This document shows positions 1-64,000 of a stretch of DNA of 64,000 bases, piece by piece (position 1 is the first letter of the stretch; every line of letters starts with the position of its first letter). Source of the stretch: Chloroflexota bacterium (GTDB lineage Bacteria; Chloroflexota; Anaerolineae; Anaerolineales; UBA4823); assembly GCA_012516075.1 (NCBI GenBank), contig JAAYXE010000159.1, forward strand, positions 1 through 64,000, in the 5' to 3' direction. The notes beneath the pieces were generated by a model. The model was not told the origin of the DNA. It did not search any database and saw nothing but the letters and a program-made list of their open reading frames with translations. Made by a program: the position numbers and the translations under genes.

Positions 1-2376
1 CAGGTATTTCTCTGCGATCTCACGGACCGCCTGTCGTGCAGCCAGCAGCTTCTCACTGAGATCGCCCTGTGCACCTGCTGTGCCAGTGTGTCTGCGCTGA
101 CCGTGAACCAGCAGGTCAAAGCGCATTACGCCCCGGTTTTCGACACAGATCTCTCCCCACAGTTCATCTCCTTTTTCGCCGGTTCGCTCGCCGGCAATGA
201 ACAGCCCGGGGGTATACGGCTGTCCGTTTCTGGTGACCCCTTCCTCCTCCAGCAGCTTCAGCATATGAGGGGTACCCATCGGATCCGCCTCCCCGTTCTC
301 CTCATTCCCGACCAGCAGCAGGTTCACAGGCGGATAAGGAGGTCCCTGGCGGAGCTGGTCCTTCATCCACACCAGGTAAGTGGCTACCACGGTTTTCATA
401 TCCGCTGCGCCCCGGCCCACCAGGTAATCTCCATCGACCACCGGGTTGAACTGGCTGTCGTCTGGTTCGGGCGGTACCACATCAAAATGTCCGCCCAGCA
501 TCACCGGGGCGAAGAGCCCCTCCGGGAAACCGGCGGCGATGGCAGGGTAAGTCTCCTGCTCGTGGAAGATTACCTCCAGCCCGTGATCTCGCAGATAACC
601 GGCGATGAACGCTGCCGCCCGGCTGACTTCATCCAGGCGCTCCTGCGGCGCGGCGGTCACCGACGGGATCTGGATTAACTGCCGGGCCAGGTCTACGATT
701 TCGCTGGTCTTGTCCGGATACGAGACATCCAGCATGACGGCAGGATGGTGCCGGAAACGAATGGGGGCCAGCGGATCCCTGCGCTCGTCCTCACGCGCCC
801 GCTGCAGGAACTCCGAGATTTTTCGCCCGTCCACGCCAGCTAGACTGCGGTCGCTGGCAATGCGCTCGATATCTTTCGCTACCTGGGCTTCTCGCTCTTC
901 GGCCAGAGCCTTCAACAGGTCCAGGGGAAGTTCACCTTCCTTACCAGCTTCTAGACGCAGTCGCTCACGCAGGCGTTCAGCCGTAGAGGGCATTCCGGCT
1001 GCCATCTCGACCAGCGGCTGCAGATCTTCCCACACTCCCAGCGCCTCAGCCAGCGGACGGACGCCTTGCAGCGTCCATTCGAGGAATGTGCGCATTCCCA
1101 CAGGTTTACCGTTGAACGGATTTTCAATCATCGCGCGCAGGCCGTGGCGCGCCGCCAGTTCCTCGTTCCGTCGAACGCAGGCGATATCTTCTGCATCGTA
1201 GCGAAATGCGCTGGCGAACTCGGGATCTGCGTAAATACAGGCCAGCAGCAGCTGTTTCAATGTAAGGTTGGCAGTGTCCACCTCCAGCAGATGTCCCCCG
1301 TCGTCGGTGCGCACTTCAACCCGTGCCATGGGCAGGTTGATGCGCGCCATCAGGTTCTGCATCTCAATCTGCCGGGCCATTTCCGTCCGGTCAGCGGGCT
1401 TTCCGGCGGAGTAAAGTCCGCGTGCGTAGAGTTCCTCCAGCTGCTCGCTGGTGATCTCGATCAGTCTTTCTACGGGTTCGGCGAACGAGCGCGCCCGCAC
1501 AGGGGTCCAGTTATTGTTCCCAAAACGCACGCCGCTGCGCACCAGCCGGTAAGAGATCTGCAGGTAATCCTCGTAGGAGCGGTACAGATCCGGCAGGTCC
1601 AGTTCTGACGGGTTTGGAAAGGTCAGGTTGCGCACAGAATCTTCTTCAGCCAGAAAAACTTTCGTTTCGCCGTTCAGCCGCACTGAACGAAAGGGAGTGG
1701 CTGCACTGGTGGCGATAAACAGAGCCGCAAACGCGCGCATGCGGCGCGCCGCCTGGATGTAGAACTCGCTTTTGAATTCATCCAGATGCCGGTCGCCGCG
1801 CTCCGCTGCCGAAAGGTGCATAAAATCCCAGGCAAAAAGCGGTTCGGGCAGCGAGAGGTTCGCATGCAGGCCCGCGGTTGCCAGCCGCTCACCGAACAGG
1901 TTCACACAGCGTTCCAGGTACAACCGCTTGGCTAAATGCCAAGATCTGGGGATCGAGTCTGGCCCAACCGGAACCGGCCGCGGCAGCACGCCCGGCCAGC
2001 TGTAAAGCCGCACGCCAAAGGTTCGCCCGGCCCGGCTGAGGGCGTTGATCAGCGCTGCTTCCATCAGCCGGCTCTCGTATACTGCTCCGCGTGGAGAATA
2101 ATACGGTCTCGTCACCCATTCAATCATCCAGTGAAAGACCTCCAGCTGGCTGTGGACGCGCACCCAGGGTGACAGGCATTCCGCACGCAGATAGTCGACG
2201 AACGACTGCTGGCTGGGGCCCGAACCCACCGTCAGCAGCGGGCGCAGCTCTTCATCCAGCAGGTTCCACTCCAGTTCAAACCCGCTGGCCCCATTCTCAG
2301 GCTGGCTTTCACTGGCCTTTTCCAGGGCAAGCAGGTATTTATCAGCAAACCGGTAAAGCAAGTTATCAGAGGGCAT
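1..2376 (-). CDS. Glutamate-cysteine-ligase-like / M20 metallopeptidase fusion protein (C-terminus off the left edge)
   Basis: One uninterrupted reading frame of 792 codons, with no stop before the edge. Residues about 1-545 resemble the glutamate-cysteine ligase (carboxylate-amine ligase) fold: GFELEW at 32-37, GLHANLSLPEP at 169-179, ATSAATPF at 222-229 and an RVEVRT strand near 352. From about residue 560 it is an M20 (ArgE/DapE/RocB-type) zinc peptidase: GHFDVVPPE (H630, D632), GRGAADMKT (D659), NEENG (E692, E693) and a RRHTGTAG lid-domain motif. The start ATG (base 2376) overlaps the end of the upstream aminotransferase by 11 bases, so the two are translationally coupled. The ligase part could attach, and the peptidase part remove, an amide-linked group; this is inference. 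The substrate is unknown. Both halves keep recognisable motifs, so neither looks decayed. Confidence 0.8.
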   Translation of the reverse strand, partial: MPSDNLLYRFADKYLLALEKASESQPENGASGFELEWNLLDEELRPLLTVGSGPSQQSFVDYLRAECLSPWVRVHSQLEVFHWMIEWVTRPYYSPRGAVYESRLMEAALINALSRAGRTFGVRLYSWPGVLPRPVPVGPDSIPRSWHLAKRLYLERCVNLFGERLATAGLHANLSLPEPLFAWDFMHLSAAERGDRHLDEFKSEFYIQAARRMRAFAALFIATSAATPFRSVRLNGETKVFLAEEDSVRNLTFPNPSELDLPDLYRSYEDYLQISYRLVRSGVRFGNNNWTPVRARSFAEPVERLIEITSEQLEELYARGLYSAGKPADRTEMARQIEMQNLMARINLPMARVEVRTDDGGHLLEVDTANLTLKQLLLACIYADPEFASAFRYDAEDIACVRRNEELAARHGLRAMIENPFNGKPVGMRTFLEWTLQGVRPLAEALGVWEDLQPLVEMAAGMPSTAERLRERLRLEAGKEGELPLDLLKALAEEREAQVAKDIERIASDRSLAGVDGRKISEFLQRAREDERRDPLAPIRFRHHPAVMLDVSYPDKTSEIVDLARQLIQIPSVTAAPQERLDEVSRAAAFIAGYLRDHGLEVIFHEQETYPAIAAGFPEGLFAPVMLGGHFDVVPPEPDDSQFNPVVDGDYLVGRGAADMKTVVATYLVWMKDQLRQGPPYPPVNLLLVGNEENGEADPMGTPHMLKLLEEEGVTRNGQPYTPGLFIAGERTGEKGDELWGEICVENRGVMRFDLLVHGQRRHTGTAGAQGDLSEKLLAARQAVREIAEKYL

Positions 2377-3670
2377 ACAGGCCTTCCATCAGACGCTGGG
2401 CTGCGCCCAGGGTATATTCGGGAGCGTTGGCGTAGGAAAAACGGATCCACTGCGCGCCGTACGGAGAAAAGTAAACCCCTGGTACCACCGCGACTCCGTG
2501 TTCTTCCGCCAGATACTGTCCCAGGGGTTCGCTGTCCGCCCAGCCTTTTCGCTCCAGCCACTGGCTGACTTCAATAAAGGCATAATATCCTTTACCCAGG
2601 ATGAAGCGCACACGCTGCTCCTGCAGGTACTGCTCGAGCAGCCTGCGGCTGGTGTTCGTCGGTTCCACAATCCCCCTGCAGGCTTCGGAATACCCCATTT
2701 CGTAAGCAGCCATCGCCACCGCCAGTGCGAAGTATGAGGGCATCACCGTGTGCGAAGCCCGCGCTGCAGCGAACTGGATTACTTCTTCCGCAGCGATGAG
2801 ATGACAGCAGCGAATATTCGAAGCCCCCAGGCTCTTCGTCAGCCCATCCAGAAACATCAGCCGCTTTCGATCTTCCGCATCAAATAATCGCAGGAATGTG
2901 TTCAGGTCTGCCGGCTGTTCGTCTGTGACATAGTGATACATCCAGTCAAAGAGCACGAAGGCGACCCCTAAGCGCAGCGCTTCCTGTGCCAGGCAGGCCT
3001 GTTCTTCAAGTGATAGAGTCTTTCCGGTGGGATTATCAGGAGAGGTAATGATCACCCCCGCGGCCTTTCTCCCGGATCGCTCTGCAAAGCGTACGCTTTC
3101 ACGGATGCTGTCCGGGGTCAGAGACCAGCCCGCTTCCGGTTTTCCCGGAGCGTACAGGACATTGGCCCCTACGCTGTACGGTCCCCAGTTGTACGAAATC
3201 CAGGGTACCCGGGTCGTGATGATCACATCTCCTTCCCGCCCGTGGCCCAGTGCCAGCATTGCCTGGTAGGCTTTTACCAGGGCATCTCGCCCGCCGCTCG
3301 TTCCCAGCACATTCGCCGGCCCAATGCCCAGACCAGGATCGATTCGCCAGTACTGTTCAATAACCGCCTGCCGGAACGCAGGGGTGCCAAATGGCAGGTC
3401 ATACGCGGTCCCATGCTCGATTTGCAGCTCCGCAGCACGTTCCAGGATGGCGCGCGGCACTCCCGGCAGACTGGCCCCTCCATCCCCCTGTGATGCATCG
3501 AAAACGGGCCGCTCAGGATTGCGCTCCCGGTATACCTTGAGCGACTTGTTTATGATGAACATGCGTGACGGCGGGATCGCTGCCATCTGGCTGAGGTGCC
3601 CGCTGACCGGCACCAGGTTCACTTCGGGTACGGCAAAAATGGGGGTGTCGTTGGATATATTGCTGCTCAT
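2366..3670 (-). CDS. Class I/II PLP-dependent aminotransferase
   Basis: 434 residues of the fold-type I aminotransferase family. Visible motifs are SPDNPTGK (substrate/PLP-ring Asn), FDWMYHY (PLP-contacting Tyr/Asp region) and LDGLTKSLGAS with the probable Schiff-base lysine at K279. The start ATG at 3670 follows a good Shine-Dalgarno (GGAAGGA, about 7 bases upstream). It is the first structural gene behind the Thr-rich leader/attenuator at 3756-3965 and overlaps the ligase/M20 fusion gene downstream, so the pair is one operon. Substrate specificity cannot be read from the sequence. Aminotransferases next to M20 deacylases occur in Arg, Lys and DAP synthesis, where an acyl group protects the amino group during transamination. 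Confidence 0.88.
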   Translation of the reverse strand: MSSNISNDTPIFAVPEVNLVPVSGHLSQMAAIPPSRMFIINKSLKVYRERNPERPVFDASQGDGGASLPGVPRAILERAAELQIEHGTAYDLPFGTPAFRQAVIEQYWRIDPGLGIGPANVLGTSGGRDALVKAYQAMLALGHGREGDVIITTRVPWISYNWGPYSVGANVLYAPGKPEAGWSLTPDSIRESVRFAERSGRKAAGVIITSPDNPTGKTLSLEEQACLAQEALRLGVAFVLFDWMYHYVTDEQPADLNTFLRLFDAEDRKRLMFLDGLTKSLGASNIRCCHLIAAEEVIQFAAARASHTVMPSYFALAVAMAAYEMGYSEACRGIVEPTNTSRRLLEQYLQEQRVRFILGKGYYAFIEVSQWLERKGWADSEPLGQYLAEEHGVAVVPGVYFSPYGAQWIRFSYANAPEYTLGAAQRLMEGLYAL

Positions 3671-3755
3671 CGTCGTTCCTTCCCTGGTTAAAAATTTTTC
3701 TTCTCGATCCTGTTTATCCTTTGGCTAGAAATGAGCTGCTTTGATCTCACCGCTT

Positions 3756-3789
3756 AAGAAAAACGCCCCGGTCTTACGATCGGGGCGTT
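3756..3789 (-). terminator. Attenuator terminator (segments 3:4) upstream of the aminotransferase operon
   Basis: Read on the minus strand: AACGCCCCGATC (3789-3778), a four-base loop GTAA, then GACCGGGGCGTT (3773-3762), followed by TTTCTT (3761-3756). The stem has nine contiguous pairs, one A-C mismatch and two more pairs, so it is a good intrinsic terminator. It lies after the leader peptide stop (3813) and 86 bases before the aminotransferase start, so unless prevented it would end transcription before the operon. Confidence 0.85.
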
Positions 3790-3812
3790 GGTAAGGTCAT
3801 GGGAACAGGTTT

Positions 3813-3926
3813 TCAATTTGCTGCTACCTGTGTTTTCACCGCGCCAGAACGCCCCGTGGTCCATGTAGTGACCACGGTATTGGTAGTGGTATTGGCATTG
3901 GTGAAAAGAACAGTCATTATGTCCAT
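3813..3926 (-). CDS. Threonine-rich leader peptide (37 aa)
   Basis: Short frame starting at ATG 3926, with a second in-frame ATG at 3917. Its core reads TNANTTTNTVVTTWTTG: nine of sixteen residues from position 9 to 24 are Thr, encoded by ACC, ACT, ACA and ACG. The composition recalls the E. coli thr leader. The predicted transcription start (about 3929-3931) lies only a few bases before the first ATG, so translation may be leaderless, or start at 3917 after a short weak leader. The coding region spans hairpin 1:2 and ends 24 bases before the terminator stem. The alternative is a chance frame over a short ACCAAT-type simple repeat; the matching RNA pairings argue against that. Confidence 0.7.
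   Translation of the reverse strand: MDIMTVLFTNANTTTNTVVTTWTTGRSGAVKTQVAAN
3848..3877 (-). promoter_or_regulatory. Anti-antiterminator / antiterminator segments of a threonine-type attenuator
   Basis: Segment 1 CCGTGGTC (3877-3870) pairs perfectly with segment 2 GACCACGG (3861-3854), giving an 8-bp stem with an 8-base loop. Segment 2' CGGGGCGTT (3856-3848) overlaps segment 2 by three bases and is perfectly complementary to the left arm of the downstream terminator, AACGCCCCG (3789-3781). The 2':3 pairing therefore excludes the 3:4 terminator, because 2' is identical in sequence to segment 4. Segment 1 lies in codons 17-19 of the leader peptide, just after a run of Thr codons. A ribosome stalled on Thr codons would cover segment 1, free 2', and allow read-through. 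The pairings are seen directly; function is inferred. Confidence 0.75.
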
Positions 3927-3936
3927 ATTGCGCCGA

Positions 3937-3965
3937 ACTATATCACAACCGGCTCAACTCGTCAA
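3937..3965 (-). promoter_or_regulatory. Sigma-70-type promoter of the attenuated aminotransferase operon
   Basis: Minus strand: -35 TTGACG (3965-3960), 17-bp spacer, -10 TATAGT (3942-3937). It lies within 40 bases after the polyprenyl synthase stop codon and directly before the Thr-rich leader peptide. Confidence 0.8.
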
Positions 3966-3975
3966 TGAATTGCTG

Positions 3976-4956
3976 TTAAAAGTGGCGGTCGCTCACATAG
4001 TGAGCCAGATCGGCCAGGGCATGCTTTTCGGGAGTATCAGGCATGTCTTCCAGGATTTCAAGCGAGCGCTCCACGTACGCCCGGGCTTCTTCCATTGCCT
4101 TTTCGATCGCTCCGCTGGAGCGGATATCGTTGACAACCCTTTCCAGTGTGGCTTCACTGTAATGCTTCCCGCTGATCACTTCCCGAATCCCATCATGCTC
4201 AGGATGTGCTTCCACGAAGTACAGCGCAGGAAGGGTTACCAGCCCCTGGCGCAGGTCATTCGCCACTGGCTTGCCAACGGTTTCCTGTTCTCCGGTGAAG
4301 TCGAGAATATCGTCGACGATCTGGAATGCCATACCGATTCCGTAGCCGAATTCACGCATATTCTCTTTCACATAATCATCCACTTCCGCCAGGATCGATG
4401 AAGCGCTGGTCGCAAGCTCGAACATGGATGCCGTCTTGGCATAAATGCGCTGGTAGTAGTTCTCTCGGCTGATAACTCCCTTGCTGGAAAACAACTGCGT
4501 GATTTCTCCGTCGACGATGACCGCCAGCGTCCTTGCAAAGAGCCGGATGACTTCGGGAGACCGGGTTTCTGCTGCCAGTTGGGCGGCGCGAGCAAATACG
4601 AAATCTCCCGTCAGAACCGTGGCAGCAGGAGACCACTGGGAATTTAACGTGGCGATACCGCGCCGCAGCAGAGCTCCGTCGATCAGATCGTCGTGCACCA
4701 GGGTGGCGGTATGCAGCAGTTCAATCGCCGCAGCCAGGGTGATTAGTTTCTCCTGATTCCCACCGAACATTCCTCCGGTGAGCAGCGCAATAGCAGGGCG
4801 AATTCGTTTTCCTCCGGAAGAGAGCAGGTGCTCCAGAGCAGCGCCCAGGTCCGGATGGTGCCCCTCGGCCTGGGCGCGCATCAGTTCCTCTACTTTCGGG
4901 ATGATAGCCTGGACCGGGGTGAAAAAATTTACCGTGTGCGATGGTTTGTTCACCAA
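3976..4956 (-). CDS. Polyprenyl diphosphate synthase (trans-isoprenyl diphosphate synthase)
   Basis: 326 residues, normal length for the family. The first Asp-rich motif is in LVHDDLIDGALLRRG, the second is FQIVDDILDFTG; both bind Mg-diphosphate. GGKRIRPA near residue 50 binds IPP. The enzyme condenses IPP units onto an allylic diphosphate to make a long prenyl chain, presumably the quinone side chain; the chain length cannot be told. The gene overlaps tatD by 7 bases and ends just before the promoter of the next unit. Confidence 0.92.
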   Translation of the reverse strand: MVNKPSHTVNFFTPVQAIIPKVEELMRAQAEGHHPDLGAALEHLLSSGGKRIRPAIALLTGGMFGGNQEKLITLAAAIELLHTATLVHDDLIDGALLRRGIATLNSQWSPAATVLTGDFVFARAAQLAAETRSPEVIRLFARTLAVIVDGEITQLFSSKGVISRENYYQRIYAKTASMFELATSASSILAEVDDYVKENMREFGYGIGMAFQIVDDILDFTGEQETVGKPVANDLRQGLVTLPALYFVEAHPEHDGIREVISGKHYSEATLERVVNDIRSSGAIEKAMEEARAYVERSLEILEDMPDTPEKHALADLAHYVSDRHF

Positions 4957-5762
4957 TTAAACAACCTCTTCGCGTTCATCGTTGTGATGTCCGCAATGAT
5001 TTCTAGTGGTTTCTGTTTTAATTCTGCGATTTTCTCCGCCACGAGGCGAACTCGCGCGGGTTCGTTTCTTTTTCCGCGATAAGGATGCGGGGTCAGAAAC
5101 GGGGCGTCCGTTTCCACCAGCAGCCTCTCTTCAGGCAGCCTGGTGACCAGGTCCTGGAGCTTTGGGGCGTTTTTGAAGGTTACCGGCCCCGTAATTCCAA
5201 TCATAAAATTGAGTTCGAGGGCTTTCTCGGCCTCTGAAAGTCCGGCGCTGAAGGAATGCAGCACGCCTGGCCGTTCTGCCAGAGGAGAACCGTTTGATTT
5301 CAGTTCTTCCAGCCACTCTTCTACGATGTTAAGAACATCCATGCTCGCCCGCCGGTCTTCACTGCTGGCGTCGCGGGTGTGGATCACCACAGGGAGATCG
5401 AGCTCGGCTGCTAAATCGAGCTGTTCACGAAAGATTCTCTGCTGCACCTCTGCCGGGGTGCGGTCCCAGTAATAGTCGATCCCGATCTCCCCAATCGCGA
5501 CCACTTTCGCATCCTGTCCCAGGGCTTTCAACTGGCTGCGCGTCTCTGGAGTCCATTTCGTGCCTTCGTTCGGATGAACCCCAACACAGGCGTAGACAGG
5601 GTCATATGTGTGCGCCAGTTGCACCACCGAACGGCTGGTCTCAAGATCGATGGCCGGGTTCAGGATGCGGGTAACGCCTGCATCTAGGGCCCGAGCCAGG
5701 GTTTCTTCACGGTCGTCATTAAAAACCTCGAAATCTAGATGGCAGTGAGTGTCAACGAGCAA
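4950..5762 (-). CDS. tatD: TatD family metal-dependent hydrolase
   Basis: 270 residues, amidohydrolase TIM barrel. Metal ligands are visible in MLVDTHCHLD (residues 1-10), IGEIGIDYYW, VIHTRD and LVETDAPFL. TatD proteins are Mg-dependent 3'-5' exo/endonucleases or related deoxyribonucleases. The start codon abuts the stop of the phosphohexomutase upstream (5763), and its end overlaps the polyprenyl synthase start by 7 bases, so the three genes form an operon. Confidence 0.93.
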   Translation of the reverse strand: MLVDTHCHLDFEVFNDDREETLARALDAGVTRILNPAIDLETSRSVVQLAHTYDPVYACVGVHPNEGTKWTPETRSQLKALGQDAKVVAIGEIGIDYYWDRTPAEVQQRIFREQLDLAAELDLPVVIHTRDASSEDRRASMDVLNIVEEWLEELKSNGSPLAERPGVLHSFSAGLSEAEKALELNFMIGITGPVTFKNAPKLQDLVTRLPEERLLVETDAPFLTPHPYRGKRNEPARVRLVAEKIAELKQKPLEIIADITTMNAKRLFNW

Positions 5763-7184
5763 TTATCGAATCCCTGCAACGGCCAGCCCATCCTTCAGGA
5801 TCTCCTGCACCTTATCCGGATGAGTGGTTTCCGTGTATACCCGGATAATCGGTTCGGTACCCGAGAACCGGATCAGCAGCCAGCCGCCATCTTCCAGATT
5901 GAACTTATACCCGTCGGTTGTGTCCAGGCCGGTTACTTTCAGGCCTCCCAGATATTCCGGATTCGAACTCTGAATCAGCCTCTCGCGCTCGGCTCGATCT
6001 CCAGTGAACATGGTGTCGATGCGGTCGTAGTAATGTGCTCCAACTTTTTCAAAAAGCAAATCCAGCAGTTCGGACGGCTTTTTGTTCAGGCGTACCATCA
6101 TATCCAGGATGTACAGACCGGCCAGAATACCATCGCGCTCCGGTACGTGGTTGGCGAAGGCATAGCCGCCCGATTCTTCGCCGCCGATCATCGCGTTTGT
6201 TTCCAGCATTTTCGGGGCGACATACTTAAAGCCCACGCCCGTAGGATAAACCGGGACATCGTAAATCTTGCCCAGAACATCCAGCATGGAGGTTGTTGAG
6301 AGCGTCTTGACGATCGGCCCGCGCATGCCGCGCACTTCGAGCAGGTAATAGGCCAGCAGACCATAAACCCGCAGCTGGTCAATGAAACGGCCGTGTTCGT
6401 CACCCACACCCAGACGGTCTGCGTCTCCATCGGTGATGATCAGCACATCGGCTTTTTCATCCAGTGTCTTCTGCAGCCCAACGTCCACATTCGGCCGGAT
6501 GGGTTCGGGCCGTTTCATCTCCGGAAAGATCGGATTACGCTGGTTGTGGATCTCGAAGACCTCGGTTTTGCCTCCGCACAGCAGTCTCGGGAACCAGCCC
6601 GCGCCGTTGCCCCACATCGGATCGACCATAATCCTCAGCCCGGCGTCCTGAATGGGTTTCAGATCCAGCAGGTTATGGATTTGTTCGATGTATGCAGGTG
6701 CAGGGTCAAACTTGACCACTTTGCCGTCGTCGATCGCTTCGCTCAGCGGTACCCGCTTCACCTGGTCTTCAGTTTCTGGGATCAGGCTTTCGATCTCCAG
6801 CAGACCTTCCGGATCGATTGCGCCGCCAAACTTATTGCGGACTTTAAACCCATTGTCTGTTGGCGGGTTATGAGAAGCGGTGATATTGATGGCGCCGGCA
6901 GCCTTCTTATTGACTACGGAGTACGCAATCACAGGTGTCGGTGTAGCACCGTCCGTCAGATAAACCCGCAGACCATTTGCGGCGAGAACCTCGGCAGCCG
7001 CAGCGGCAAAGTTTTCAGAATGAAAGCGCTTATCGTGACCAATAACCACCCACTCATCCTGATAGCCGTGGTTGAGTAAATAGGCGGCAAATCCCTGGGC
7101 GCACCGGCGCAGATTGGCAAATGTATAATCCTCTGCGATCACCCCCCGCCAGCCATCCGTGCCGAATTTAATCTTTGTTGCCAT
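5763..7184 (-). CDS. Alpha-D-phosphohexomutase (phosphoglucomutase/phosphomannomutase)
   Basis: 473 residues. Four diagnostic sites are present: catalytic phosphoserine loop [11 protein letters not shown], metal loop DGDADRLG, sugar-specificity loop GEESGGYAF and phosphate-binding [10 protein letters not shown]. It interconverts hexose 1- and 6-phosphates; glucose versus mannose preference is not determinable here. The start follows a strong Shine-Dalgarno (GGGAGGAG). A second, fused mutase is encoded at 25161-27368. Confidence 0.92.
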
Positions 7185-7226
7185 CCACTCCTCCCGGGTC
7201 CATAAGTGAGAATAAGAACAAAAAGT

Positions 7227-7256
7227 ATTATATCAGCGGATTATTGCCTGTGATAA
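7227..7256 (-). promoter_or_regulatory. Probable promoter of the phosphohexomutase-tatD-prenyl synthase operon
   Basis: Minus strand: perfect -10 TATAAT (7232-7227) with a partial -35 TTATCA (7256-7251) at 18 bp. It lies in the AT-rich 142-bp divergent gap in front of the mutase and the plus-strand cysteine desulfurase. Confidence 0.6.
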
Positions 7257-7326
7257 GGTAAATATACGATATTTTTCCTAGGAATTAGCAAAACCCAAAT
7301 CAACCAACTCGATTAAAATAACCAGC

Positions 7327-8505
7327 ATGAATGATGTTCATCCCAAGATATACCTGGATTATGCAGCCACCACGCCCGTTGATCCTCGCGTGGTGGAAAC
7401 CATGCTGCCATACTTCAACCAGCTCTTCGGCAACCCGTCTTCCGTGCACACTTTTGGGCAGTTAGCCGAAGCAGCCCTGGAGGAAGCGCGCGAGAGCGTG
7501 GCGGCGGTCCTCGGCGCCAGCCCTGCTGAGATCATTTTCACCGGCTGCGGGTCTGAGAGCGATAATCTGGCGCTGCGCGGCGCCGCATTTTCTGCCCGAC
7601 AGCAGCGGGGGGCGAACCATATCCTCATCAGTCCTGTTGAGCACCATGCGGTATCTCACACCGCGGCTCAGCTCGCCAGCCTGCACGGTTTCGAGGTCGA
7701 GCTGCTTCCCGTCGATCCTTACGGGCAGGTCCACCCACAGGCCGTTGCAGACCGGCTGCGGGATGATACCGCGATGGTTTCTGTAATTTATGCCAACAAC
7801 GAAATCGGCACTATCAACCCGATTGCTGAAATCGGTGCAGTGTGCCGGGCTCGCGGGGTCACGTTTCATACGGATGCAGTTCAGGCGGCTGGATATCTGC
7901 CGCTGGATGTTGACGCTCTGAATGTCGATCTTATGGCGCTGGGCGCGCATAAGTTTTATGGCCCCAAGGGGGTTGGAGCGCTGTATGTGCGCAGGGGGAC
8001 TTCGCTGACTCCGGTAATCACAGGCGGAGGGCAGGAATCCGGTCTGCGTGCGGGCACCCACAATATCCCTTACATCTGTGGGATGTCCAGAGCGCTGCAG
8101 TTAGCCGTGGAGGAGCGCCAGCAGCGAGTGGCCCACGTCCAGCCTCTGCGCGACCTCATCATTGAGCGGGTGCTCAGCGACATCCCCAGCGTGCAGCTAA
8201 CCGGCCACCCCCAGCAGCGTCTGCCCAATCACGCCAGCTTTGTATTCGAGAAGGTGGACGGGAACGCCCTGCTGATGATGCTCGATGTCGAAGGGTTTGC
8301 ATGCTCGTCCGGATCGGCCTGCAAGACAGGCAGCCCGGAGCCATCTGAAGTCCTCCTGTCCACCGGCTTTACACCGGAATGGGCGCTGGGTTCACTGCGC
8401 GTCACCCTGGGCGTCAACACCACACGAGAACAGATTGACCAGTTCCTGGATGTGCTCCCCGGGCTGGTCGAGCGCGCGCGTCATCTCACGGGGGTCGTCG
8501 AATGA
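7327..8505 (+). CDS. Cysteine desulfurase (NifS/IscS family)
   Basis: 392 residues, fold-type I PLP enzyme that removes sulfur from cysteine as enzyme persulfide. HAVSHT (PLP-stacking His), LGAHKFYGPKG (Schiff-base Lys) and the active-site Cys loop SSGSACKTGSPEPS are present. Its stop overlaps the mnmA start (ATGA), so it probably supplies sulfur directly to MnmA for tRNA thiolation. It may also serve Fe-S assembly, since no other desulfurase is in the window. Confidence 0.93.
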   Translation: MNDVHPKIYLDYAATTPVDPRVVETMLPYFNQLFGNPSSVHTFGQLAEAALEEARESVAAVLGASPAEIIFTGCGSESDNLALRGAAFSARQQRGANHILISPVEHHAVSHTAAQLASLHGFEVELLPVDPYGQVHPQAVADRLRDDTAMVSVIYANNEIGTINPIAEIGAVCRARGVTFHTDAVQAAGYLPLDVDALNVDLMALGAHKFYGPKGVGALYVRRGTSLTPVITGGGQESGLRAGTHNIPYICGMSRALQLAVEERQQRVAHVQPLRDLIIERVLSDIPSVQLTGHPQQRLPNHASFVFEKVDGNALLMMLDVEGFACSSGSACKTGSPEPSEVLLSTGFTPEWALGSLRVTLGVNTTREQIDQFLDVLPGLVERARHLTGVVE

Positions 8506-9581
8506 CCAACACTGCACAACCCACCGTGGTCGTCGCAATGAGCGGTGGGGTTGACAGCTCGGTGGCTGCCGCCCTGCTCAAGCAGCAGGGTTATAACGTG
8601 ATCGGCATGATGCTGCGCCTGTGGAGCGAGCCGGGCAGTGAAATGGACAACCGCTGCTGCACCCCCGACTCCATGGCGCTGGCGCGCCGCATGGCCGCCC
8701 GGCTGGGCATTCCTTTTTACGCCGTAGATGCCCGCCAGTATTTCCACGACACGGTGGTGCGTGCCTTCATTGATGGCTATGCGCAGGGAACCACCCCAAA
8801 TCCCTGTCTGCGCTGCAACCGTCATGTGCGCTGGGAGTTCCTCCTCCAGCACGCGCTGAACCTCGGCGCCAGCTTCATGGCCACCGGCCATTATGCTCGC
8901 CTGGACAGGTCGGATCCCAGCTCCATCAAGCTGCTGCGCGCCAGAGACAGCGGCAAGGACCAGTCCTATGTCCTCCATGTCCTGCGCCAGCACCAGCTCC
9001 AGAGAGCACTCTTTCCGATCGGTGAACTGACCAAACCGGAGGTCCGCCAGCTCGCCCGCGATTTCAACCTCCCCGTTGCTGAGCGCGCCGACAGTCAGGA
9101 CCTCTGTTTTCTGGGTAACGGTGATTACCGCCAGTTCCTGCTGCGCAACGCCCCCCAGATCGAAAATCCCGGCCCGATCCTAAATCGCGCAGGCAAGGTC
9201 CTCGGTCAGCACCAGGGGCTGGCGTTCTACACCATCGGCCAGCGCAAAGGCCTGGGTATTGCCTCGCCGCAGCCGCTGTACGTGATCGAAAAGGATCTCC
9301 AGCGCAACGCGCTGATCGTCGGGCAGAAAGACGAGCTGGGAGGACGGGAACTGCTTGCTGCAGATGTCAACTGGATCAGCGGCTCGAGCCCACAGGCTCC
9401 TTTTAGAGCTCAGGTCAAAATCCGCTACAAGGCGCAGCTGGCCGCAGCCACGGTCACACCACTTGAAAACCAGCAGGCCCGGGTGATCTTTGATGAGCCG
9501 CTGCGCGACATCACCCCGGGGCAGGCTGCTGTTTTTTATCAGGATGATCTCTGTCTGGGGGGAGGGATTATCCAGTTATGA
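8502..9581 (+). CDS. mnmA: tRNA-specific 2-thiouridylase MnmA
   Basis: 359 residues. N-terminal PP-loop AMSGGVDSS, the first catalytic Cys region NPCLRCNRHVRW, MATGHYAR, GKDQSYVL and the second catalytic Cys in SQDLCFLG are all present. It makes 2-thiouridine at position 34 of Lys/Glu/Gln tRNAs using persulfide sulfur. It overlaps the desulfurase upstream and a small membrane protein gene downstream by 4 bases each. Confidence 0.95.
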   Translation: MTNTAQPTVVVAMSGGVDSSVAAALLKQQGYNVIGMMLRLWSEPGSEMDNRCCTPDSMALARRMAARLGIPFYAVDARQYFHDTVVRAFIDGYAQGTTPNPCLRCNRHVRWEFLLQHALNLGASFMATGHYARLDRSDPSSIKLLRARDSGKDQSYVLHVLRQHQLQRALFPIGELTKPEVRQLARDFNLPVAERADSQDLCFLGNGDYRQFLLRNAPQIENPGPILNRAGKVLGQHQGLAFYTIGQRKGLGIASPQPLYVIEKDLQRNALIVGQKDELGGRELLAADVNWISGSSPQAPFRAQVKIRYKAQLAAATVTPLENQQARVIFDEPLRDITPGQAAVFYQDDLCLGGGIIQL

Positions 9582-9847
9582 ACCTGCCTTCGATCCTCCT
9601 CGGTGTCATTCTATCCACTCTCTACGGTGCGGCCTTCCACCTCTTGCGCGGGGGTGGCCCGGGCCGGCTGATTCTGTACCTGGTGCTCGGCTGGGCCGGC
9701 TTCTGGGCCGGTCAGATCCTTGCCTCGCAGGCTGGCTGGACCTTCGGATCGCTTGGCTCACTGCACCTCGGCCTGGCCACCGTCATGAGCCTGATCTTTA
9801 TCCTGCTGGGCCACTGGCTAAGTCTCGCCGACTCAAACCAGCGCTGA
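9578..9847 (+). CDS. Small membrane protein (about 3 TM), function unknown
   Basis: 89 residues, start overlapping the mnmA stop (ATGA). Hydrophobic segments lie at about 4-22, 30-47 and 62-82, separated by Gly-rich loops (RGGGPGR). I recognise no family. It is cotranscribed with the desulfurase and mnmA and is followed by a terminator. Confidence 0.72.
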   Translation: MNLPSILLGVILSTLYGAAFHLLRGGGPGRLILYLVLGWAGFWAGQILASQAGWTFGSLGSLHLGLATVMSLIFILLGHWLSLADSNQR

Positions 9848-9868
9848 GCGCCTAAATTTCCAGGCATT

Positions 9869-9908
9869 AAAAATCCCTACCGCATGTTCGCATGGGTAGG
9901 GATTTCTT
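9869..9908. terminator. Bidirectional intrinsic terminator
   Basis: AAATCCCTACC-G-CATG, TTCG loop, CATGGGTAGGGATTT (9871-9905), an A tract on the left and TTTCTT on the right. It separates the convergent mnmA operon (plus) and cold-shock gene (minus) and can serve both. Confidence 0.88.
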
Positions 9909-9935
9909 GATTAATGGAGTTGTATTACTTTTCGG

Positions 9936-10145
9936 CTAGATCACCACGACATTCGCTGCCTGAAGACCTTTCGGGCCATTCTCGATGCTGAACTCGACAC
10001 GCTGACCCTCTTGAAGGGTGCGGAAGCCGTCTGCCTGGATCGCGCTGAAGTGCACGAAAACATCCGGACCTCCCTGGCGTTCAATGAAGCCGTACCCCTT
10101 GCTTGCATTGAACCATTTCACCGTGCCTGTAACCCGTTCGTTCAT
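9936..10145 (-). CDS. Cold-shock domain protein (CspA family)
   Basis: 69 residues from ATG 10145. RNP1 is KGYGFI and RNP2 is VFVHFSAI; the whole is one OB-fold that binds single-stranded nucleic acid. The ATG six codons upstream (10163) overlaps the GAAGGAG Shine-Dalgarno, so 10145 is preferred. The promoter lies about 180 bases upstream, giving a long 5' leader, as usual for csp genes. That leader holds a hairpin plus T tract (see 10242-10285). Confidence 0.95.
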
Positions 10146-10241
10146 TCTAAAAATCTCCTTCAATCTAAAAAAGAAAAAATGATCCGTGATGGTCCCGGTT
10201 GTGTTTCAGCGGTCGTGGTTTGCCGGTAAGCGACAGAATAC

Positions 10242-10285
10242 AAAAAGGCTGGTCTGGAACACGCTTTCTGTTCCGACCGGCCTTT
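10242..10285 (-). promoter_or_regulatory. Terminator-like hairpin in the cold-shock mRNA leader
   Basis: On the minus strand AAAGGCCGGTCGGAAC (10285-10270) pairs with GTTCCAGACCAGCCTTT (10260-10244) with one bulge and one mismatch, and is followed by T residues at 10246-10242. It sits between the csp promoter and the csp start codon, so it could attenuate the transcript or act as a temperature-sensitive structure. Confidence 0.6.
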
Positions 10286-10326
10286 CAGAATTCCGCTAGA
10301 ACACACGTGCCATCGTACGGGAGCAG

Positions 10327-10355
10327 AGTTTATCAGGCATGCTGTTTTAAGTCAA
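10327..10355 (-). promoter_or_regulatory. Promoter of the cold-shock gene
   Basis: Minus strand -35 TTGACT (10355-10350), 17-bp spacer, -10 TAAACT (10332-10327). The predicted start near 10320 leaves a leader of about 175 bases before the csp ATG. Confidence 0.65.
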
Positions 10356-10531
10356 GGTATATTGATCCTGATGACCCCATTACCAATCATCACCATCCCC
10401 CATCCGTCCTCCCCCTGAAATGAAAGGCCAGACTTCCCAGAATTCCGAATGCTGTCCCATGCTCCCCTTTCCACGCGTGGTAAGATAGTCCTTTAGCAAG
10501 ATACAGACATCTAAGGGACAGACCACTTTAA

Positions 10532-11404
10532 ATGACTGATACAGATATTCTTCATACCACTGCCCAACCTGGAGACCTGGTACAGCTTGTCAGCCCCAGC
10601 AACAAAGTATTTCTCTTTCGCCTGACTCCGGGTGGAGAGCTCCAGACTCACCGGGGCGTGATCAATTTTGATAAGCTCATCGGGCTGCCCTGGGGCAGTC
10701 AGGTGTACAGCCACACCGGCAGCACGTTTTTCATGCTCCAGCCTGGCCTGGGTGACCTCCTGAAGGAGACGCGCCGCAACACCCAGATCATGTATCCAAA
10801 AGATATCGGCTTCATTCTGGTGACGATGGGCATCGGCCCGGGCACCCATGTCATCGAGGCCGGCACAGGCTCGGGTGCCTTCACAACAGCGCTCGCCTGG
10901 GCTGTCGGACCGCAGGGGAAGGTGACCACGTATGAGGTGCGGCCGGAGATGCAGAATCTGGCGCGCAAAAACCTTGACCGCCTGGGACTGGCGGACCGGG
11001 TCGATTTCAAACTGCGCGACATCGCCGGAGGATTTGACGAAACCAACGCCGACGCCCTTTTCCTGGATGTGCCGAATCCATACGATTACATACCCCAGGT
11101 TCGCCAGGCCCTCAAACCGGGGGGATACTTCGGCAGCATTGTCCCCACGACAAACCAGGTGCAGCGCCTGCTCTATGCGCTCTACCAGCATCACTTTGCA
11201 TTCGTCGACGTCTGTGAGGTTATCCTGCGCTACTATAAACCGGTTCCCGACCGGCTGCGCCCCACAGACCGCATGGTTGCGCATACCGGCTTTCTCATCT
11301 TCGGCCGTCCAATGCTTCCCTCAGCACTGCAGGAGCTTGGACCGGATTACGTGCGCAGTGATATCCCGGAACCTGATGAAAATGACGAATCCCAGCCGGA
11401 TTGA
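10532..11404 (+). CDS. trmI: tRNA (adenine-58-N1)-methyltransferase TrmI
   Basis: 290 residues. An N-terminal small beta domain (about 1-75) precedes a Rossmann SAM-binding domain with VIEAGTGSGAFT (motif I) and YEVRPEM. The acceptor-site region LDVPNPYDYI matches the TrmI/Trm61 family. It makes m1A58 in the T-loop, important for tRNA stability in thermophiles but not limited to them. The Nudix gene follows closely or overlaps by 4 bases if a TTG start is used. Confidence 0.9.
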   Translation: MTDTDILHTTAQPGDLVQLVSPSNKVFLFRLTPGGELQTHRGVINFDKLIGLPWGSQVYSHTGSTFFMLQPGLGDLLKETRRNTQIMYPKDIGFILVTMGIGPGTHVIEAGTGSGAFTTALAWAVGPQGKVTTYEVRPEMQNLARKNLDRLGLADRVDFKLRDIAGGFDETNADALFLDVPNPYDYIPQVRQALKPGGYFGSIVPTTNQVQRLLYALYQHHFAFVDVCEVILRYYKPVPDRLRPTDRMVAHTGFLIFGRPMLPSALQELGPDYVRSDIPEPDENDESQPD

Positions 11405-11439
11405 GTGATCCGGCGTTCTACGGAAGACAATCAGCATCC

Positions 11440-12081
11440 ATGTTAGTCACAGAACTGAGCGAACAGGAAATTAAGCAGCTGCTGTACAATGCCAGCCAGG
11501 AGTACCTGAATCAGGGGCCCTGTCCCGACGCAGACTTTCCAGCCGATATGCTCTCTGGACAACCTCGCCCGGCGGCTGTGCTGATCCCGCTGCTGGTGCG
11601 CGATGGATCCTGGCACATCCTGTACACCCGCCGCACATCCAATCTGGCTGAGCACAGCGGACAGGTTGCCTTTCCGGGTGGGCGCGCCGATCCCGGTGAC
11701 CGCAGCCTGGAAGAAACAGCCCTGCGGGAAGCCCGTGAGGAGATCGGTCTGGATCCCCGGGACGTTCGCATTCTCGGCCGCCTGCGTGAGTTTCTCACCA
11801 TCACAAATTACCGCGTCACGCCGGTCGTCGGGGTCATTCCCTGGCCGTATCCCTTTAAGCTCTCCCCTGAGGAGGTCAGCCAGGTTTTCACCATCCCTCT
11901 CAGCTGGCTGGCCGATCCGGCAAATTACGAAGTGAAGCCCCGCCCGCTGCCCTCCCCACACGGGTCTGCCGCGGTCATCTACTACAACGCCTACGAAAAT
12001 GAAATCCTTTGGGGCGCCAGCGCGCGCTTCACGCACGAACTGCTGGGCATCCTGGGACTGGTAAACCGCCGGTTTTCCTGA
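11440..12081 (+). CDS. Nudix hydrolase, coenzyme A pyrophosphatase type
   Basis: 213 residues from ATG 11440; a TTG start at 11401 overlapping trmI would add 13 residues but has no better ribosome site. The Nudix box FPGGRADPGDRSLEETALREAREEIGL-type stretch carries REAREEIG and the LEETAL extension typical of CoA pyrophosphatases (YeaB/NUDT7). The likely reaction is cleavage of CoA or oxidised CoA derivatives to phosphopantetheine and 3',5'-ADP. Specificity is inferred from the motif only. Confidence 0.85.
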   Translation: MLVTELSEQEIKQLLYNASQEYLNQGPCPDADFPADMLSGQPRPAAVLIPLLVRDGSWHILYTRRTSNLAEHSGQVAFPGGRADPGDRSLEETALREAREEIGLDPRDVRILGRLREFLTITNYRVTPVVGVIPWPYPFKLSPEEVSQVFTIPLSWLADPANYEVKPRPLPSPHGSAAVIYYNAYENEILWGASARFTHELLGILGLVNRRFS

Positions 12082-12131
12082 AGCTCCCTGGTATTCCACT
12101 AGAGGCACAGGCGATCTCGCCCTCGCCAGGG

Positions 12132-13358
12132 TCAGTCAGCGCCAAACCCGGGCTGCTGCGCGCCTCTGTACCGGTTGGCCATCATGACGTTGATCTGTTC
12201 AGAACTGGCCAGCATGGCGGCGATGTAGATCAGAAGAAAGGCTGGCAGGAGCGACATCCCGAAGTTTGAGGCGATAAAGCCGAAGATTGGCGGCAGAAAA
12301 GTGGATCCAATATAGGCAGCAGCCATCTGAAACCCCATCACCAGCTGGGCGTTTTCCCTGCCAAAGCGTACGGGGGTCTCATGCAGCATGCTGGGGAAGA
12401 TTGGAGCGCAGCCCAGACCGATCAGGATAAAACCTGCCAGAGCGAAAACCGGCGGCAGCGGCAGGAACAGCAGGATAACGCCGCTCAAGATGATGATTTG
12501 ACCGCTGCGGATGAGTTTTTTGTTATCGATTTTCATTGTGACGAACCCGGAGATCAGCCGGCCCACCGTGATACTGCCGTAATAGGCAGAAACCCAGGCG
12601 GCAGCTGCTGCCGTGTCCAGTCCGCGAGTGTGCACCAGGTAGCTGCTGCCCCATAACCCCACAGTCACTTCGATGCCGCAGTAAAACAGAAAGGCGATCA
12701 GCACGGTTTTCACCCCGGTTATCTGCATCGGGTAGAACACCCCGCGCGCAGCCGGCTTCTGGTTCCCCGGGTGGGAAGCTTCCCCGTCCTTAACCTCCGG
12801 CCTGGCTTTTGAGACCCTTGACCAGTACGGTAAGCTGAAGAACAGCAGCCCCACCAGCACGAATTGGATGAGAGCAACAACCAGATATCCCGTCCGCCAG
12901 GAATGGTTGTTCGCGATTAACCGCGACATGATCAATGGGCCCGACATGGCACCGACACCCCAGAAACAGTGCAGCCAGCTCATGTGGTGCGCCTCATAAT
13001 GTTCTGCCACGTATTCATTCAGCCCTGCATCGATGGCTCCTGCGCCTAATCCGAGCGGAAACGCCAGCAGGACGATCCACCCGAAGGACGGCGACAGCGA
13101 GAACCCCAGCAGCGCCACAGCTGTCAGTAAAACGCTCGTGACGGTGACCCGCCCGGTGCCAAAGCGCTGGATCACGCGCCCACTGAGCAGGCTGGAAACG
13201 ATCGTTCCACCGGAGATCACCATCGACGCGATACCCGCGAAGCTGTACGTCACCTGGAAGCCGGGCTGCATCACGGGCCAGGTGACACCTAACAACGAAT
13301 CGGGCAGCCCTAAACTGATAAATGCAAAGTAAATCAATATTAGAAAAAACGTCGCCAT
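12132..13358 (-). CDS. MFS transporter (FucP-like sugar permease type)
   Basis: 408 residues with about 12 hydrophobic helices in two blocks separated by a charged loop (about 190-215). The SGRVIQRFGTGR stretch after helix 2 is an MFS motif-A-like loop. A ROK regulator gene lies 7 bases upstream in the same direction, so the transporter probably carries the sugar or glycoside that the regulator senses. The substrate is not identifiable. Confidence 0.85.
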   Translation of the reverse strand: MATFFLILIYFAFISLGLPDSLLGVTWPVMQPGFQVTYSFAGIASMVISGGTIVSSLLSGRVIQRFGTGRVTVTSVLLTAVALLGFSLSPSFGWIVLLAFPLGLGAGAIDAGLNEYVAEHYEAHHMSWLHCFWGVGAMSGPLIMSRLIANNHSWRTGYLVVALIQFVLVGLLFFSLPYWSRVSKARPEVKDGEASHPGNQKPAARGVFYPMQITGVKTVLIAFLFYCGIEVTVGLWGSSYLVHTRGLDTAAAAAWVSAYYGSITVGRLISGFVTMKIDNKKLIRSGQIIILSGVILLFLPLPPVFALAGFILIGLGCAPIFPSMLHETPVRFGRENAQLVMGFQMAAAYIGSTFLPPIFGFIASNFGMSLLPAFLLIYIAAMLASSEQINVMMANRYRGAQQPGFGAD

Positions 13359-13365
13359 TATTCCT

Positions 13366-14388
13366 CTAAGCGGATTGAATTAAAGAGATCTGGGGGTCCA
13401 TGCGCGCCAGCGTCTCTGCGATCAGGCCGGCTTCATAGTCACCTGTAAAGTCTTCCGAAAGCAGGATCTCGGGGACCGAGGGCTGCGGAATCTGCGCCGC
13501 GCAGATCTGGCGGATGGTTTCGATCGATCCTGGTGTCAGAAAGCTCCCGTGCAGCACCACCGCGGACGGATTCAACAGGCTGCACATGGCGATGATGACT
13601 TTTGCGATCGCCGGGCAGAACTGTTCCGGAGAGCGGTAAAGCGCCGGGTTGAGCCAGTCGATGCCCAGGGGAATGCTGCTGATTTCACCGGCAAAGTTGC
13701 TGGAGCCTTTATACAGTTTTCCACCCAGGATGATCCCTGCGCCAGGTGGGTATTTTTTTGGAAAATATGCATAGATAACCGCTGCATCCGTTTGCATTTC
13801 ATGTCGCGTGCAGTAGCCTGCAGCAGCGGCATTCACGTCGTTCTCAAAAATGACGGGCAGGCCAAAGCGGCGTGAATAAAATTCGGTCAGCCGCTCGCCG
13901 ACCAGTGCCGGATAATCGAGCAGGATGATTTTTCCATCCACGTCGACGCCGGGTAGACCGAAACCGATGGCTTGAATGGAAGGATATTCTCGTAAAGCCG
14001 CCTCAATCCACGATTCGAAAGTCTCCAGGCGAATATCCTCCAGAACCACATCCCCGGTGCTGATACATTCCCCATAAAGGTTCGCCACGCGGATATGCAG
14101 CAGATCCTTCCCTTCATGTTCGTGGGTAAACAGGACCAGGATATGCGCAAAATCCTCATTAAAGCGGAACTGCTGCGCCGGGCGCCCTCCGGTGGAAGGG
14201 GCCTGCTCCACTTTCAGGATTTCATGGCTGTCTAACAGCTGCTGGACGATCGTAGCAACCGTGACAATGCTCAGCCCGGTATCCTCGGCGATCTGCTGTT
14301 TAGTCGCCTGCTTCCTGTCCTTCAAAGACCGGCGCACCAGCTGGGTGTTGACCTCACGCATGATTAATGCATTACCGCTCAGGGTCAT
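13366..14388 (-). CDS. ROK-family transcriptional regulator
   Basis: 340 residues. A winged helix-turn-helix at about 15-70 (TKQQIAEDTGLSIVTVATIV) is followed by an ROK sugar-binding fold with GFGLPGVDVDGKI and FENDVNAAA. The zinc motif CxCGxxGC of many ROK proteins is missing, unlike the ROK regulator at 30820. It precedes the MFS transporter by 7 bases and has repeats that could be its own operator just upstream (14408-14428). Confidence 0.88.
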   Translation of the reverse strand: MTLSGNALIMREVNTQLVRRSLKDRKQATKQQIAEDTGLSIVTVATIVQQLLDSHEILKVEQAPSTGGRPAQQFRFNEDFAHILVLFTHEHEGKDLLHIRVANLYGECISTGDVVLEDIRLETFESWIEAALREYPSIQAIGFGLPGVDVDGKIILLDYPALVGERLTEFYSRRFGLPVIFENDVNAAAAGYCTRHEMQTDAAVIYAYFPKKYPPGAGIILGGKLYKGSSNFAGEISSIPLGIDWLNPALYRSPEQFCPAIAKVIIAMCSLLNPSAVVLHGSFLTPGSIETIRQICAAQIPQPSVPEILLSEDFTGDYEAGLIAETLARMDPQISLIQSA

Positions 14389-14407
14389 CGGCTTTACTCC
14401 TGCATAC

Positions 14408-14428
14408 TTATTAAATATCTTTATTAAA
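14408..14428 (-). promoter_or_regulatory. Candidate ROK operator: direct repeat of TTATTAAA
   Basis: TTATTAAA occurs at 14408-14415 and 14421-14428 (13-bp period), 20 bases upstream of the ROK start codon and downstream of the predicted start site, where a repressor could block transcription. Assignment to this ROK protein is inference. Confidence 0.4.
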
Positions 14429-14447
14429 GCTCTTTGATATCCTCCGC

Positions 14448-14476
14448 ATTCTACACGCCCTGCGACTAAAAGTCAA
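14448..14476 (-). promoter_or_regulatory. Promoter of the ROK-MFS operon
   Basis: Minus strand -35 TTGACT (14476-14471), 17-bp spacer, -10 TAGAAT (14453-14448). The TTATTAAA repeats lie just downstream. Confidence 0.7.
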
Positions 14477-14530
14477 ATGAATATTACGAAACCTGTCAAT
14501 TTCTACAGGTATTATGTTGCACACCCAACC

Positions 14531-14567
14531 GATAGAAAAAGCGGCAGCAGGAACACCTGCTGCCGCT
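14531..14567 (-). terminator. Intrinsic terminator of the L25 gene
   Basis: Minus strand AGCGGCAGCAGG, TGTT loop, CCTGCTGCCGCT (14567-14540) is a perfect 12-bp stem followed by TTTT C (14539-14535). It lies 33 bases after the L25 stop codon. Confidence 0.9.
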
Positions 14568-14599
14568 CGGTCCATCGAACTCCGTCCTGAACCGGAGTG

Positions 14600-15238
14600 T
14601 TACTCTTCTTCGCGTTTACCGCGCTCGATCACCTCGGGCTCGCCTGCAGCAGCTTCTTCCTCAAGTTCTTCCTCGACAGGGACTGCTGCCGGAGCGGTTA
14701 TATGCACCACAAGCAGATCGGGGTCGGTCAGGATCTCAACACCCTTCGGCGCCTGGATATCGCGCACCAGAATCTGGTCGCCAACCTCGCGCAGGTTGGA
14801 AACGTCGACGGAGATGCTTTCAGGCAGGTCGCGCGGCAGAGCCTCGATTTCAAGGGTTTCCTGGCCTGTCACCAGCAGCAGGCCATCAGCCAGGGCCGGC
14901 GCTTCACCTTCCAGAATAATCGCCGTGGTGGTCCGGATCTTCTGTGTCATCGAGACCACCTGAAAATCGATGTGCAGCAGTTCTCCGCGCACGGGGTGCC
15001 GCTGCCGCTCACGGACCAGCACATTGTGCTTTTTCCCCTCCACCTCAACCGTAATCAGCTGCGATGAGGTGATATGAGCCAGCTGGCGCGAGGCTTCATG
15101 AGCATTCAAAACCACTGGGATCGGATCAACCCCTGCACCGTATATCACAGCGGGGAGCCCGCCTTCCCTGCGCAGCTTCTTTACATGTTTGCCAATAATG
15201 CTGCGGGGTTCTGCCTTAATGTTGACTTCTTCTGCCAT
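14600..15238 (-). CDS. rplY: 50S ribosomal protein L25/general stress protein Ctc
   Basis: 212 residues from ATG 15238 (Shine-Dalgarno GGAAGGA); an upstream frame extension to 15265 has no ribosome site. The N-terminal L25 5S-rRNA-binding domain (GKHVKKLRREGGLPAVIYG) is followed by the C-terminal TL5/Ctc beta domain and a very acidic Glu/Ala tail, as in the long Ctc form. It binds 5S rRNA in the central protuberance of the large subunit. Confidence 0.93.
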   Translation of the reverse strand: MAEEVNIKAEPRSIIGKHVKKLRREGGLPAVIYGAGVDPIPVVLNAHEASRQLAHITSSQLITVEVEGKKHNVLVRERQRHPVRGELLHIDFQVVSMTQKIRTTTAIILEGEAPALADGLLLVTGQETLEIEALPRDLPESISVDVSNLREVGDQILVRDIQAPKGVEILTDPDLLVVHITAPAAVPVEEELEEEAAAGEPEVIERGKREEE

Positions 15239-15319
15239 AAAATCCTTCCTTCGAGCGCCTCTCACCCTGTCACCGGGTTACCTTCGCTCTTCCGGTAATG
15301 TATCCGGCATTCGCCGGTG

Positions 15320-15348
15320 AATATTCGGGCACGGCTGCCCGTTTTCAA
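15320..15348 (-). promoter_or_regulatory. Possible promoter of the L25 gene
   Basis: Minus strand -35 TTGAAA (15348-15343), 17-bp spacer, -10 AATATT (15325-15320, 4 of 6). It is about 80 bases upstream of the L25 start. The rest of the 15239-15502 gap holds a short CCCCCG/CGGGGG hairpin near 15384 and nothing else recognised. Confidence 0.4.
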
Positions 15349-15502
15349 CAATTTCAGTAAAATTAGTTACCGGCATAAAAATACCCCCGTGCGATGGCGG
15401 GGGCGCCTGGCGGGTTACATTTTATTCGCCTTATCGGTTTTCGTCAATAGACGGATTACAATCTTCTATGCATATTCGATATCAATCTGGATGATTCGGA
15501 AA

Positions 15503-16108
15503 ATGGTTACCATGAATCCCGTTCAAACGCTTCCCGAGAATTATCAATTAAGCCGTTCCATTGACTTATCAAAAGACCGCAAGCTCGCGATCCTCCTGAA
15601 CCTGGTGGGTGCCGCTCTTTTCATCCTCATGGGATGGTTCTTTCTGACCACAGCATCCCTGCTGCGTACGGACCAGGACAGCCTTTCCTGGACCATCGAG
15701 TTTTCAGATCTTCTCCTGCTTCTGCTGGCGGTCCCGGTGGTGATCCTGCTCCACGAGCTTGTCCACGGGCTGTTCTTCTGGGTGTTCACCCGCCATCGGC
15801 CCCGCTTTGGCGTAAAGGCCTTGTACGCATATGCTGCCGCACCCGACTGGTTCATCCCGCGTGGAACCTTTATCTGGGTTGCCCTCTCTCCGCTGGTCAC
15901 CATCTCGCTCCTGGGTTTACTCCTGCTTCCCTTATTGCCGGCAGCCTTGATCCCGGCTGTGCTGCTGGCGCTCACGGCCAACGCTGCCGGCGCTGTAGGA
16001 GACCTTTTCATCGTTTTTTTGCTGTTAACCCGACCCGCCGGGACCCTCATCCGAGACCGCGGCGACGTCGTTGACATCTTTCAGCCCTCCAGTTCAACTG
16101 CAGGCTAA
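15503..16108 (+). CDS. Integral membrane protein with HExxH motif (DUF3267-like)
   Basis: About 201 residues from ATG 15503; in-frame ATGs at 15491 and 15512 are equally possible and the ribosome site is weak. Four or five hydrophobic helices are seen. HELVHG lies in the second or third helix, an HExxH pattern like a membrane zinc protease, and a later GDLFIVFLL helix could supply a further ligand. The arrangement fits the DUF3267 family. Activity has not been shown for the family as far as I know. Confidence 0.65.
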   Translation: MVTMNPVQTLPENYQLSRSIDLSKDRKLAILLNLVGAALFILMGWFFLTTASLLRTDQDSLSWTIEFSDLLLLLLAVPVVILLHELVHGLFFWVFTRHRPRFGVKALYAYAAAPDWFIPRGTFIWVALSPLVTISLLGLLLLPLLPAALIPAVLLALTANAAGAVGDLFIVFLLLTRPAGTLIRDRGDVVDIFQPSSSTAG

Positions 16109-16129
16109 CCGGCAGACACTTCGCATTCC

Positions 16130-17296
16130 TCACCAGGCGCGCTGGATCAGCGTCCGCAGTTCTTCGGCGCTGAGCTCAACCGGATTGCCGCGCATGCTGC
16201 TGGAGCGCATCGATTTTTCAATCAACACCGGCAGGTCGGCCGGATCCATCCCATAAGTTCCCAGTGGGGGGATTTGTAAATCCGTGATCAGCGCGCGCAG
16301 CCAATCAATCCCCTGGCGCGCATCCGCTTCAGGATCTCCGGTCAGCATCCGGGCCAGCTCATCGAAGCGCTGCCGCACAACAGAACTACCGTCGCGCCGC
16401 TCCAGTGCGTTCAGGTTAGCCTCCACCACGAAAGGCAGCAGTCGTGCGCATACCGCCCCATGGGGCGCTTCCGCCATTCCGCCAAACGGCCCCGCGATGC
16501 CGTGCACAGCCCCCAGCTTTGCGTTCGCCAGCGCCAGCCCGCCCAGCAGCGCCGCCAGTGACATATCCTGCCGGGCCTGCCGGTCGTTACCATTCTCGAA
16601 AGCCCTGCGCAGCGAGCGCGCTGCACGAGGGATGCCTTCGCGGCACAGCGCATCGGTAAGCGGGTTCGCATTTCGCGAGACGAACGGCTCAATCAACTGT
16701 GTCAGGGCATCCAGTCCGGACGATGCGGTTACGGCAGGAGGCAGCGAACAGGTCAGGTCAGGGTCAACCAGTGCCAGCCGGGGCAGCATTGTGGCACTGC
16801 GCAGGCTCACTTTCACGCGCTGTTCGGGCACCCCTAAGACAGCATTGCGCGTCACCTCCGAGCCCGTCCCTGCCGTCGTAGGTACAGCGATGCAGGGCAG
16901 TGAGGGTTCTGTCAGTGGTTTTCCCCTGCCCACCACCTCCAGGTAATCCAGCGTTTCTCCAGGGTTTGGCAGCAGTGCGGCAGCGGCCTTGGCCAGGTCG
17001 ATAGCGCTGCCCCCGCCTGCCCCAACAACCAGCTCGCAGGCCGCTTCCCTCGCCAGTTCAACAGCGGTTTCGGCATCGGCCACCGTTGGCTCTCCCTGAA
17101 CAATAATGACCGTGCAGGTAATTCCGCTGCCCTCGCGCGCATCCCGGAAGCGATCGACCTGACTGCGGTTGGCCGCCAGCAGAGCGCGCTTTCCAAATGC
17201 TGCAGCGCGCTCACCCAGCTCGGCAAACCTGCCCGGCCCAAACAGGATCTGAGCGGCGGTGGCAAACTCAAAGCTTACCGGCGCATCGCTCACCAT
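16130..17296 (-). CDS. Iron-containing alcohol dehydrogenase
   Basis: 388 residues, group III Fe-ADH fold. [13 protein letters not shown] binds NAD(P), [15 protein letters not shown] is the family signature, and metal ligands are in [16 protein letters not shown] and EAPHGAV. It would oxidise or reduce an alcohol/aldehyde pair; the substrate is unknown. The stop lies beyond the ABM gene with a 7-base overlap of the two genes, so they are co-translated and may act on the same pathway. Confidence 0.9.
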
Positions 17297-17595
17297 CCTG
17301 CATCCTCCGGGTAAATATTGGTGTAGCGCACGCTCTGGCGCGGCTCAGCCATCATCTCTGCCACGGTATCTCGCCAGCGGGCATAATGTGCGGTCTCTTT
17401 ATGAAGGGCTGCATCCTGCTCCTGGCGGTACACCTCAACCAGCATAAACCGGGTGGGGTCATCCTGCTGCTGGATAAAGTCAAAGCGCGCCACACCGGGT
17501 TCTTTGAGGCTGTTCTTTGCATTGTCGAGAGTCGCCTGCACAAAGGCATCCACATATTCCGGTTTAACGTGAATGGACACGTGAACGATATACAT
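17290..17595 (-). CDS. ABM-fold protein (LsrG/YgiN-like putative monooxygenase or isomerase)
   Basis: 101 residues, one ferredoxin-like antibiotic-biosynthesis-monooxygenase domain: [12 protein letters not shown] start, [18 protein letters not shown] and [23 protein letters not shown] match the LsrG-like branch. LsrG isomerises the phosphorylated AI-2 signal, but many ABM proteins do other things. A good ribosome site (GGAGG) precedes the ATG. It overlaps the Fe-ADH gene by 7 bases. No other lsr gene is in the window, so the AI-2 role is not supported. Confidence 0.75.
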
Positions 17596-18067
17596 GGCTG
17601 CACCTCCGGGTATATTGATTGGGAGTTTCGTAAGAATTTCTCTTTCAAATTATCTCACAAACCTGATCATCTACCCATGGCCTGGCAGTAAGGACAGGAT
17701 TTTTAGTAAAAAAAGTTAGCAGGTGGATTTGACGCCCGCAGAGCCTGAACGTATACTTAACGGGCGCTGCAGACGTTCCGCATAAACCGTGGAATCGTTC
17801 TGCATTTTCTGAGTTCGAAATTTGATTAAATTTACCTTCGCGCGCTGCAGCGCCTGATAGCAGAGGTTTGGGATTAGCAGTACAATCTATTCGAGCACCA
17901 TCAGGGCAAAGCAGGCGCTGACATAAAAGTAAAATAACGGCGGATCCGTTCTCGTGCTTCGGCCAGTGGGCTGCCGGCTCTTCTGAGGCGCGCAAAGGAT
18001 AATTATTACCTGAAAATAAAAAACGCTTATAGAGCAAATATCACGCAGTTATATCAGGAGTTCATGA
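17596..18067. other. Divergent intergenic region, 472 bp
   Basis: Separates the minus-strand ABM gene and the plus-strand phosphofructokinase. A minus frame of 130 codons at 17645-18037 has unlike composition, no ribosome site and no family resemblance, so I leave it uncalled. TTACCT-16 bp-TATAGA near 18015-18042 is a weak plus-strand promoter candidate, and AGGAG at 18056-18060 is the phosphofructokinase ribosome site. Nothing else is recognised. Confidence 0.5.
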
Positions 18068-20326
18068 ATGACCGGCACAGCAATAAAGCGAATTGCGGTT
18101 TTGACCAGCGGGGGTGACGCACAGGGTATGAATGCAGCTGTGCGCGCCGTAATCAGGACCGGATTGAATCGCGGTCTGGAAGTATATGCCATTTACGAAG
18201 GTTTCCAGGGGGTGGTAGAGGGCGGCGAACGCATCAAAAAAATGACCTGGGATTCGGTGGGCGGCATCCTGCCGAAGGGCGGTACCATCATTGGAACGGC
18301 GCGCTCGGACGAATTCCGCACCCGGGAAGGCCGTAAACGGGCCGCTCTCAATTTACTCCAGGCCGGCATCAACAGCCTGGTTGTGATCGGCGGAGATGGC
18401 AGTCTCACCGGTGGGTATATCTTCCACCAAGAGTGGGCCGACCTGCTGGACGAACTGGTTGCAGAAGGCCAGATCCAGCCGGAAGTCCGCGACCAGTATC
18501 CGGTCCTGTATCTCGTCGGGCTGACGGGCTCGATCGATAACGATATGATCGGCACCGATATGACCATCGGAGCCGACTCGGCACTCCACCGCATCACGGA
18601 AGCCGTTGATGCCATCAGCAGCACTGCAGCCAGTCACCAGCGCACCTTCGTGGTCAAAGTGATGGGCCGCAACTGCGGGTACCTGGCCCTGATGAGCGCC
18701 CTGGCGACCGGGGCCGACTGGGTGATGATCCCCGAATGTCCGCCGGATGTGGACAACTGGGAACAGGTTATGGTAGAGCGCCTGAAGGCAGGGCGCAGTG
18801 CCGGCCGGCGCGATTCCATCGTGATCATTGCCGAAGGTGCCCGCGACCGCAACGGCAATCCGATCGGAAGCACATATGTCTCCGAGGTGCTGGAGAAAGA
18901 ACTCGGCGAAGAAGTGCGCGTCACCGTTCTGGGCCATGTACAGCGCGGCGGATCCCCCAGCGCGTTCGACCGCAACCTGGGCACGCGCTACGGATTCGCA
19001 GCTGTGGAGACGCTGCTGCAGTATGGTCCCGATTCTGTTCCCGTGATGATTGGTATGCGCGGCAACCGCATCGTTACCACGCCGCTGAAAGAATGCGTGG
19101 ACCTCACGCGTTCGATGGAAACCTTACTTGCCAACCGCGAGTACGATAAGGCCATGGATCTGCGCGGCAGCAGCTTCAAAGAAGCATTCCAGACCCTGAA
19201 AACCATGCTGCGTGCCCTGCCCCACTCTCCGCAGCCCGGTCACCGGCCCCTGCGGCTGGCGATCCTGCATGCAGGCGCGCCTTCACCGGGGATGAATACC
19301 GCGGTGCGTGCTGCCGTCCGCATTGGTCTGGATAAGGGGCACACCATGCTCGGTGTGCAGAACGGTTTCCCAGGATTGATTGCCGGGGATATCCGTGAAA
19401 TGGAGTGGATGAGCGTCAACGGCTGGGCGCCGATGGGCGGCTCAGAGCTGGGCACCAACCGCAAGATCCCCAGCGGGAGCGATTATTACGGCATCGCCCG
19501 CGCTATCGAAGATTTTAAAATCGACGGGCTGCTGATTATCGGCGGATGGACCGGGTATCAGGCCGCATATAATCTCCACCAGGCACGCGGCAGCTTTCCG
19601 TCTTTCAACATCCCCATCGTCTGCCTGCCGGCTACGATCAACAACAATCTGCCGGGTTCCGAATTAAGCGTCGGTGCGGACACAGCCCTGAACAGCATCG
19701 TCGAAGCGGTGGACAAAATCAAAGATTCTGCTGTGGCGACGCGCCGTGTGTTCGTGGTCGAGGTCATGGGACGCTACTGCGGTTATCTGGCGCTGATGAG
19801 CGGCCTGGCCACCGGTGCCGAACGAGTGTACATCAACGAAGAAGGCGTCACCCTGCGGGATCTGGTCGATAACGTCGAAAGCCTCATTCGCGATTTTCGC
19901 CATGGAAAACGCCTGGGCCTGATCATCCGCAGCGAGGCGGCCAATCCCGTGTATAACACGCCCTTTATGGTCGCCCTGTTCGAACAGGAAGGCGGCGAAC
20001 TCTTTGATGTCCGCCAGTCCATCCTCGGGCACCTGCAGCAGGGCGGCAATCCTTCCCCGTTCGACCGTATCCTGGCCACACGCCTGGCCACACGCTGCAT
20101 CGATTACCTCATCAGCAAAGCTGAAAAAGGCTCGTCCGAAAGCGCGTTCATCGGCTTACAGGGACGCGAAATGCTGTTCCACAATCTGGAAGACTTTCCG
20201 CGCATGGTCGACCTCGTTCACCAGCGCCCCAGGACGCAGTGGTGGATGGATCTGCGCCCTATTGCGCAAATCCTGTCACGCCCTGGTCCCTGGATCGAGG
20301 AGATGGAAAAAGAATTTCAAATCTGA
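18068..20326 (+). CDS. Tandem (eukaryote-like) 6-phosphofructokinase
   Basis: 752 residues made of two homologous phosphofructokinase halves (about 1-385 and 390-752), more than twice the usual bacterial length of about 320. The N half has an intact active site: GGDGS (D110, with the Gly typical of ATP enzymes), GSIDND (D157, D159), MGRNCGY and GHVQRGGSPSAFDR. In the C half the same sites read GGWTG (W494) and TINNN (N525, N527), so both the Mg-binding and catalytic Asp are lost, while MGRYCGY and GHLQQGGNPSPFDR remain. Fungal and animal enzymes show the same split into a catalytic and an allosteric half. Control by effectors binding the C half is inferred. Confidence 0.93.
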   Translation: MTGTAIKRIAVLTSGGDAQGMNAAVRAVIRTGLNRGLEVYAIYEGFQGVVEGGERIKKMTWDSVGGILPKGGTIIGTARSDEFRTREGRKRAALNLLQAGINSLVVIGGDGSLTGGYIFHQEWADLLDELVAEGQIQPEVRDQYPVLYLVGLTGSIDNDMIGTDMTIGADSALHRITEAVDAISSTAASHQRTFVVKVMGRNCGYLALMSALATGADWVMIPECPPDVDNWEQVMVERLKAGRSAGRRDSIVIIAEGARDRNGNPIGSTYVSEVLEKELGEEVRVTVLGHVQRGGSPSAFDRNLGTRYGFAAVETLLQYGPDSVPVMIGMRGNRIVTTPLKECVDLTRSMETLLANREYDKAMDLRGSSFKEAFQTLKTMLRALPHSPQPGHRPLRLAILHAGAPSPGMNTAVRAAVRIGLDKGHTMLGVQNGFPGLIAGDIREMEWMSVNGWAPMGGSELGTNRKIPSGSDYYGIARAIEDFKIDGLLIIGGWTGYQAAYNLHQARGSFPSFNIPIVCLPATINNNLPGSELSVGADTALNSIVEAVDKIKDSAVATRRVFVVEVMGRYCGYLALMSGLATGAERVYINEEGVTLRDLVDNVESLIRDFRHGKRLGLIIRSEAANPVYNTPFMVALFEQEGGELFDVRQSILGHLQQGGNPSPFDRILATRLATRCIDYLISKAEKGSSESAFIGLQGREMLFHNLEDFPRMVDLVHQRPRTQWWMDLRPIAQILSRPGPWIEEMEKEFQI

Positions 20327-20331
20327 GGTTA

Positions 20332-20358
20332 AAGAGCCCGTCGATACGGCGGGCTCTT
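20332..20358 (+). terminator. Hairpin after the phosphofructokinase gene
   Basis: AAGAGCCCG (20332-20340) and CGGGCTCTT (20350-20358) form a 9-bp stem with a 9-base loop. The following sequence is only moderately T-rich, so termination may be partial. Confidence 0.6.
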
Positions 20359-20413
20359 GCTCTATCCATCCAATTCAATAACGGCTCGCATTTTTACAAG
20401 AGGAGGATATACA

Positions 20414-21751
20414 ATGGATGCGCTGCCCGAATCCCCGCTTTCACTCTGGCTCGACACCTACGGCCCTTATCAACCAGAACCGCCGCTGACCGGCGAACAT
20501 CGCGCAGACATCGCAGTCATCGGAGCCGGCTTCGCCGGGCTGACCACTGCCTATGAACTGAAGCGCGCCGATCCCTCCCTTCAGGTTGCCGTCCTGGAGG
20601 CCAGAACCGTGGGGTACGGCGCCAGTGGACGCAACGGCAGCTTCGCTATGACCGTGGTTGGATTGGGCTTCGGAACGACCGCCCTCATTCACGGCAAAGA
20701 GTTTCTCAAAGCTGCCCATACCTATATGGAGCGCGCCGTCGACACACTGGACGAGCTTATTCAGCGCGAGCACCTGGACTGCGATCGCATCCGTCCTGGT
20801 TTTCTGCGTGTTGCCACAACGCCAGCGTATGTGCGCCGTTTGCAGCACGATGTGGAACTGATGGCTTCGCTCGGCTTCTCGGGCATCGAATGGATAGATG
20901 CCGGGCAGACCCGTTCGATGGTTAATTCAGAATGCTATCTGGGTGCCATCTGGGAACCCCGGCTGCTGCTGGTCAATCCTGCCCGCCTTGTGCGTGCCGA
21001 AAAGCAGTTAGCCTGTCGATATGGGGTCCGGGTCTATGAAAATTCGCCTGTGACCTCGATCGAACGCCGCGGCCAGTTTATTCTCAAAACGCCCCAGGGC
21101 GTCTTGAAAGCGGACAAAATCGCCTTTACGGTGAACGCCTACTCCCATCTTTTCCCCGAGCTGCGCCGCAGGCAGATCCCTGCCTTCACCTACATGGTCG
21201 CCACGGAACCGCTAACCGGGGAGCAGCTCGCTCCCATCGGTTGGGAAGGCCAGCAGGGGGTTGAAGACGCCCGCAACCTGATTCACTATTACCGCATCAC
21301 CCCCGACCGCCGCCTGGTCATGGGCGGTGGCCCCGTTGGGCTCACATTCGCCAACAACCTGCACGCCGACAGCAGCGAAAAAGCCTGGCGTCATCTGGAA
21401 GAGCACATTCATTTTCTCTTCCCCCACCTTAAAGGTATTCGTATTACGCATCGCTGGGGCGGCCCCTTCTCGGTGACCACAAGCCTCACCCCTGAACTGG
21501 GCTACCTGCACGACAAACAGGCCGTTTACAGCCTGGGATGCATCGGGCATGGGGTTTCAATGAGTCACCTGAACGCCCAAGTACTGCGTGATCTGCTCCT
21601 GGAAAGGCAGTCCGACCTGCTGGACTGCCCCTTCATCCATCACCGCTTCATTCCCTGGCCCCCGGAACCGCTGCGGATCGCGGCCGCAGTGGCCCTGCGG
21701 ACTTACCTGCAGATTGAAGACGCCTGGTATGAACGCGGTCTGAAGGTGTAG
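20414..21751 (+). CDS. FAD-dependent oxidoreductase (DAO family)
   Basis: 445 residues from ATG 20414, preceded by AGGAGG. The N-terminal dinucleotide-binding motif is [17 protein letters not shown] and the second FAD contact is [16 protein letters not shown], as in the DAO family (D-amino-acid, sarcosine and glycine oxidases, and GabB/PuuB-type gamma-glutamyl amine oxidases). [19 protein letters not shown] and [19 protein letters not shown] match the C-terminal FAD-contacting region of PuuB/OrdL-like enzymes. The amine substrate is unknown. It is a single gene between two terminators. Confidence 0.87.
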
Positions 21752-21757
21752 ATCAAA

Positions 21758-21794
21758 CTGGGCGCCCTGTTGACCAGGGCGCCCAGAGTTTTTT
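21758..21794 (+). terminator. Strong intrinsic terminator
   Basis: CTGGGCGCCCTG (21758-21769), loop TTGAC, CAGGGCGCCCAG (21775-21786), then AGTTTTTT (to 21794). It follows the FAD oxidoreductase stop by 6 bases and stands against the convergent FetB-like gene. Confidence 0.93.
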
Positions 21795-21796
21795 CA

Positions 21797-22609
21797 TCAG
21801 CTTGATGTCTGCGGCTTACCGGCTCGCAGCGTGAGCTGTTCGGCCGGGGAAAATGCCTGCGAGCGGATCAAGATCACGCTCACCAGAGCGGTGATCCCGG
21901 CGGCCGCGTAGATCATGGCGATGACCACAAACTGGTAGATCGCCGCATACACCGGATCTGCACCGGCCAGCACCATACCGGCCATCAAACCCGGGATCCA
22001 CACGATCCCCAGCGAACGCAGGGTATCGATGCGCGGGATCATGCTGGCCTGTACCGCTGAACGCACAAAGCGCTGCACCGAGCGGTTCGGCGCTGCACCC
22101 AGGGCCAGCGCGGCTTCGATCTGCCCGGTGTGCGCTTCCACATCTCCCCGAAAGCGGTCCAGGGCCAGGGCACAGGTGTTCATCGAATTGGCGACCAGCA
22201 TGCTTCCGACCGGAATCAGGGAGGTCAGGTCTTCGTCGATGACGCCGGCCCAGGTCATCAAAGCAATCACTGCTCCGGCGCCCACAGCGATGCCAGTCAG
22301 CGAAATACGAACGGCGCCCGGAATCCCGCGTGCCCGCCGCGCTGCAATGGCTCCAGCCGCAGCCACCATGCCGGTCAGAATCGCCAGGCCTGTCCAGCCC
22401 GGACCGCCAAACAGCAGTACCAGGATCGACCCTACAGCGATTATCTGGATCAACCCGCGCACCAGCGCAATCACGGTTTCACGTTCCAGGTGGATCTCCT
22501 GCCAGCGCGCCAGCAGCATGACGGCCAGCGCCAGCAGGACCGCCACCCCTGCCTGGGCTGCGCCCAGCATGATCTGGTTATCGAACAATCCTTCCAGCAT
22601 CGCAGTCAC
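21797..22609 (-). CDS. ABC transporter permease, FetB/UPF0014 family
   Basis: 270 residues with about seven membrane helices; the RARGIPGAVRISLTGI and LIPVGSMLVANSMNTCALALDR segments are typical of the UPF0014 family. E. coli FetAB exports iron and plants use related proteins for aluminium tolerance; the substrate here is unproven. The ATP-binding subunit lies immediately upstream (22647-23366), 37 bases apart. Confidence 0.88.
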   Translation of the reverse strand: MTAMLEGLFDNQIMLGAAQAGVAVLLALAVMLLARWQEIHLERETVIALVRGLIQIIAVGSILVLLFGGPGWTGLAILTGMVAAAGAIAARRARGIPGAVRISLTGIAVGAGAVIALMTWAGVIDEDLTSLIPVGSMLVANSMNTCALALDRFRGDVEAHTGQIEAALALGAAPNRSVQRFVRSAVQASMIPRIDTLRSLGIVWIPGLMAGMVLAGADPVYAAIYQFVVIAMIYAAAGITALVSVILIRSQAFSPAEQLTLRAGKPQTSS

Positions 22610-22646
22610 TCTCCTCAGTAACAGCTTTCAAACGGCCGGACAACGA

Positions 22647-23366
22647 TCAGCGTTGACTGGAGGCCAGTACTTCTTCAACCGGCCCGATCCGCACCTTTTT
22701 TCCCTTCTCCATAACCATCACCCGCTTCGACATGCGTTCCGCCTGCTTCATATCGTGCGTAACGATCACACAGGTCAGTTTTTCCAGGTCGATGATCTGG
22801 GCAATCAGCTCTTCCACATCGCGGCGTGACTCCTCGTCCAGGGCAGAGGTCGGTTCATCCAGCAGCAGGATACGCGGCCGGTTCGCCAGTGTGCGTGCTA
22901 ACGACACCCGCTGGGCCTCCCCGCCAGAAAGACGACTCACATCCCGCTCCAGATAGCCGGGTAAGTTCACTTTCTCCAGCAGCGCCTCCAGCTGTTCCCG
23001 TTCCAGGTCCTCCCCTCGCTGCCGGGGGCCAAACCGCAGGTTTTCTTCTACCGTACCGGGGAAGAGAAAGGGCTGCTGCATGACCATCCCCACGATCCGC
23101 CGTAACTCTCGCGGCGGAATATCGCGATAATCGCGCCCTTCCAGATAAACCGTACCGCTGCTGGGTTCGTCCAGGCGGTTCAGCAGCCGGAGAAATGAGC
23201 TTTTTCCAGCGCCGCTGGGTCCGACGACCGCGAGCGTCTCTCCCCATCCGATTTCGACGCTCACGCCGTCCACAAGCCTTTTGTCATCCACAATGCGGGT
23301 CAGGTTCTCGGTGCGCAGCGCCGCTGTAGAGCTGGTCTGTTGATCCAATCCTGTGTCCATCGACAT
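22647..23366 (-). CDS. ABC transporter ATP-binding protein (FetA-like)
   Basis: 239 residues. Walker A GPSGAGKSS, Q loop MQQPFLFPG, signature LSGGEAQRVSLAR, Walker B LLLDEPTSALD and switch His VTHDMKQ are all intact. It pairs with the FetB-like permease downstream. Upstream is a TAGAAT promoter with a large inverted repeat (23421-23457) that could bind a metal or redox regulator. Confidence 0.9.
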   Translation of the reverse strand: MSMDTGLDQQTSSTAALRTENLTRIVDDKRLVDGVSVEIGWGETLAVVGPSGAGKSSFLRLLNRLDEPSSGTVYLEGRDYRDIPPRELRRIVGMVMQQPFLFPGTVEENLRFGPRQRGEDLEREQLEALLEKVNLPGYLERDVSRLSGGEAQRVSLARTLANRPRILLLDEPTSALDEESRRDVEELIAQIIDLEKLTCVIVTHDMKQAERMSKRVMVMEKGKKVRIGPVEEVLASSQR

Positions 23367-23420
23367 GCAAACCTCGCCTGTCTTTCTTTGTGTCTTGTGC
23401 AGTGGTATCCCTGGCAGCTG

Positions 23421-23486
23421 TTGATCTGCTCTTCGCTGCTGGCAGTAATCAGATCAATTCTACACGCAGCGTCGTTCAATAGTTAA
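23421..23486 (-). promoter_or_regulatory. Promoter and inverted repeat upstream of the FetAB-like operon
   Basis: Minus strand -35 TTAACT (23486-23481), 18-bp spacer, -10 TAGAAT (23462-23457). TTGATCTG at 23421-23428 and CAGATCAA at 23450-23457 are perfect 8-base inverted arms around 21 bases, just downstream of and touching the -10 box, a position where a bound protein would repress. Confidence 0.55.
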
Positions 23487-23520
23487 GAAAAAAGAGAGCC
23501 GCTCAGTCCTGCGGCTCTCT
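23484..23520 (-). terminator. Terminator of the sugar-transport operon
   Basis: Minus strand AGAGAGCCGC, 8-base loop, GCGGCTCTCT (23520-23493), followed by TTTTTTCTT (23492-23484). It begins 5 bases after the phosphodiester glycosidase stop. Confidence 0.92.
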
Positions 23521-23525
23521 GCCGG

Positions 23526-25148
23526 TTACCGGCGGATGATCCCCACCGATGGCACCATGCGGTCGAATGATACCCGTTCAAAACCGCGGCGCTCGCCGGG
23601 AGTGATTGCCCTGCCCCCGTAAAGCAGAGCCTGTGCCGAACCCCCACCGTCGAGGTTTACAGCCTGCTGTGCGCCAGCCTGTATCAGGTAGCCGGCCAGT
23701 TCGGTGAGTGTGGCACCCATGCTGTCCTTGCCCGCGATCCCGCCGCCTTTACTGACGCCTTCGACCATCACCAGCACCGGGCTGCCGTCTGGCCGCACGC
23801 CCAGCGCCGCCCGGGGATGCCGTGCGCTGTCCAGCCGGCTGTCAAAATCGGTGGGGACAACCCCCATAACCCTCTGCCCGTCGATCATCCGGCTCGGCCA
23901 GAACTGCTCTTCCCGCACCACGTCGCGATTGGTCAGATAGGGAGCCCCGTCCTTCACCAGCACCGGCCCGGTCTGGATGGCTTCCCGGATCCCGACATAC
24001 TCGGGCCGGACAAACCGGTAGGAAAGGGTAATATTCGCCTTGAGAGCAGCCAGCAGGCGCGCCTCAACCGCCGCGGACAGTGCGCCCGGAGAAAATGAAA
24101 TAGCAAAACCGTTCTGGGGCAGTTCCAGCCGGCCGCCCCGCTTCCAGGATACGATCCGGCGGTCAACGACCAGCAGTTCCAGCGCCCCGGCCTGTTCGAG
24201 TGTGCGTCCAGGGAGTTTCTGTGCACCGTTCTCTGCGCCGAAGTAGCGCGTATACAGATTCACATCGCCCGGCACCTGCGGATTGAGCAGGAAGGGAATC
24301 TGCTCGCCCTGTGCCATGCCGGCAGGGGCAAGCTCGATATTCTCCGGCAGGATGATCGCCAGATCGTTCAGATCGAATGAACCGACCTCCCAGCGGCCGT
24401 CGGCTTTCTGAAAGAACGCCCCGCGCCGGTAAAGCGGAGGCCTTTCGACCACCCCATCTCCGACCCACAGGTTGTAGGCCTCCCCCATCCCCGAATGGAA
24501 GCTGAAATAATCCTCGTCTTCGAGCAGAAAATAGCTGGTGTTGAAGATCAACCGCGGGCGCGAGCGCCAGTACTCATCCACCAGGAAGCCAAAGCGGTCG
24601 ACCGGGGCCAGGTCGTGCTGCACATCCAGCTGATCCTGGCTGAAATCCACATCCTCGGGTACTGGCAGAAATGGACCTCTGGAAAACAGGATCCCATCCG
24701 GCCCTGAAAGGTCCAGGCAGGCCTGCAGGCGCTTCTGCCATACCTGCTGGTCCGCCGGGACGGCTGGCTGCCATTGGCCGCCTTTAATCCGGACCCATCC
24801 CTGCTCGAATGCTTTCCTCAGGACGTAAGTTAAAAATGAGTTGGTGCTCAGCAGCACCTCCCCATCCTCCGTCCCCGGGTCTAGTTCTGGCAGGCTGCGG
24901 CTTAAAGGCTCATCGCGCTCCAGGCGGTTAAAGGCGACGACCATCGGTCTGTCCGCACCGCGTTTAACCGCTTTCAGCCAGCGAAAATCGGCGCTCTCGT
25001 TCAAACGAACACCGCGATCGCTCTGACAGATATCGCGAAAGACCAGCCGGTCCGCTGGAAGGTCGAATGTGATCACTTCAGAAAAGGATCCATCCGCATG
25101 TGTGATCGTTTGCTGTTTTTTGGTCAGTACAGGGAAATCGTTCGTCAT
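23526..25148 (-). CDS. Phosphodiester glycosidase (NAGPA domain) family protein
   Basis: 540 residues. The C-terminal third carries the NAGPA (phosphodiester glycosidase) domain: ALGVRPDGSPVLVMVEG, KGGGIAGKDSMGATLTELAG, AVNLDGGGSAQALLYGG and SVGIIRR. The founding enzyme removes N-acetylglucosamine from a phosphodiester; bacterial relatives probably trim glycan phosphodiesters. There is no signal peptide, so it acts in the cytoplasm unless exported otherwise. The N-terminal 300 residues are unrecognised. It is the last gene of the sugar ABC operon, 12 bases after the nucleotidyltransferase-mutase gene. Confidence 0.78.
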   Translation of the reverse strand: MTNDFPVLTKKQQTITHADGSFSEVITFDLPADRLVFRDICQSDRGVRLNESADFRWLKAVKRGADRPMVVAFNRLERDEPLSRSLPELDPGTEDGEVLLSTNSFLTYVLRKAFEQGWVRIKGGQWQPAVPADQQVWQKRLQACLDLSGPDGILFSRGPFLPVPEDVDFSQDQLDVQHDLAPVDRFGFLVDEYWRSRPRLIFNTSYFLLEDEDYFSFHSGMGEAYNLWVGDGVVERPPLYRRGAFFQKADGRWEVGSFDLNDLAIILPENIELAPAGMAQGEQIPFLLNPQVPGDVNLYTRYFGAENGAQKLPGRTLEQAGALELLVVDRRIVSWKRGGRLELPQNGFAISFSPGALSAAVEARLLAALKANITLSYRFVRPEYVGIREAIQTGPVLVKDGAPYLTNRDVVREEQFWPSRMIDGQRVMGVVPTDFDSRLDSARHPRAALGVRPDGSPVLVMVEGVSKGGGIAGKDSMGATLTELAGYLIQAGAQQAVNLDGGGSAQALLYGGRAITPGERRGFERVSFDRMVPSVGIIRR

Positions 25149-25160
25149 TGGATTAGCAGT

Positions 25161-27368
25161 TCAGTTTTCATAAATCAGGCTGCGGCCCCAGTCGACCAGT
25201 TCCCTGGCCTTCTCAGGCGTGTCCGCCTCGGCGAAAATGCGCAGCACAGGCTCTGTGCCCGAGAAGCGCAGCAGCAGCCAGTTATCGTTTTCCAGCAGGA
25301 ATTTCGTCCCGTCTAAATGGGAGACCGAGCAAACCGGGTAAGGACCGATTGCCTTAACCGGTTTTTCTGCCAGTCTTTTAGGGATGATAACCTTCATCTC
25401 TGAGGTAGCGGCGACATTCAGTTCTGCCGTGTACAGGCGCCCGGTGATGGCATAAACCTGTTCAATCAGCTCCGAGAGGGTTTTTCCGCCGCTGGTAGCG
25501 AGCATCTCGACGACCAGTGCAGCCGCCAGAATGCCGTCCTTACCCAGGATGTGCCCGCGAATCGTTAAACCACCGCTGCTCTCCCCGCCCAGCAGGGCGC
25601 TGGTTTCCTGCATGGCGGAAATAATATATTTAAAGCCCACCGGCGTTTCCACGGCACGCTCGCCGAAATGGGCTGCGAGCCGGTCCAGCAGGTGTGTGGT
25701 CGCCAGATTGCGGACCACAGCGCCGCGTTCTCCGCGCTTTTCATGCAAGTAATAGTAGAGAAGCAGCAGCAGGTCGTTGACGGCGATGTAATTCCCCTGC
25801 TCATTGACGATCGCGATCCGGTCGGCGTCCCCATCGGTCGCCAGGCCCAGGTCGTAGTGACCATCGCGCACAATGGTAGACAGCAGTCCCAGCGCATGGG
25901 TGTCGGGCGCCGGGGAGCGCCCGCCAAAAAGGGGATCGCGCCGGCCGTGGATCGTTACCACCCGGCAGCGCGCTTCGGTCAGGATGATGTCCAGGGTGAC
26001 CTGCCCGACCCCGTACATCGGGTCTATCACCACTTTCAATCCGGCGTCACGGATGGCGTTCAGGTCGATCAGCGACTCCACCGCGTCGACGTAGGCGTTG
26101 GTGTAATCAGACTTCCGGATAACACCCGCGGCCAGTGCAAGATCGGCTTCGATCTTTACCACATCCTGTGAACTCAGCGCATTCGCACTGGCCTCGATCT
26201 CGTCCGTCTCATCGCTCAGCAGCAGCGAGCCGTCGCTGCGGAAGACCTTCAACCCGTTCCATTCCGGTGGATTATGGCTGGCCGTAAACGCGAGCCCGTA
26301 TGCCACATTTTCAAGATCGCTGGCAAAGGTGATCATGGGTGTGGGAGCCGGTTCTTGAAGCAGGATTACGGGAATATTATTACCGGCGAAAACCTCCGCC
26401 GCGGCCCAGGCCGCCCGGTCGGAAAGAAAGCGGTGGTCATAGCCGATCAGCACGCCCTGATCCTCAGCGTTCTGCGTGATGATGCGGTTAGCGATCGCCT
26501 GGCACAGGCGGCGCACATTGTGCATGGTGAAGCCTTCGCCAATGACCGCCCGCCAGCCGCCGGTGCCGAAGTGGATCTCGCTGTGCTCTTCGGCCCGTGC
26601 CGGGCGCAGGTACCGCTTCTGCAGGATGAACTCCGCCTTCTCCAGGTCTTGCGGATTATTAATCCCCAGGATTTCGTCCGGGTCGTATGAGCAGTAGTTG
26701 GTCACCCGGCTGCCGGAGCGGATCAACCGGTGGACGATATCGGTGAGCAGCACCGTCCCTCCGGCGGCGCCCTGTTCCAGCCACTTAAGCGCCGGGAACA
26801 ACTGCTCTGCCCGGGCAACATACGCGCCAACGTTCAACTCGCGGATCGAGCGCACCTCAGGAGAAGCATTCGCATCCTCGATAATATCGACAATGCGGCC
26901 GGACTGGTCCCGCACGATCCGCCCATAAGGCAGAGGAAGATCGGTTATCGCGGTGAAAATCGTCAGGTCGGCTTGCTTCAAACGGTGGCGGTTAATCATC
27001 CCCAGGATCGAAGCCGGCCGGAATAAGGGCGTGTCGCCGTAAAGGATCAGCAGGTCTCCTTCATATCCCTGCAGAGAGGCGGCCACCTGCAGCACAGCAT
27101 GCCCCGTTCCGAGCAGTTCTTCCTGAAGTACATAGTTATAGCCGCTGCCCAGGTGCTCAATCACCTTCTCCTGCTGGTAACCGACAACCACGTAGATCTC
27201 CTCGCGCGGCAGCAGCCGGTTGACCCCATCCATGATATAGTCAATGACCTTTTTCTCGCCCAGAGGCTGCAGAATGCGAAAGAAAGGATCTTCACTCCCG
27301 GTCGACTCTCCCGGTCTCGCGGCCAGTACAATGGCTTTCATTGGGCGTTTATCTGCAGACTCAGACAT
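25161..27368 (-). CDS. Nucleotidyltransferase-like / phosphohexomutase fusion
   Basis: 735 residues from ATG 27368, preceded by GAGG; a longer frame to 27488 would run deep into the permease gene. Residues 1-265 resemble a GlmU/GlgC-type nucleotidyltransferase: LLGTGHAVLQ, YGDTPL (metal Asp), ELNVGAYV and ILGINNPQDLEKAE. The usual LAAGxGTRM...PK nucleotide-binding signature is replaced by LAARPGESTGSEDPFFRI, without the Arg and Lys. Residues about 280-735 are a full phosphohexomutase: TASHNPPEWNG, TDGDADRIA, GGESSGG and RFSGTEPVLR. It probably converts a sugar 6-phosphate to 1-phosphate, perhaps for activation. It is embedded in a sugar ABC operon. Confidence 0.82.
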   Translation of the reverse strand: MSESADKRPMKAIVLAARPGESTGSEDPFFRILQPLGEKKVIDYIMDGVNRLLPREEIYVVVGYQQEKVIEHLGSGYNYVLQEELLGTGHAVLQVAASLQGYEGDLLILYGDTPLFRPASILGMINRHRLKQADLTIFTAITDLPLPYGRIVRDQSGRIVDIIEDANASPEVRSIRELNVGAYVARAEQLFPALKWLEQGAAGGTVLLTDIVHRLIRSGSRVTNYCSYDPDEILGINNPQDLEKAEFILQKRYLRPARAEEHSEIHFGTGGWRAVIGEGFTMHNVRRLCQAIANRIITQNAEDQGVLIGYDHRFLSDRAAWAAAEVFAGNNIPVILLQEPAPTPMITFASDLENVAYGLAFTASHNPPEWNGLKVFRSDGSLLLSDETDEIEASANALSSQDVVKIEADLALAAGVIRKSDYTNAYVDAVESLIDLNAIRDAGLKVVIDPMYGVGQVTLDIILTEARCRVVTIHGRRDPLFGGRSPAPDTHALGLLSTIVRDGHYDLGLATDGDADRIAIVNEQGNYIAVNDLLLLLYYYLHEKRGERGAVVRNLATTHLLDRLAAHFGERAVETPVGFKYIISAMQETSALLGGESSGGLTIRGHILGKDGILAAALVVEMLATSGGKTLSELIEQVYAITGRLYTAELNVAATSEMKVIIPKRLAEKPVKAIGPYPVCSVSHLDGTKFLLENDNWLLLRFSGTEPVLRIFAEADTPEKARELVDWGRSLIYEN

Positions 27369-27376
27369 GAAACACC

Positions 27377-28222
27377 TCATTTCAACCCGGTGGTTGCAAT
27401 ACCCTGGACGATATAGCGCTGTGCAAAGATATAGATGATCAGCAACGGTAGAATCGATACCACCGCAGCCGAGAGCAGCAGATGCCACTGGGCGCCGTAC
27501 TCGTTCTGGAAGGTCGTCAGGCCGATCGTCACCGTGCGCAGGTCCGAATCGGAAATGTAGAGCACTGGACGCAGCAGTTCATTCCAGTTGTTGATGAAGG
27601 CAATCAGAAACAGCGTGGTCATCGCCGGAAGTGAGAGGGGCAGGTAGATATGGCGGTAAATTTGAAATACTGAAGCCCCGTCCAGGAGGGCTGCTTCTTC
27701 CAGTTCAACCGGAATGCTGGAGAAGAACTCTCGCAGCATAAAAGTGCCAAAGGAAGCCACCAGGAAGGATGGCACGATCAGCGGCAGGTAAGTATCGAGC
27801 CACTTGAGCTGCGCCATGAGCAGGAACTCTGGAATGATCACCACTTCGGTGGGCACCATGGTCGTGGCCAGCAGCAGGCCAAACAGGATATACTTGCCGC
27901 GGAACTCCATTCTGGCAAAAGCAAACCCGGCCAGAGAAGCCGTAATAAGCTGGCCGATCGCCGCCATGGTAGAGACGAACATGCTGTTGCCGATGTAGCG
28001 CACGAAGTTGTAGCGTGTCAGTACTTCGATGTAAGAATCCCACATCCCCGGCTTGAACAGCAGGTCCGGAACCAGCGTTGGAGGGATGGCGAAGATTGCG
28101 CCGCGCGATTTGAAGGTCGTAATCACCATCCACAGGAATGGGAAGATGGTGGTGAATGCGAAAACTGACAGCACCAGATAAGAGAACAGGTTGCGGAAAA
28201 AACGAGGTCGCAGTATAGACAT
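27377..28222 (-). CDS. Carbohydrate ABC transporter permease (MalG-like)
   Basis: 281 residues, six helices. The EAA loop is EEAALLDGASVFQIYRHIYLPLS, which contacts the ATPase. It pairs with the permease at 28238-29113. No ATP-binding gene is in this operon, so a shared MsmK-type ATPase elsewhere is likely. Confidence 0.92.
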   Translation of the reverse strand: MSILRPRFFRNLFSYLVLSVFAFTTIFPFLWMVITTFKSRGAIFAIPPTLVPDLLFKPGMWDSYIEVLTRYNFVRYIGNSMFVSTMAAIGQLITASLAGFAFARMEFRGKYILFGLLLATTMVPTEVVIIPEFLLMAQLKWLDTYLPLIVPSFLVASFGTFMLREFFSSIPVELEEAALLDGASVFQIYRHIYLPLSLPAMTTLFLIAFINNWNELLRPVLYISDSDLRTVTIGLTTFQNEYGAQWHLLLSAAVVSILPLLIIYIFAQRYIVQGIATTGLK

Positions 28223-28237
28223 CTTGAGTTCCCCTTC

Positions 28238-29113
28238 CTACAGCGCGTAGGTGACCAGACGATCCTTGAGTTTGAACGAGACAAACGTCGCTGCCGCAAC
28301 CAGAATCAGCAGTATCATCGAAATCGCTGAGGCATATCCCATTCGCTGGTAAATAAATGCGTTCTGGTAGACATAATAGGCCAGGGTGGTCGATGCGAAG
28401 TTCGGCCCACCTCCTGTCATCGCATAAGTAACATCGAACGTCCTGAACGCATCGATCACGGTGATGATGAACGCAAAAAAGGTGACTGGGGAGAGCAGCG
28501 GCAGGGTAATCTGAATGATTTGCTGCAGGCGGTTCGCCCCGTCAATTTCGGCCGCCTCGTACAGGTCCGCCGGGATCGACTGCAGCCCGGCAAGGAAAAT
28601 CATCATCAGGAACCCGGAGTACTTCCAGATGGCCACGATGGCGATCGCGATCAGAGCATAGGTGGGAGAACTCAACCAGGCCGGCGGATTGCTCACATTG
28701 AACCAGCGCGTCAGGATGCTGTTCAACACGCCAAAGCGCGTGGCGAAAATCCAGTTGAAGGCCATGGCAATGGCGACCATTGTGGTCACATAAGGCATGA
28801 AGAACAGGCCCCGGAAAAACGCAATGCCCTTCAGTTTCTGGTTGACCAGCACTGCCATGATAAAGGCCAGTATCATCACACCAGGCGTAAATATGAGGAT
28901 GAACACCACGGTGTTTCTCAGCACCAGCCAGAAGTACTGCGAGGCAAACAATTCGCGAAAATTACCCAGGCCGATAAAAACAGGCGCAGTGGCGACATTC
29001 CAGTTCGTAAATGAAGCAAACACGGCTGCCGCGATCGGCCCCAGGCGAAAGACGAATAAGCCCACAATCATCGGCAGCAGAAACAGATAGGGCGTGATTT
29101 TGCGATAGCGCAT
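28238..29113 (-). CDS. Carbohydrate ABC transporter permease (MalF-like)
   Basis: 291 residues from ATG 29113, with GAGGAC as ribosome site; an upstream extension to 29224 covers a GC-rich hairpin region and is unlikely. Six helices; the EAA loop is YEAAEIDGANRLQQIIQITLP. It lies 15 bases upstream of the second permease. Confidence 0.92.
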   Translation of the reverse strand: MRYRKITPYLFLLPMIVGLFVFRLGPIAAAVFASFTNWNVATAPVFIGLGNFRELFASQYFWLVLRNTVVFILIFTPGVMILAFIMAVLVNQKLKGIAFFRGLFFMPYVTTMVAIAMAFNWIFATRFGVLNSILTRWFNVSNPPAWLSSPTYALIAIAIVAIWKYSGFLMMIFLAGLQSIPADLYEAAEIDGANRLQQIIQITLPLLSPVTFFAFIITVIDAFRTFDVTYAMTGGGPNFASTTLAYYVYQNAFIYQRMGYASAISMILLILVAAATFVSFKLKDRLVTYAL

Positions 29114-29143
29114 GGAAGATGTCCTCGCTGTGCAGGTTAAATT

Positions 29144-29222
29144 GGGTCCCAGGAGAGCGTTTTTCCCCTGGGACCCGGTCATTCCGGACAGGAGGGCAGC
29201 CAGGCCCCCGTCCCTGGCTGCC
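29144..29222 (-). promoter_or_regulatory. Two stable hairpins between binding-protein and permease genes
   Basis: GGGTCCCAGG (29144-29153) pairs with CCTGGGACCC (29167-29176), and GGCAGCCAGG (29195-29204) with CCTGGCTGCC (29213-29222); each is a perfect 10-bp stem. No long T tract follows, so they more likely protect the 3' end of the binding-protein mRNA or reduce read-through. Binding protein is usually needed in excess over permease. Confidence 0.6.
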
Positions 29223-29246
29223 ATTAATGGTAAAGCCGTACCCGGC

Positions 29247-30686
29247 CTACGGATAGTAACGTTCCAGGACGCTGTTCGCGTAAGCGGTCACGTTTTCGAT
29301 CGCTGTCTCGAGGTCGATCTCACCGTTGAACACGGAGTTCAACTGGCCTTCGAGACCGGCGCCATCTGTGTAGCCGCGCCACTCACCCCAACCGGGTGTG
29401 TAGGAGGTCGGGCCTGTGTAGTTCGCCCATTCCAGGAGGAATTCTTTATTGTCAGGCTGCTGTCCCAGTTCCAGGAACTCTTCGGATTCAGCAACGGGCC
29501 GGTAGATTGGGATTTTGCCGGGGAAGGTCAGATCGATGGTGCGTTCCGGACCGGTGATGTACTTAATGAACTCCCATGCTTCGTCAGGATGCTCGCAGGA
29601 CTTGGCGATCGCCAGGTTGTCAGGCCATCCGTAAGCGGTGTCGCCTTCGGCCTTGGGACCGCGCGGGATCGGAGCCACACGCCACTGGAAGCTGTCGCCG
29701 CCAACCTCACGGTTGCTGCTGATATTCCAGGCGCCGTCCACCCACATGGCTGCCATGCCCATCGGGAACACGTCCTGCTGGCGTACGCCTTCCATCTCTG
29801 CCGGGGTCGGAGCAACTTTGTGCTCGTGAATCAGCGAGTTCAGGAAAGCCAGCGCTTCAATGGCGTTCTCATCGGGCGCGAAACGGGTCTTTTCCGGATT
29901 AAGCAGGCGGCCGTTGTTCTGGTAAACCCAGGATTCAATATGAGCGTAGCGGCCGTAAGCCCAGAAACCGTACTGGTCGATCACGTCGTCGCCGTTATCA
30001 TCCTTGGTCAGTTTCTTGGCAGCATCCAGGAACTCGTCCCAGGTCCAGCCCATATCCGGGTAAGGAATGCCTTCCGCATCGAATGCGTCTTTGTTGTAGA
30101 AGAGCACGGTCTCAACAAAAGCAAACGGGAAGGAGTGCATATTCCCGGTCTCTTTGTTGCGCACCACGTCAAAGACACCGGTGAAGTACTCATCAGGGTT
30201 GATGTCCCGGTCAACATAGTGCTGGATGTCGAGCAGCAGATCGTTCATAATCCACTCATCGACAAAGCCCGAGCTCATGCTGAACACACAGGGGAGATTG
30301 TTGGATGCCGACATTGCGCTCAGCCGGGTCCAGTAGTCAGGAGTGCCCACCACTTCCATCTCGACCTTGATGTTGGGATGGTCCGCCATGAACTTATCCA
30401 CGACGAGCTGCTCGATTTCCTCAAAAGAAGGATCCCACATGAAGTAGCGCAGGGTTACCTCTTCGGCTTCTGCGGGTTCTTCTGCAGGTTCCTCTGCCGG
30501 TTCTTCGGCGGCCGGAGCTTCAGCGGGCTCCGCTTCATCCGGGGCCTCGGTCGGCTCTGCTGCAGCAGGCTCCTGTTCTGCCGGTCCGGCAGGGGCGCTG
30601 GTCGGCGTGCTGCCAGCGCAGGCGCTCAGGAGCAGCGAGAGCACGATGAGTACAGCCAAAATCCATGAGATGTTTTTCCGGTACAT
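29247..30686 (-). CDS. Sugar ABC transporter substrate-binding lipoprotein
   Basis: 479 residues from ATG 30686 (ribosome site GAGGAGAG). Signal peptide with lipobox LLSAC, then a Pro/Ala/Glu-rich linker of about 50 residues, then a family-1 extracellular sugar-binding protein: FMADHPNIKVEMEV, SFPFAFVETVLFYNKDAFD, GMAAMWVDGAWN and a PIYRPVAES segment. It is anchored to the outer membrane face and delivers an oligosaccharide or glycoside to the two permeases. The substrate is unknown. Confidence 0.92.
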   Translation of the reverse strand: MYRKNISWILAVLIVLSLLLSACAGSTPTSAPAGPAEQEPAAAEPTEAPDEAEPAEAPAAEEPAEEPAEEPAEAEEVTLRYFMWDPSFEEIEQLVVDKFMADHPNIKVEMEVVGTPDYWTRLSAMSASNNLPCVFSMSSGFVDEWIMNDLLLDIQHYVDRDINPDEYFTGVFDVVRNKETGNMHSFPFAFVETVLFYNKDAFDAEGIPYPDMGWTWDEFLDAAKKLTKDDNGDDVIDQYGFWAYGRYAHIESWVYQNNGRLLNPEKTRFAPDENAIEALAFLNSLIHEHKVAPTPAEMEGVRQQDVFPMGMAAMWVDGAWNISSNREVGGDSFQWRVAPIPRGPKAEGDTAYGWPDNLAIAKSCEHPDEAWEFIKYITGPERTIDLTFPGKIPIYRPVAESEEFLELGQQPDNKEFLLEWANYTGPTSYTPGWGEWRGYTDGAGLEGQLNSVFNGEIDLETAIENVTAYANSVLERYYP

Positions 30687-30819
30687 TTCTCTCCTCGATT
30701 GAAAAAAATATGGGTTTCGCGCATACGTCCAGTCTGGCACAGCCTTTCTGGAGTATTCCCCTGTTCGGGCTGGTCAGTGATATGAAGGTCTATTAGATTG
30801 GGCGCTGCCTCCTTTCGGT

Positions 30820-31986
30820 TTAGCTCTGGAAAACCTGGTCGATCGCCAGGATTCCAATCCCTTTTAAACCGGCCTCACGGCCGAGGGTTGAACGGTACAT
30901 CTGAACTTCGGGGAGATAATACTGGAAAGAATGGCGGCTGACAGCTTCTTTTACGAGCTTAAGGAAAAAGTCATCATTTCCGAACAGCTCGCCGTCGAAA
31001 ATGATGACCTGTGGGTTAATCAGGTGAATGGTATTCGAGATGGCAATACCCACCCACTCTGCACATCTCTGTATCACGTCCAGACAGTCCTTCTGCCCTG
31101 AACGGGCTGCCTGAAGAACATCCTCAAGCGAGGCTACCTTCTGCCCTGCGCATCTCTGGCGAACCGCATCTAAAATAACATCACTGCTGATCAACCGGGT
31201 CAGGCAGCCCCGGCTGCCGCAGTGGCACGGCGGCCCATCGGGGAGGATGGTCATGTGCCCAATTTCAGCGGCGCTGATGCGTGTGCACGGGAAAATTTTG
31301 CCGTCCAGAACAATCCCTGCACCGACGCCGTTCCCGGCAAAAAAGTAGAGCAGGCTCGATGCTCCCTTCCCGGCGCCAAAATAATACTCGCCTAAAGCGG
31401 CGACATCCTCGCTGTTGTACAGCAGGGCCGGAAGTCCATAGCGCTCCTGCAGTAGTTCGCCGAGAGGAAGGCCGCAGATTCCTATCCCGGTAAAAATCAC
31501 CATTCCGGCGGTGCTGTCGATCAGACCCGGCAGGCTGAGTCCGATAGCAAGCGCTTTCTCCAGGCCGACTCCCGATTCCTCGATCAACCGGTCGATGATA
31601 TCGAAAATCGCCTCCGTCATTTCTTCCCCGCTGGATAATTCGCGGGAATGTTTGACGCTGGCAACGAGGTGACCGGTCAGGTCCAGGACGGCTGCCTGAA
31701 AAATGCGCTGCCCGAAGATGCTGGATACGTCGACGCTGATGATGTAGCGGCTTCCGGATTTGAGATTCAGGAGAACTGGGGGGCGGCCGCCGGAGGAAAC
31801 GCCGGGGCCGGTTTCTTCTACCAGCCCGCGCGCAATCAATTCCTGAACGGCCATAGTTACCGTAGAAGGACTGAGCTGCAGGTTGGCGGCGATCTGCTGG
31901 CGTGAGATTGGAGCTGACCGCCGGATCTGCTCCAGGATCGCAGCTCGATTGGCGCTTTTTATATCCTGCTGGTTAGAAGCATGCAT
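30820..31986 (-). CDS. ROK-family transcriptional regulator of the sugar operon
   Basis: 388 residues. The winged HTH is at about 15-75 (ISRQQIAANLQLSPSTVTMAV), then the ROK fold with CHCGSRGC (zinc motif), GNGVGAGIVLDG and AEIGHMTILPDG. The HTH sequence places it with XylR/NagC-type repressors. It lies 133 bases upstream of the binding-protein gene and reads the same way, so it may be cotranscribed or control a second promoter. Its own promoter holds a TTAGAAACTAA palindrome. It has no Shine-Dalgarno. Confidence 0.9.
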   Translation of the reverse strand: MHASNQQDIKSANRAAILEQIRRSAPISRQQIAANLQLSPSTVTMAVQELIARGLVEETGPGVSSGGRPPVLLNLKSGSRYIISVDVSSIFGQRIFQAAVLDLTGHLVASVKHSRELSSGEEMTEAIFDIIDRLIEESGVGLEKALAIGLSLPGLIDSTAGMVIFTGIGICGLPLGELLQERYGLPALLYNSEDVAALGEYYFGAGKGASSLLYFFAGNGVGAGIVLDGKIFPCTRISAAEIGHMTILPDGPPCHCGSRGCLTRLISSDVILDAVRQRCAGQKVASLEDVLQAARSGQKDCLDVIQRCAEWVGIAISNTIHLINPQVIIFDGELFGNDDFFLKLVKEAVSRHSFQYYLPEVQMYRSTLGREAGLKGIGILAIDQVFQS

Positions 31987-32051
31987 TAGAAACTAAGTTT
32001 TTTCGATGCAAGAAGTAATGCGATTGTAACCAGCCTCTATCTCCGTGTCAA
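31986..32051 (-). promoter_or_regulatory. Promoter and palindromic operator of the ROK/sugar operon
   Basis: Minus strand -35 TTGACA (32051-32046), 17-bp spacer, -10 TACAAT (32028-32023), close to consensus. TTAG-AAA-CTAA at 31986-31996 is a perfect inverted repeat directly before the start codon. ROK repressors usually bind AT-rich palindromes of this kind, so autoregulation is likely. Confidence 0.7.
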
Positions 32052-32109
32052 GAAACTTGAACAGCTGCAGAGTAATGCTCCATGGATTTGATCAACAGAG
32101 CAGGAAAAA

Positions 32110-32136
32110 TTGCACGGTTCCCCAGCCGGGTATAAT
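32110..32136 (+). promoter_or_regulatory. Possible promoter for the 468-residue unknown gene
   Basis: TATAAT at 32131-32136 with TTGCAC at 32110-32115 (15-bp spacer, short). Located 53 bases before the start codon. Confidence 0.4.
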
Positions 32137-32188
32137 TCTAGAAAAGACTTTTTAATCACCCTGAACCGCAGCATCTGGAGAACGCCCG

Positions 32189-33595
32189 GTGAACACACAA
32201 CTCCCGCAGCTCGAAAGCCCGGAAAGTTCTTCCCCCATCATCACGCGCGCAGTCGCTGCCGGCCTGCGCGGCGAGTACTGCGACAGCTACATTTTTCCCG
32301 CCTGGCAGCGCAGCCTCCTGGGTTTGCTGGGCAGACTGCCTCCTTCTGCGGCTCGCTTTGCGATCTCGCGCTTCCAGACGCTCAGCGGGCTGGATCCCGC
32401 CCGCCTGGACCGGTTCTCAATAAACGATCTGATTCGGGAACGGCTGCAGGATTACGCCAGCCTCCAGGGACCGTTCCCTGCCATCGTCATGGGCGCAGGT
32501 CTGGGCGGTGCCAGCGCCCACCTTTCGCTTGCCCTGGGGGCGCCATTCCTGCCCCAGGCATTTGTCACCACGCTGCGCGGCGGCTCTCCGGATGGATGCA
32601 CGCTCCGGTATTATGAACGATCCGCTTCTCGGGCCATGCGCATCGCCGCGCAGAACAGGCAGTTAATCACCATCCAGCATTTTGACCCGGTTCATGACGG
32701 CTGGTTAACCCGCTTTGTGAACCATCTGCGCTTCAAATTGATTGACCTTCCGGAGGCGTATAAGGACTATATTCACTCGCATCTCGCCCCCGGCGGTGCA
32801 GTGTGTTTCCTGGACTGTCGGGCGCAGTGGCTGCGCTTCCGTGTGGCAGAACGCAGCTTCTTCCAGGTCGGTGGTTGGGGCGACCTGTCTCCACAGGAGT
32901 TTATCGACGGAAGTTCGCGGCTGCAGGAGTACTGCCGTCAGGCAAAGCTGTCTGAATGCGGGTGGCGCCTGGAAGGCTTTCCCCTCGAAAGCGGCCCGGA
33001 ATCAGAATGGGGCGTCGAGCCCGGGCTGGGGGAAGCACTGAAGGCATTCTGTGAGGCGCATGGTTATCGTTTTGTGCGCATTGCCCTTCCTGAGCCGCAC
33101 GATTATTCTCGCCTGGCCTACCTGGCCACGCTCAAGCGGCTGGAAAAAGAAGGGCGCCGGCCCTCGGGTATACTGGTCGAGATGTTCAGCCAGTACGACG
33201 CCACCGCAGTCGAGCGCGCCGGGCTGCTGCCGCTGTGGCTGATTTTCAACACCTGGGACAGCCTGCGCTTTCTGCAGCAAATGAGGTCGTCCTTCCCTGC
33301 AGATCGACCGGTTTTCTTTTCACCCCTGTCCACCTTCACCCTCACACCCGACATGGTTCCCTGGAAGGCCTGGGAGCAGGTCCTGGAAGGACTGGATTGG
33401 ACGAACATCGGCACCCGCCCCAGCCATTACCCGTCCGATGCCCTCGCTCTGGTTTCCTGGGCGCAGCCGCTGCGCAGCTGGATTGAGAAAAATGCAGCTC
33501 CCCTGCAGTGCCACCTGCTGGCGGAGGAACTGCAGGAGATCGCCGCGGAACTGCAGCCGGCCCAGAAACGTCTTTCAAATGAATGCAGGGAGTAA
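32189..33595 (+). CDS. Protein of unknown function (468 aa)
   Basis: I do not recognise this protein. The start is GTG at 32189. Residues about 95-120 carry VMGAGLGGASAHLSLALGAP, a Gly-rich stretch that looks like a nucleotide- or SAM-binding turn, followed by TLRGGSPDG. The central part has VCFLDCRAQW and FFQVGGWGD. FEAST-type domains are not obvious. It has no signal peptide or membrane helix, so it is probably cytoplasmic. It is the first gene of the plus-strand cluster leading to ctpA and smpB, but the 90-base gap leaves cotranscription uncertain. Confidence 0.75.
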   Translation: MNTQLPQLESPESSSPIITRAVAAGLRGEYCDSYIFPAWQRSLLGLLGRLPPSAARFAISRFQTLSGLDPARLDRFSINDLIRERLQDYASLQGPFPAIVMGAGLGGASAHLSLALGAPFLPQAFVTTLRGGSPDGCTLRYYERSASRAMRIAAQNRQLITIQHFDPVHDGWLTRFVNHLRFKLIDLPEAYKDYIHSHLAPGGAVCFLDCRAQWLRFRVAERSFFQVGGWGDLSPQEFIDGSSRLQEYCRQAKLSECGWRLEGFPLESGPESEWGVEPGLGEALKAFCEAHGYRFVRIALPEPHDYSRLAYLATLKRLEKEGRRPSGILVEMFSQYDATAVERAGLLPLWLIFNTWDSLRFLQQMRSSFPADRPVFFSPLSTFTLTPDMVPWKAWEQVLEGLDWTNIGTRPSHYPSDALALVSWAQPLRSWIEKNAAPLQCHLLAEELQEIAAELQPAQKRLSNECRE

Positions 33596-33685
33596 AAGGA
33601 CCCCGGTACCATACAGGCTGCCTTTGTGATAAACTTACACGCCAGTCTGATCGGTTCCAATCAGCGACCAGAAATCCTGGATGGT

Positions 33686-34858
33686 ATGGTCTTTAAACGT
33701 TCTTTTTTTATAACTCTCGGGATCGTCAGCCTGCTGGTGTTGGCCTTCGGTGCAGGCTATTTTTTCCGCGATTACCGCTCTTCAGCCCTGGAACGCTTCA
33801 CCATTTTCGCCAGCGCCTATGAAATCCTTCAAAAGAACGGGCTGAAGGAAATCCCCACAGATGGTCCGGATATCGAATACGGCATGATCCGCGGCATGCT
33901 GGAAGCCTACGGAGATCCCTATACCATCTTCGTGGAGCCTACCAGACATGAGCTGGATACAAACGCCCTTCAGGGCAGCTACGGCGGTATCGGCGTGGAT
34001 TTAATGCAGGATTCCGAAGGCCGCTGGCTTCTCTACCCCTACCCGGACAGCCCGGCAGCCAGAGCAGGTGTCCTGGAGGGCGACTGGCTGGTAGCCGTGG
34101 ATGGCACGCAGATCCTGCCCGAAACATCGGCCGAGGAGCTGCAGTCCGCCATACGTGGGCCGGTCGGGCGGCGCATACGACTGACCATTGCCCATCTACC
34201 CGACACGTCACCCGTGGAGATCTCGATCCGCCGGGAGGAAATCGCCATCCCCTCGCTCACCTGGCGCCTGGATAGCGATGACCCCCGGGTGGGGATTATC
34301 GACATCAATCTGATCGCTGCCAGTACAACAAAAGAAATTCAGGATGCCGTAGAAGATCTTCAGAACCGTCAGGCCGCTTACTTTGTGCTGGATCTGCGCA
34401 GCAATCCCGGCGGGCTGCTGACTGCAGGCGTGGATATCGCCCGCCTCTTTCTCAAGGACGGAGTCATCATCCAGCAGCAGTACCGCGGCCGGGATGTCGA
34501 GACTTTCCGGGTGGAAAGGCCGGGACCGCTGTCAGATATTCCACTGGCCGTGCTGATCGACGGCAGCAGCGCCAGCGCCGCGGAAATTATTGCCGGTGCG
34601 TTACAGGCGCACAACCGGGCGATCCTGGTGGGCTCGCCGTCCTTCGGTAAGGATACAATCCAGCTCGTGTTCAACCTGCCCGACGATTCCAGCCTGCATG
34701 TCACCGCCGCGCAGTGGTGGATCCCCAATCTGGAATACTCCCTCAGCGAAAACGGCCTGCAGCCGGATATCCTGGTGACGCCGCCCTCCGTCGACTCGTC
34801 TCCCGGCCAGGATGATGTCCTCCAGGCGGCCGTAACAGCCTTAACACAGGAAAACTGA
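33686..34858 (+). CDS. C-terminal processing peptidase (S41, CtpA/Prc family)
   Basis: 390 residues from ATG 33686, which puts the membrane anchor (FFITLGIVSLLVLAFGAGYFF) at the very N-terminus; a GTG start at 33626 would add 20 unlike residues. A PDZ domain (YGGIGVDLMQDSEG to about 190) precedes the S41 core: VLDLRSNPGGLL, then the catalytic Ser in GSSASAAEIIAGAL and Lys in SPSFGKDTIQ. It is a periplasmic or cell-surface protease that trims C-termini. Confidence 0.9.
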   Translation: MVFKRSFFITLGIVSLLVLAFGAGYFFRDYRSSALERFTIFASAYEILQKNGLKEIPTDGPDIEYGMIRGMLEAYGDPYTIFVEPTRHELDTNALQGSYGGIGVDLMQDSEGRWLLYPYPDSPAARAGVLEGDWLVAVDGTQILPETSAEELQSAIRGPVGRRIRLTIAHLPDTSPVEISIRREEIAIPSLTWRLDSDDPRVGIIDINLIAASTTKEIQDAVEDLQNRQAAYFVLDLRSNPGGLLTAGVDIARLFLKDGVIIQQQYRGRDVETFRVERPGPLSDIPLAVLIDGSSASAAEIIAGALQAHNRAILVGSPSFGKDTIQLVFNLPDDSSLHVTAAQWWIPNLEYSLSENGLQPDILVTPPSVDSSPGQDDVLQAAVTALTQEN

Positions 34859-34865
34859 AGCGTAT

Positions 34866-35849
34866 ATGCAGCCCAGAAGAAACTACACGCACCCACAGCG
34901 TTATTCCGAACCCACACACCCGTGGACTGAAACGCGCATTAATGCTGTGCAGGAACCTTATTATGGTCCTTACCAGCCCCAGGATCCGATAGCCTATGCG
35001 TATCCCCGGCCGCGCCGGCGCGCGCGGCGGCTGGGATGCGGCTGTATCCCCCTGCTGCTGCTCGCCTGCCCGATGCTCATGTTGCTGGCCCTGTATTTCC
35101 TCTTCCCGTCACGCACCAACATCCTCGTCCTGGGCATCGACTACACCGACCCGAATAACGCCGTTGCACGCAGCGATACGATCATCCTCACCACCATCAA
35201 CCCCCTCCAGCCTTATGTGGGTATGCTTTCCATCCCCCGGGACCTGTGGGTCAGCATTCCCGGTTTTGGCGAAAACCGCATCAACACCGCCCATTTCTTC
35301 GCCGAAGCCCAGCAGGCTGGCAGCGGGCCAGCGCTGGCGATGCAGACGATAAGGCAGAACTTCGGGGTGGATGTCGATTATTACGTTCGCGTCCGCTTTG
35401 AGAGCGTGCGTGCCATTGTCAACGCCATGGGCGGGGTGACCATCGATATGCCCGAGCCAATGGCAGGCTACCCGGCCGGCAGACATCACCTCAACGGCAA
35501 CAAAGCGCTTGCCTTTGCTCGCAGCCGCGCTGGCGCCGACGATTTCTTCCGCATGGAGCACGGCCAGCTCCTGGTGAAATCCATGATCCGGCAGATGCTC
35601 AATCCGGTCACCTGGCCGCGCCTCCCGGCTGTCGCCCTGGCGACCCTTGATTCCATCGACACCAACGTACCAGTATGGCTCTGGCCGCGGCTGGGGCTGG
35701 CCCTGCTGCGTGCCGGCCCGGATGGCATCGACAGCCGCACGATCAACCGCAATATGGCTCAGGGGATCATCACGGACCAGGGCGCCAATGTCCTGCTCCC
35801 CAACTGGAATCTGATCAACCCCGTCCTGATGGAGATGTTCGGCCAGTAA
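34866..35849 (+). CDS. LytR-CpsA-Psr (LCP) family protein
   Basis: 327 residues. A Tyr/Pro-rich cytoplasmic leader and an Arg cluster (RPRRRARR) come before a single membrane helix at about 58-78. The LCP domain follows: ILVLGIDYTD, RSDTIILTTINP, SIPRDLWVSIPG and FARSRAGADDFFRMEHGQ, with the pyrophosphate-binding Arg and Asp. LCP enzymes transfer lipid-linked polymers to the cell wall or other acceptors. It lies 7 bases after the S41 protease gene, so both are cell-envelope genes of one operon. Confidence 0.92.
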   Translation: MQPRRNYTHPQRYSEPTHPWTETRINAVQEPYYGPYQPQDPIAYAYPRPRRRARRLGCGCIPLLLLACPMLMLLALYFLFPSRTNILVLGIDYTDPNNAVARSDTIILTTINPLQPYVGMLSIPRDLWVSIPGFGENRINTAHFFAEAQQAGSGPALAMQTIRQNFGVDVDYYVRVRFESVRAIVNAMGGVTIDMPEPMAGYPAGRHHLNGNKALAFARSRAGADDFFRMEHGQLLVKSMIRQMLNPVTWPRLPAVALATLDSIDTNVPVWLWPRLGLALLRAGPDGIDSRTINRNMAQGIITDQGANVLLPNWNLINPVLMEMFGQ

Positions 35850-35910
35850 AGTCAAGCATGCCTGGCAGTTTGTCCGGGGAACAGCGACTGGATATGTTAG
35901 AATTTCTGCG

Positions 35911-36363
35911 ATGAATGTAAAAATCGTTGCCCGCAACCGAAAAGCCGGCCATGAATATTTTTTGCTTGAGAAACTGGAAGCAGGCATTGCACTGCAGGGA
36001 AGCGAGATCAAATCGATCCGCGCTGGACAGGTGAGCCTCGCCGAGGCCTACGTCCGCGTGGACGGGGAAGAAGCCTGGCTGATGGACTGCCACATCGCGC
36101 CCTACGACCAGGCCAGCTACTTCAATCATGATCCGCGGCGCCCCCGAAAACTGCTGCTGCATAAAACAGAGATCCGCCGGCTGTGGAACGAAGTGCGCCA
36201 GAAAGGTGTCACGATCGTCCCCCTGCAAATCTATCTTAGGGACGGCCGGGCAAAAGTTGAAATCGCGGTGGCGAAAGGTAAGAAGCTCTACGATAAGCGC
36301 CAGGATATCGCCAGACGCGATGCCGAGCGCGAGATTGAGCGTAGTTTGAAGCGCCGCGGTTGA
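35911..36363 (+). CDS. smpB: SsrA-binding protein SmpB
   Basis: 150 residues, normal length. NRKAGHEYFLLEKLEAGIAL, GSEIKSIRAGQ, DCHIAPYDQAS and the basic C-terminal tail KGKKLYDKRQDIARRDAERE match the family. It delivers tmRNA (found at 62066-62463) to stalled ribosomes. Its stop overlaps a possible TTG start of the next gene. Confidence 0.97.
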   Translation: MNVKIVARNRKAGHEYFLLEKLEAGIALQGSEIKSIRAGQVSLAEAYVRVDGEEAWLMDCHIAPYDQASYFNHDPRRPRKLLLHKTEIRRLWNEVRQKGVTIVPLQIYLRDGRAKVEIAVAKGKKLYDKRQDIARRDAEREIERSLKRRG

Positions 36364-37187
36364 AATCCTACCTGAACAGGGACAGGCCTATTCAGACGCT
36401 CTCCAGACCTTCAACCATTGGCGGTATCAACCGCCTTCCCCCTTCAGAAAAACGGGATATCTACACGCGCATCATCCCTCCGCAGCTTCTGGAGCGTTTC
36501 AGCATTCAACTCGACGGAAGCGGCGAGCAGGGAGATTTCGAGCTGGTACTAAACGCACCGGACGGTAGTTCAAGCGCTGAGATGTCCCTTTACCACAAAA
36601 AAGGTTTCCCGGATCCGGTGCTGTACGGGCACATCACCGACACGCTCAGCGGCCAGATCCATATCCTGCTCTACATTCTCAATGACCCGGAATCGCCGCG
36701 CTTCCCCGTAGATCGCATGCCCGACGGCTCCCCCACACGCTTCGGCATCCTCCAGCGCAATATCCAGGCCGAGATAGAGGCCATGGAGTATGGTCTCTCT
36801 CCCGGCCAGGTTCGCCGCGGCCTGCGTATGCTGGGTGAGGCAATCCAATCCTTTGAGAGTTTTGTCAGCCACCTGGGGCATGACATTTACTTTGTAGAGC
36901 CGCTTTACTATCACAACGCTGTCATATTCGAGAAATACGGTTTTGCCTATACGAAAGGACGCAGGTTGATGGAGCGAATTCAGGCAGGTTTCTCTCCCAG
37001 CGGCGACCTCCTCGCCGCCCTGGACGGCTCTACGCCTTTCCGCTCGCCCAAAGCGGCCAACAGCATCCGCCTGCGCTCCTGGGCTATTCACGATGGTATC
37101 CTGGGTGAACCTTTCACCGGCGTGACCATGCACAAGCAGATAGGAAAATCCGCCGGTATCCAGACGTGTACAGGCTGCGACTGGTAA
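36360..37187 (+). CDS. Protein of unknown function (275 aa)
   Basis: I do not recognise the family. The frame begins at TTG 36360, overlapping the smpB stop; a later start is possible. Notable segments are MSLYHKKGFPDPVLYGHITDT, IHILLYILNDPESPRF, and DIYFVEPLYYHNAVIFEKYGFAYTKGR in the middle. That last pattern recalls acetyltransferase-like (GNAT) C-terminal segments (YHNAVIFEKYGF), but I would not assign it. No membrane segment is present. It ends with CTGCDW, and reads toward the prenol kinase-like gene. Confidence 0.72.
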   Translation: MKSYLNRDRPIQTLSRPSTIGGINRLPPSEKRDIYTRIIPPQLLERFSIQLDGSGEQGDFELVLNAPDGSSSAEMSLYHKKGFPDPVLYGHITDTLSGQIHILLYILNDPESPRFPVDRMPDGSPTRFGILQRNIQAEIEAMEYGLSPGQVRRGLRMLGEAIQSFESFVSHLGHDIYFVEPLYYHNAVIFEKYGFAYTKGRRLMERIQAGFSPSGDLLAALDGSTPFRSPKAANSIRLRSWAIHDGILGEPFTGVTMHKQIGKSAGIQTCTGCDW

Positions 37188-37220
37188 CTTATATATCCCG
37201 GTTTCTGCGTTCATCACGGT

Positions 37221-37937
37221 ATGCTTCAAAACAATTTCATTGCCCTCGTAGTAACCTTCATCTTGGCAGTTATCTGGCTGCGCATTAACGACTTCGCCGC
37301 CCACCGCGGCTGGATCAGCTCAGACATCAGCCGCAAACTCATCCATATCGGCACCGGTCCGCTGTTTGTGCTCTGCTGGCTGCTCTTCGATGACAGCCCT
37401 TCCGCCCGCTTTCTTGCGGCCCTGATCCCTCTGGCGATCACCATGCAGTTCCTCCTGGTCGGCCTGGGGGTGATCAGGGATGAAGCCGCCGTGAAGGCGA
37501 TGGCACGCAGCGGCGACCGGCGCGAGATCCTGCGCGGCCCCCTTTTTTACGGCATTGTCTTTGTGCTGCTCACCATTATTTACTGGAAAAACAGCCTGAT
37601 AGGGATAACGGCGCTGATGCTGCTCTGCGGCGGTGACGGGCTGGCGGATATCATCGGCCGCCGCTTCGGCCGGCTCGCCCTCCCCTGGAATTCCCAAAAG
37701 ACCTGGGCAGGCTCCATGGGTATGATCCTGGGCGGCTGGCTGTTTGCCGCGCTCATTCCGGTCGCCTACCTGGCCACAGGAGAAATCTCTGGCGTGTTTT
37801 CAGCCTTTCTCCCCGCCCTGACCATCATTGCGCTGGCAGGTGCAGCGGTGGAATCGCTGCCCACCGGTGACTACGATAACCTCACCGTTCCCCTGGCAGC
37901 CCTGCTGCTTGGGCATCTCTTGCTCCCCACAGTTTAG
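37221..37937 (+). CDS. Phytol/dolichol-kinase-like membrane protein
   Basis: 238 residues with about seven hydrophobic helices. SRKLIHIGTGP, CGGDGLADIIGRRFG and KTWAGSMGMILGG match the CDP-archaeol/phytol kinase (VTE5/SEC59) branch of the phosphatidate cytidylyltransferase superfamily. It would phosphorylate an isoprenoid alcohol using CTP, possibly linked to the prenyl synthase at 3976, but the substrate is unknown. Confidence 0.83.
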   Translation: MLQNNFIALVVTFILAVIWLRINDFAAHRGWISSDISRKLIHIGTGPLFVLCWLLFDDSPSARFLAALIPLAITMQFLLVGLGVIRDEAAVKAMARSGDRREILRGPLFYGIVFVLLTIIYWKNSLIGITALMLLCGGDGLADIIGRRFGRLALPWNSQKTWAGSMGMILGGWLFAALIPVAYLATGEISGVFSAFLPALTIIALAGAAVESLPTGDYDNLTVPLAALLLGHLLLPTV

Positions 37938-37948
37938 GAGGACATGGA

Positions 37949-39481
37949 ATGCTGCTGATCGATGGAGCTCACCTGACGATTGAAGACGTTGTCGCAGTAG
38001 CCCGCCAGGGCCGTCCGGTGGGGTTGGATCCGGCTGCGCGCCAGCGCATGCAGCGTGCCTATGAATGGGTGCAGGAGATCACAGCAGCCTCCCGGCCGGT
38101 TTACGGTGTCAACACCGGCTTTGGCATCTTCGCCGATCGCCGGATTCCGCCGGATGCGTCCGCTCTCCTCAGCCGCAATCTGATCCTCAGTCACGCGGTC
38201 GCCACCGGTCCGGATCTGCCCGAGGAGGTGGTGCGCGCGGCCATGCTCATCCGCGCCAACACCCTGGCCATCGGGAACTCGGGGGTCAGCCCGCAGGTTG
38301 TTGAGACTCTGCTCGAAATGCTCAACCGCGGTGTTACGCCTCTGGTACCGTCGCAGGGATCCCTGGGGTCATCCGGCGACCTGGCTCCCCTGTCGCATCT
38401 GGCGCTGGTGTTTACCACCGGCGAAGATGACCTCGAAGAGGAATCGGGCTGGGCCCTGTACCAGGGTGTGCGCATGACGGGAAAAGCAGCCATGCAGGCT
38501 GCCGGTATCCCCCGCCTGGTGCTGGGGCCCAAAGAAGGGTTGGCAGTGAATAACGGCGCGACCTTCTCAGCCGCTATCGCTGCCCTGGCCGTCTACGATT
38601 CCGCTCATTTACTCGAGGTCGCCGAGGTGTCTTTGGCCATGAGTCTGGAAGCCCTAATGGGCGTTTCCGACGCCTTCGACCCGCGCCTGCATGCCGCCCG
38701 CCGTCATCCCGGCCAGCAGAAAGTGGCGGAGCGGGTGCTCCGCCTGACACGCGGCAGCACGCTGCTGGATGCTTCCGGGCGCGTACAGGATGCCTACTCA
38801 CTGCGCTGTGCGCCACAGGTGCAGGGCGCCGCGCGTGATACGCTGGAACACGTCTGGCAGGTTGTCGAGCGTGAAATCAACGCTGTTACGGACAATCCTC
38901 TGCTCTTTGGCCCTGGTGAGGCGATCTCCGGCGGCAATTTCCACGGTGAACCGGTGGGGATGGCGATGGATTTTCTGGCCATCGCCATGGCTGAGGTCGG
39001 CGCGATCTCCGAACGCCGCATCTTCCGCCTGACCGACAGCAAGCTGAATCACGGTCTGCCTCCCATGCTCGTCGATAATCCCCAGGCTGCCGGGCTGAAT
39101 TCCGGCATGATGATGCCGCAGTACACAGCCGCTTCCCTGGTGCTCGAAAACCAGACACTGGCCAATCCCGACTCCGTCCACTCCCTGCCGACATCTGCCG
39201 AGCAGGAAGACCACAACGCAAACTCCATGACGGCTGCCCGCCATGCCCGCCAGGTGATCGAAAATACGGCTCACATCCTGGCGATCGAAGTCTACTGTGC
39301 GGCTCGCGCCCTGGATTTACGCTGCCGCCTCTCCCCGGGCTGTTCGCTCGGTTCGGGCGTATTACAGGCTTACCAGGCGGTGCGCAGCAGAGTCCCATAC
39401 CGTCCGGGAGACGCCTGGTGGGGGCCTGAAATCGAAAAGGTGCACCGCCTGATCCTTGAAAAGGCGTTCATTCCGGATTGA
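37949..39481 (+). CDS. hutH: Histidine ammonia-lyase (HutH-type aromatic amino acid lyase)
   Basis: 510 residues. YGVNTGFG holds the active-site Tyr, and the MIO cofactor motif at 141-143 reads Ser-Ser-Gly in GSSGDLAPLSH where most family members have Ala-Ser-Gly. HDNPLLF-like TDNPLLFGPG, SGGNFHGEPVGMAMD and EQEDHNANS are the other family landmarks. It eliminates ammonia from histidine to give urocanate. No other hut gene is adjacent. It starts 12 bases after the prenol kinase-like gene, with GGAGG before the ATG. Confidence 0.9.
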   Translation: MLLIDGAHLTIEDVVAVARQGRPVGLDPAARQRMQRAYEWVQEITAASRPVYGVNTGFGIFADRRIPPDASALLSRNLILSHAVATGPDLPEEVVRAAMLIRANTLAIGNSGVSPQVVETLLEMLNRGVTPLVPSQGSLGSSGDLAPLSHLALVFTTGEDDLEEESGWALYQGVRMTGKAAMQAAGIPRLVLGPKEGLAVNNGATFSAAIAALAVYDSAHLLEVAEVSLAMSLEALMGVSDAFDPRLHAARRHPGQQKVAERVLRLTRGSTLLDASGRVQDAYSLRCAPQVQGAARDTLEHVWQVVEREINAVTDNPLLFGPGEAISGGNFHGEPVGMAMDFLAIAMAEVGAISERRIFRLTDSKLNHGLPPMLVDNPQAAGLNSGMMMPQYTAASLVLENQTLANPDSVHSLPTSAEQEDHNANSMTAARHARQVIENTAHILAIEVYCAARALDLRCRLSPGCSLGSGVLQAYQAVRSRVPYRPGDAWWGPEIEKVHRLILEKAFIPD

Positions 39482-39556
39482 CCGCTTACCTTTGTCATCC
39501 AGTGGCTGTCCTTTTTCGCGTGTAAATCAGCAATTTTAATGGTCCATTCATACACG

Positions 39557-39584
39557 TTGACAGTTCACGCTTTTTCGCTATACT
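39557..39584 (+). promoter_or_regulatory. Promoter upstream of the S8 protease gene
   Basis: -35 TTGACA (39557-39562), 16-bp spacer, -10 TATACT (39579-39584). Predicted start near 39591, giving a leader of about 460 bases to the protease ATG at 40049. Confidence 0.75.
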
Positions 39585-40048
39585 TATTTTGTCTGACAGT
39601 GTTATCAGGGGGATGGTCGAGCAGACGAGGGGGGTGAAGTAATTCTGGGCCGCATCGCAATCCCGTTTTCGCAGCCTGATTACGCTTCCATCAAGATTTC
39701 ACTACACCTGAGCGTACATCGCCGTATGCAGCGCGGACGATTACGACGGCCATTTACTGCTGCACCGCCCGGCATTTCAGCCACTCTGGCAAATACTGTA
39801 CGCCAGAATCAGCGCAGCTGCAGGAAGCTCCGCCTCTGGGCACTACGCTTGAGGTGGAGGTGTTCGCGTTTTCCCTCTTCACAGGCAAAGAGGAGGTGAG
39901 GCACAAAGCAGACGATTTTCTACATTCGAATTCATATAGCACAGCAGCAGGAGGTGCGCCAGGCCTGATCACGATCGAAGGGGGAATTGAGGTTTGATGT
40001 TGTCCTTTCAGCGTGGAAAGGACTCGATCGATGTAAAGGAGAATCAAG
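39585..40048 (+). other. Long untranslated leader of the S8 protease gene, about 460 bp
   Basis: No convincing coding frame; a 114-codon minus frame at 39754-40098 overlaps the protease start and is discarded. GGGGG-rich stretches near 39608-39640 and a CCTCTT/AAGAGG hairpin (39874-39893) are seen. I do not match it to any riboswitch class I know (no TPP, cobalamin or c-di-GMP cores). It ends with AAAGGAG before ATG 40049. Confidence 0.5.
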
Positions 40049-43000
40049 ATGAAAAAAACTTCTATGTGGTGGCGCGTTCTCACCATTTTTGCGCTCACCG
40101 TTCTGGTATTGGGCCCTGCCGGCGCAGGACAGGGGGTTATCGCCGCCGGGACTTCACCAGCTCCGCTAAAGCAAACGGATCCCCCACCAGAATTTCAACT
40201 CGCCGACCAGCAGCTGCAGGTCTCTCAGGTTCAGGATGGAGTGAACCTGGAGGGGGCGGCCTTCACCAGTGACGGGCGAGTACTGGTGATCGTCGAGCTT
40301 GCTGAACCGCCCCTGGCGCTCTATTCGGGAGGAATCCGCAGTCTGGCCCCGACCAGCGTGGAGGCGACAGGCAGCACAAAACTGCAGGTCGACGCTCCGG
40401 CCGCCCAGGCCTATGTAAATTATCTGAGAGCCCGACAGGATGCCTTCATCGCATCCGCAGCCCAGATTTCATCCAATGTAACTGTAAACTTCACATACAG
40501 ACCGCCTTCAACGGGGTGGCCATCGCCATCGAACCCGACCGGGTGAATGAACTGCTGAAACTACCAGGCGTGCGCCGGGTGTACCCGGATCAAATCCAGA
40601 CCATAAAGCTAAATGCCAGTACACCGCTGATCAATGCTCCCGCCGCATGGGAAGTGCTCGGCGGGCAGGATCAGGCCGGTTCGGGCGTTTTTGTTGCCGT
40701 GATCGACTCGGGAATCTATCCCACCAACCCCATGTTTGCCGGCGACGGCTTTACAATGCCGTCCGGTTACCCACGCGGTTTCTGTGAGATCAACCCCAGC
40801 GATCCTGACTTTCAATGTACGAATAAACTGGTTGCTGCCCGTCACTATCCTCCTCCGATGGGCTCGATCAGCGTTCATCCTGAGGAAGTACTGACCTCAC
40901 CTCTGGATGTGGATGGTCATGGTTCCCATGTGGCAGGAATTGCAGCCGGCCGCCGGGTGACCATTGACACAAGCGACCCCTTCAACAACATCACGGTGCC
41001 TGAACCGGTAGAAATTTCCGGTGTGGCGCCGGGTGCTTATCTCATGGCCTATAAGGGCCTCTACCATACAACTTCCGGCAACGCCAGCGGCACCAACAGC
41101 ATGCTCCTGGGCGCCCTGAACGATGCTCTGGCGGATGGTGCCGATGTCGTCAACAATTCCTGGGGCGGCGGTCCGGGAGATCCGGCAACCAGTCCCTTCC
41201 TTTCTGCCATCCAGGCGTTGGTCGCCTCAAACGTGGTGGTTGTTTTCGCAGCGGGGAATGAAGGCCCGGGTGATGCCACAATTGGCTGCCCGAGCTGTGT
41301 TGAAGAAACGATCAGCGTGGCTGCCAGCACGACCACCAAACGCTATGTTAATGTGCTGAGTGTTACGGGCCCATCCGCCCCGGCGGAGCTGCAGAACCTG
41401 GAAATGCTGCCCGGCAGCGGTGGTGAGGTGCTGCTCACCGACCTGAACGCGCCGCTCCTCTATGCCGGTGAGGAGGATCCCGGAAACGAAGAGGGCTGCA
41501 GTGCCTTCCCTCCCGGTGCATTCGACGGCGCCATTGCCCTCATCTCGCGCGGCACCTGCGCATTCGTCGATAAGATCGATAACGCTGCAGATGCCGGAGC
41601 CGAAGCGGTAGTGATCTTCAACAACGCCGCAGATGAACTCATCAACATGAACACGGAAGGCACCACTATCCCGGCTTTCTTTATAAGCCAGACCAACGGC
41701 GAAAACCTCGTCGATTTCATCGAAGCCACAGCGGAGGAGGTCACAGCCATGATTCCGGCCAGCCCGGTCGAACAGGCTGTCGAACCGGATGTTATGGCCA
41801 GCTTCAGCTCTGTCGGCCCGAATTTTGACGGCGATATCCTTAAACCGGATATCACGGCCCCGGGCGTCGATATCCTTTCCGCTTACTCGCCGGTCCTGGA
41901 AGGGTACAACTTCCGCCAGGTGTCGGGAACCAGTCAGGCAACCCCCCATGTTTCCGGCGCGGCTGCCCTGATGCGTGCCCTGCACCCAACCTGGACCGTC
42001 GATCAGATCCGCACCGCCCTGGTCACCACAGCGGTCCAGACCCTCAGCATGCCCGAGGGTTCCGCCAGCTCCAATCCCACCCCCTTCAATATGGGTTCCG
42101 GAAGGCTGGATCTGGAGCGGGCGATCAATGCCGGGGTAACCTTCGATCACGCCTCATTCGCGGAGGATGAGTGTCTGCTGAGCTGCTCGTGGACGCGCCA
42201 GATCCGCAGTGTCAGCGACACAGAAACTACCTGGACGGCACATGTGATCGCGCCTGAAGGCGTGACCATCTCCGTAACGCCTTCGACCTTCACCCTGCCG
42301 CCAGGCCTGATCGGTGAGTTCACCGTGACGGTGGACGGACAGACGGTTTCTGAAGATGATTGGTTCCACGGCGCCATCATCTGGGAAGAGAGCACCGGAA
42401 CTCATCCGGATGCTTACATGCCGCTGTCGGTTAACTTCACTTCAGCTCAGGATGCCTCCGTGCTGACCAAGACGGCCGATGTGGACAGCGTGGAGCCGGG
42501 AGGCACCGTAACCTAAACCATCGAGCTCACCAACCCCTTCTCCATCGAAGAGACCTTCATCGTGCGTGATGTGCTCCCTGAGAACCTGACCTATGTTGAT
42601 GGGTCAGCCACCGGCGGCCTGACGTACGACGCGACAGAAAACGTTCTGGAAGCAGTGGTCACACTGGATCCGGCCTCACTGATGATCAGCGATGCAACCG
42701 GTGACAGTCCGGCAGGTTATTTACCATTAACCACTATCACACCGGGGCTTCCTCCCCTGCCGTGCAGCGCTGAATGTGACAGTGTGCTGATCGATCTGAA
42801 TGTACCGCCTTTCTTCTACAACGGTCAGATGTACACCTCGATCACCATGTCAGACGATGGTTACGCCGTGCCTGGCGGTACAGCTGCCAGCGAACCCTTC
42901 CCTGAGGTGCTGCCCAATCCGAACGAGCCGAACAATATGCTTGCCCCCTTCTGGACGGATATCGACATGGATGGGACAAGTCCCACAGACACCGGCGGCG

Positions 43001-43503
43001 GCAACTGGTATGCGAATGTCGTTACCGATGGTGTGTCTGACTTCACCGTTCTCGAGTGGCAGGATGTCCAGCGCTTCGAAGAAGACACGACCTCCTTCTC
43101 CTTCCAGATCTGGATCGAGGTGGGCACCAGCAATATCTGGTTTACCTACGGTCCGCTGACCGGCTCGCTGGATCCGGTAGTCGTGGGAGCCGAAAGTGAA
43201 GGCGGCGAGATCGGTGACACGTGGTACGCCAACATCGGCGGAACGGAGGAGGGGACGCCTGTTGCTGAAGGCGATGAGCTGGTAGTCGCTACAGAGCCTG
43301 GCGGCAGCGTCACATTCACTTTCGAGGCAACAGCGAGTGAGGATATCAGCCTGGGCACGCGCATCACGAACGTGGTCGAAGCCCGTGCTCAGACCATGAA
43401 CCAGACCTTCATCGCCTTTGCGGCTACGTTAATCGAGTACTCGATCAACTATCTCCCGTTGATCTTCAGAGATGCGCTTGTATCGGCTCCACCTGCACCA
43501 TAG
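40049..43503 (+). pseudogene. Secreted S8 subtilase gene with a frameshift and an in-frame stop
   Basis: Three frames make one protein of about 1150 residues. Segment 1 (40049-about 40500) is a signal peptide and an I9-like prodomain. A one-base loss near 40500 shifts the frame; the true frame continues as AFNGVAIAIEPDRVNELL. Segment 2 (to 42516) has the catalytic Asp in FVAVIDSGIY, His in VDGHGSHVAGIAAG, a PA domain, Ser in SGTSQATPHVSGAA and a beta domain; it ends at TAA in GTVT*TIELTNP, where a Tyr codon is expected. Segment 3 (to 43503) is a DUF11-type adhesion domain ending with YLPLIFRD. Upstream ribosome site AAAGGAG. It is either a decaying gene or carries base-call errors. Confidence 0.85.
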
Positions 43504-43527
43504 GCGCAGCCTGGTTCCATAACACGG

Positions 43528-43559
43528 GTCCCCGGCGGCGAACCGCCGGGGACTTTTTT
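43528..43559 (+). terminator. Strong intrinsic terminator after the S8 gene
   Basis: GTCCCCGGCGG (43528-43538), loop CGAA, CCGCCGGGGAC (43543-43553), then TTTTTT. Confidence 0.94.
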
Positions 43560-43662
43560 CTCTATGATGATCAAAGAGTAATAAAAAAAACAGAAACTGG
43601 AGGGTGCATTGCCAGGTTACAGTATTGTATATACAAACGACCTTTTTGGAATCACGCTTATA

Positions 43663-43691
43663 TTGACGAAACCACTTTATGTTGATAGAAT
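43663..43691 (+). promoter_or_regulatory. Promoter of the IscA-like gene
   Basis: -35 TTGACG (43663-43668), 17-bp spacer, -10 TAGAAT (43686-43691). The IscA ATG is 57 bases downstream, with AGGAGAGG as ribosome site. Confidence 0.78.
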
Positions 43692-43748
43692 TTATCAAAT
43701 TCTTTCACCGGGAATGCTATCGAGACACGCAAGGAGAGGTACATTATT

Positions 43749-44144
43749 ATGCTGGCAGATCAGACCCAGACTCAGGCAGTGACATTAACTCCGGCCGCAG
43801 CACGCGCCGTAAAAGAATTACTCGAAAAGCGCAATCTGGAAGGTTATGCTCTGCGCGTCTTCGTTCAGGGCGGCGGCTGCTCCGGGTTTCAGTATGGTAT
43901 GGCATTAGAGGGAAATATCCGCGAACAAGACCAGACCTTCGAAGAAGAAGGTGTGAAGGTCGTGATCGATGAGATTTCGATCGATTATCTGCGTGGTTCC
44001 ACCATCGATTACGTCGAAGACCTGATGGGCAGCGGTTTCAAGATCGACAACCCGAATGCGGTTGCTGCCTGCGGCTGCGGAAGCTCTTTCCGCACCAAAG
44101 ACAGCGCTGGCGACCAGGGCGCGGGCGGCTGCGGCTGCCATTAA
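43749..44144 (+). CDS. HesB/IscA-family iron-sulfur carrier
   Basis: 131 residues. The three family Cys are present: GGGCSGFQY (first) and the CGCG pair in VAACGCGSSF. It has an extra Cys-rich tail GGCGCH, not usual for IscA. It accepts and delivers Fe-S clusters. It is a single gene, promoter to terminator. The likely sulfur source in the window is the desulfurase at 7327-8505. Confidence 0.93.
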   Translation: MLADQTQTQAVTLTPAAARAVKELLEKRNLEGYALRVFVQGGGCSGFQYGMALEGNIREQDQTFEEEGVKVVIDEISIDYLRGSTIDYVEDLMGSGFKIDNPNAVAACGCGSSFRTKDSAGDQGAGGCGCH

Positions 44145-44167
44145 TTCGTCATTACAGGACCGAACAC

Positions 44168-44199
44168 AAAAAAGGCCGGGAATAAACCCCGGCCTTTTT
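44168..44199 (+). terminator. Intrinsic terminator of the IscA-like gene
   Basis: GGCCGGG (44174-44180) and CCCGGCC (44188-44194) with A and T flanks (AAAAAA on the left, TTTTT to 44199); works in both directions. Confidence 0.9.
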
Positions 44200-44235
44200 G
44201 ATTAATTACCCTTAACCACAATTGATGAAGCACAA

Positions 44236-44856
44236 TTAATGGCCGCGCAGCAGGGAGAGCAGCGTGCCGAATAAGCCGATGATCGCCATGCCAATAATGA
44301 TCAAACCTGCCGGCACGCGGCCTGGCCCGCCAGGAGCCGTACTGGTGAAAGTCGGGATCGTAAACGGCTCAGGCGGTGTATAGGTCGGCAGCCGGGTGGG
44401 CGGCACCTCGACCAGAAACTGCGCCGCCAGCGTTGGATCGATGGTCGCCGTTGCCGCCGAGGTAGGCGTCGGCGGCACCTCTACATCGCGCAGGATTCCA
44501 TCCACCCGCACCAGGGGGGACCACACCCAGCCCACCCCGCCGGGCGCGCCCGGGTAGGCGATCAGGATCCACTCACCGCCTGGCGATTTTCCCAGGGCCG
44601 GCACCTGCTGTCCGGGTACCAGCACGCCCACCGCTTCAAAATAGACCGCGTTCGGGCCGGCGCGCACAAACGCCTGTCCCTGCTCGTTATCCAGAACCAG
44701 CGCCGTGGCTGGGGGCAGCGTACCGGTTACGGTAGGGATCGATCCCGTAGGCACCTGCGCCAGCCTGTCGGCCTGCACAACCTCCGTTTGCATAAAAAAC
44801 AGGCTGATGACTGCCACCACAGTCAGCAGCGCTGCGGTAGTTTTCAATCGCACCAT
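44236..44856 (-). CDS. Membrane-anchored protein with an SH3-like domain
   Basis: 206 residues from ATG 44856 (GGAGG upstream). An N-terminal signal/anchor helix (about 5-27), then an SH3-like module (QAFVRAGPNAVYFEAVG... SPGGEWILIAYPG), a Pro/Thr-rich linker and a second membrane helix near the C-terminus (about 182-200), followed by LLRGH. It is probably exposed on the outside of the membrane; ligand unknown. Divergent from the zinc-ribbon gene. Confidence 0.75.
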   Translation of the reverse strand: MVRLKTTAALLTVVAVISLFFMQTEVVQADRLAQVPTGSIPTVTGTLPPATALVLDNEQGQAFVRAGPNAVYFEAVGVLVPGQQVPALGKSPGGEWILIAYPGAPGGVGWVWSPLVRVDGILRDVEVPPTPTSAATATIDPTLAAQFLVEVPPTRLPTYTPPEPFTIPTFTSTAPGGPGRVPAGLIIIGMAIIGLFGTLLSLLRGH

Positions 44857-44987
44857 AGGACCTCCATTCGCTACTGCGGAAGCGATTATAATCCATACCG
44901 CGCAGGTTCGCGCGCTCAGGGCCGCTGGCCTTCTCCTCGAAATCACGGGTGTGCGCACCGGAGATCACCCTTCAGAGGTGCAACTGC

Positions 44988-45575
44988 ATGGATCAACGCA
45001 TCTTTCACGGCAGCCTGACTCCAGACCATCTGGCCGCGGAGCTAATCGGCGCCTTTAATCGCGGGAACTGGCGCGCTCAGCGCTTTGGAAGCAACGACAG
45101 CGTGGTGGTGCAGATCGCCACTCGCGAACAGGCCCGTTCCGGCGGGCAGACGGCTCTCAGTGTTTCGATTCAAAAAGTTGATGATGGGGTCGCGGTACAG
45201 ATCGGTGAACAGTCCTGGCTGGGTGTGGCCGCAAGCCTGGGGCAGAGCCTGCTCTCCGCCTGGCGCAGCCCGTGGTACCTGGTGGACCGCCTCGACGACC
45301 TTGCCCAGGATTTCGAAAACCTGCAGCTTCAGGACCTGGTCTGGAAAACTATCGAACGCGCAGCACGGGCGGCCGGGGCTTCACAGGAGCTGTCCGAACG
45401 GTTTCGCCGCCTGACCTGTGCTTACTGCTGGACTGCCAACCCGGTTGGCGAAGCATCCTGCATCGCCTGCGGTGCCCCACTGGGCAAAGAGCAGCCCCGC
45501 ACCTGCCGCTACTGCGGCTTTCTGCTCACCTCCACAGAAACCGTGTGTCCAAACTGCAGGAAGAAACAGCCCTGA
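44988..45575 (+). CDS. Protein with C-terminal tandem zinc ribbons
   Basis: 195 residues from ATG 44988. The N-terminal 130 residues are unrecognised. At the end, CAYC...CIAC (about 145-165) and CRYC...CPNC (about 175-190) form two zinc ribbons. Function unknown; it may bind nucleic acid or protein. The stop lies 6 bases before the convergent zwf end. Confidence 0.78.
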   Translation: MDQRIFHGSLTPDHLAAELIGAFNRGNWRAQRFGSNDSVVVQIATREQARSGGQTALSVSIQKVDDGVAVQIGEQSWLGVAASLGQSLLSAWRSPWYLVDRLDDLAQDFENLQLQDLVWKTIERAARAAGASQELSERFRRLTCAYCWTANPVGEASCIACGAPLGKEQPRTCRYCGFLLTSTETVCPNCRKKQP

Positions 45576-45581
45576 AGGTGC

Positions 45582-47072
45582 CTAAAGCTGTCTCCATGCG
45601 CACTCGATGCGCTCCGGAAACGAACGCTGGATAAACGCGTCCATTTCCGGGGGACCCCAGGTTCCGGCCGGATACTGGGGCAGCCGCTCCAGGCGCTGTG
45701 ATTCCCAGGCCTGTATGATCGGCTCTGTAAACGCCCAGGCCGCCTGGACTTCGTCGCTGCGGGTGAACAGCGAGGCGTCTCCCTCCATGACATCCAGTAA
45801 CAGCACTTCGTAAGCAGACGGCGGTTGGACGCCAAAGGTATCCCGGTAATCGAATACCATCTTTACCGGCTCGATCTGGTTCTCCGTGCCGGGCGCCTTG
45901 GCGCCAAATGTCAGGGTAATCCCTTCCCCGGGCTGCAGGTGCAGGACCAGCCGGTTGGGCGCTTCGCCCGCCATGTTGCGCCAGCCAAACAGCGGCAGCG
46001 GGACCTGTAAAAACTGAATCATGATCTCGGTCACCCGGCGGCCGAGCCGCTTTCCCGAGCGGAGGAAAAAAGGCACGCCAGCCCAGCGCCAGTTGTCGAC
46101 CAGCAGCCTGGCAGACAGCAGCGTTTCGGTGGTCGAATTGGGGGCGACTCCGGGCTCCTCCAGATACCCGGGAACGGACACGCTGTCGACCACCCCAGGC
46201 CCGTACTGGGCACGGAAGGTATTCTTGAGCGCATCCTCGCCGCGCAGCGGTCGCAGCGACTGCAGTACCTTCAGTTTTTCATCGCGCACTGCGTCGGCCT
46301 GGAAAGCCCAGGGAGCTTCCATAGCTGTGAGCGCCACGAGCTGCAGCAGGTGGTTCTGGAACATGTCGCGCACCACGCCTGCAGTTTCATAGTAATCCGC
46401 TCGAATCCCAACCCCGGATGACTCCGCAACTGTGATCTGGATATGGTCAACGTAATTGCGGTTCCAGAGCGGTTCGAAGATGCCGTTGGCGAAGCGGAAG
46501 ACCAGGATGTTCTGCACCGTATTCTTACCCAGGTAATGGTCGATGCGGTAGATCTGCTCCTCTTTGAACACCCGGTGCACCTTCTCGTCCAGCGCCATCG
46601 CTGATGCCAGATCGCGCCCATACGGCTTTTCGATCACAATGCGGGTCCAGGCTCCTGAACAATTCGCCAGCCTTGCCTGCCCGATCTGTTCGATAATCAC
46701 CGGGTACTCATCTGGCGGTGCTGCCAGGTAAAACAGGCGGTGAATGGGATGCAGTTCATCCAGCACAGCCTCCAGATGCTGGTAACCCTGCGGTTCTTCA
46801 AAAGAGGAGCGTACATAACAGGCTGGTGCCACCAGAGTCTCGAGCGCAGCAGTGTCGATCTCTCTGCCGTCCAGGCTCTCGCTCACCGCCTCCCGCATGC
46901 GCTGTCTCAGGGGCTCATCACTCCAGTCGCGGCGTGCAAAGCCGATAACCTTCAACGGAGCCGGGATCCGTTCTTCTTTAATCAGGGTGTACAGGGACGG
47001 GATCAGCTTCCGGTACGCCAGGTCGCCGGTAATGCCGAAAATAATAAATGCGATAGATTGTTCGTTTTGCAT
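45582..47072 (-). CDS. zwf: Glucose-6-phosphate 1-dehydrogenase
   Basis: 496 residues. The NADP motif [12 protein letters not shown] matches the GxxGDLAxRK family pattern and [21 protein letters not shown] is the catalytic signature (RIDHYLGKE). It oxidises glucose 6-phosphate with NADP and starts the oxidative pentose-phosphate pathway. Tkt lies upstream in the same operon. Confidence 0.96.
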
Positions 47073-47119
47073 ACTGGCTCCAATAAGACTCTCCCCCTCG
47101 ATATGAACAACCCCCTTTA

Positions 47120-47794
47120 TCAGGGGGCGTTCAGGATTTGTAATGCAGTATGAATTTCCGGAAGCAGCGCGGCTTCATCAGGCCCGTCGGCAGGTGCGAA
47201 GGGCATGCGCTGCTGCCCGTTCTGGCGCGCCTCCAGCCGTGCAGCAAGACGCTGCAGGGCCGGTACAGCCTCCAGGTAGCCGACCAGACCGATAAACTGC
47301 ACCGCCTTACGCCGGATCTCCAACGGCATTTTGCGCTCTTCCAGGATCTCCATCAGGTGATTTCCGGCATACGGACAGGCATTGAAGATGCGCGCGATGG
47401 GCTTTTCAAGCGCCGCATCCGCCTCTGCACACTGCAGCAGGGCATACACGGTCCGTTTGCGCATCTGTGCCAGGGAATATTTCAGGTGTCTCTTTACCCG
47501 CTCTGCAGCAGCCCGCCCCTGTTCATCGACCGCCAGCAGGTCTCCGATGATCTTCACCGCCAGTTTGCGGACCTGCAGGTCCGGATCGGTCAGCAGGCCG
47601 GCGATCAGGCAGGCAGCGATCGGGGAAAGGCGTGGTGCATCCAGCGCCTGTAAGCGCTCCAGCGATTCCAGGCGCACGCGTGCATCCGGATCCGTCAGGC
47701 CTTCGGCTGCCCCCCAGACCGCCGGGAACAGTTCCGCGACGCCTGTGCTGTGATCGTCCAGTGTGAACAGGACGGGCTGCAGATCAGAACTCAT
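47120..47794 (-). CDS. HEAT-repeat protein between tkt and zwf
   Basis: 224 residues made of helical repeats, for example [19 protein letters not shown] and [20 protein letters not shown], typical of HEAT/PBS-lyase proteins. Such proteins are protein-binding scaffolds. It sits 20 bases downstream of tkt and 47 upstream of zwf, so it may bind one of these enzymes. This is inference from position. A CCCCCT/AGGGGG hairpin spans its stop (about 47106-47127). Confidence 0.83.
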
Positions 47795-47814
47795 AGCATC
47801 GATTGGCTTACCTG

Positions 47815-49833
47815 TTAACGTAAGATCTCCTCTGCCTGTGCGATGATGTTCTCAACCGTGATCCCAAGCTTCTGGTAAATGACTTTGTAGGGAGCGGATG
47901 CGCCGAAGCGCTGCAGAGAGATTACCCGGCCCTGCGGGCCTACCCAGCGCTCCCAGCCCATGCTGACTCCAGCTTCTACAGCGATGCGTCTGGTTAACTC
48001 TGGCGGGAGCACCTGATCCTGATACTCCTGATCCTGCGCGCTGAACAGCTCCCAGCTGGGGAAGGAGATCAGGCGCACATTGATCCCCTCGGCCGCCAGG
48101 CGCTCACCGGCTTCCACAATCAGCGCCACCTCGCTGCCCGTGGCCATGAGGATCAGTTCCGGCTTACGCTCGCCCAGGTCGGCCAGCACATAGGCGCCGC
48201 GCTGCAGCTCGCTGGCCGGGGCGTAAATTTCGCGGTTGATCACCGGGATATTCTGGCGCGAAAGGGCCAGAGCCGTCGGCCCGCTGCGCCGTGCAATGGC
48301 CACCTTCCAGGCCTCAACGACTTCGTTGGCGTCCGCCGGCCGCAGGGTGACCAGGTTCGGAATCGCCCGCAGCGCTGCCAGGTGCTCAATGGGCTGGTGC
48401 GTCGGACCGTCCTCTCCCAGGCCGATGCTGTCGTGGGTGAAGACCCAGATGCTCGGATAGCTCGAAAGGGCGGAAAGGCGAATGGCTGCGCGCATGTAAT
48501 CCGAAAAGACCAGGAAAGTCCCACCGTAGGGGATCACACCGCCGTGCACGGCCATCCCGTTCACGATGGCACCCATGGCGTGTTCGCGTACACCAAAATG
48601 GATGTTCCGGCCCTGCGGTGTGTCGGCCTGGAAGGACTCGCTGCTGTTAATGAAGGTTTTGTTTGAAGGCGCAAGGTCCGCCGAGCCGCCCATCAGCTCT
48701 GGCAGACGGTCAGCCAGGGCATTCAGCACCTTTCCCGAAGCATTGCGGGTGGCGACCCCTTTTTCATCCACGGGGAATGTGGGTAAACCCTGATCCCAAC
48801 CCTCCGGCAGTTTACCGGCCAGGCGGCGCTCCAGCTCCTCCGCCAGCTCAGGATAGGCATTCCGGTAACCCTGGATGCACGCCTGCCATTCGGCCTCCAG
48901 CTTTTCACCCCGGGCCACGGCCTGGCGGAAGTGCTCCAGGACATCATCCGGGATGTAAAAAGACGGCTCCAGCGGCCAGTTCAGGTTCTGTTTGGCTCCC
49001 CGCAGTTCTTCTTCACCGGCCGGCTCCCCGTGTGCTTTCTCGGTGTCCTGCCGGGTAGGAAGGCCGTAGCCGATATGCGTACGCACTGCAATAATGGACG
49101 GGCGCGGGTCTGCTTTGGCTGCCTGAATCGCCCGGTCTACAGCGTCGACATCATTGCCGTCCTCGACGGTCTGCACATGCCAGCCGTACGCCTCAAAGCG
49201 CTTCATGCGGTCTTCGGTAAACGCCAGATCCGTTTTCCCTTCGATGGAAATGCGGTTGTCATCGTACAGATAAATCAACCTGCCCAGCCTCAGGTGACCG
49301 GCCAGCGAGGCAGCTTCCGATGCGACGCCCTCCATCAGGTCACCATCGGTGACGATGGCGTAAATGTAATGGTCGATGACATTGTATCCAGGCCGGTTGA
49401 AGCGCGCCGCCAGGTGCGTGGCCGCCAGCGCCATTCCCACGCCGTTGGCAAAGCCCTGGCCGAGCGGACCGGTGGTTACTTCCACGCCGGGGGTCATGCC
49501 GTACTCCGGGTGACCGGGCGTTGCGCTTTCCCACTGCCTGAAATTCTTAATCTCTTCGAGGGAGAGATCGTAGCCAGTCAGGTACAGCAGGCTGTACAGC
49601 AGCATCGATCCGTGCCCTCCGGAGAGGATAAAACGGTCGCGTCCGAACCAGTTCGGGTTCCGGGGGTTGAAGCGCAGGTGCCGGGTCCAGAGCGCATACG
49701 CCATCGCTGCGGCGCCCATCGGCAGACCGGGATGTCCGGAATTTGCTTTCTGAACGGCATCCGCAGACAGAAAGCGGATGGTATTAATCGCCCTGGTCTG
49801 TAAATCCAGTTCCGTTTTTTCAGCCGTTTTCAT
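47815..49833 (-). CDS. tkt: Transketolase
   Basis: 672 residues, full length. ThDP site [25 protein letters not shown] (within, motif GDG...NN-like DDNRIS), H in SGGHGSML, and the C-terminal [10 protein letters not shown], plus [18 protein letters not shown]. It moves two-carbon units between sugar phosphates in the non-oxidative pentose-phosphate pathway. First gene of the tkt-HEAT-zwf operon. The ribosome site AGGAG precedes the ATG. Confidence 0.97.
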
Positions 49834-49914
49834 TCTTTTCTCCTGGATCTGGTTTCTATTTTTTAATGTTTTTAATTTTACCAGTCTTCCACCCGAAAGC
49901 CTTACCGGTCCGGA

Positions 49915-50568
49915 TTACAGACCTTTAAAGAAGCGCTCCAGGGCTTTGAAACAGTTCAGGCTGAGCTTGTGCCCGACGTCATCTTCGCAGTAGGTCACGT
50001 CCGCACCGGCCTGTTCGAGCACCTCCCCCGCCCTGCGGGCGCGTTCGACCGGCACCCGCTCGTCGCGGACTCCGTGGGCGACAAACACCGGCAGATTTTT
50101 CAGAGGTTCCGCCGCTGCCAGGTTTTCGGCGCCTTCTGGCAGAAACCCGGCCAGCCCGGCGAGCGCCCGCAGCCTTCCCGGGTGGGTCAGCGCCAGGGTG
50201 TACAGCACCGCCGCGCCCTGGCTGAAACCCACCGCGCTGACCTGTTCCAGATCGGCGTCCGGGAAATGTTCAGGCGTGATCAGCCCCAGCAGCGCCTCTG
50301 CAGCCGGTTTCAGGTCGTCCACAGACGGCCATTCGTCCTCCCGGTGCACATGCCAGGTATAACCGCCCTGGCCGGCAGGGTACAGTGCGCGCGGCGCCAC
50401 CAGCAGGGCGTTTTCAGGCAGCCGGCTGGCGAACACCCACATGACGTTTTCATCACCCGCCAGCCCGTGCACCATCAGCACCAGGGGATGCGGCCCCGGG
50501 CCCGCCGGCGTGCGCACCTTCACCACCCAATCCTGTATCTGCAGCGATTCGACCTGGAAATCCATCAT
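49915..50568 (-). CDS. Alpha/beta hydrolase (carboxylesterase/phospholipase type)
   Basis: 217 residues from ATG 50568, following GAGGAAAAG; a start at 50607 would overlap the upstream gene by 28 bases. The nucleophile elbow GFSQGAA, LMVHGLAGDENVMW and VFVAHGVRDERVPVE are typical of the carboxylesterase 2 family. The final His is in VGHKLSLNC. Substrate unknown. Confidence 0.87.
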   Translation of the reverse strand: MMDFQVESLQIQDWVVKVRTPAGPGPHPLVLMVHGLAGDENVMWVFASRLPENALLVAPRALYPAGQGGYTWHVHREDEWPSVDDLKPAAEALLGLITPEHFPDADLEQVSAVGFSQGAAVLYTLALTHPGRLRALAGLAGFLPEGAENLAAAEPLKNLPVFVAHGVRDERVPVERARRAGEVLEQAGADVTYCEDDVGHKLSLNCFKALERFFKGL

Positions 50569-50579
50569 TCTTTTCCTCT

Positions 50580-50804
50580 TCAATTCGCGTTTTTCCTGAC
50601 GATCCACTCGATACCCACCAGGGCCAGCCAGATCAGCGCCAGCGGGGCCAATCCCACCAGCAGGCAGATCAAACCCAGTGCCGCGGCCTGTGGGCCGTAG
50701 AGCAGCAGGATCAGCCCATCACCCACGATGAACAGCAGAAACAGGCCGCCTGTAATCAGGCGGACCTGTGTCTGGCGGGCGTAGCGGCGCAGATCACCTG
50801 CCAT
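50580..50804 (-). CDS. Small membrane protein (2 TM), unknown
   Basis: 74 residues, two hydrophobic helices at about 16-36 and 42-66, with basic ends (RRYAR, RKN). It overlaps the patatin gene upstream by 11 bases and is followed 11 bases later by the esterase gene. No family recognised. Confidence 0.75.
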   Translation of the reverse strand: MAGDLRRYARQTQVRLITGGLFLLFIVGDGLILLLYGPQAAALGLICLLVGLAPLALIWLALVGIEWIVRKNAN

Positions 50805-51753
50805 TGGCCTGGGGCTGTTCGCCGGTCACGATAGCATATCCATCCCGCCAGTACGGGAAGTTGACCGGTATCGGCCTGCGGCTGCCTGGAATGCGCCGCG
50901 TTACTCGCGACAGCCAGCTCACAGCCCGGTGAAGCTGGGGCAGGGCTTTGATGGCGCCCTCCTCTCCCAACCGGGTCACTTCTGAAATTTCCACATCGTC
51001 CAGCAGCCCAATATGGGGCACCGGTGGACGGATGATCACCTCGGGCTGCTCCATTTCCAAACGCAGGTCAGTCAGCATGGCGCCGGCAATATCCACAGAG
51101 CGTAAAAAGATGTTGAATGCCTGTGCCAGGCGCATACGTGACAGGTATCCCGAAATAAACGGGAGGGAAGCCAGCAGGCGCGGCGGTGACGGGGTCACCC
51201 ATTCTTTAACCGGCGGAGAAAGCACCACTGCGACGACCGGCAGCCCCGGCGCAAGCCTGCGCGCCAGAGCGACCGGTACCGGGTCGAGCACCCCTCCATC
51301 AATTAATAGCCGGTTTCCCCACCTGCGGGGTGGGAAGATTCCGGGGACAGCGATCGTCGCCAGCACAGCGTCGGCCACGTTTCCCTCTTGGATGATCACA
51401 GGTTCTGCTGTGTCCAGGTCCACGGCGGTCACAGCAAACGGAATACGCAGGTCGCTGAAGCTACAGTCTTCGAGGTTAGTGCGCACCAGCATTTCCACGC
51501 CGGCCAGCCCCAGCATGGCCGGGCCGTCCCCGGGCCGCCGCTGGTACAGCGTGGTACGGTCGACAGCGTTCATCCGCCGTTCGATCTCATCGGGGCTGAA
51601 CCCGGCCGCATAGAACGCGCCCCACAGTCCGCCGGCGCTCGTCCCCGCGATAGCTCGAATTTTAAATCCCTCGCGCTCCAGCACGCGCAGCACACCGATA
51701 TGGGCGGCTCCTTTGGCTCCGCCGCCGCCCAGTGCAACTGTGATCTCTTTCAT
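50794..51753 (-). CDS. Patatin-like phospholipase (RssA family)
   Basis: 319 residues. The oxyanion loop GGGGAKGAAHIGVL, nucleophile GTSAGGLWGA and catalytic Asp in LIDGGVLDPVP form the Ser-Asp dyad. It hydrolyses acyl esters of membrane lipids. It heads a short operon with the small membrane protein and the alpha/beta esterase, all possibly lipid-related. Confidence 0.92.
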   Translation of the reverse strand: MKEITVALGGGGAKGAAHIGVLRVLEREGFKIRAIAGTSAGGLWGAFYAAGFSPDEIERRMNAVDRTTLYQRRPGDGPAMLGLAGVEMLVRTNLEDCSFSDLRIPFAVTAVDLDTAEPVIIQEGNVADAVLATIAVPGIFPPRRWGNRLLIDGGVLDPVPVALARRLAPGLPVVAVVLSPPVKEWVTPSPPRLLASLPFISGYLSRMRLAQAFNIFLRSVDIAGAMLTDLRLEMEQPEVIIRPPVPHIGLLDDVEISEVTRLGEEGAIKALPQLHRAVSWLSRVTRRIPGSRRPIPVNFPYWRDGYAIVTGEQPQANGR

Positions 51754-51860
51754 CCTCTCACACTCCTGTAACCTGTAACATACAGATACCGGTAAGTAAT
51801 TTCACCATCTGTCTTACCCCCTGTCCTTCGAATTCTGCTCAAATCTTACTGAGAATTCTA

Positions 51861-53678
51861 CTACGGCGCATCCGCCGCGGCAGGCTCAGGCTGCACAGTC
51901 TGGGCCGGGTCGAACTGCAGCCGGCGGTACAGGTCTGCATACAATCCGCCGCTAGACAGCAGTTCCTCATGTGTGCCCCGCTGGACGATCCGTCCCCCAT
52001 CCAGCACAAGCACCTGGTCTGCGTGTTTCACCGTTGACAGCCGGTGGGCGATCACGAAGCTGGTGCGCCCTTCCAGCAGCCTCTCCAGCGCCCGCTGGAT
52101 CAGCGCCTCCGTGCGTGTGTCGACACTGGCGGTGGCTTCATCCAGGATCAGGATGCGCGGGTCGGCCAGCAGGGCGCGCGCAATGGTGATCAGCTGCCGC
52201 TGGCCCTGCGAGAGCATTCCGCCGCGCTCGCCCACCTGAGTCTGGTACCCCCCGGGCAGGCGTTCGATGAAGTCATGCGCGTTCGCAGCCCGTGCAGCGG
52301 CGTAAACGGCTTCATCGCCGGCATCTAATCTGCCGTAGCGGATGTTCTCCATCACCGTTCCCGAGAATAAAAAGGGATCCTGTGTCACCACGCCCATCTG
52401 AGACCGCAGGCTGTGCTGCGTCATCTGACGGATATCGTATCCGTCCACCAGGATCCTGCCGCTCTCCACATCGTACAACCTCAGGAGCAGACTCACAAGG
52501 GTCGACTTTCCTGCTCCCGTTGGCCCGACCAGCGCGATGGTTTCCCCGGGTTGTGCTTTCAGGGTAATACCCTGCAGTACAGGCTGCCCGTCTTCATATC
52601 CAAAAGAGACATCCTCAAACACTACCTCGCCCCGCACCGTGGGCAGGTCAGCGGCCCGGGGCAGGTCTTTCACGGCCGGCTCCTGGTCGAGCAGTTCGAA
52701 CACGCGCTCGGCAGCCGCAAAGGCGGACTGGGCGCTGGTCCAGATCTGCGTCACGGTCTGGATCGGCCGGAAGAAGTTCTGCACATACTGCAGGAAGGCC
52801 ACCACCACGCCAACGCTGACCTGCCCCTGTACCGCCAGGTAACCGCCAAAACCGGCCACTGCCGCCGTATCCAGGGTGCTGAGCAGGTCCATAGCCGGGG
52901 AAAAAGCGGAGGTGACCGCGTTGGCCGTCACGTTTGCGTCGCGGTTAGCGGCGTTGCGTTCCTCAAAACGGCGGATATTAAAGTCGCTGCGGTTGAATGC
53001 CTGAGCCGTTTTCACACCGCTCAGTTCTTCTTCCAGTTCTGCTGAAACATCACCGATCGTCTCACGCGTGCGGCGAAATGCGCGCCGCGCCAGCCGCGAA
53101 AAGAAGCCGGTAGCCAGGATCATCACCGGGATGATCGCCATGGTCACCAGGGCCAGTGGTAAATTCAGGGCCAGCATGGCGATCACGATCCCGACCAGGG
53201 CAAAAAGCGAGCCCAGAGTCTGCACCAGCCCCTGGCTCAGGAAGGCGTTGATCATTTCGATATCGTTCACCAGGCGGCTCATCAGGTCCCCTGCCTCTTC
53301 CCCTTCCAGGTTCTGCAGCGAAAGGCGGTGGATCTGCCTCATGACCTGCATGCGCAGGTCCGCCAGCACCTGCTGACCACTCCACGACATCCAGTAAATC
53401 TGGAAGCGCATGGCAAACATTCCGACTGTGTATACGCCGGCGAGCAGCAGCGCGGTCCGGCCCAGTCCGGCCGGATCGTTTGCGGCAATAAACTGGTCCA
53501 CAGCCTGGCCGATTAACAGCGGTCCGGCAGCCTGAGCACCGGCGGAGATCAGGATGAAGAAAACGGAGGCCAGCACGGATTTCCAGTACGGCCGCAGGTA
53601 GCGCACCAGGCGCAGTAAAATCTCCCCCCGGTTTTCGGGAGTCTCTTCGGCATGCAACGCGGGGCGGTGATACATCAT
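51861..53678 (-). CDS. ABC exporter half (canonical catalytic site)
   Basis: 605 residues: six-helix exporter domain (about 1-330), then nucleotide-binding domain. Walker A GPTGAGKST, signature LSQGQRQ, Walker B LILDEATASVD with the catalytic Glu, and IAHRLST. Its start overlaps the stop of the next half-transporter by 4 bases, so the two form a heterodimeric exporter for drugs or lipids. Confidence 0.94.
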   Translation of the reverse strand: MMYHRPALHAEETPENRGEILLRLVRYLRPYWKSVLASVFFILISAGAQAAGPLLIGQAVDQFIAANDPAGLGRTALLLAGVYTVGMFAMRFQIYWMSWSGQQVLADLRMQVMRQIHRLSLQNLEGEEAGDLMSRLVNDIEMINAFLSQGLVQTLGSLFALVGIVIAMLALNLPLALVTMAIIPVMILATGFFSRLARRAFRRTRETIGDVSAELEEELSGVKTAQAFNRSDFNIRRFEERNAANRDANVTANAVTSAFSPAMDLLSTLDTAAVAGFGGYLAVQGQVSVGVVVAFLQYVQNFFRPIQTVTQIWTSAQSAFAAAERVFELLDQEPAVKDLPRAADLPTVRGEVVFEDVSFGYEDGQPVLQGITLKAQPGETIALVGPTGAGKSTLVSLLLRLYDVESGRILVDGYDIRQMTQHSLRSQMGVVTQDPFLFSGTVMENIRYGRLDAGDEAVYAAARAANAHDFIERLPGGYQTQVGERGGMLSQGQRQLITIARALLADPRILILDEATASVDTRTEALIQRALERLLEGRTSFVIAHRLSTVKHADQVLVLDGGRIVQRGTHEELLSSGGLYADLYRRLQFDPAQTVQPEPAAADAP

Positions 53679-55477
53679 CGCTGCACCTCCTGCCCTTCCG
53701 GTATCACAGGGCCAGCAGGCAGCGGTTCTTCGCGCTGCCCTGCAAATTGTGTCGCCAGAATTTCGGCGTACAGTTCGCTGGTCTGCAGCAGATCGGCATG
53801 CCTGCCCTGGGCGACCAGCCTGCCGTTCTGGAGCAGCAGGATCAGATCCGCATCGCGCACCGTGCTGATGCGCTGGGCAATCACAAAGCTCGTCCTGCCC
53901 TCCATCAACCGCTGCAGGGCCAGCTGGATCCTGTACTCTGTCTCGGCATCCACGGCTGAAGTGCTGTCGTCCAGAATTAAGATGCGCGGGTCGACCAACA
54001 GCGCCCGTGCGATGGCGATGCGCTGTTTCTGCCCGCCCGACAAACCTACACCACGCTCGCCGACCAGGCTGTCGTAGCCCTGCGGCAGTTTTTCGATAAA
54101 CTCATCGGCCTGGGCAGCACGTGCGGCCGCCCGGATCTCCTCTATGCTCGCGTCCGGCCGGCCGTAGGCGATGTTTTCGCGGATGGTGCCCGAAAACAGG
54201 ACGGTTTCCTGCAGCACAATTCCCACCTGAGAGCGCAGAGAATCCAGGGTCACATCGCGCACATCGTAACCGTCGATCAGCACCCTTCCTTCGCTCACAT
54301 CGTAAAAGCGGGGGATCAGGTTGATGATCGTGGATTTCCCCGAGCCGGTTTCTCCCAACAGGGCGACCTTCTGTCCGGGTTCGGCACGGAAGGATACCTG
54401 CTCCAGCACATACTGGTCGCTGCCTGCATAGCGGAAGCTCACATTTTCAAACTCCACTCTTCCCCGGATGGGAGGCAGGGCCATCGCGCCCGGCCGGCTG
54501 TGCACTTCAGCTTCGGCGTCCACCACCTCAAAAATGCGCTCGGCAGACACGGCCGCCCGAGAGAACATCGCTCCGATCATGCCCAGCATAAAAACCGGCA
54601 TCAACAGGAACCCGATGTAGCCGGTGAAGGCAACCAGTTCACCCAGCGTGAGCCGGCCGTCGATCACTTCCAGCCCGCCGGCCCAGACCACCCCCACCAC
54701 ACTCAAATTGGCGATAAAAAACACCAGGGGGAAAAAGGTGGTAAACGCGCGCAGCATAGAGATATTTTCGCCCAGCAAAGCCCGGTTCTGCTGCTCAAAC
54801 CGCTCCTGCTCGTAGCGCTCGCGTGCGAAGGCTTTCACCACCCGTATGCCGGCCAGATTTTCCTGCAGCGTGGTGTTCAGCGCACCCAGCTTCTTCTGGA
54901 TCGCGCCCGAGAGCGGCATAATCTGGCGGATCATCAGGAAAAGCACGAACAGCACGGACGGGACAACCACCACGACGATCGTCGCCAGCAGCGCGTTCAT
55001 GGAATACAGCACAATCACCGACCCAATCAGCAGGAACAGCCCCGAAAGAAGCTGAATTAACCCGCTGCCGACAAACTGGCGCACCAGTTCCACGTCAGAC
55101 GTCATGCGCGTCATCAATTTCCCCGTGTTCGCCCGGTCGTGATAAGAGAAGCTCAGGTTCTGCAGTTTGGCGAAGATGGCGTTGCGCAGTTCATAGGCAG
55201 CACCCTGCGATGCTGCTTCGGACCAGTATCCCTGTAAAAAGTTGAAGATACCCCTGAAAAGTGCCACTGCGACCAGCGCACCGGCAGACAGATATACCTG
55301 CCGCATATCCAGGGCTGAGATCCCCCGGTCGATCAACAGTCTGAGAATCTGGGGGGCCATTAAGTTGGCGGCGTTCACCAGCAGCAAACTGATCAAAGCA
55401 CCAGCGACCAGCGGCCAGTAGTGCATCAGGTGCCGCACAGCGCGAAATATGTTTTTCATGTTGAATTCATGCTCCAT
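53675..55477 (-). CDS. ABC exporter half (degenerate catalytic site)
   Basis: 600 residues, or 594 from ATG 55459. Exporter domain plus nucleotide-binding domain: Walker A GETGSGKST, signature LSGGQKQ, Walker B LILDDSTSAVD in which Asp replaces the catalytic Glu. This is the usual degenerate site of heterodimeric exporters such as TM287/288 and BmrCD. A hairpin CTGCTGT/ACAGCAG lies 5 bases before ATG 55477. Transcribed from a near-consensus promoter at 55562-55590. Confidence 0.93.
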   Translation of the reverse strand: MEHEFNMKNIFRAVRHLMHYWPLVAGALISLLLVNAANLMAPQILRLLIDRGISALDMRQVYLSAGALVAVALFRGIFNFLQGYWSEAASQGAAYELRNAIFAKLQNLSFSYHDRANTGKLMTRMTSDVELVRQFVGSGLIQLLSGLFLLIGSVIVLYSMNALLATIVVVVVPSVLFVLFLMIRQIMPLSGAIQKKLGALNTTLQENLAGIRVVKAFARERYEQERFEQQNRALLGENISMLRAFTTFFPLVFFIANLSVVGVVWAGGLEVIDGRLTLGELVAFTGYIGFLLMPVFMLGMIGAMFSRAAVSAERIFEVVDAEAEVHSRPGAMALPPIRGRVEFENVSFRYAGSDQYVLEQVSFRAEPGQKVALLGETGSGKSTIINLIPRFYDVSEGRVLIDGYDVRDVTLDSLRSQVGIVLQETVLFSGTIRENIAYGRPDASIEEIRAAARAAQADEFIEKLPQGYDSLVGERGVGLSGGQKQRIAIARALLVDPRILILDDSTSAVDAETEYRIQLALQRLMEGRTSFVIAQRISTVRDADLILLLQNGRLVAQGRHADLLQTSELYAEILATQFAGQREEPLPAGPVIPEGQEVQR

Positions 55478-55561
55478 GATGCTGCTGTGTACAACAGCAG
55501 CCGTTCTCCATACCCCCTCATTCGAAAGTTCTCGTTCAATACACCGGCCGAAATTTTACTT

Positions 55562-55590
55562 ATTGTATCCAGCCTGGAAAGCAGGGTCAA
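55562..55590 (-). promoter_or_regulatory. Promoter of the ABC exporter operon
   Basis: Minus strand -35 TTGACC (55590-55585), 17-bp spacer, -10 TACAAT (55567-55562). It is divergent from the plus promoter at 55599. Confidence 0.75.
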
Positions 55591-55598
55591 GGAGACCT

Positions 55599-55626
55599 TT
55601 GAGCGACCGGATAGGGTTGTTATAGT
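55599..55626 (+). promoter_or_regulatory. Promoter of the 111-residue gene
   Basis: -35 TTGAGC (55599-55604), 16-bp spacer, -10 TATAGT (55621-55626), 49 bases upstream of the ATG. Confidence 0.6.
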
Positions 55627-55674
55627 ACAATCATCGCCAGAGTAATCCGCCTGAAGCGAGGCAGAGGAGAGGGA

Positions 55675-56010
55675 ATGGATTGGAAACATCGCGTGCAGGA
55701 AGAACTGAACCAGGCCGAACGCGCCCGCCAGATGGGCAACGAAGGTAGAGCGCGCGTGTGCGCTCGTCGCGCAGCCGGCCTGATCGCAGCGGAATTTTTA
55801 GAACGCCGGGGGATCGCCTCGCCTGGTCAGAGCGCTTACGACAATTTGCGCTTCCTGCTCACGCTGTCAGACCTGCCGGATCCGGCCCGCACGCTGGTCG
55901 ACCATCTTCTGCTGCGGGTAACCCCCACGTACACCCTCCCGGTTGATGCCGACCTGATCGCCGAAACTCGCCGCCTGGCCGGGCTGCTGCTGGGAGAACA
56001 GGTCCCCTGA
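55675..56010 (+). CDS. Small helical protein, HEPN-like, unknown
   Basis: 111 residues, mostly alpha-helical and rich in Ala, Arg and Leu: AERARQMGNEGRARVCARRAAGLIAAEFL resembles a HEPN helical bundle, without the R-x4-6-H nuclease motif. It is followed 45 bases later by the Crp/Fnr gene. Family not certain. Confidence 0.7.
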   Translation: MDWKHRVQEELNQAERARQMGNEGRARVCARRAAGLIAAEFLERRGIASPGQSAYDNLRFLLTLSDLPDPARTLVDHLLLRVTPTYTLPVDADLIAETRRLAGLLLGEQVP

Positions 56011-56054
56011 CCGGTCATTCGCCGTAAAGACTGGATATTTCCTCTTACCGGGTT

Positions 56055-56765
56055 ATGAGCGCTCCGCCTGTCGAAAAAATCCTGCACAACACGGCCCTCT
56101 TCGAGGGAATCTCATTCAGTGAAAGGGCACACGTGCTGGAATACGCGCGTCAGCACTCTCTTTCAACGGGCGAGTTCCTCTTTATGCAGGGGGATCCGGC
56201 CGAAACCCTGTACATTCTCCTGTCGGGAAAGATCAAACTAACCCAGGTGACCCCCGACGGGCAGCAGGTGATTCTGCGCTACGCAGCGCCCGGTGAGGTC
56301 TTTGCCCTTATCGCTGTGCTCTCGGGCGCTTCCTACCCGGTATCGGCGGAGGTCGCAGAAACCAGCCAGGTGCTGGCCTGGCATAAGCCGGATATGCAGC
56401 AGCTCATGCTCGAAATCCCGACCCTCTCGCAGAACGCCATCCGCATTCTGGCCACGCGCGTCATCGAATTTCAGGACCGCATCCGCGAGCTGGCCACCGA
56501 ACGCGTCGAACGCCGCATCGCTCGTACGCTGCTGCGCCTGGCGCGGCAGGCCGGGCGTAAGGTGGATGAGGGCGTATTAATCGACATCCCCCTTTCCCGT
56601 CAGGACCTGGCGCAGCTCGCCGGCACCACGCTCTTCACCGTCAGCCGCACCCTCAGCCGCTGGGAGGAAAAAGGTCTGATCGTGACAGGGCGTGAAAAAG
56701 TTATCATCCGGTTCCCCCATGGACTGGTAGCCATCGCAGAAGAACTGCAGCCCCCGCCAGAATGA
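56055..56765 (+). CDS. Crp/Fnr-family transcriptional regulator
   Basis: 236 residues. Cyclic-nucleotide-like domain (about 10-125, GDPAETLYILLSGKIKL), dimer helix and winged HTH with LSRQDLAQLAGTTLFTVSRTLSRWEEKGLI (about 180-210). There is no cysteine at all, so it is not an Fe-S Fnr; the Dnr/NnrR (heme, NO-sensing) type is possible. Two matching palindromes (56775-56790, 57108-57121) precede the next two genes. The target assignment is inference. Confidence 0.92.
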   Translation: MSAPPVEKILHNTALFEGISFSERAHVLEYARQHSLSTGEFLFMQGDPAETLYILLSGKIKLTQVTPDGQQVILRYAAPGEVFALIAVLSGASYPVSAEVAETSQVLAWHKPDMQQLMLEIPTLSQNAIRILATRVIEFQDRIRELATERVERRIARTLLRLARQAGRKVDEGVLIDIPLSRQDLAQLAGTTLFTVSRTLSRWEEKGLIVTGREKVIIRFPHGLVAIAEELQPPPE

Positions 56766-56774
56766 GCAGCGGCG

Positions 56775-56817
56775 TTTGCGCCAGCGCAAAGACAGCCGCG
56801 CTTCACCGGGGTATGCT
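56775..56817 (+). promoter_or_regulatory. Crp/Fnr-type operator and promoter of the DUF1858 gene
   Basis: TTTGCGCCAGCGCAAA (56775-56790) is a perfect palindrome around CCAG, centre 56782.5. The -10 TATGCT lies at 56812-56817, so the palindrome is centred about 41.5 bases before the predicted start at 56824, the class II activator position. Confidence 0.72.
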
Positions 56818-56848
56818 TAACGACAACCCGAGTTACAGGGAGAATAGG

Positions 56849-57067
56849 ATGACGGAAAGGCATTTCCTGCTTGATATGCCAATAAGTGAGATCATGGACC
56901 GCTGGCCGCAGACCGTCCCGGTTTTTCTTAAACACCAGCCGCAGTGCGTGGGCTGTGCCATGTCCGTGTTCGACACGATCGAAGATGCAGTACTGGTATA
57001 CAATATCCCGGTTGAGGTTGTTCTGGGGGAATTGAAAGCCGTTCTGGGGTCAGACTTTCTCAAATGA
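56849..57067 (+). CDS. DUF1858-domain protein
   Basis: 72 residues from ATG 56849 (ribosome site GGGAG). PQCVGCAMSVFDTIEDA holds the two-Cys motif of the DUF1858 family, whose members occur alone or fused to hybrid-cluster or ScdA-type iron-repair proteins. A role in nitrosative stress or Fe-S repair is plausible from the nirK context and shared operator, but unproven. Confidence 0.82.
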   Translation: MTERHFLLDMPISEIMDRWPQTVPVFLKHQPQCVGCAMSVFDTIEDAVLVYNIPVEVVLGELKAVLGSDFLK

Positions 57068-57107
57068 GTAAACTTACCTGTTTTCTGACCTTTTAGACCT
57101 GATTTAT

Positions 57108-57149
57108 TTGCTCCAGCGCAATGACGTTTTTCTCCCCACCTGCTAAGAT
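57108..57149 (+). promoter_or_regulatory. Crp/Fnr-type operator and promoter of nirK
   Basis: TTGCTCCAGCGCAA (57108-57121) matches the palindrome at 56776-56789 in 13 of 14 bases. The -10 TAAGAT is at 57144-57149, so spacing from the palindrome centre to -10 (29.5 bases) is the same as at the DUF1858 promoter. Predicted start near 57156. Confidence 0.75.
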
Positions 57150-57190
57150 GGGTTGAAATTAGACCCATAAGTCATGGTGAGGAGAAAACT

Positions 57191-58312
57191 GTGAAAACTA
57201 ACCATTTCTATACAAAACCTGGTACTTTCCTTGCGCTGATTACGCTGATCGCGCTGCTGGTGAGCGCCTGCAGCAGCGCCAGGCCTATGGCCGGGCTGAC
57301 GGAAGCAGGCGGAGCCAGCCCGGCACTGGCAGCCTCTGAAACGGAAGCCCCCACTCCGGAAGCTGCCGCCCCCGCTGCTGATGCCGTTAACGTCTCGCAC
57401 GCCCCCGATGATATCCCTGCCCCGCTGGGAGACCGCCCTCCCCAGACGGTGCGTGTGGATCTGGAAGCGGTTGAGGTCAACGGTGTGCTGGCCAATGGGA
57501 CGACGTACAATTACTGGACCTTCAACGGCACCGTCCCCGGACCCTTCCTGCGCGTTCGCGTGGGCGACACCGTCGAACTGCATTTGAAAAACAACGATGG
57601 CAGCACATTCCCCCATTCGATTGACCTGCATGCCGTGACCGGCCCTGGCGGCGGAGCAAATGCCACACAGGTCTCCCCGGGGCAGGAAAAATCCTTCACC
57701 TTCAAAGCGATGAACCCCGGCCTGTACGTTTATCACTGCGCCACGCCCAACGTTGCCCACCATATTACGAACGGCATGTACGGTTTGATCCTGGTCGAGC
57801 CGGAAGGCGGCCTGCCCCCCGTGGACCGGGAATTCTACGTGATGCAGGGTGAACTTTACACACGCGGCAGCTACGGCCAGCAGGGCCACCAGCAGACCGA
57901 TCTGCAGAAGCTGCTGGACGAAAAGCCTGAATACTTCGTCTTCAACGGCTCTGTCGGGGCGCTCACCGACACCGCCCCGCTCCAGGCCCAGACCGGTGAA
58001 ACCGTGCGCATCTTCTTCGGCGTCGGCGGCCCTAACTTCATCTCCTCCTTCCACGTCATCGGCGAGATCTTCGACCGGGTTTACGACCAGGCTTCGCTGA
58101 CGGCGAACCCCCTCACCGATGTGCAGACCACCCTGGTGCCTGCCGGCGGTGCAACGATGGTCGAGTTCACCGTGGACGTTCCTGGCCGCTACATCCTGGT
58201 CGACCATGCCCTTTCCCGGGCCAACCGCGGCCTGACCGGTTATCTGGAAGTCGAAGGACCGGAGAATCCGGAAATATTCGAAGCGCACGAAAACATGGAG
58301 ATGGGTCACTAA
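57191..58312 (+). CDS. nirK: Copper-containing nitrite reductase (NirK), lipoprotein
   Basis: 373 residues from GTG 57191 (GAGGAG upstream). Lipobox LLVSAC, a Pro/Ala/Thr linker, then two cupredoxin domains. PHSIDLHA gives type-1 His142, catalytic Asp145 and type-2 His147; YHCATPNVAHHITNGM gives type-2 His182 and type-1 Cys183, His191 and Met196; SSFHVIGE gives catalytic/type-2 His288. All copper ligands are intact. The loop between Cys and His is one residue shorter than in the AcNiR type, as in class II NirK. It reduces nitrite to NO outside the membrane. Confidence 0.95.
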   Translation: MKTNHFYTKPGTFLALITLIALLVSACSSARPMAGLTEAGGASPALAASETEAPTPEAAAPAADAVNVSHAPDDIPAPLGDRPPQTVRVDLEAVEVNGVLANGTTYNYWTFNGTVPGPFLRVRVGDTVELHLKNNDGSTFPHSIDLHAVTGPGGGANATQVSPGQEKSFTFKAMNPGLYVYHCATPNVAHHITNGMYGLILVEPEGGLPPVDREFYVMQGELYTRGSYGQQGHQQTDLQKLLDEKPEYFVFNGSVGALTDTAPLQAQTGETVRIFFGVGGPNFISSFHVIGEIFDRVYDQASLTANPLTDVQTTLVPAGGATMVEFTVDVPGRYILVDHALSRANRGLTGYLEVEGPENPEIFEAHENMEMGH

Positions 58313-58340
58313 TCACGATCCACCGTCCGCCGGGAGAACG

Positions 58341-58769
58341 ATGCCGCCTCTTACTCGCTGGTTTTTACGCTCTTCACTCATATTCTTCGTACTCGCTCTG
58401 ATTCTGGGTCTGGTCACCACCCTGCTGCGCGAGGGTGGTGACCCCCAGGTAGGGGCTGTCGCCCAGGCTTTCAGCCCGGTTTACTTCCATCTCTTTCTTG
58501 TCGGTTGGGTTACGCAGCTCATCTTCGGTGTCGTGGTCTGGATGTTTCCGAAATACTCCATGGAACGACCCCGCGGCTTCGAAAGCCTGGGCTGGGCCTC
58601 TTTTATCCTCCTCAACGCCGGCCTGATCCTGCGTGCGGTCTTCGAACCGCTGCACGCCCTGCAGCCAGCGGCCGGCCTGGGCTGGCTGCTCGCCCTTTCT
58701 GCTGTGCTGCAGTGGTTGGGCGGGCTGGCCTTCGTCGCCAACACCTGGGGCCGGGTGAAGGAGAAGTGA
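58341..58769 (+). CDS. Four-helix membrane protein, heme-copper-oxidase-like, next to nirK
   Basis: 142 residues, four hydrophobic helices. YFHLFLVGWVTQLIFGVVVWMFP recalls the second helix of NorB/CcoN-type oxidases, with a conserved His. Too short to be a full oxidase, so it could be a small heme-binding or accessory membrane protein. It starts 28 bases after nirK and is paralogous to the next gene. Confidence 0.7.
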   Translation: MPPLTRWFLRSSLIFFVLALILGLVTTLLREGGDPQVGAVAQAFSPVYFHLFLVGWVTQLIFGVVVWMFPKYSMERPRGFESLGWASFILLNAGLILRAVFEPLHALQPAAGLGWLLALSAVLQWLGGLAFVANTWGRVKEK

Positions 58770-58770
58770 A

Positions 58771-59178
58771 ATGCCGGCCCTGACCATCTGGTCCGTGCGC
58801 TTTGCTCTGGTCTACCTGGGGCTGGGGTTCACCTTTGGGGCGCTGATGCTGTGGAACAAAGGACTGCCCATCTCCGGCGCGCTGTGGAGTCTGCTGCCCG
58901 CCCACATCGACTTCCTGCTCTTCGGCTGGACGGTACAACTGATCCTGGGCGTCTCCTTCTGGATCCTGCCGCGCTTTAAACACCCCCCGAAAAGAGGGAA
59001 TGAAAAACTGGCCTGGGGGGCGGTGATCCTGCTCAATGCCGGCGTGCTGCTGGTCGCGATTTCACCCTTCCTGGCGCAGCTTCCCTGGATCCTCACCGCC
59101 GGCCGGGCCGCTCAGCTCATCTCCGCGCTGCTCTACATGCTCCACGCCTGGCCGCGCATCAAACCAACAGGGACTTAA
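58771..59178 (+). CDS. Four-helix membrane protein, paralogue of the preceding gene
   Basis: 135 residues, four helices, 1 base after the stop of the preceding gene. PAHIDFLLFGWTVQLILGVSFWILPRF aligns with YFHLFLVGWVTQLIFGVVVWMFP of the neighbour, including the His. Function unknown, likely an electron or NO-related partner of NirK. Confidence 0.7.
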   Translation: MPALTIWSVRFALVYLGLGFTFGALMLWNKGLPISGALWSLLPAHIDFLLFGWTVQLILGVSFWILPRFKHPPKRGNEKLAWGAVILLNAGVLLVAISPFLAQLPWILTAGRAAQLISALLYMLHAWPRIKPTGT

Positions 59179-59182
59179 TAGC

Positions 59183-59216
59183 AGTGAGGCGCCTTTTCCA
59201 GGCGCCTCACTTATTT
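59183..59216 (+). terminator. Intrinsic terminator of the nirK operon
   Basis: AGTGAGGCGCC (59183-59193), loop TTTTCCA, GGCGCCTCACT (59201-59211), followed by TATTTC. Confidence 0.88.
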
Positions 59217-59260
59217 CATTCAAGGGCTTCTCACCAATCGATACAGACGGTGCCGCCGGG

Positions 59261-59587
59261 CTATGGTGTGAGCGGGGCTGCTTCAGGAGTGCCTGCCTGG
59301 CGGACCTGCTTCCATTGTTTTACCGCATCCTGCAGGCGCGGCCAGGTATGGATACCGGTGATCACCAGCAGGACGAAGCTCGCCGCGCCCGCTACGCCGA
59401 ACAACGCATAACGCAGGGTACGCAGCGTCCCGGTGTTCTCTGCGCTGGCAGCCTGAAGCAGGCGCTCTTTCGATGCAGACACAAACTCTGCCCTGGGCTC
59501 TACCGGCACGAGCACATCATCCAGATACCGTTCAACATCCTCAATCTGGTCTCGATGCTTCCATGAATATTTACCATTGTTGAACAT
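59261..59587 (-). CDS. Single-pass membrane protein, possible anti-sigma factor
   Basis: 108 residues. The N-terminal 58 residues are charged and likely cytoplasmic (IEDVERYLDDVLVPVEPRAEF), then one helix at 59-80, and a short tail. It lies 9 bases downstream of degV in an operon that begins with an ECF sigma gene. The layout fits an anti-sigma factor, but it lacks a ZAS zinc motif (HxxxCxxC). Inference only. Confidence 0.68.
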   Translation of the reverse strand: MFNNGKYSWKHRDQIEDVERYLDDVLVPVEPRAEFVSASKERLLQAASAENTGTLRTLRYALFGVAGAASFVLLVITGIHTWPRLQDAVKQWKQVRQAGTPEAAPLTP

Positions 59588-59596
59588 CTTAATCCT

Positions 59597-60445
59597 TTAT
59601 CCTTCCTCAACGGGATAGGCGACAATGCCAACGGTTCCCGGTCCCAGATTGGCAGCTACTGCAATCGATAAATCCGTCACGATCAGATCCTGGCAGTTCA
59701 ATACACTCTTAACCTTCTCTACCAGCGACTCACCGGCAGAGGGGTCCTGAGCGTGGAAGACCGCCACATTCACCGGCGTTTTCCCGACCTGCCGGCGCAC
59801 GTTTTCCAGCATATTTTCCAGCGCGTGCCGGCGGGTTAACACCCGTCCTGCGATCTCCAGCGCTCCATCGTAAAGGGCAACCACTGGTTTTAGATGCAGG
59901 AAGTTTGCCCATGCTGCCTGCAGTGACCTCATCCGCATGCTGCGGCGTGCGTACGACAGGTTGTTCAGGGTGAGGAACATCGTCAGGTGCCTGCGCATAT
60001 CCTCGAGGCGCTGCAGGATCCGTTCGATCGAATAACCGGCCCGGTCGAGCAAACGCGCTTCCCGGCACAGATACCCCATTGCAGCCGAACCCCCCGCCGA
60101 ATCGAAGGGGATAATATGGTACTGGCCGAACAATTCACTGGCTGCTGCCTGCGCTGAGGCAAAGATCCCGGAAAGCGTGCGGGTGACGTGCACAGAGAGG
60201 ATCCGGTCTCCCGGCTCTGCGATGGACTTATAGAAGTCAACCAGTTCCTGCGGCGATGGAGGCCTGGTCTGGGGTATTTCGCCCGTCTCAGCCACCAGGC
60301 GGTAAAACTCGCCCTTTTCCAGGTCAGTCCCCTGCTGGTAGGTCTGTTCTTTCAGTTGAACCTGCAGCGGGATCACCTGGATGTCGTACATCTCCGCCCA
60401 TCCGGCGGGCATGTCACCGGCTCCATCCATGACTATACGCAGCAT
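59597..60445 (-). CDS. DegV family fatty-acid-binding protein
   Basis: 282 residues. MDGAGDMPAGWAEMYDIQVIPL, PQTRPPSPQELVDFYKSI, HVTRTLSGIFASAQAA and IIPFDSAGGSAAMGYL are family landmarks. DegV/FakB proteins bind free fatty acids for FakA kinase. Here it lies between an ECF sigma and a membrane protein, and no fakA is adjacent. Confidence 0.9.
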   Translation of the reverse strand: MLRIVMDGAGDMPAGWAEMYDIQVIPLQVQLKEQTYQQGTDLEKGEFYRLVAETGEIPQTRPPSPQELVDFYKSIAEPGDRILSVHVTRTLSGIFASAQAAASELFGQYHIIPFDSAGGSAAMGYLCREARLLDRAGYSIERILQRLEDMRRHLTMFLTLNNLSYARRSMRMRSLQAAWANFLHLKPVVALYDGALEIAGRVLTRRHALENMLENVRRQVGKTPVNVAVFHAQDPSAGESLVEKVKSVLNCQDLIVTDLSIAVAANLGPGTVGIVAYPVEEG

Positions 60446-60477
60446 AGTCTTCGCTCCATCTTGTCGCGCATCCGCCG

Positions 60478-61098
60478 TCAGTCAGCAGCGCTGCGCTGCA
60501 ACCCATCCAGGTTGATGGCAGAGCGTTCCAGCTCATCTCGCAGGGATAGTAGGGTGCGGTGATACAGGCTTTTCACCGCGCCTTCTGTGCGCCCCATGAT
60601 CTGACCGATCTCTGCGTTGGAGAGGTGCTCCACAAATTTTAAAATCAGCAGCTGCTGGCGCTCGGGCGGCAAACAGCGAATGACCCGCAAAAGCCGCTCT
60701 CGCTCCTCCGCCTGCAGCACCTCGTGCTCGGGGAGCTCGCCTGCGGCGTGGTAATTGAATAACCCGTCGTCCAGCGGCACCTCTTTCCGCCGGCTGTTAT
60801 CGCGGTGCCAGTTCGCCACCAGATTATGCGCAATCCGGTACAGCCAGGCCGAAAAAGGAAGACCGCGATCCTTGTAGCGCGTGATGTGCCGCATGGCGCG
60901 CATAAAAACGCGCTCGGTCAGGTCCTCGGCATCCAGCGTACTGCCAGTGCGGTAATAAATGTAGCTGTAAATACGCCCTACGTACCGCTCGTAGAGCATG
61001 CCAAAAGCTTCTACATCTCCTTGCGAAGCTCTCGCAAGAATGACGTCATCGCCCTGTTCCAGCACCTTTGCTATTCCTTTGCTGGCAGGGTTACGCAT
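60478..61098 (-). CDS. ECF-type RNA polymerase sigma factor
   Basis: 206 residues. Sigma region 2 (ASQGDVEAFGMLYERYVGRIYSYIYYR, DAEDLTERVFMRAMR) and region 4 (LPPERQQLLILKFVEHLSNAEIGQIMGRTEGAVKSLYHR) are clear, and regions 1.1 and 3 are absent. First gene of the operon with degV and a membrane protein. Target promoters are unknown. Confidence 0.94.
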   Translation of the reverse strand: MRNPASKGIAKVLEQGDDVILARASQGDVEAFGMLYERYVGRIYSYIYYRTGSTLDAEDLTERVFMRAMRHITRYKDRGLPFSAWLYRIAHNLVANWHRDNSRRKEVPLDDGLFNYHAAGELPEHEVLQAEERERLLRVIRCLPPERQQLLILKFVEHLSNAEIGQIMGRTEGAVKSLYHRTLLSLRDELERSAINLDGLQRSAAD

Positions 61099-61376
61099 AA
61101 TAAAACCCCGCCCTTGGGTAAAAGTTTCTCCGAGTATATCACGAGATATTTCTACCGCAGGTACAGGCAGATGCCGCTACCGGCTGAGTTAATTGTATGC
61201 TTCTATGGGGGGAAAAGTGAAGAAGGGGCTGCAGGCCTTCCGGTGTTGCTGTCCTGAATTAGGGCTCTATGAGGGGAAAACCCTGAAAAAGACCCGCCCG
61301 AAGACGCCAGAAGCCAGGCCGGAGATGGTATTGATCTGAACCGGAGAATATGCTCCGGGCATATGCCGGTGGGGCG

Positions 61377-61709
61377 TTAAAAATCCCCGGCGCGCTCGAG
61401 TACCGCCTCAATCTGCCGGCGCAGTTCAGGGGTCAGCCATTCCTCTTCGTAATCGGCTTCTTCTTCAAACAGGGGCGCGGCGTCGTCCAGCGGTTCAAGC
61501 CAGCCGGTACTGCGGGGCTCGAGGGTGCGCAAACTGATGTGGCGCACAGCGGGGTCTCCGTTATCGAGCACCAAAAATTTACCCTGGCCTGCGCTGCCAT
61601 CGATGTAGCGGGCGCGAAAACCGCACTGCGGGCATGAAAACTCATAACCTTCCTGGCCGTGCACATGGATCTGATTACATTCGGTGTGGTGGATGGGCGT
61701 TACACTCAT
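61377..61709 (-). CDS. Small protein with a CxxC zinc motif, unknown
   Basis: 110 residues from ATG 61709 (AAGGAAGA upstream). Near the N-terminus, TECNQIHVHGQEGYEFSCPQCG has Cys/His spacing for one zinc site. The C-terminal half is acidic (FEEEADYEEEW). No family recognised. Confidence 0.7.
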   Translation of the reverse strand: MSVTPIHHTECNQIHVHGQEGYEFSCPQCGFRARYIDGSAGQGKFLVLDNGDPAVRHISLRTLEPRSTGWLEPLDDAAPLFEEEADYEEEWLTPELRRQIEAVLERAGDF

Positions 61710-62065
61710 CAAGAATCTTCCTTATATAGATCGGATTTCACCTGTAAAGATACAGGTAAGCCCGCCGCTGGTCAACCGCTGCAGCCGACGCTCCTGTAAG
61801 GTTTTTCTGACAATTCTGTAAGCTGGGGTGGATAATGATGTACAGGTTATAAAACCCATCATAAATAAAACCCGCTTTCCAGGCTATAGGGATTACTCCT
61901 GTTTTCGGGGTGTGAATCTTCCTATTGCCGGGTAGGGTTAATCCTTACCCATCTTCAGGGTTTCCCCTTAGCCTGCACACCGGCAAAACAAGAAAATTTT
62001 TACAAAACGCTAAGAGAAAAGCCTTGAATCTCGCCCCCGGATGTTGTAGAATAAATGTGCAATTT
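61710..62065. other. Intergenic region before tmRNA, about 350 bp
   Basis: No coding frame is convincing. An imperfect inverted repeat GGGTAGG/CCTTACCC lies near 61931-61950. The tmRNA promoter is at 62024-62052. Nothing else recognised. Confidence 0.5.
62024..62052 (+). promoter_or_regulatory. Promoter of ssrA
   Basis: -35 TTGAAT (62024-62029), 17-bp spacer, -10 TAGAAT (62047-62052). The mature tmRNA begins 14 bases later. Confidence 0.78.
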
Positions 62066-62463
62066 GGGGATGACTGGTTTCGACGGGAGAGGCTGGTCCC
62101 AAACTGCGAGCCGAGAGGCGCCGACCTCGATAAATCAGCGCAAAAAAATAAGTGCCAACCGCACTTCCTACGCTGCTCTTCCTCTCGCCGCATAAGCGAG
62201 TGATTAAGCAGCTGGCCCCTTAGATGGGCCACGTCCACCGGCGCCGCTCTCCGGCCGGCCGCCGGACCGGGCGTCACAAAGCCGGAGTGCTGCACGCTAC
62301 GCCGCTACACGTGCAAAAGAAGGGCTTTCGGGCCCTGGCGGCTGGCCCAGCGCCTGCTCTGTCGATCGTGCGGCGTCTGGGCGAGAGCAAACGATCGACT
62401 ACGCTCGTAGACGTTTGGAGATCGAATCTTTCGGACTCGGGTTCGATTCCCGACATCTCCACC
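62066..62463 (+). ncRNA. ssrA: Transfer-messenger RNA (tmRNA)
   Basis: 5' GGGGATGACTGGTTTCGACG and 3' GGGTTCGATTCCCGACATCTCC form the tRNA-like domain; 5' GGGGATG pairs with 3' CATCTCC (7 bp, one G-U). The T-loop is GGTTCGATTCC. The mRNA-like frame starts at GCC 62154 and encodes the tag ANRTSYAALPLAA, stop TAA at 62193-62195. The 3' end reads ACC-T, so CCA is not fully encoded and must be added. Tags of stalled proteins end in LAA, recognised by ClpXP. smpB is at 35911. A single-piece, standard tmRNA. Confidence 0.97.
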
Positions 62464-62471
62464 TGAAGCAG

Positions 62472-62497
62472 AAAAACCGGCCGTGCGCCGGTTTTTT
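62472..62497 (+). terminator. Intrinsic terminator of ssrA
   Basis: AAAAACCGGC (62472-62481), loop CGTGC, GCCGGTTTTT (62487-62496), with one further T. Confidence 0.93.
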
Positions 62498-62596
62498 ATT
62501 CTGCCCCGTCTCCAGTCCCGCCGGATCCGCAGGCATCATCCCATGTATAATTACCCCAACTCAACCAAAAAAGGAACGACCAAAGGAGGCATTCCA

Positions 62597-63358
62597 ATGA
62601 CCCAACCTGCGAACCGCCTGGATCTTCCCGATGCACCTGTCAGCGAAAAAGGCAGGGGGATCACAGGCATGGAATACGAGATCATCGGCACCACCATGCA
62701 GGCCGTGATCCTGGAACTCGACCCGGGCGAGACGGTATACTCCGAAAGCGGTGGGATGGCATGGATGTCCAGCAACATCGAGATGCGCACCAGCGGGCGC
62801 GGCGGGGGGCTGGGCGGCGTGCTCAAACGCGCTGTCAGCGGTGAATCGCTCTTCCTGGTCGAATACACCAGCCAGAATGGCAAGGGCAAAGTCGCCTTTG
62901 CAGCCAGTTTTCCCGGAAGGATCGTCCCGATCCGGCTGGAACAGGGCCAGCAGATGATCTGTCAGAAAACGGCATTCCTGTGCGCGGAGAAAACCGTCAG
63001 CCTGGACATTCACTTCCGCCGCAGACTGGGTGCGGGCATCTTCGGCGGTGAGGGCTTCATCATGCAGAAGCTGACCGGCCCCGGGGTCGCCTTCGTCACG
63101 CTGGATGGTGAGATTTTTGAGTATGATCTGGCGCCCAACGAGGTCATGAGGGTCGACACCGGGCACGTCGCTATGTACGAGCCCACGGTTGCCTTTGATG
63201 TCGAGATGGTCAGGGGCTTTTCCAACATCTTTTTCGGCGGCGAAGGCCTATTCCTGGCCACCCTGCGCGGACCCGGCCGCATCTGGCTGCAGACCATGCC
63301 CACCAGCAACCTGGCGCGCGCTCTCAAACCCTACCTACCCACCAGCTCGAACGGGTAA
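62597..63358 (+). CDS. AIM24 family protein (TIGR00266)
   Basis: 253 residues from ATG 62597 (AAAGGAGG). A beta-rich protein with [33 protein letters not shown] and [21 protein letters not shown], the TIGR00266/AIM24 pattern. Function in bacteria is unknown. It follows ssrA and has its own terminator. Confidence 0.88.
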
Positions 63359-63372
63359 AAGTAGAATCTTCT

Positions 63373-63399
63373 GGGGAGGCAGCAGCGAACTGCCTCCCC
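63373..63399 (+). terminator. Intrinsic terminator-like hairpin
   Basis: GGGGAGGCAG (63373-63382), loop CAGCGAA, CTGCCTCCCC (63390-63399), then GTTTCC. Confidence 0.75.
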
Positions 63400-63470
63400 G
63401 TTTCCATGCAAACCGGCCTGCCTGCGTTTGCTCATCCATTACTTGATCATAACGAAGGAAGGTTTTCTCC

Positions 63471-64000
63471 ATGCTGGATGTCATCGCTTTTGATGCCGAT
63501 GATACGCTCTGGCATACCGAGTTGTATTACCGCCAGGCCGAACAGCGCTACCTCGCCATGCTGGCGGCCTGCGGGGTCTCTACGGAGGATGCGCTGGCCG
63601 CGCTCCACCGCCTGGAGATCGACAACCTGGTTTACTTTGGTTACGGGATTCGCGGCTTCATCCTGTCGATGATCGAGGCCGCTATTCAGGTCTCCGCCGG
63701 GCGCGTGTCCACGTCCGATATCCAGGAGATGATCGAGCTGGGGCGCGGCATGACAGGCCACGAGATCCGGCTGCTGGACGGCGTCAGGGAAACGCTGGAC
63801 AGTCTTACCGGTCGGCGCCTGATGCTCATCACCAAAGGCGATACCCTGGATCAGGAGAGCAAGATCCGCCGTTCCGGCCTGGCCGGTTATTTCCCGCTGG
63901 TCGAGATCGTGCTCGATAAAACCCCCGAAGCGTATGCCAGTGTTTTCGCCCGCCATTCCATAGACCCTACTCGCTTTGTCATGGTGGGGAACTCACTGCG
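63471..64000 (+). CDS. HAD-superfamily hydrolase (C-terminus off the right edge)
   Basis: At least 176 residues. FDADDTLWHTE holds the nucleophile Asp and acid Asp (DxD); LMLITKGD is the second motif, with Thr and the next Lys; RFVMVGNSLR is the third, but its catalytic Asp pair lies beyond the edge. A phosphatase or related enzyme acting on a small phosphate compound; substrate unknown. The start ATG 63471 follows GAAGGAAGG. Confidence 0.9.
   Translation, partial: MLDVIAFDADDTLWHTELYYRQAEQRYLAMLAACGVSTEDALAALHRLEIDNLVYFGYGIRGFILSMIEAAIQVSAGRVSTSDIQEMIELGRGMTGHEIRLLDGVRETLDSLTGRRLMLITKGDTLDQESKIRRSGLAGYFPLVEIVLDKTPEAYASVFARHSIDPTRFVMVGNSL

Follow-up and report, generated by a model that had tools for sequence, protein, structure and literature searches.

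A predicted leaderless threonine/asparagine attenuator ahead of an aminotransferase operon in Anaerolineales

How is an operon controlled when it opens with an aminotransferase, continues with an unusual amidoligase–M20 fusion and is preceded by a short reading frame crowded with threonine codons? The locus raises this question because the original prediction saw in it ribosome-mediated attenuation of the threonine type. Our analysis of the site and its relatives supports attenuation ahead of the aminotransferase operon and broadens the signal. In our preferred reading, to which we give a probability of about 0.87, the site is a ribosome-mediated transcription attenuator whose leaderless peptide reads the supply of both charged tRNA-Thr and charged tRNA-Asn.

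In the window, by which we mean the whole 64-kb stretch of DNA that was analysed, all parts of this switch lie on the minus strand at the positions originally claimed. A sigma-70-type promoter (3937..3965) is made up of TTGACG (3965-3960), a 17-nt gap and TATAGT (3942-3937), with 10 of 12 matches and a TG ahead of the -10 box. The leader ATG stands at 3926, 10 nt past the -10 box, and opens a 37-codon reading frame (3813..3926, stop codon 3815-3813) that encodes MDIMTVLFTNANTTTNTVVTTWTTGRSGAVKTQVAAN, with nine Thr in residues 9-24 as had been counted. Within this frame lie segment 1 (CCGTGGTC, 3870..3877) and its partner segment 2 (GACCACGG, 3854..3861), both recognised from sequence, folding and relatives, and segment 2' (CGGGGCGTT, 3848..3856), the 5' arm of the antiterminator. 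Further on come segment 3 (AACGCCCCG, 3781..3789), which is common to antiterminator and terminator, and segment 4 (CGGGGCGTT, 3762..3770), the 3' arm of the terminator, whose last two bases are overlapped by the U-run TTTTTCTT (3756..3763) of the intrinsic terminator. Segments 2' and 4 are indeed the same 9-mer, segment 3 is complementary to each, and the antiterminator 2':3 and the terminator 3:4 are, judged from these sequences, mutually exclusive. The 259-nt minus-strand RNA folds at -74.8 kcal/mol, against -60.0 +/- 4.5 kcal/mol for dinucleotide shuffles (z -3.3), which is better than nearly all of them. A strict scan of the whole window for a promoter, an ATG 5-12 nt later, an ORF of 12-45 codons and a terminator returned only one match, the attenuator site. 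A simple terminator scan missed the terminator, the loop limit of the scan being 8 nt and the loop here being 10 nt or a mismatched extension.

The arrangement is widely kept among orthologous loci. From 61 related genomes we collected 30 aminotransferase orthologues with 61-71% identity, not including the copy in the window itself. A further 80 loci came from named GTDB assemblies, all of which bear titles of Chloroflexi/Chloroflexota or of Anaerolineales/Anaerolineae-type MAGs. Once duplicates were removed, 105 distinct upstream regions were left. A leader is present in 88 of these (Chloroflexota, Anaerolineales), with the same layout of promoter, AUG 6-13 nt past the -10 box, Thr/Asn-rich ORF, antiterminator and intrinsic terminator. 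They contain 81 distinct leader peptides, a set into which L026 was put and from which L030 was taken by hand; a GC-rich hairpin followed by a T-run is found in 80 of the 81, while the L026 leader has no Thr and its terminator was not found by the search. The conserved Thr codons and alternative pairing expected of Anaerolineae relatives were looked for with a positive outcome. No leader was found in the other 17 of the 105 upstream regions, a few of which are truncated (L100 has only 121 nt of upstream sequence) and several of which lie directly 3' of a polyprenyl synthase gene and carry a simple terminator only. When a covariance model of the leaders was run over 201 genomes that span the phylum, every hit at E <= 1e-6 came from the same order, so that by this model the leader is not phylum-wide; over the window's own genome the model returned no second full leader.

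The comparison of relatives also bears on how the switch might work. In an alignment of 67 leaders (A2), in which the T-run is conserved, helix 3:4 is paired in 98% of cells and shows 24 double changes, where shuffles give 3.4 and 0 of 500 are as high. Helix 2':3 is paired in 80% of cells and shows 21 double changes against a shuffle mean of 9.8, again with 0 of 500 shuffles as high, but the number of its pairs with a double change and its pair types are not above shuffles in this alignment. Covariation is thus clear for helix 3:4 and weaker for 2':3. Taken sequence by sequence, 69 of 80 leaders have a pairing of 2' with 3 that is better than in 95 or more of 100 shuffles, and triples of 2'/3/4 covary in several clades, for instance GCATT/AATGC/GCATT versus GCGTT/AACGC/GCGTT. 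When leaders were folded with segment 4 absent and the RNA upstream of 2' masked, 2':3 formed in 76 of 80, and even when segment 1 was left free it formed in 63 of 80, which argues that the off state relies mainly on transit of the ribosome over 2'. This modifies the role first given to the 1:2 hairpin. The hairpin is present in the window, but its exclusion of 2':3 is only partial: segments 2 and 2' overlap by just 3 nt (3856-3854), so that the two helices are not strictly exclusive, and they coexist on folding. Among relatives helix 1:2 is variable and better than 95% of shuffles in just 37 of 80. Ribosome occupancy of 2' is therefore probably the main anti-antiterminator, with helix 1:2 as an aid instead of an exact excluder.

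The codons of the leader point to two amino acids. Residues 6-20 of the 81 leaders are 31.5% Thr and 18.3% Asn, which corresponds to enrichments over mononucleotide shuffles of 3.2-fold for Thr, 3.5-fold for Asn and 2.1-fold for Asp; Lys (0.15), Pro, Gln, Glu and Tyr are under-represented. The Thr/Asn bias is seen in frame 0 only and is missing from the other reading frames. In 76 close leader pairs, differences at codon positions 1/2/3 number 254/241/432, and Thr-to-Thr synonymous changes are the most frequent class at Thr/Asn codons. The threonine-type sensor originally proposed is thus right about Thr and too narrow in naming Thr alone, and the codon content indicates a mixed Thr plus Asn sensor, with some Asp. 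Thr and Asn are both derived from aspartate, and the mixture suggests a two-amino-acid sensor for a common precursor. In the window the effective control codons are predicted to be residues 9-17, TNANTTTNT (3876..3902), with five Thr and three Asn, the latter at residues 10, 12 and 16. This placement draws on geometry, on the size of the ribosome footprint and on folding of the unmasked RNA: a ribosome stalled at Thr20-24 would cover segment 2', whereas one stalled within residues 9-17 would leave it free.

The near-absent 5' leader noticed originally holds up among relatives. The distance from the -10 box to the AUG is 6-13 nt in 81 of 81 leaders (mode 8, next 10), a spacing that is partly circular as evidence because the leader finder allowed 5-13 nt. 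When the best promoter was picked regardless of the AUG, 78 of 80 leaders had their AUG 4-16 nt past it. Ahead of the leader start an SD-like motif was found in 0 of 80, and ahead of the aminotransferase start in 72 of 80. The leader is therefore probably translated leaderless from the RNA 5' end, which suggests that leaderless translation is the usual start for such sensor peptides in this lineage.

These elements can be assembled into the following mechanism. The RNA would begin at most a few bases from the leader AUG, and its end would be the site of initiation by 70S ribosomes. If charged Thr- or Asn-tRNA were short, the ribosome would stall in codons 9-17 and mask segment 1, leaving 2' free to pair with segment 3 before segment 4 exists; no terminator would then form and the operon would be transcribed. 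With a good supply the ribosome would pass over 2', helped in part by helix 1:2, so that 3:4 could pair and RNA polymerase would be expected to halt in the U-run.

Among other explanations, the one with most weight, which we nevertheless consider unlikely, is a pure threonine attenuator of the thrL type, in which Asn would be incidental or would result from pairing of ACC-AAT codons with 2'. Thr is the commonest leader residue, and it also makes up most of the leaders that relatives have at thrC and lysC. In some leaders the ACC-AAT codons can pair with GTTGGT of segment 2', so that the Thr-Asn signal of one clade could partly be an RNA constraint; CCAA occurs 84 times in the Thr-Asn frame against 13 in the other two frames. 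However, Asn is present in 81 of 81 leaders, three of which have at most one Thr and keep their Asn runs, its enrichment over shuffles is as strong as that of Thr, and an Asn-rich leader at aspS-gatCA suggests that Asn is sensed in relatives.

The remaining alternatives dispense with amino-acid sensing by a stalled ribosome. It is very improbable that the locus is a small protein gene with its own terminator, whose peptide acts in trans while the operon is reached by constitutive read-through. The ORF is conserved and looks translated, and leaderless sORFs are known to give small proteins (PMC4633059), but the length and sequence of the leader vary widely, its C-terminal part tracks the RNA pairing (GRW/RWGV is encoded by 2'), such a gene has no need of complementarity between 2' and 3, and the leaders at other operons have pathway-matched codons. 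A slimmer chance still falls to a T-box or a protein-binding or ligand-binding riboswitch in place of ribosome stalling. An alternative terminator and antiterminator would fit many sensors, but at 3400-4200 no Rfam family matches above chance among matches up to E = 10, where Thr_leader is likewise absent and the T-box model gives no match, and it is the reading frame that is conserved, with codons matched to the pathway. Least probable of all is a chance ORF next to a terminator that belongs to the polyprenyl synthase gene upstream, a combination that would recall the simple terminator between polyprenyl synthase and aminotransferase in leader-less relatives. Against this, the genes found upstream of leader, promoter and 2' are of many different kinds, and related leaders stand before lysC, hisG, aspS and argG.

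What the attenuator would regulate can be judged from the two genes and their neighbourhood in relatives. The first gene (2366..3670, minus strand) encodes a 434-aa class I/II PLP aminotransferase with orthologues 61-72% identical in Anaerolineales. When it is aligned with the aspartate aminotransferase of Thermus, the PLP lysine is matched by the lysine of FLDGLTKSLGAS, the K of VGGKQA by the invariant R128, and the arginine of HVRLSYA by R410. These correspondences suggest that the aminotransferase acts on acidic substrates. The second gene (1..2376, minus strand) encodes a glutamate-cysteine-ligase-like amidoligase domain fused to an M20 peptidase domain, and is incomplete, running off the contig at its end, since the window starts at contig base 1. 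Pfam detects only the M20 part. Residues 1-540 give an AlphaFold model with pLDDT 88 and pTM 0.91 that matches YbdK and E. coli GshA with Foldseek E values of 5e-10 to 4e-9; E34, E36, H171 and N173 are invariant in 50 sequences, and of five relatives inspected most have the M20 motifs GHFDVV, (G)AADMK and NEENGE. The fusion is an unusual one that is almost always paired with the aminotransferase: of the 88 loci with context, about 80 have it behind that gene.

This context points to aspartate-family metabolism. Aspartate kinase lies behind the operon in eight loci, among them those of the g20 clade and G041, asd is near it in two (L043 and L038), and RhtB-like exporters, homocysteine methyltransferase and argG-argH are near it in a few relatives; in three genomes (G014, G016 and G028) the aminotransferase has no leader and lysC has a Thr leader. 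The aspartate kinase and asd genes in relatives, together with the Thr leader at lysC, make it probable that the operon belongs to aspartate-family metabolism, and supply of aspartate-family amino acids is the most likely role predicted for its enzymes. The remark that no known thr genes are controlled thus holds here and is incomplete for relatives, and the threonine-consuming pathway once suggested probably gives way to an aspartate-family one. Three more specific assignments fared poorly. Replacement of threonine synthase was rejected, as thrC-family matches occur in 60 of 61 genomes, aminotransferase-bearing ones included. Replacement of DapL in the lysine/DAP route is not supported, since Lys codons are depleted in the leaders and a strong DapL-like match accompanies the aminotransferase in most genomes that have it. 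The protein is not filed as a GntC/VioD-type cyclase either, its best NCBIfam score being 99 bits against a cut-off of 415 bits. A conserved, codon-readable switch in a mostly uncultured class offers a functional label for genes that homology cannot name, and here the label would place the aminotransferase and the amidoligase–M20 fusion with threonine/asparagine, and hence aspartate, metabolism.

The mechanism itself is known, and what is new is the variant and its lineage. The thrL leader of enterobacteria reads Thr and Ile and has a normal 5' leader with an SD site. The present leader resembles it in being short and Thr-rich, with an alternative antiterminator and intrinsic terminator and aspartate-family genes, and differs in its Thr/Asn codons, an AUG at the predicted RNA end, other genes, another phylum and no Rfam match. 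A comparative analysis by Lopatovskaya et al. (2010) is cited in PMC4833913. Candidate his attenuators proposed for Gram-positive bacteria by comparative genomics (PMC9413887) share the leader, antiterminator and terminator, and concern other phyla and another amino acid. In Streptomyces, leuL1, leuL2, trpL1 and trpL2 are leader ORFs found to be leaderless by RNA-seq (PMC8079986); they too have pathway-matched codons and in some cases a hairpin with a U-run, but they are actinobacterial, read Leu or Trp, and owe their leaderless status to RNA-seq, where the leaderless start predicted here draws on promoter spacing. Mycobacterial polycysteine sORFs, as described in a citation of Canestrari et al. 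2020 (PMC9031893), are leaderless attenuators in which an amino acid is sensed through a repeated regulatory codon. Their codons are for Cys and a conserved terminator hairpin was not found for them (PMC1262725), whereas the intrinsic terminator here is conserved. There are thus precedents for attenuation, for Thr leaders and for leaderless leader peptides (PMC8079986, PMC9031893, PMC1262725); in the open-access literature searched we found no report of amino-acid attenuators in Chloroflexota.

Related leaders stand before other operons. The covariance model, run against 121 relatives, matched leaders whose codon content fits the operon behind them, with product names checked by NCBIfam for representatives and otherwise assigned by eye. 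MSAQITFTATTTTTTQALLGRRRVGG precedes thrC-lysC (L129), Thr leaders precede lysC (L130-L132, L139 and L315), and Thr plus Met leaders such as MKSVHFATTMTMNTSGPRREAFVHGMK precede lysC-asd, with OAHS and metA also present in L134 and L143. HAHHH-type His leaders are found before hisG (L135, L137 and L142), and the Arg-rich RVRRPRP before argG, argH and a LysX-like ligase (L138, 2733-2892). The leaderless, Asn/Asp-rich NNNNNDNDD before aspS-gatC-gatA (L141; similar in L144, L145 and L148) would, from its codons, apparently sense Asn supply for the tRNA-dependent amidation route. It is possible, although we hold this only tentatively, that two things are true together: that leaderless codon-matched attenuators are general in Anaerolineae amino-acid and tRNA-synthetase operons, and that the one described here marks an undescribed aspartate-family route. 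In that route, as doubtful as the joint reading to which it belongs, amidoligase, aminotransferase and M20 hydrolase would in turn protect, transaminate and deprotect an amino-protected intermediate, as in DapD-DapC-DapE or LysX-LysJ-LysK, with a new blocking group. A ~380-aa protein with no Pfam match is encoded behind lysC in several relatives (L129 1988-3130 and L132 3127-4260, minus strand).

The window's own genome holds a hisG-like gene with a leaderless His leader, MKTPLTASHHHIRHSPA, shortly past a -10 box and followed by a hairpin and T-run (G000:C86 near 34018-34058; locus L184, leader at about base 1539). This leader was picked up by a promoter-ATG pattern, which in all gave 43 matches against 23 for the reversed control pattern, and most of them are ordinary genes; a Trp-rich ORF before an aquaporin-like gene on this list was rejected as an attenuator. 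In a relative, G085, 2.0 Mb were scanned and gave 17 candidates against one in shuffled sequence. Among these are, at G085:C8 1128609 and 422497 respectively, a Met-rich leader before a likely methionyl-tRNA synthetase and an aromatic one, MLKSARWFAYFYF, before a likely chorismate mutase, both products being named by eye; several of the other candidates resemble noise inside coding sequence. Lastly, in the window's own genome a short leaderless ORF and a terminator precede a dihydroorotase-like gene (L179, G000:C67 near 11061), which may possibly represent a pyrimidine attenuator.
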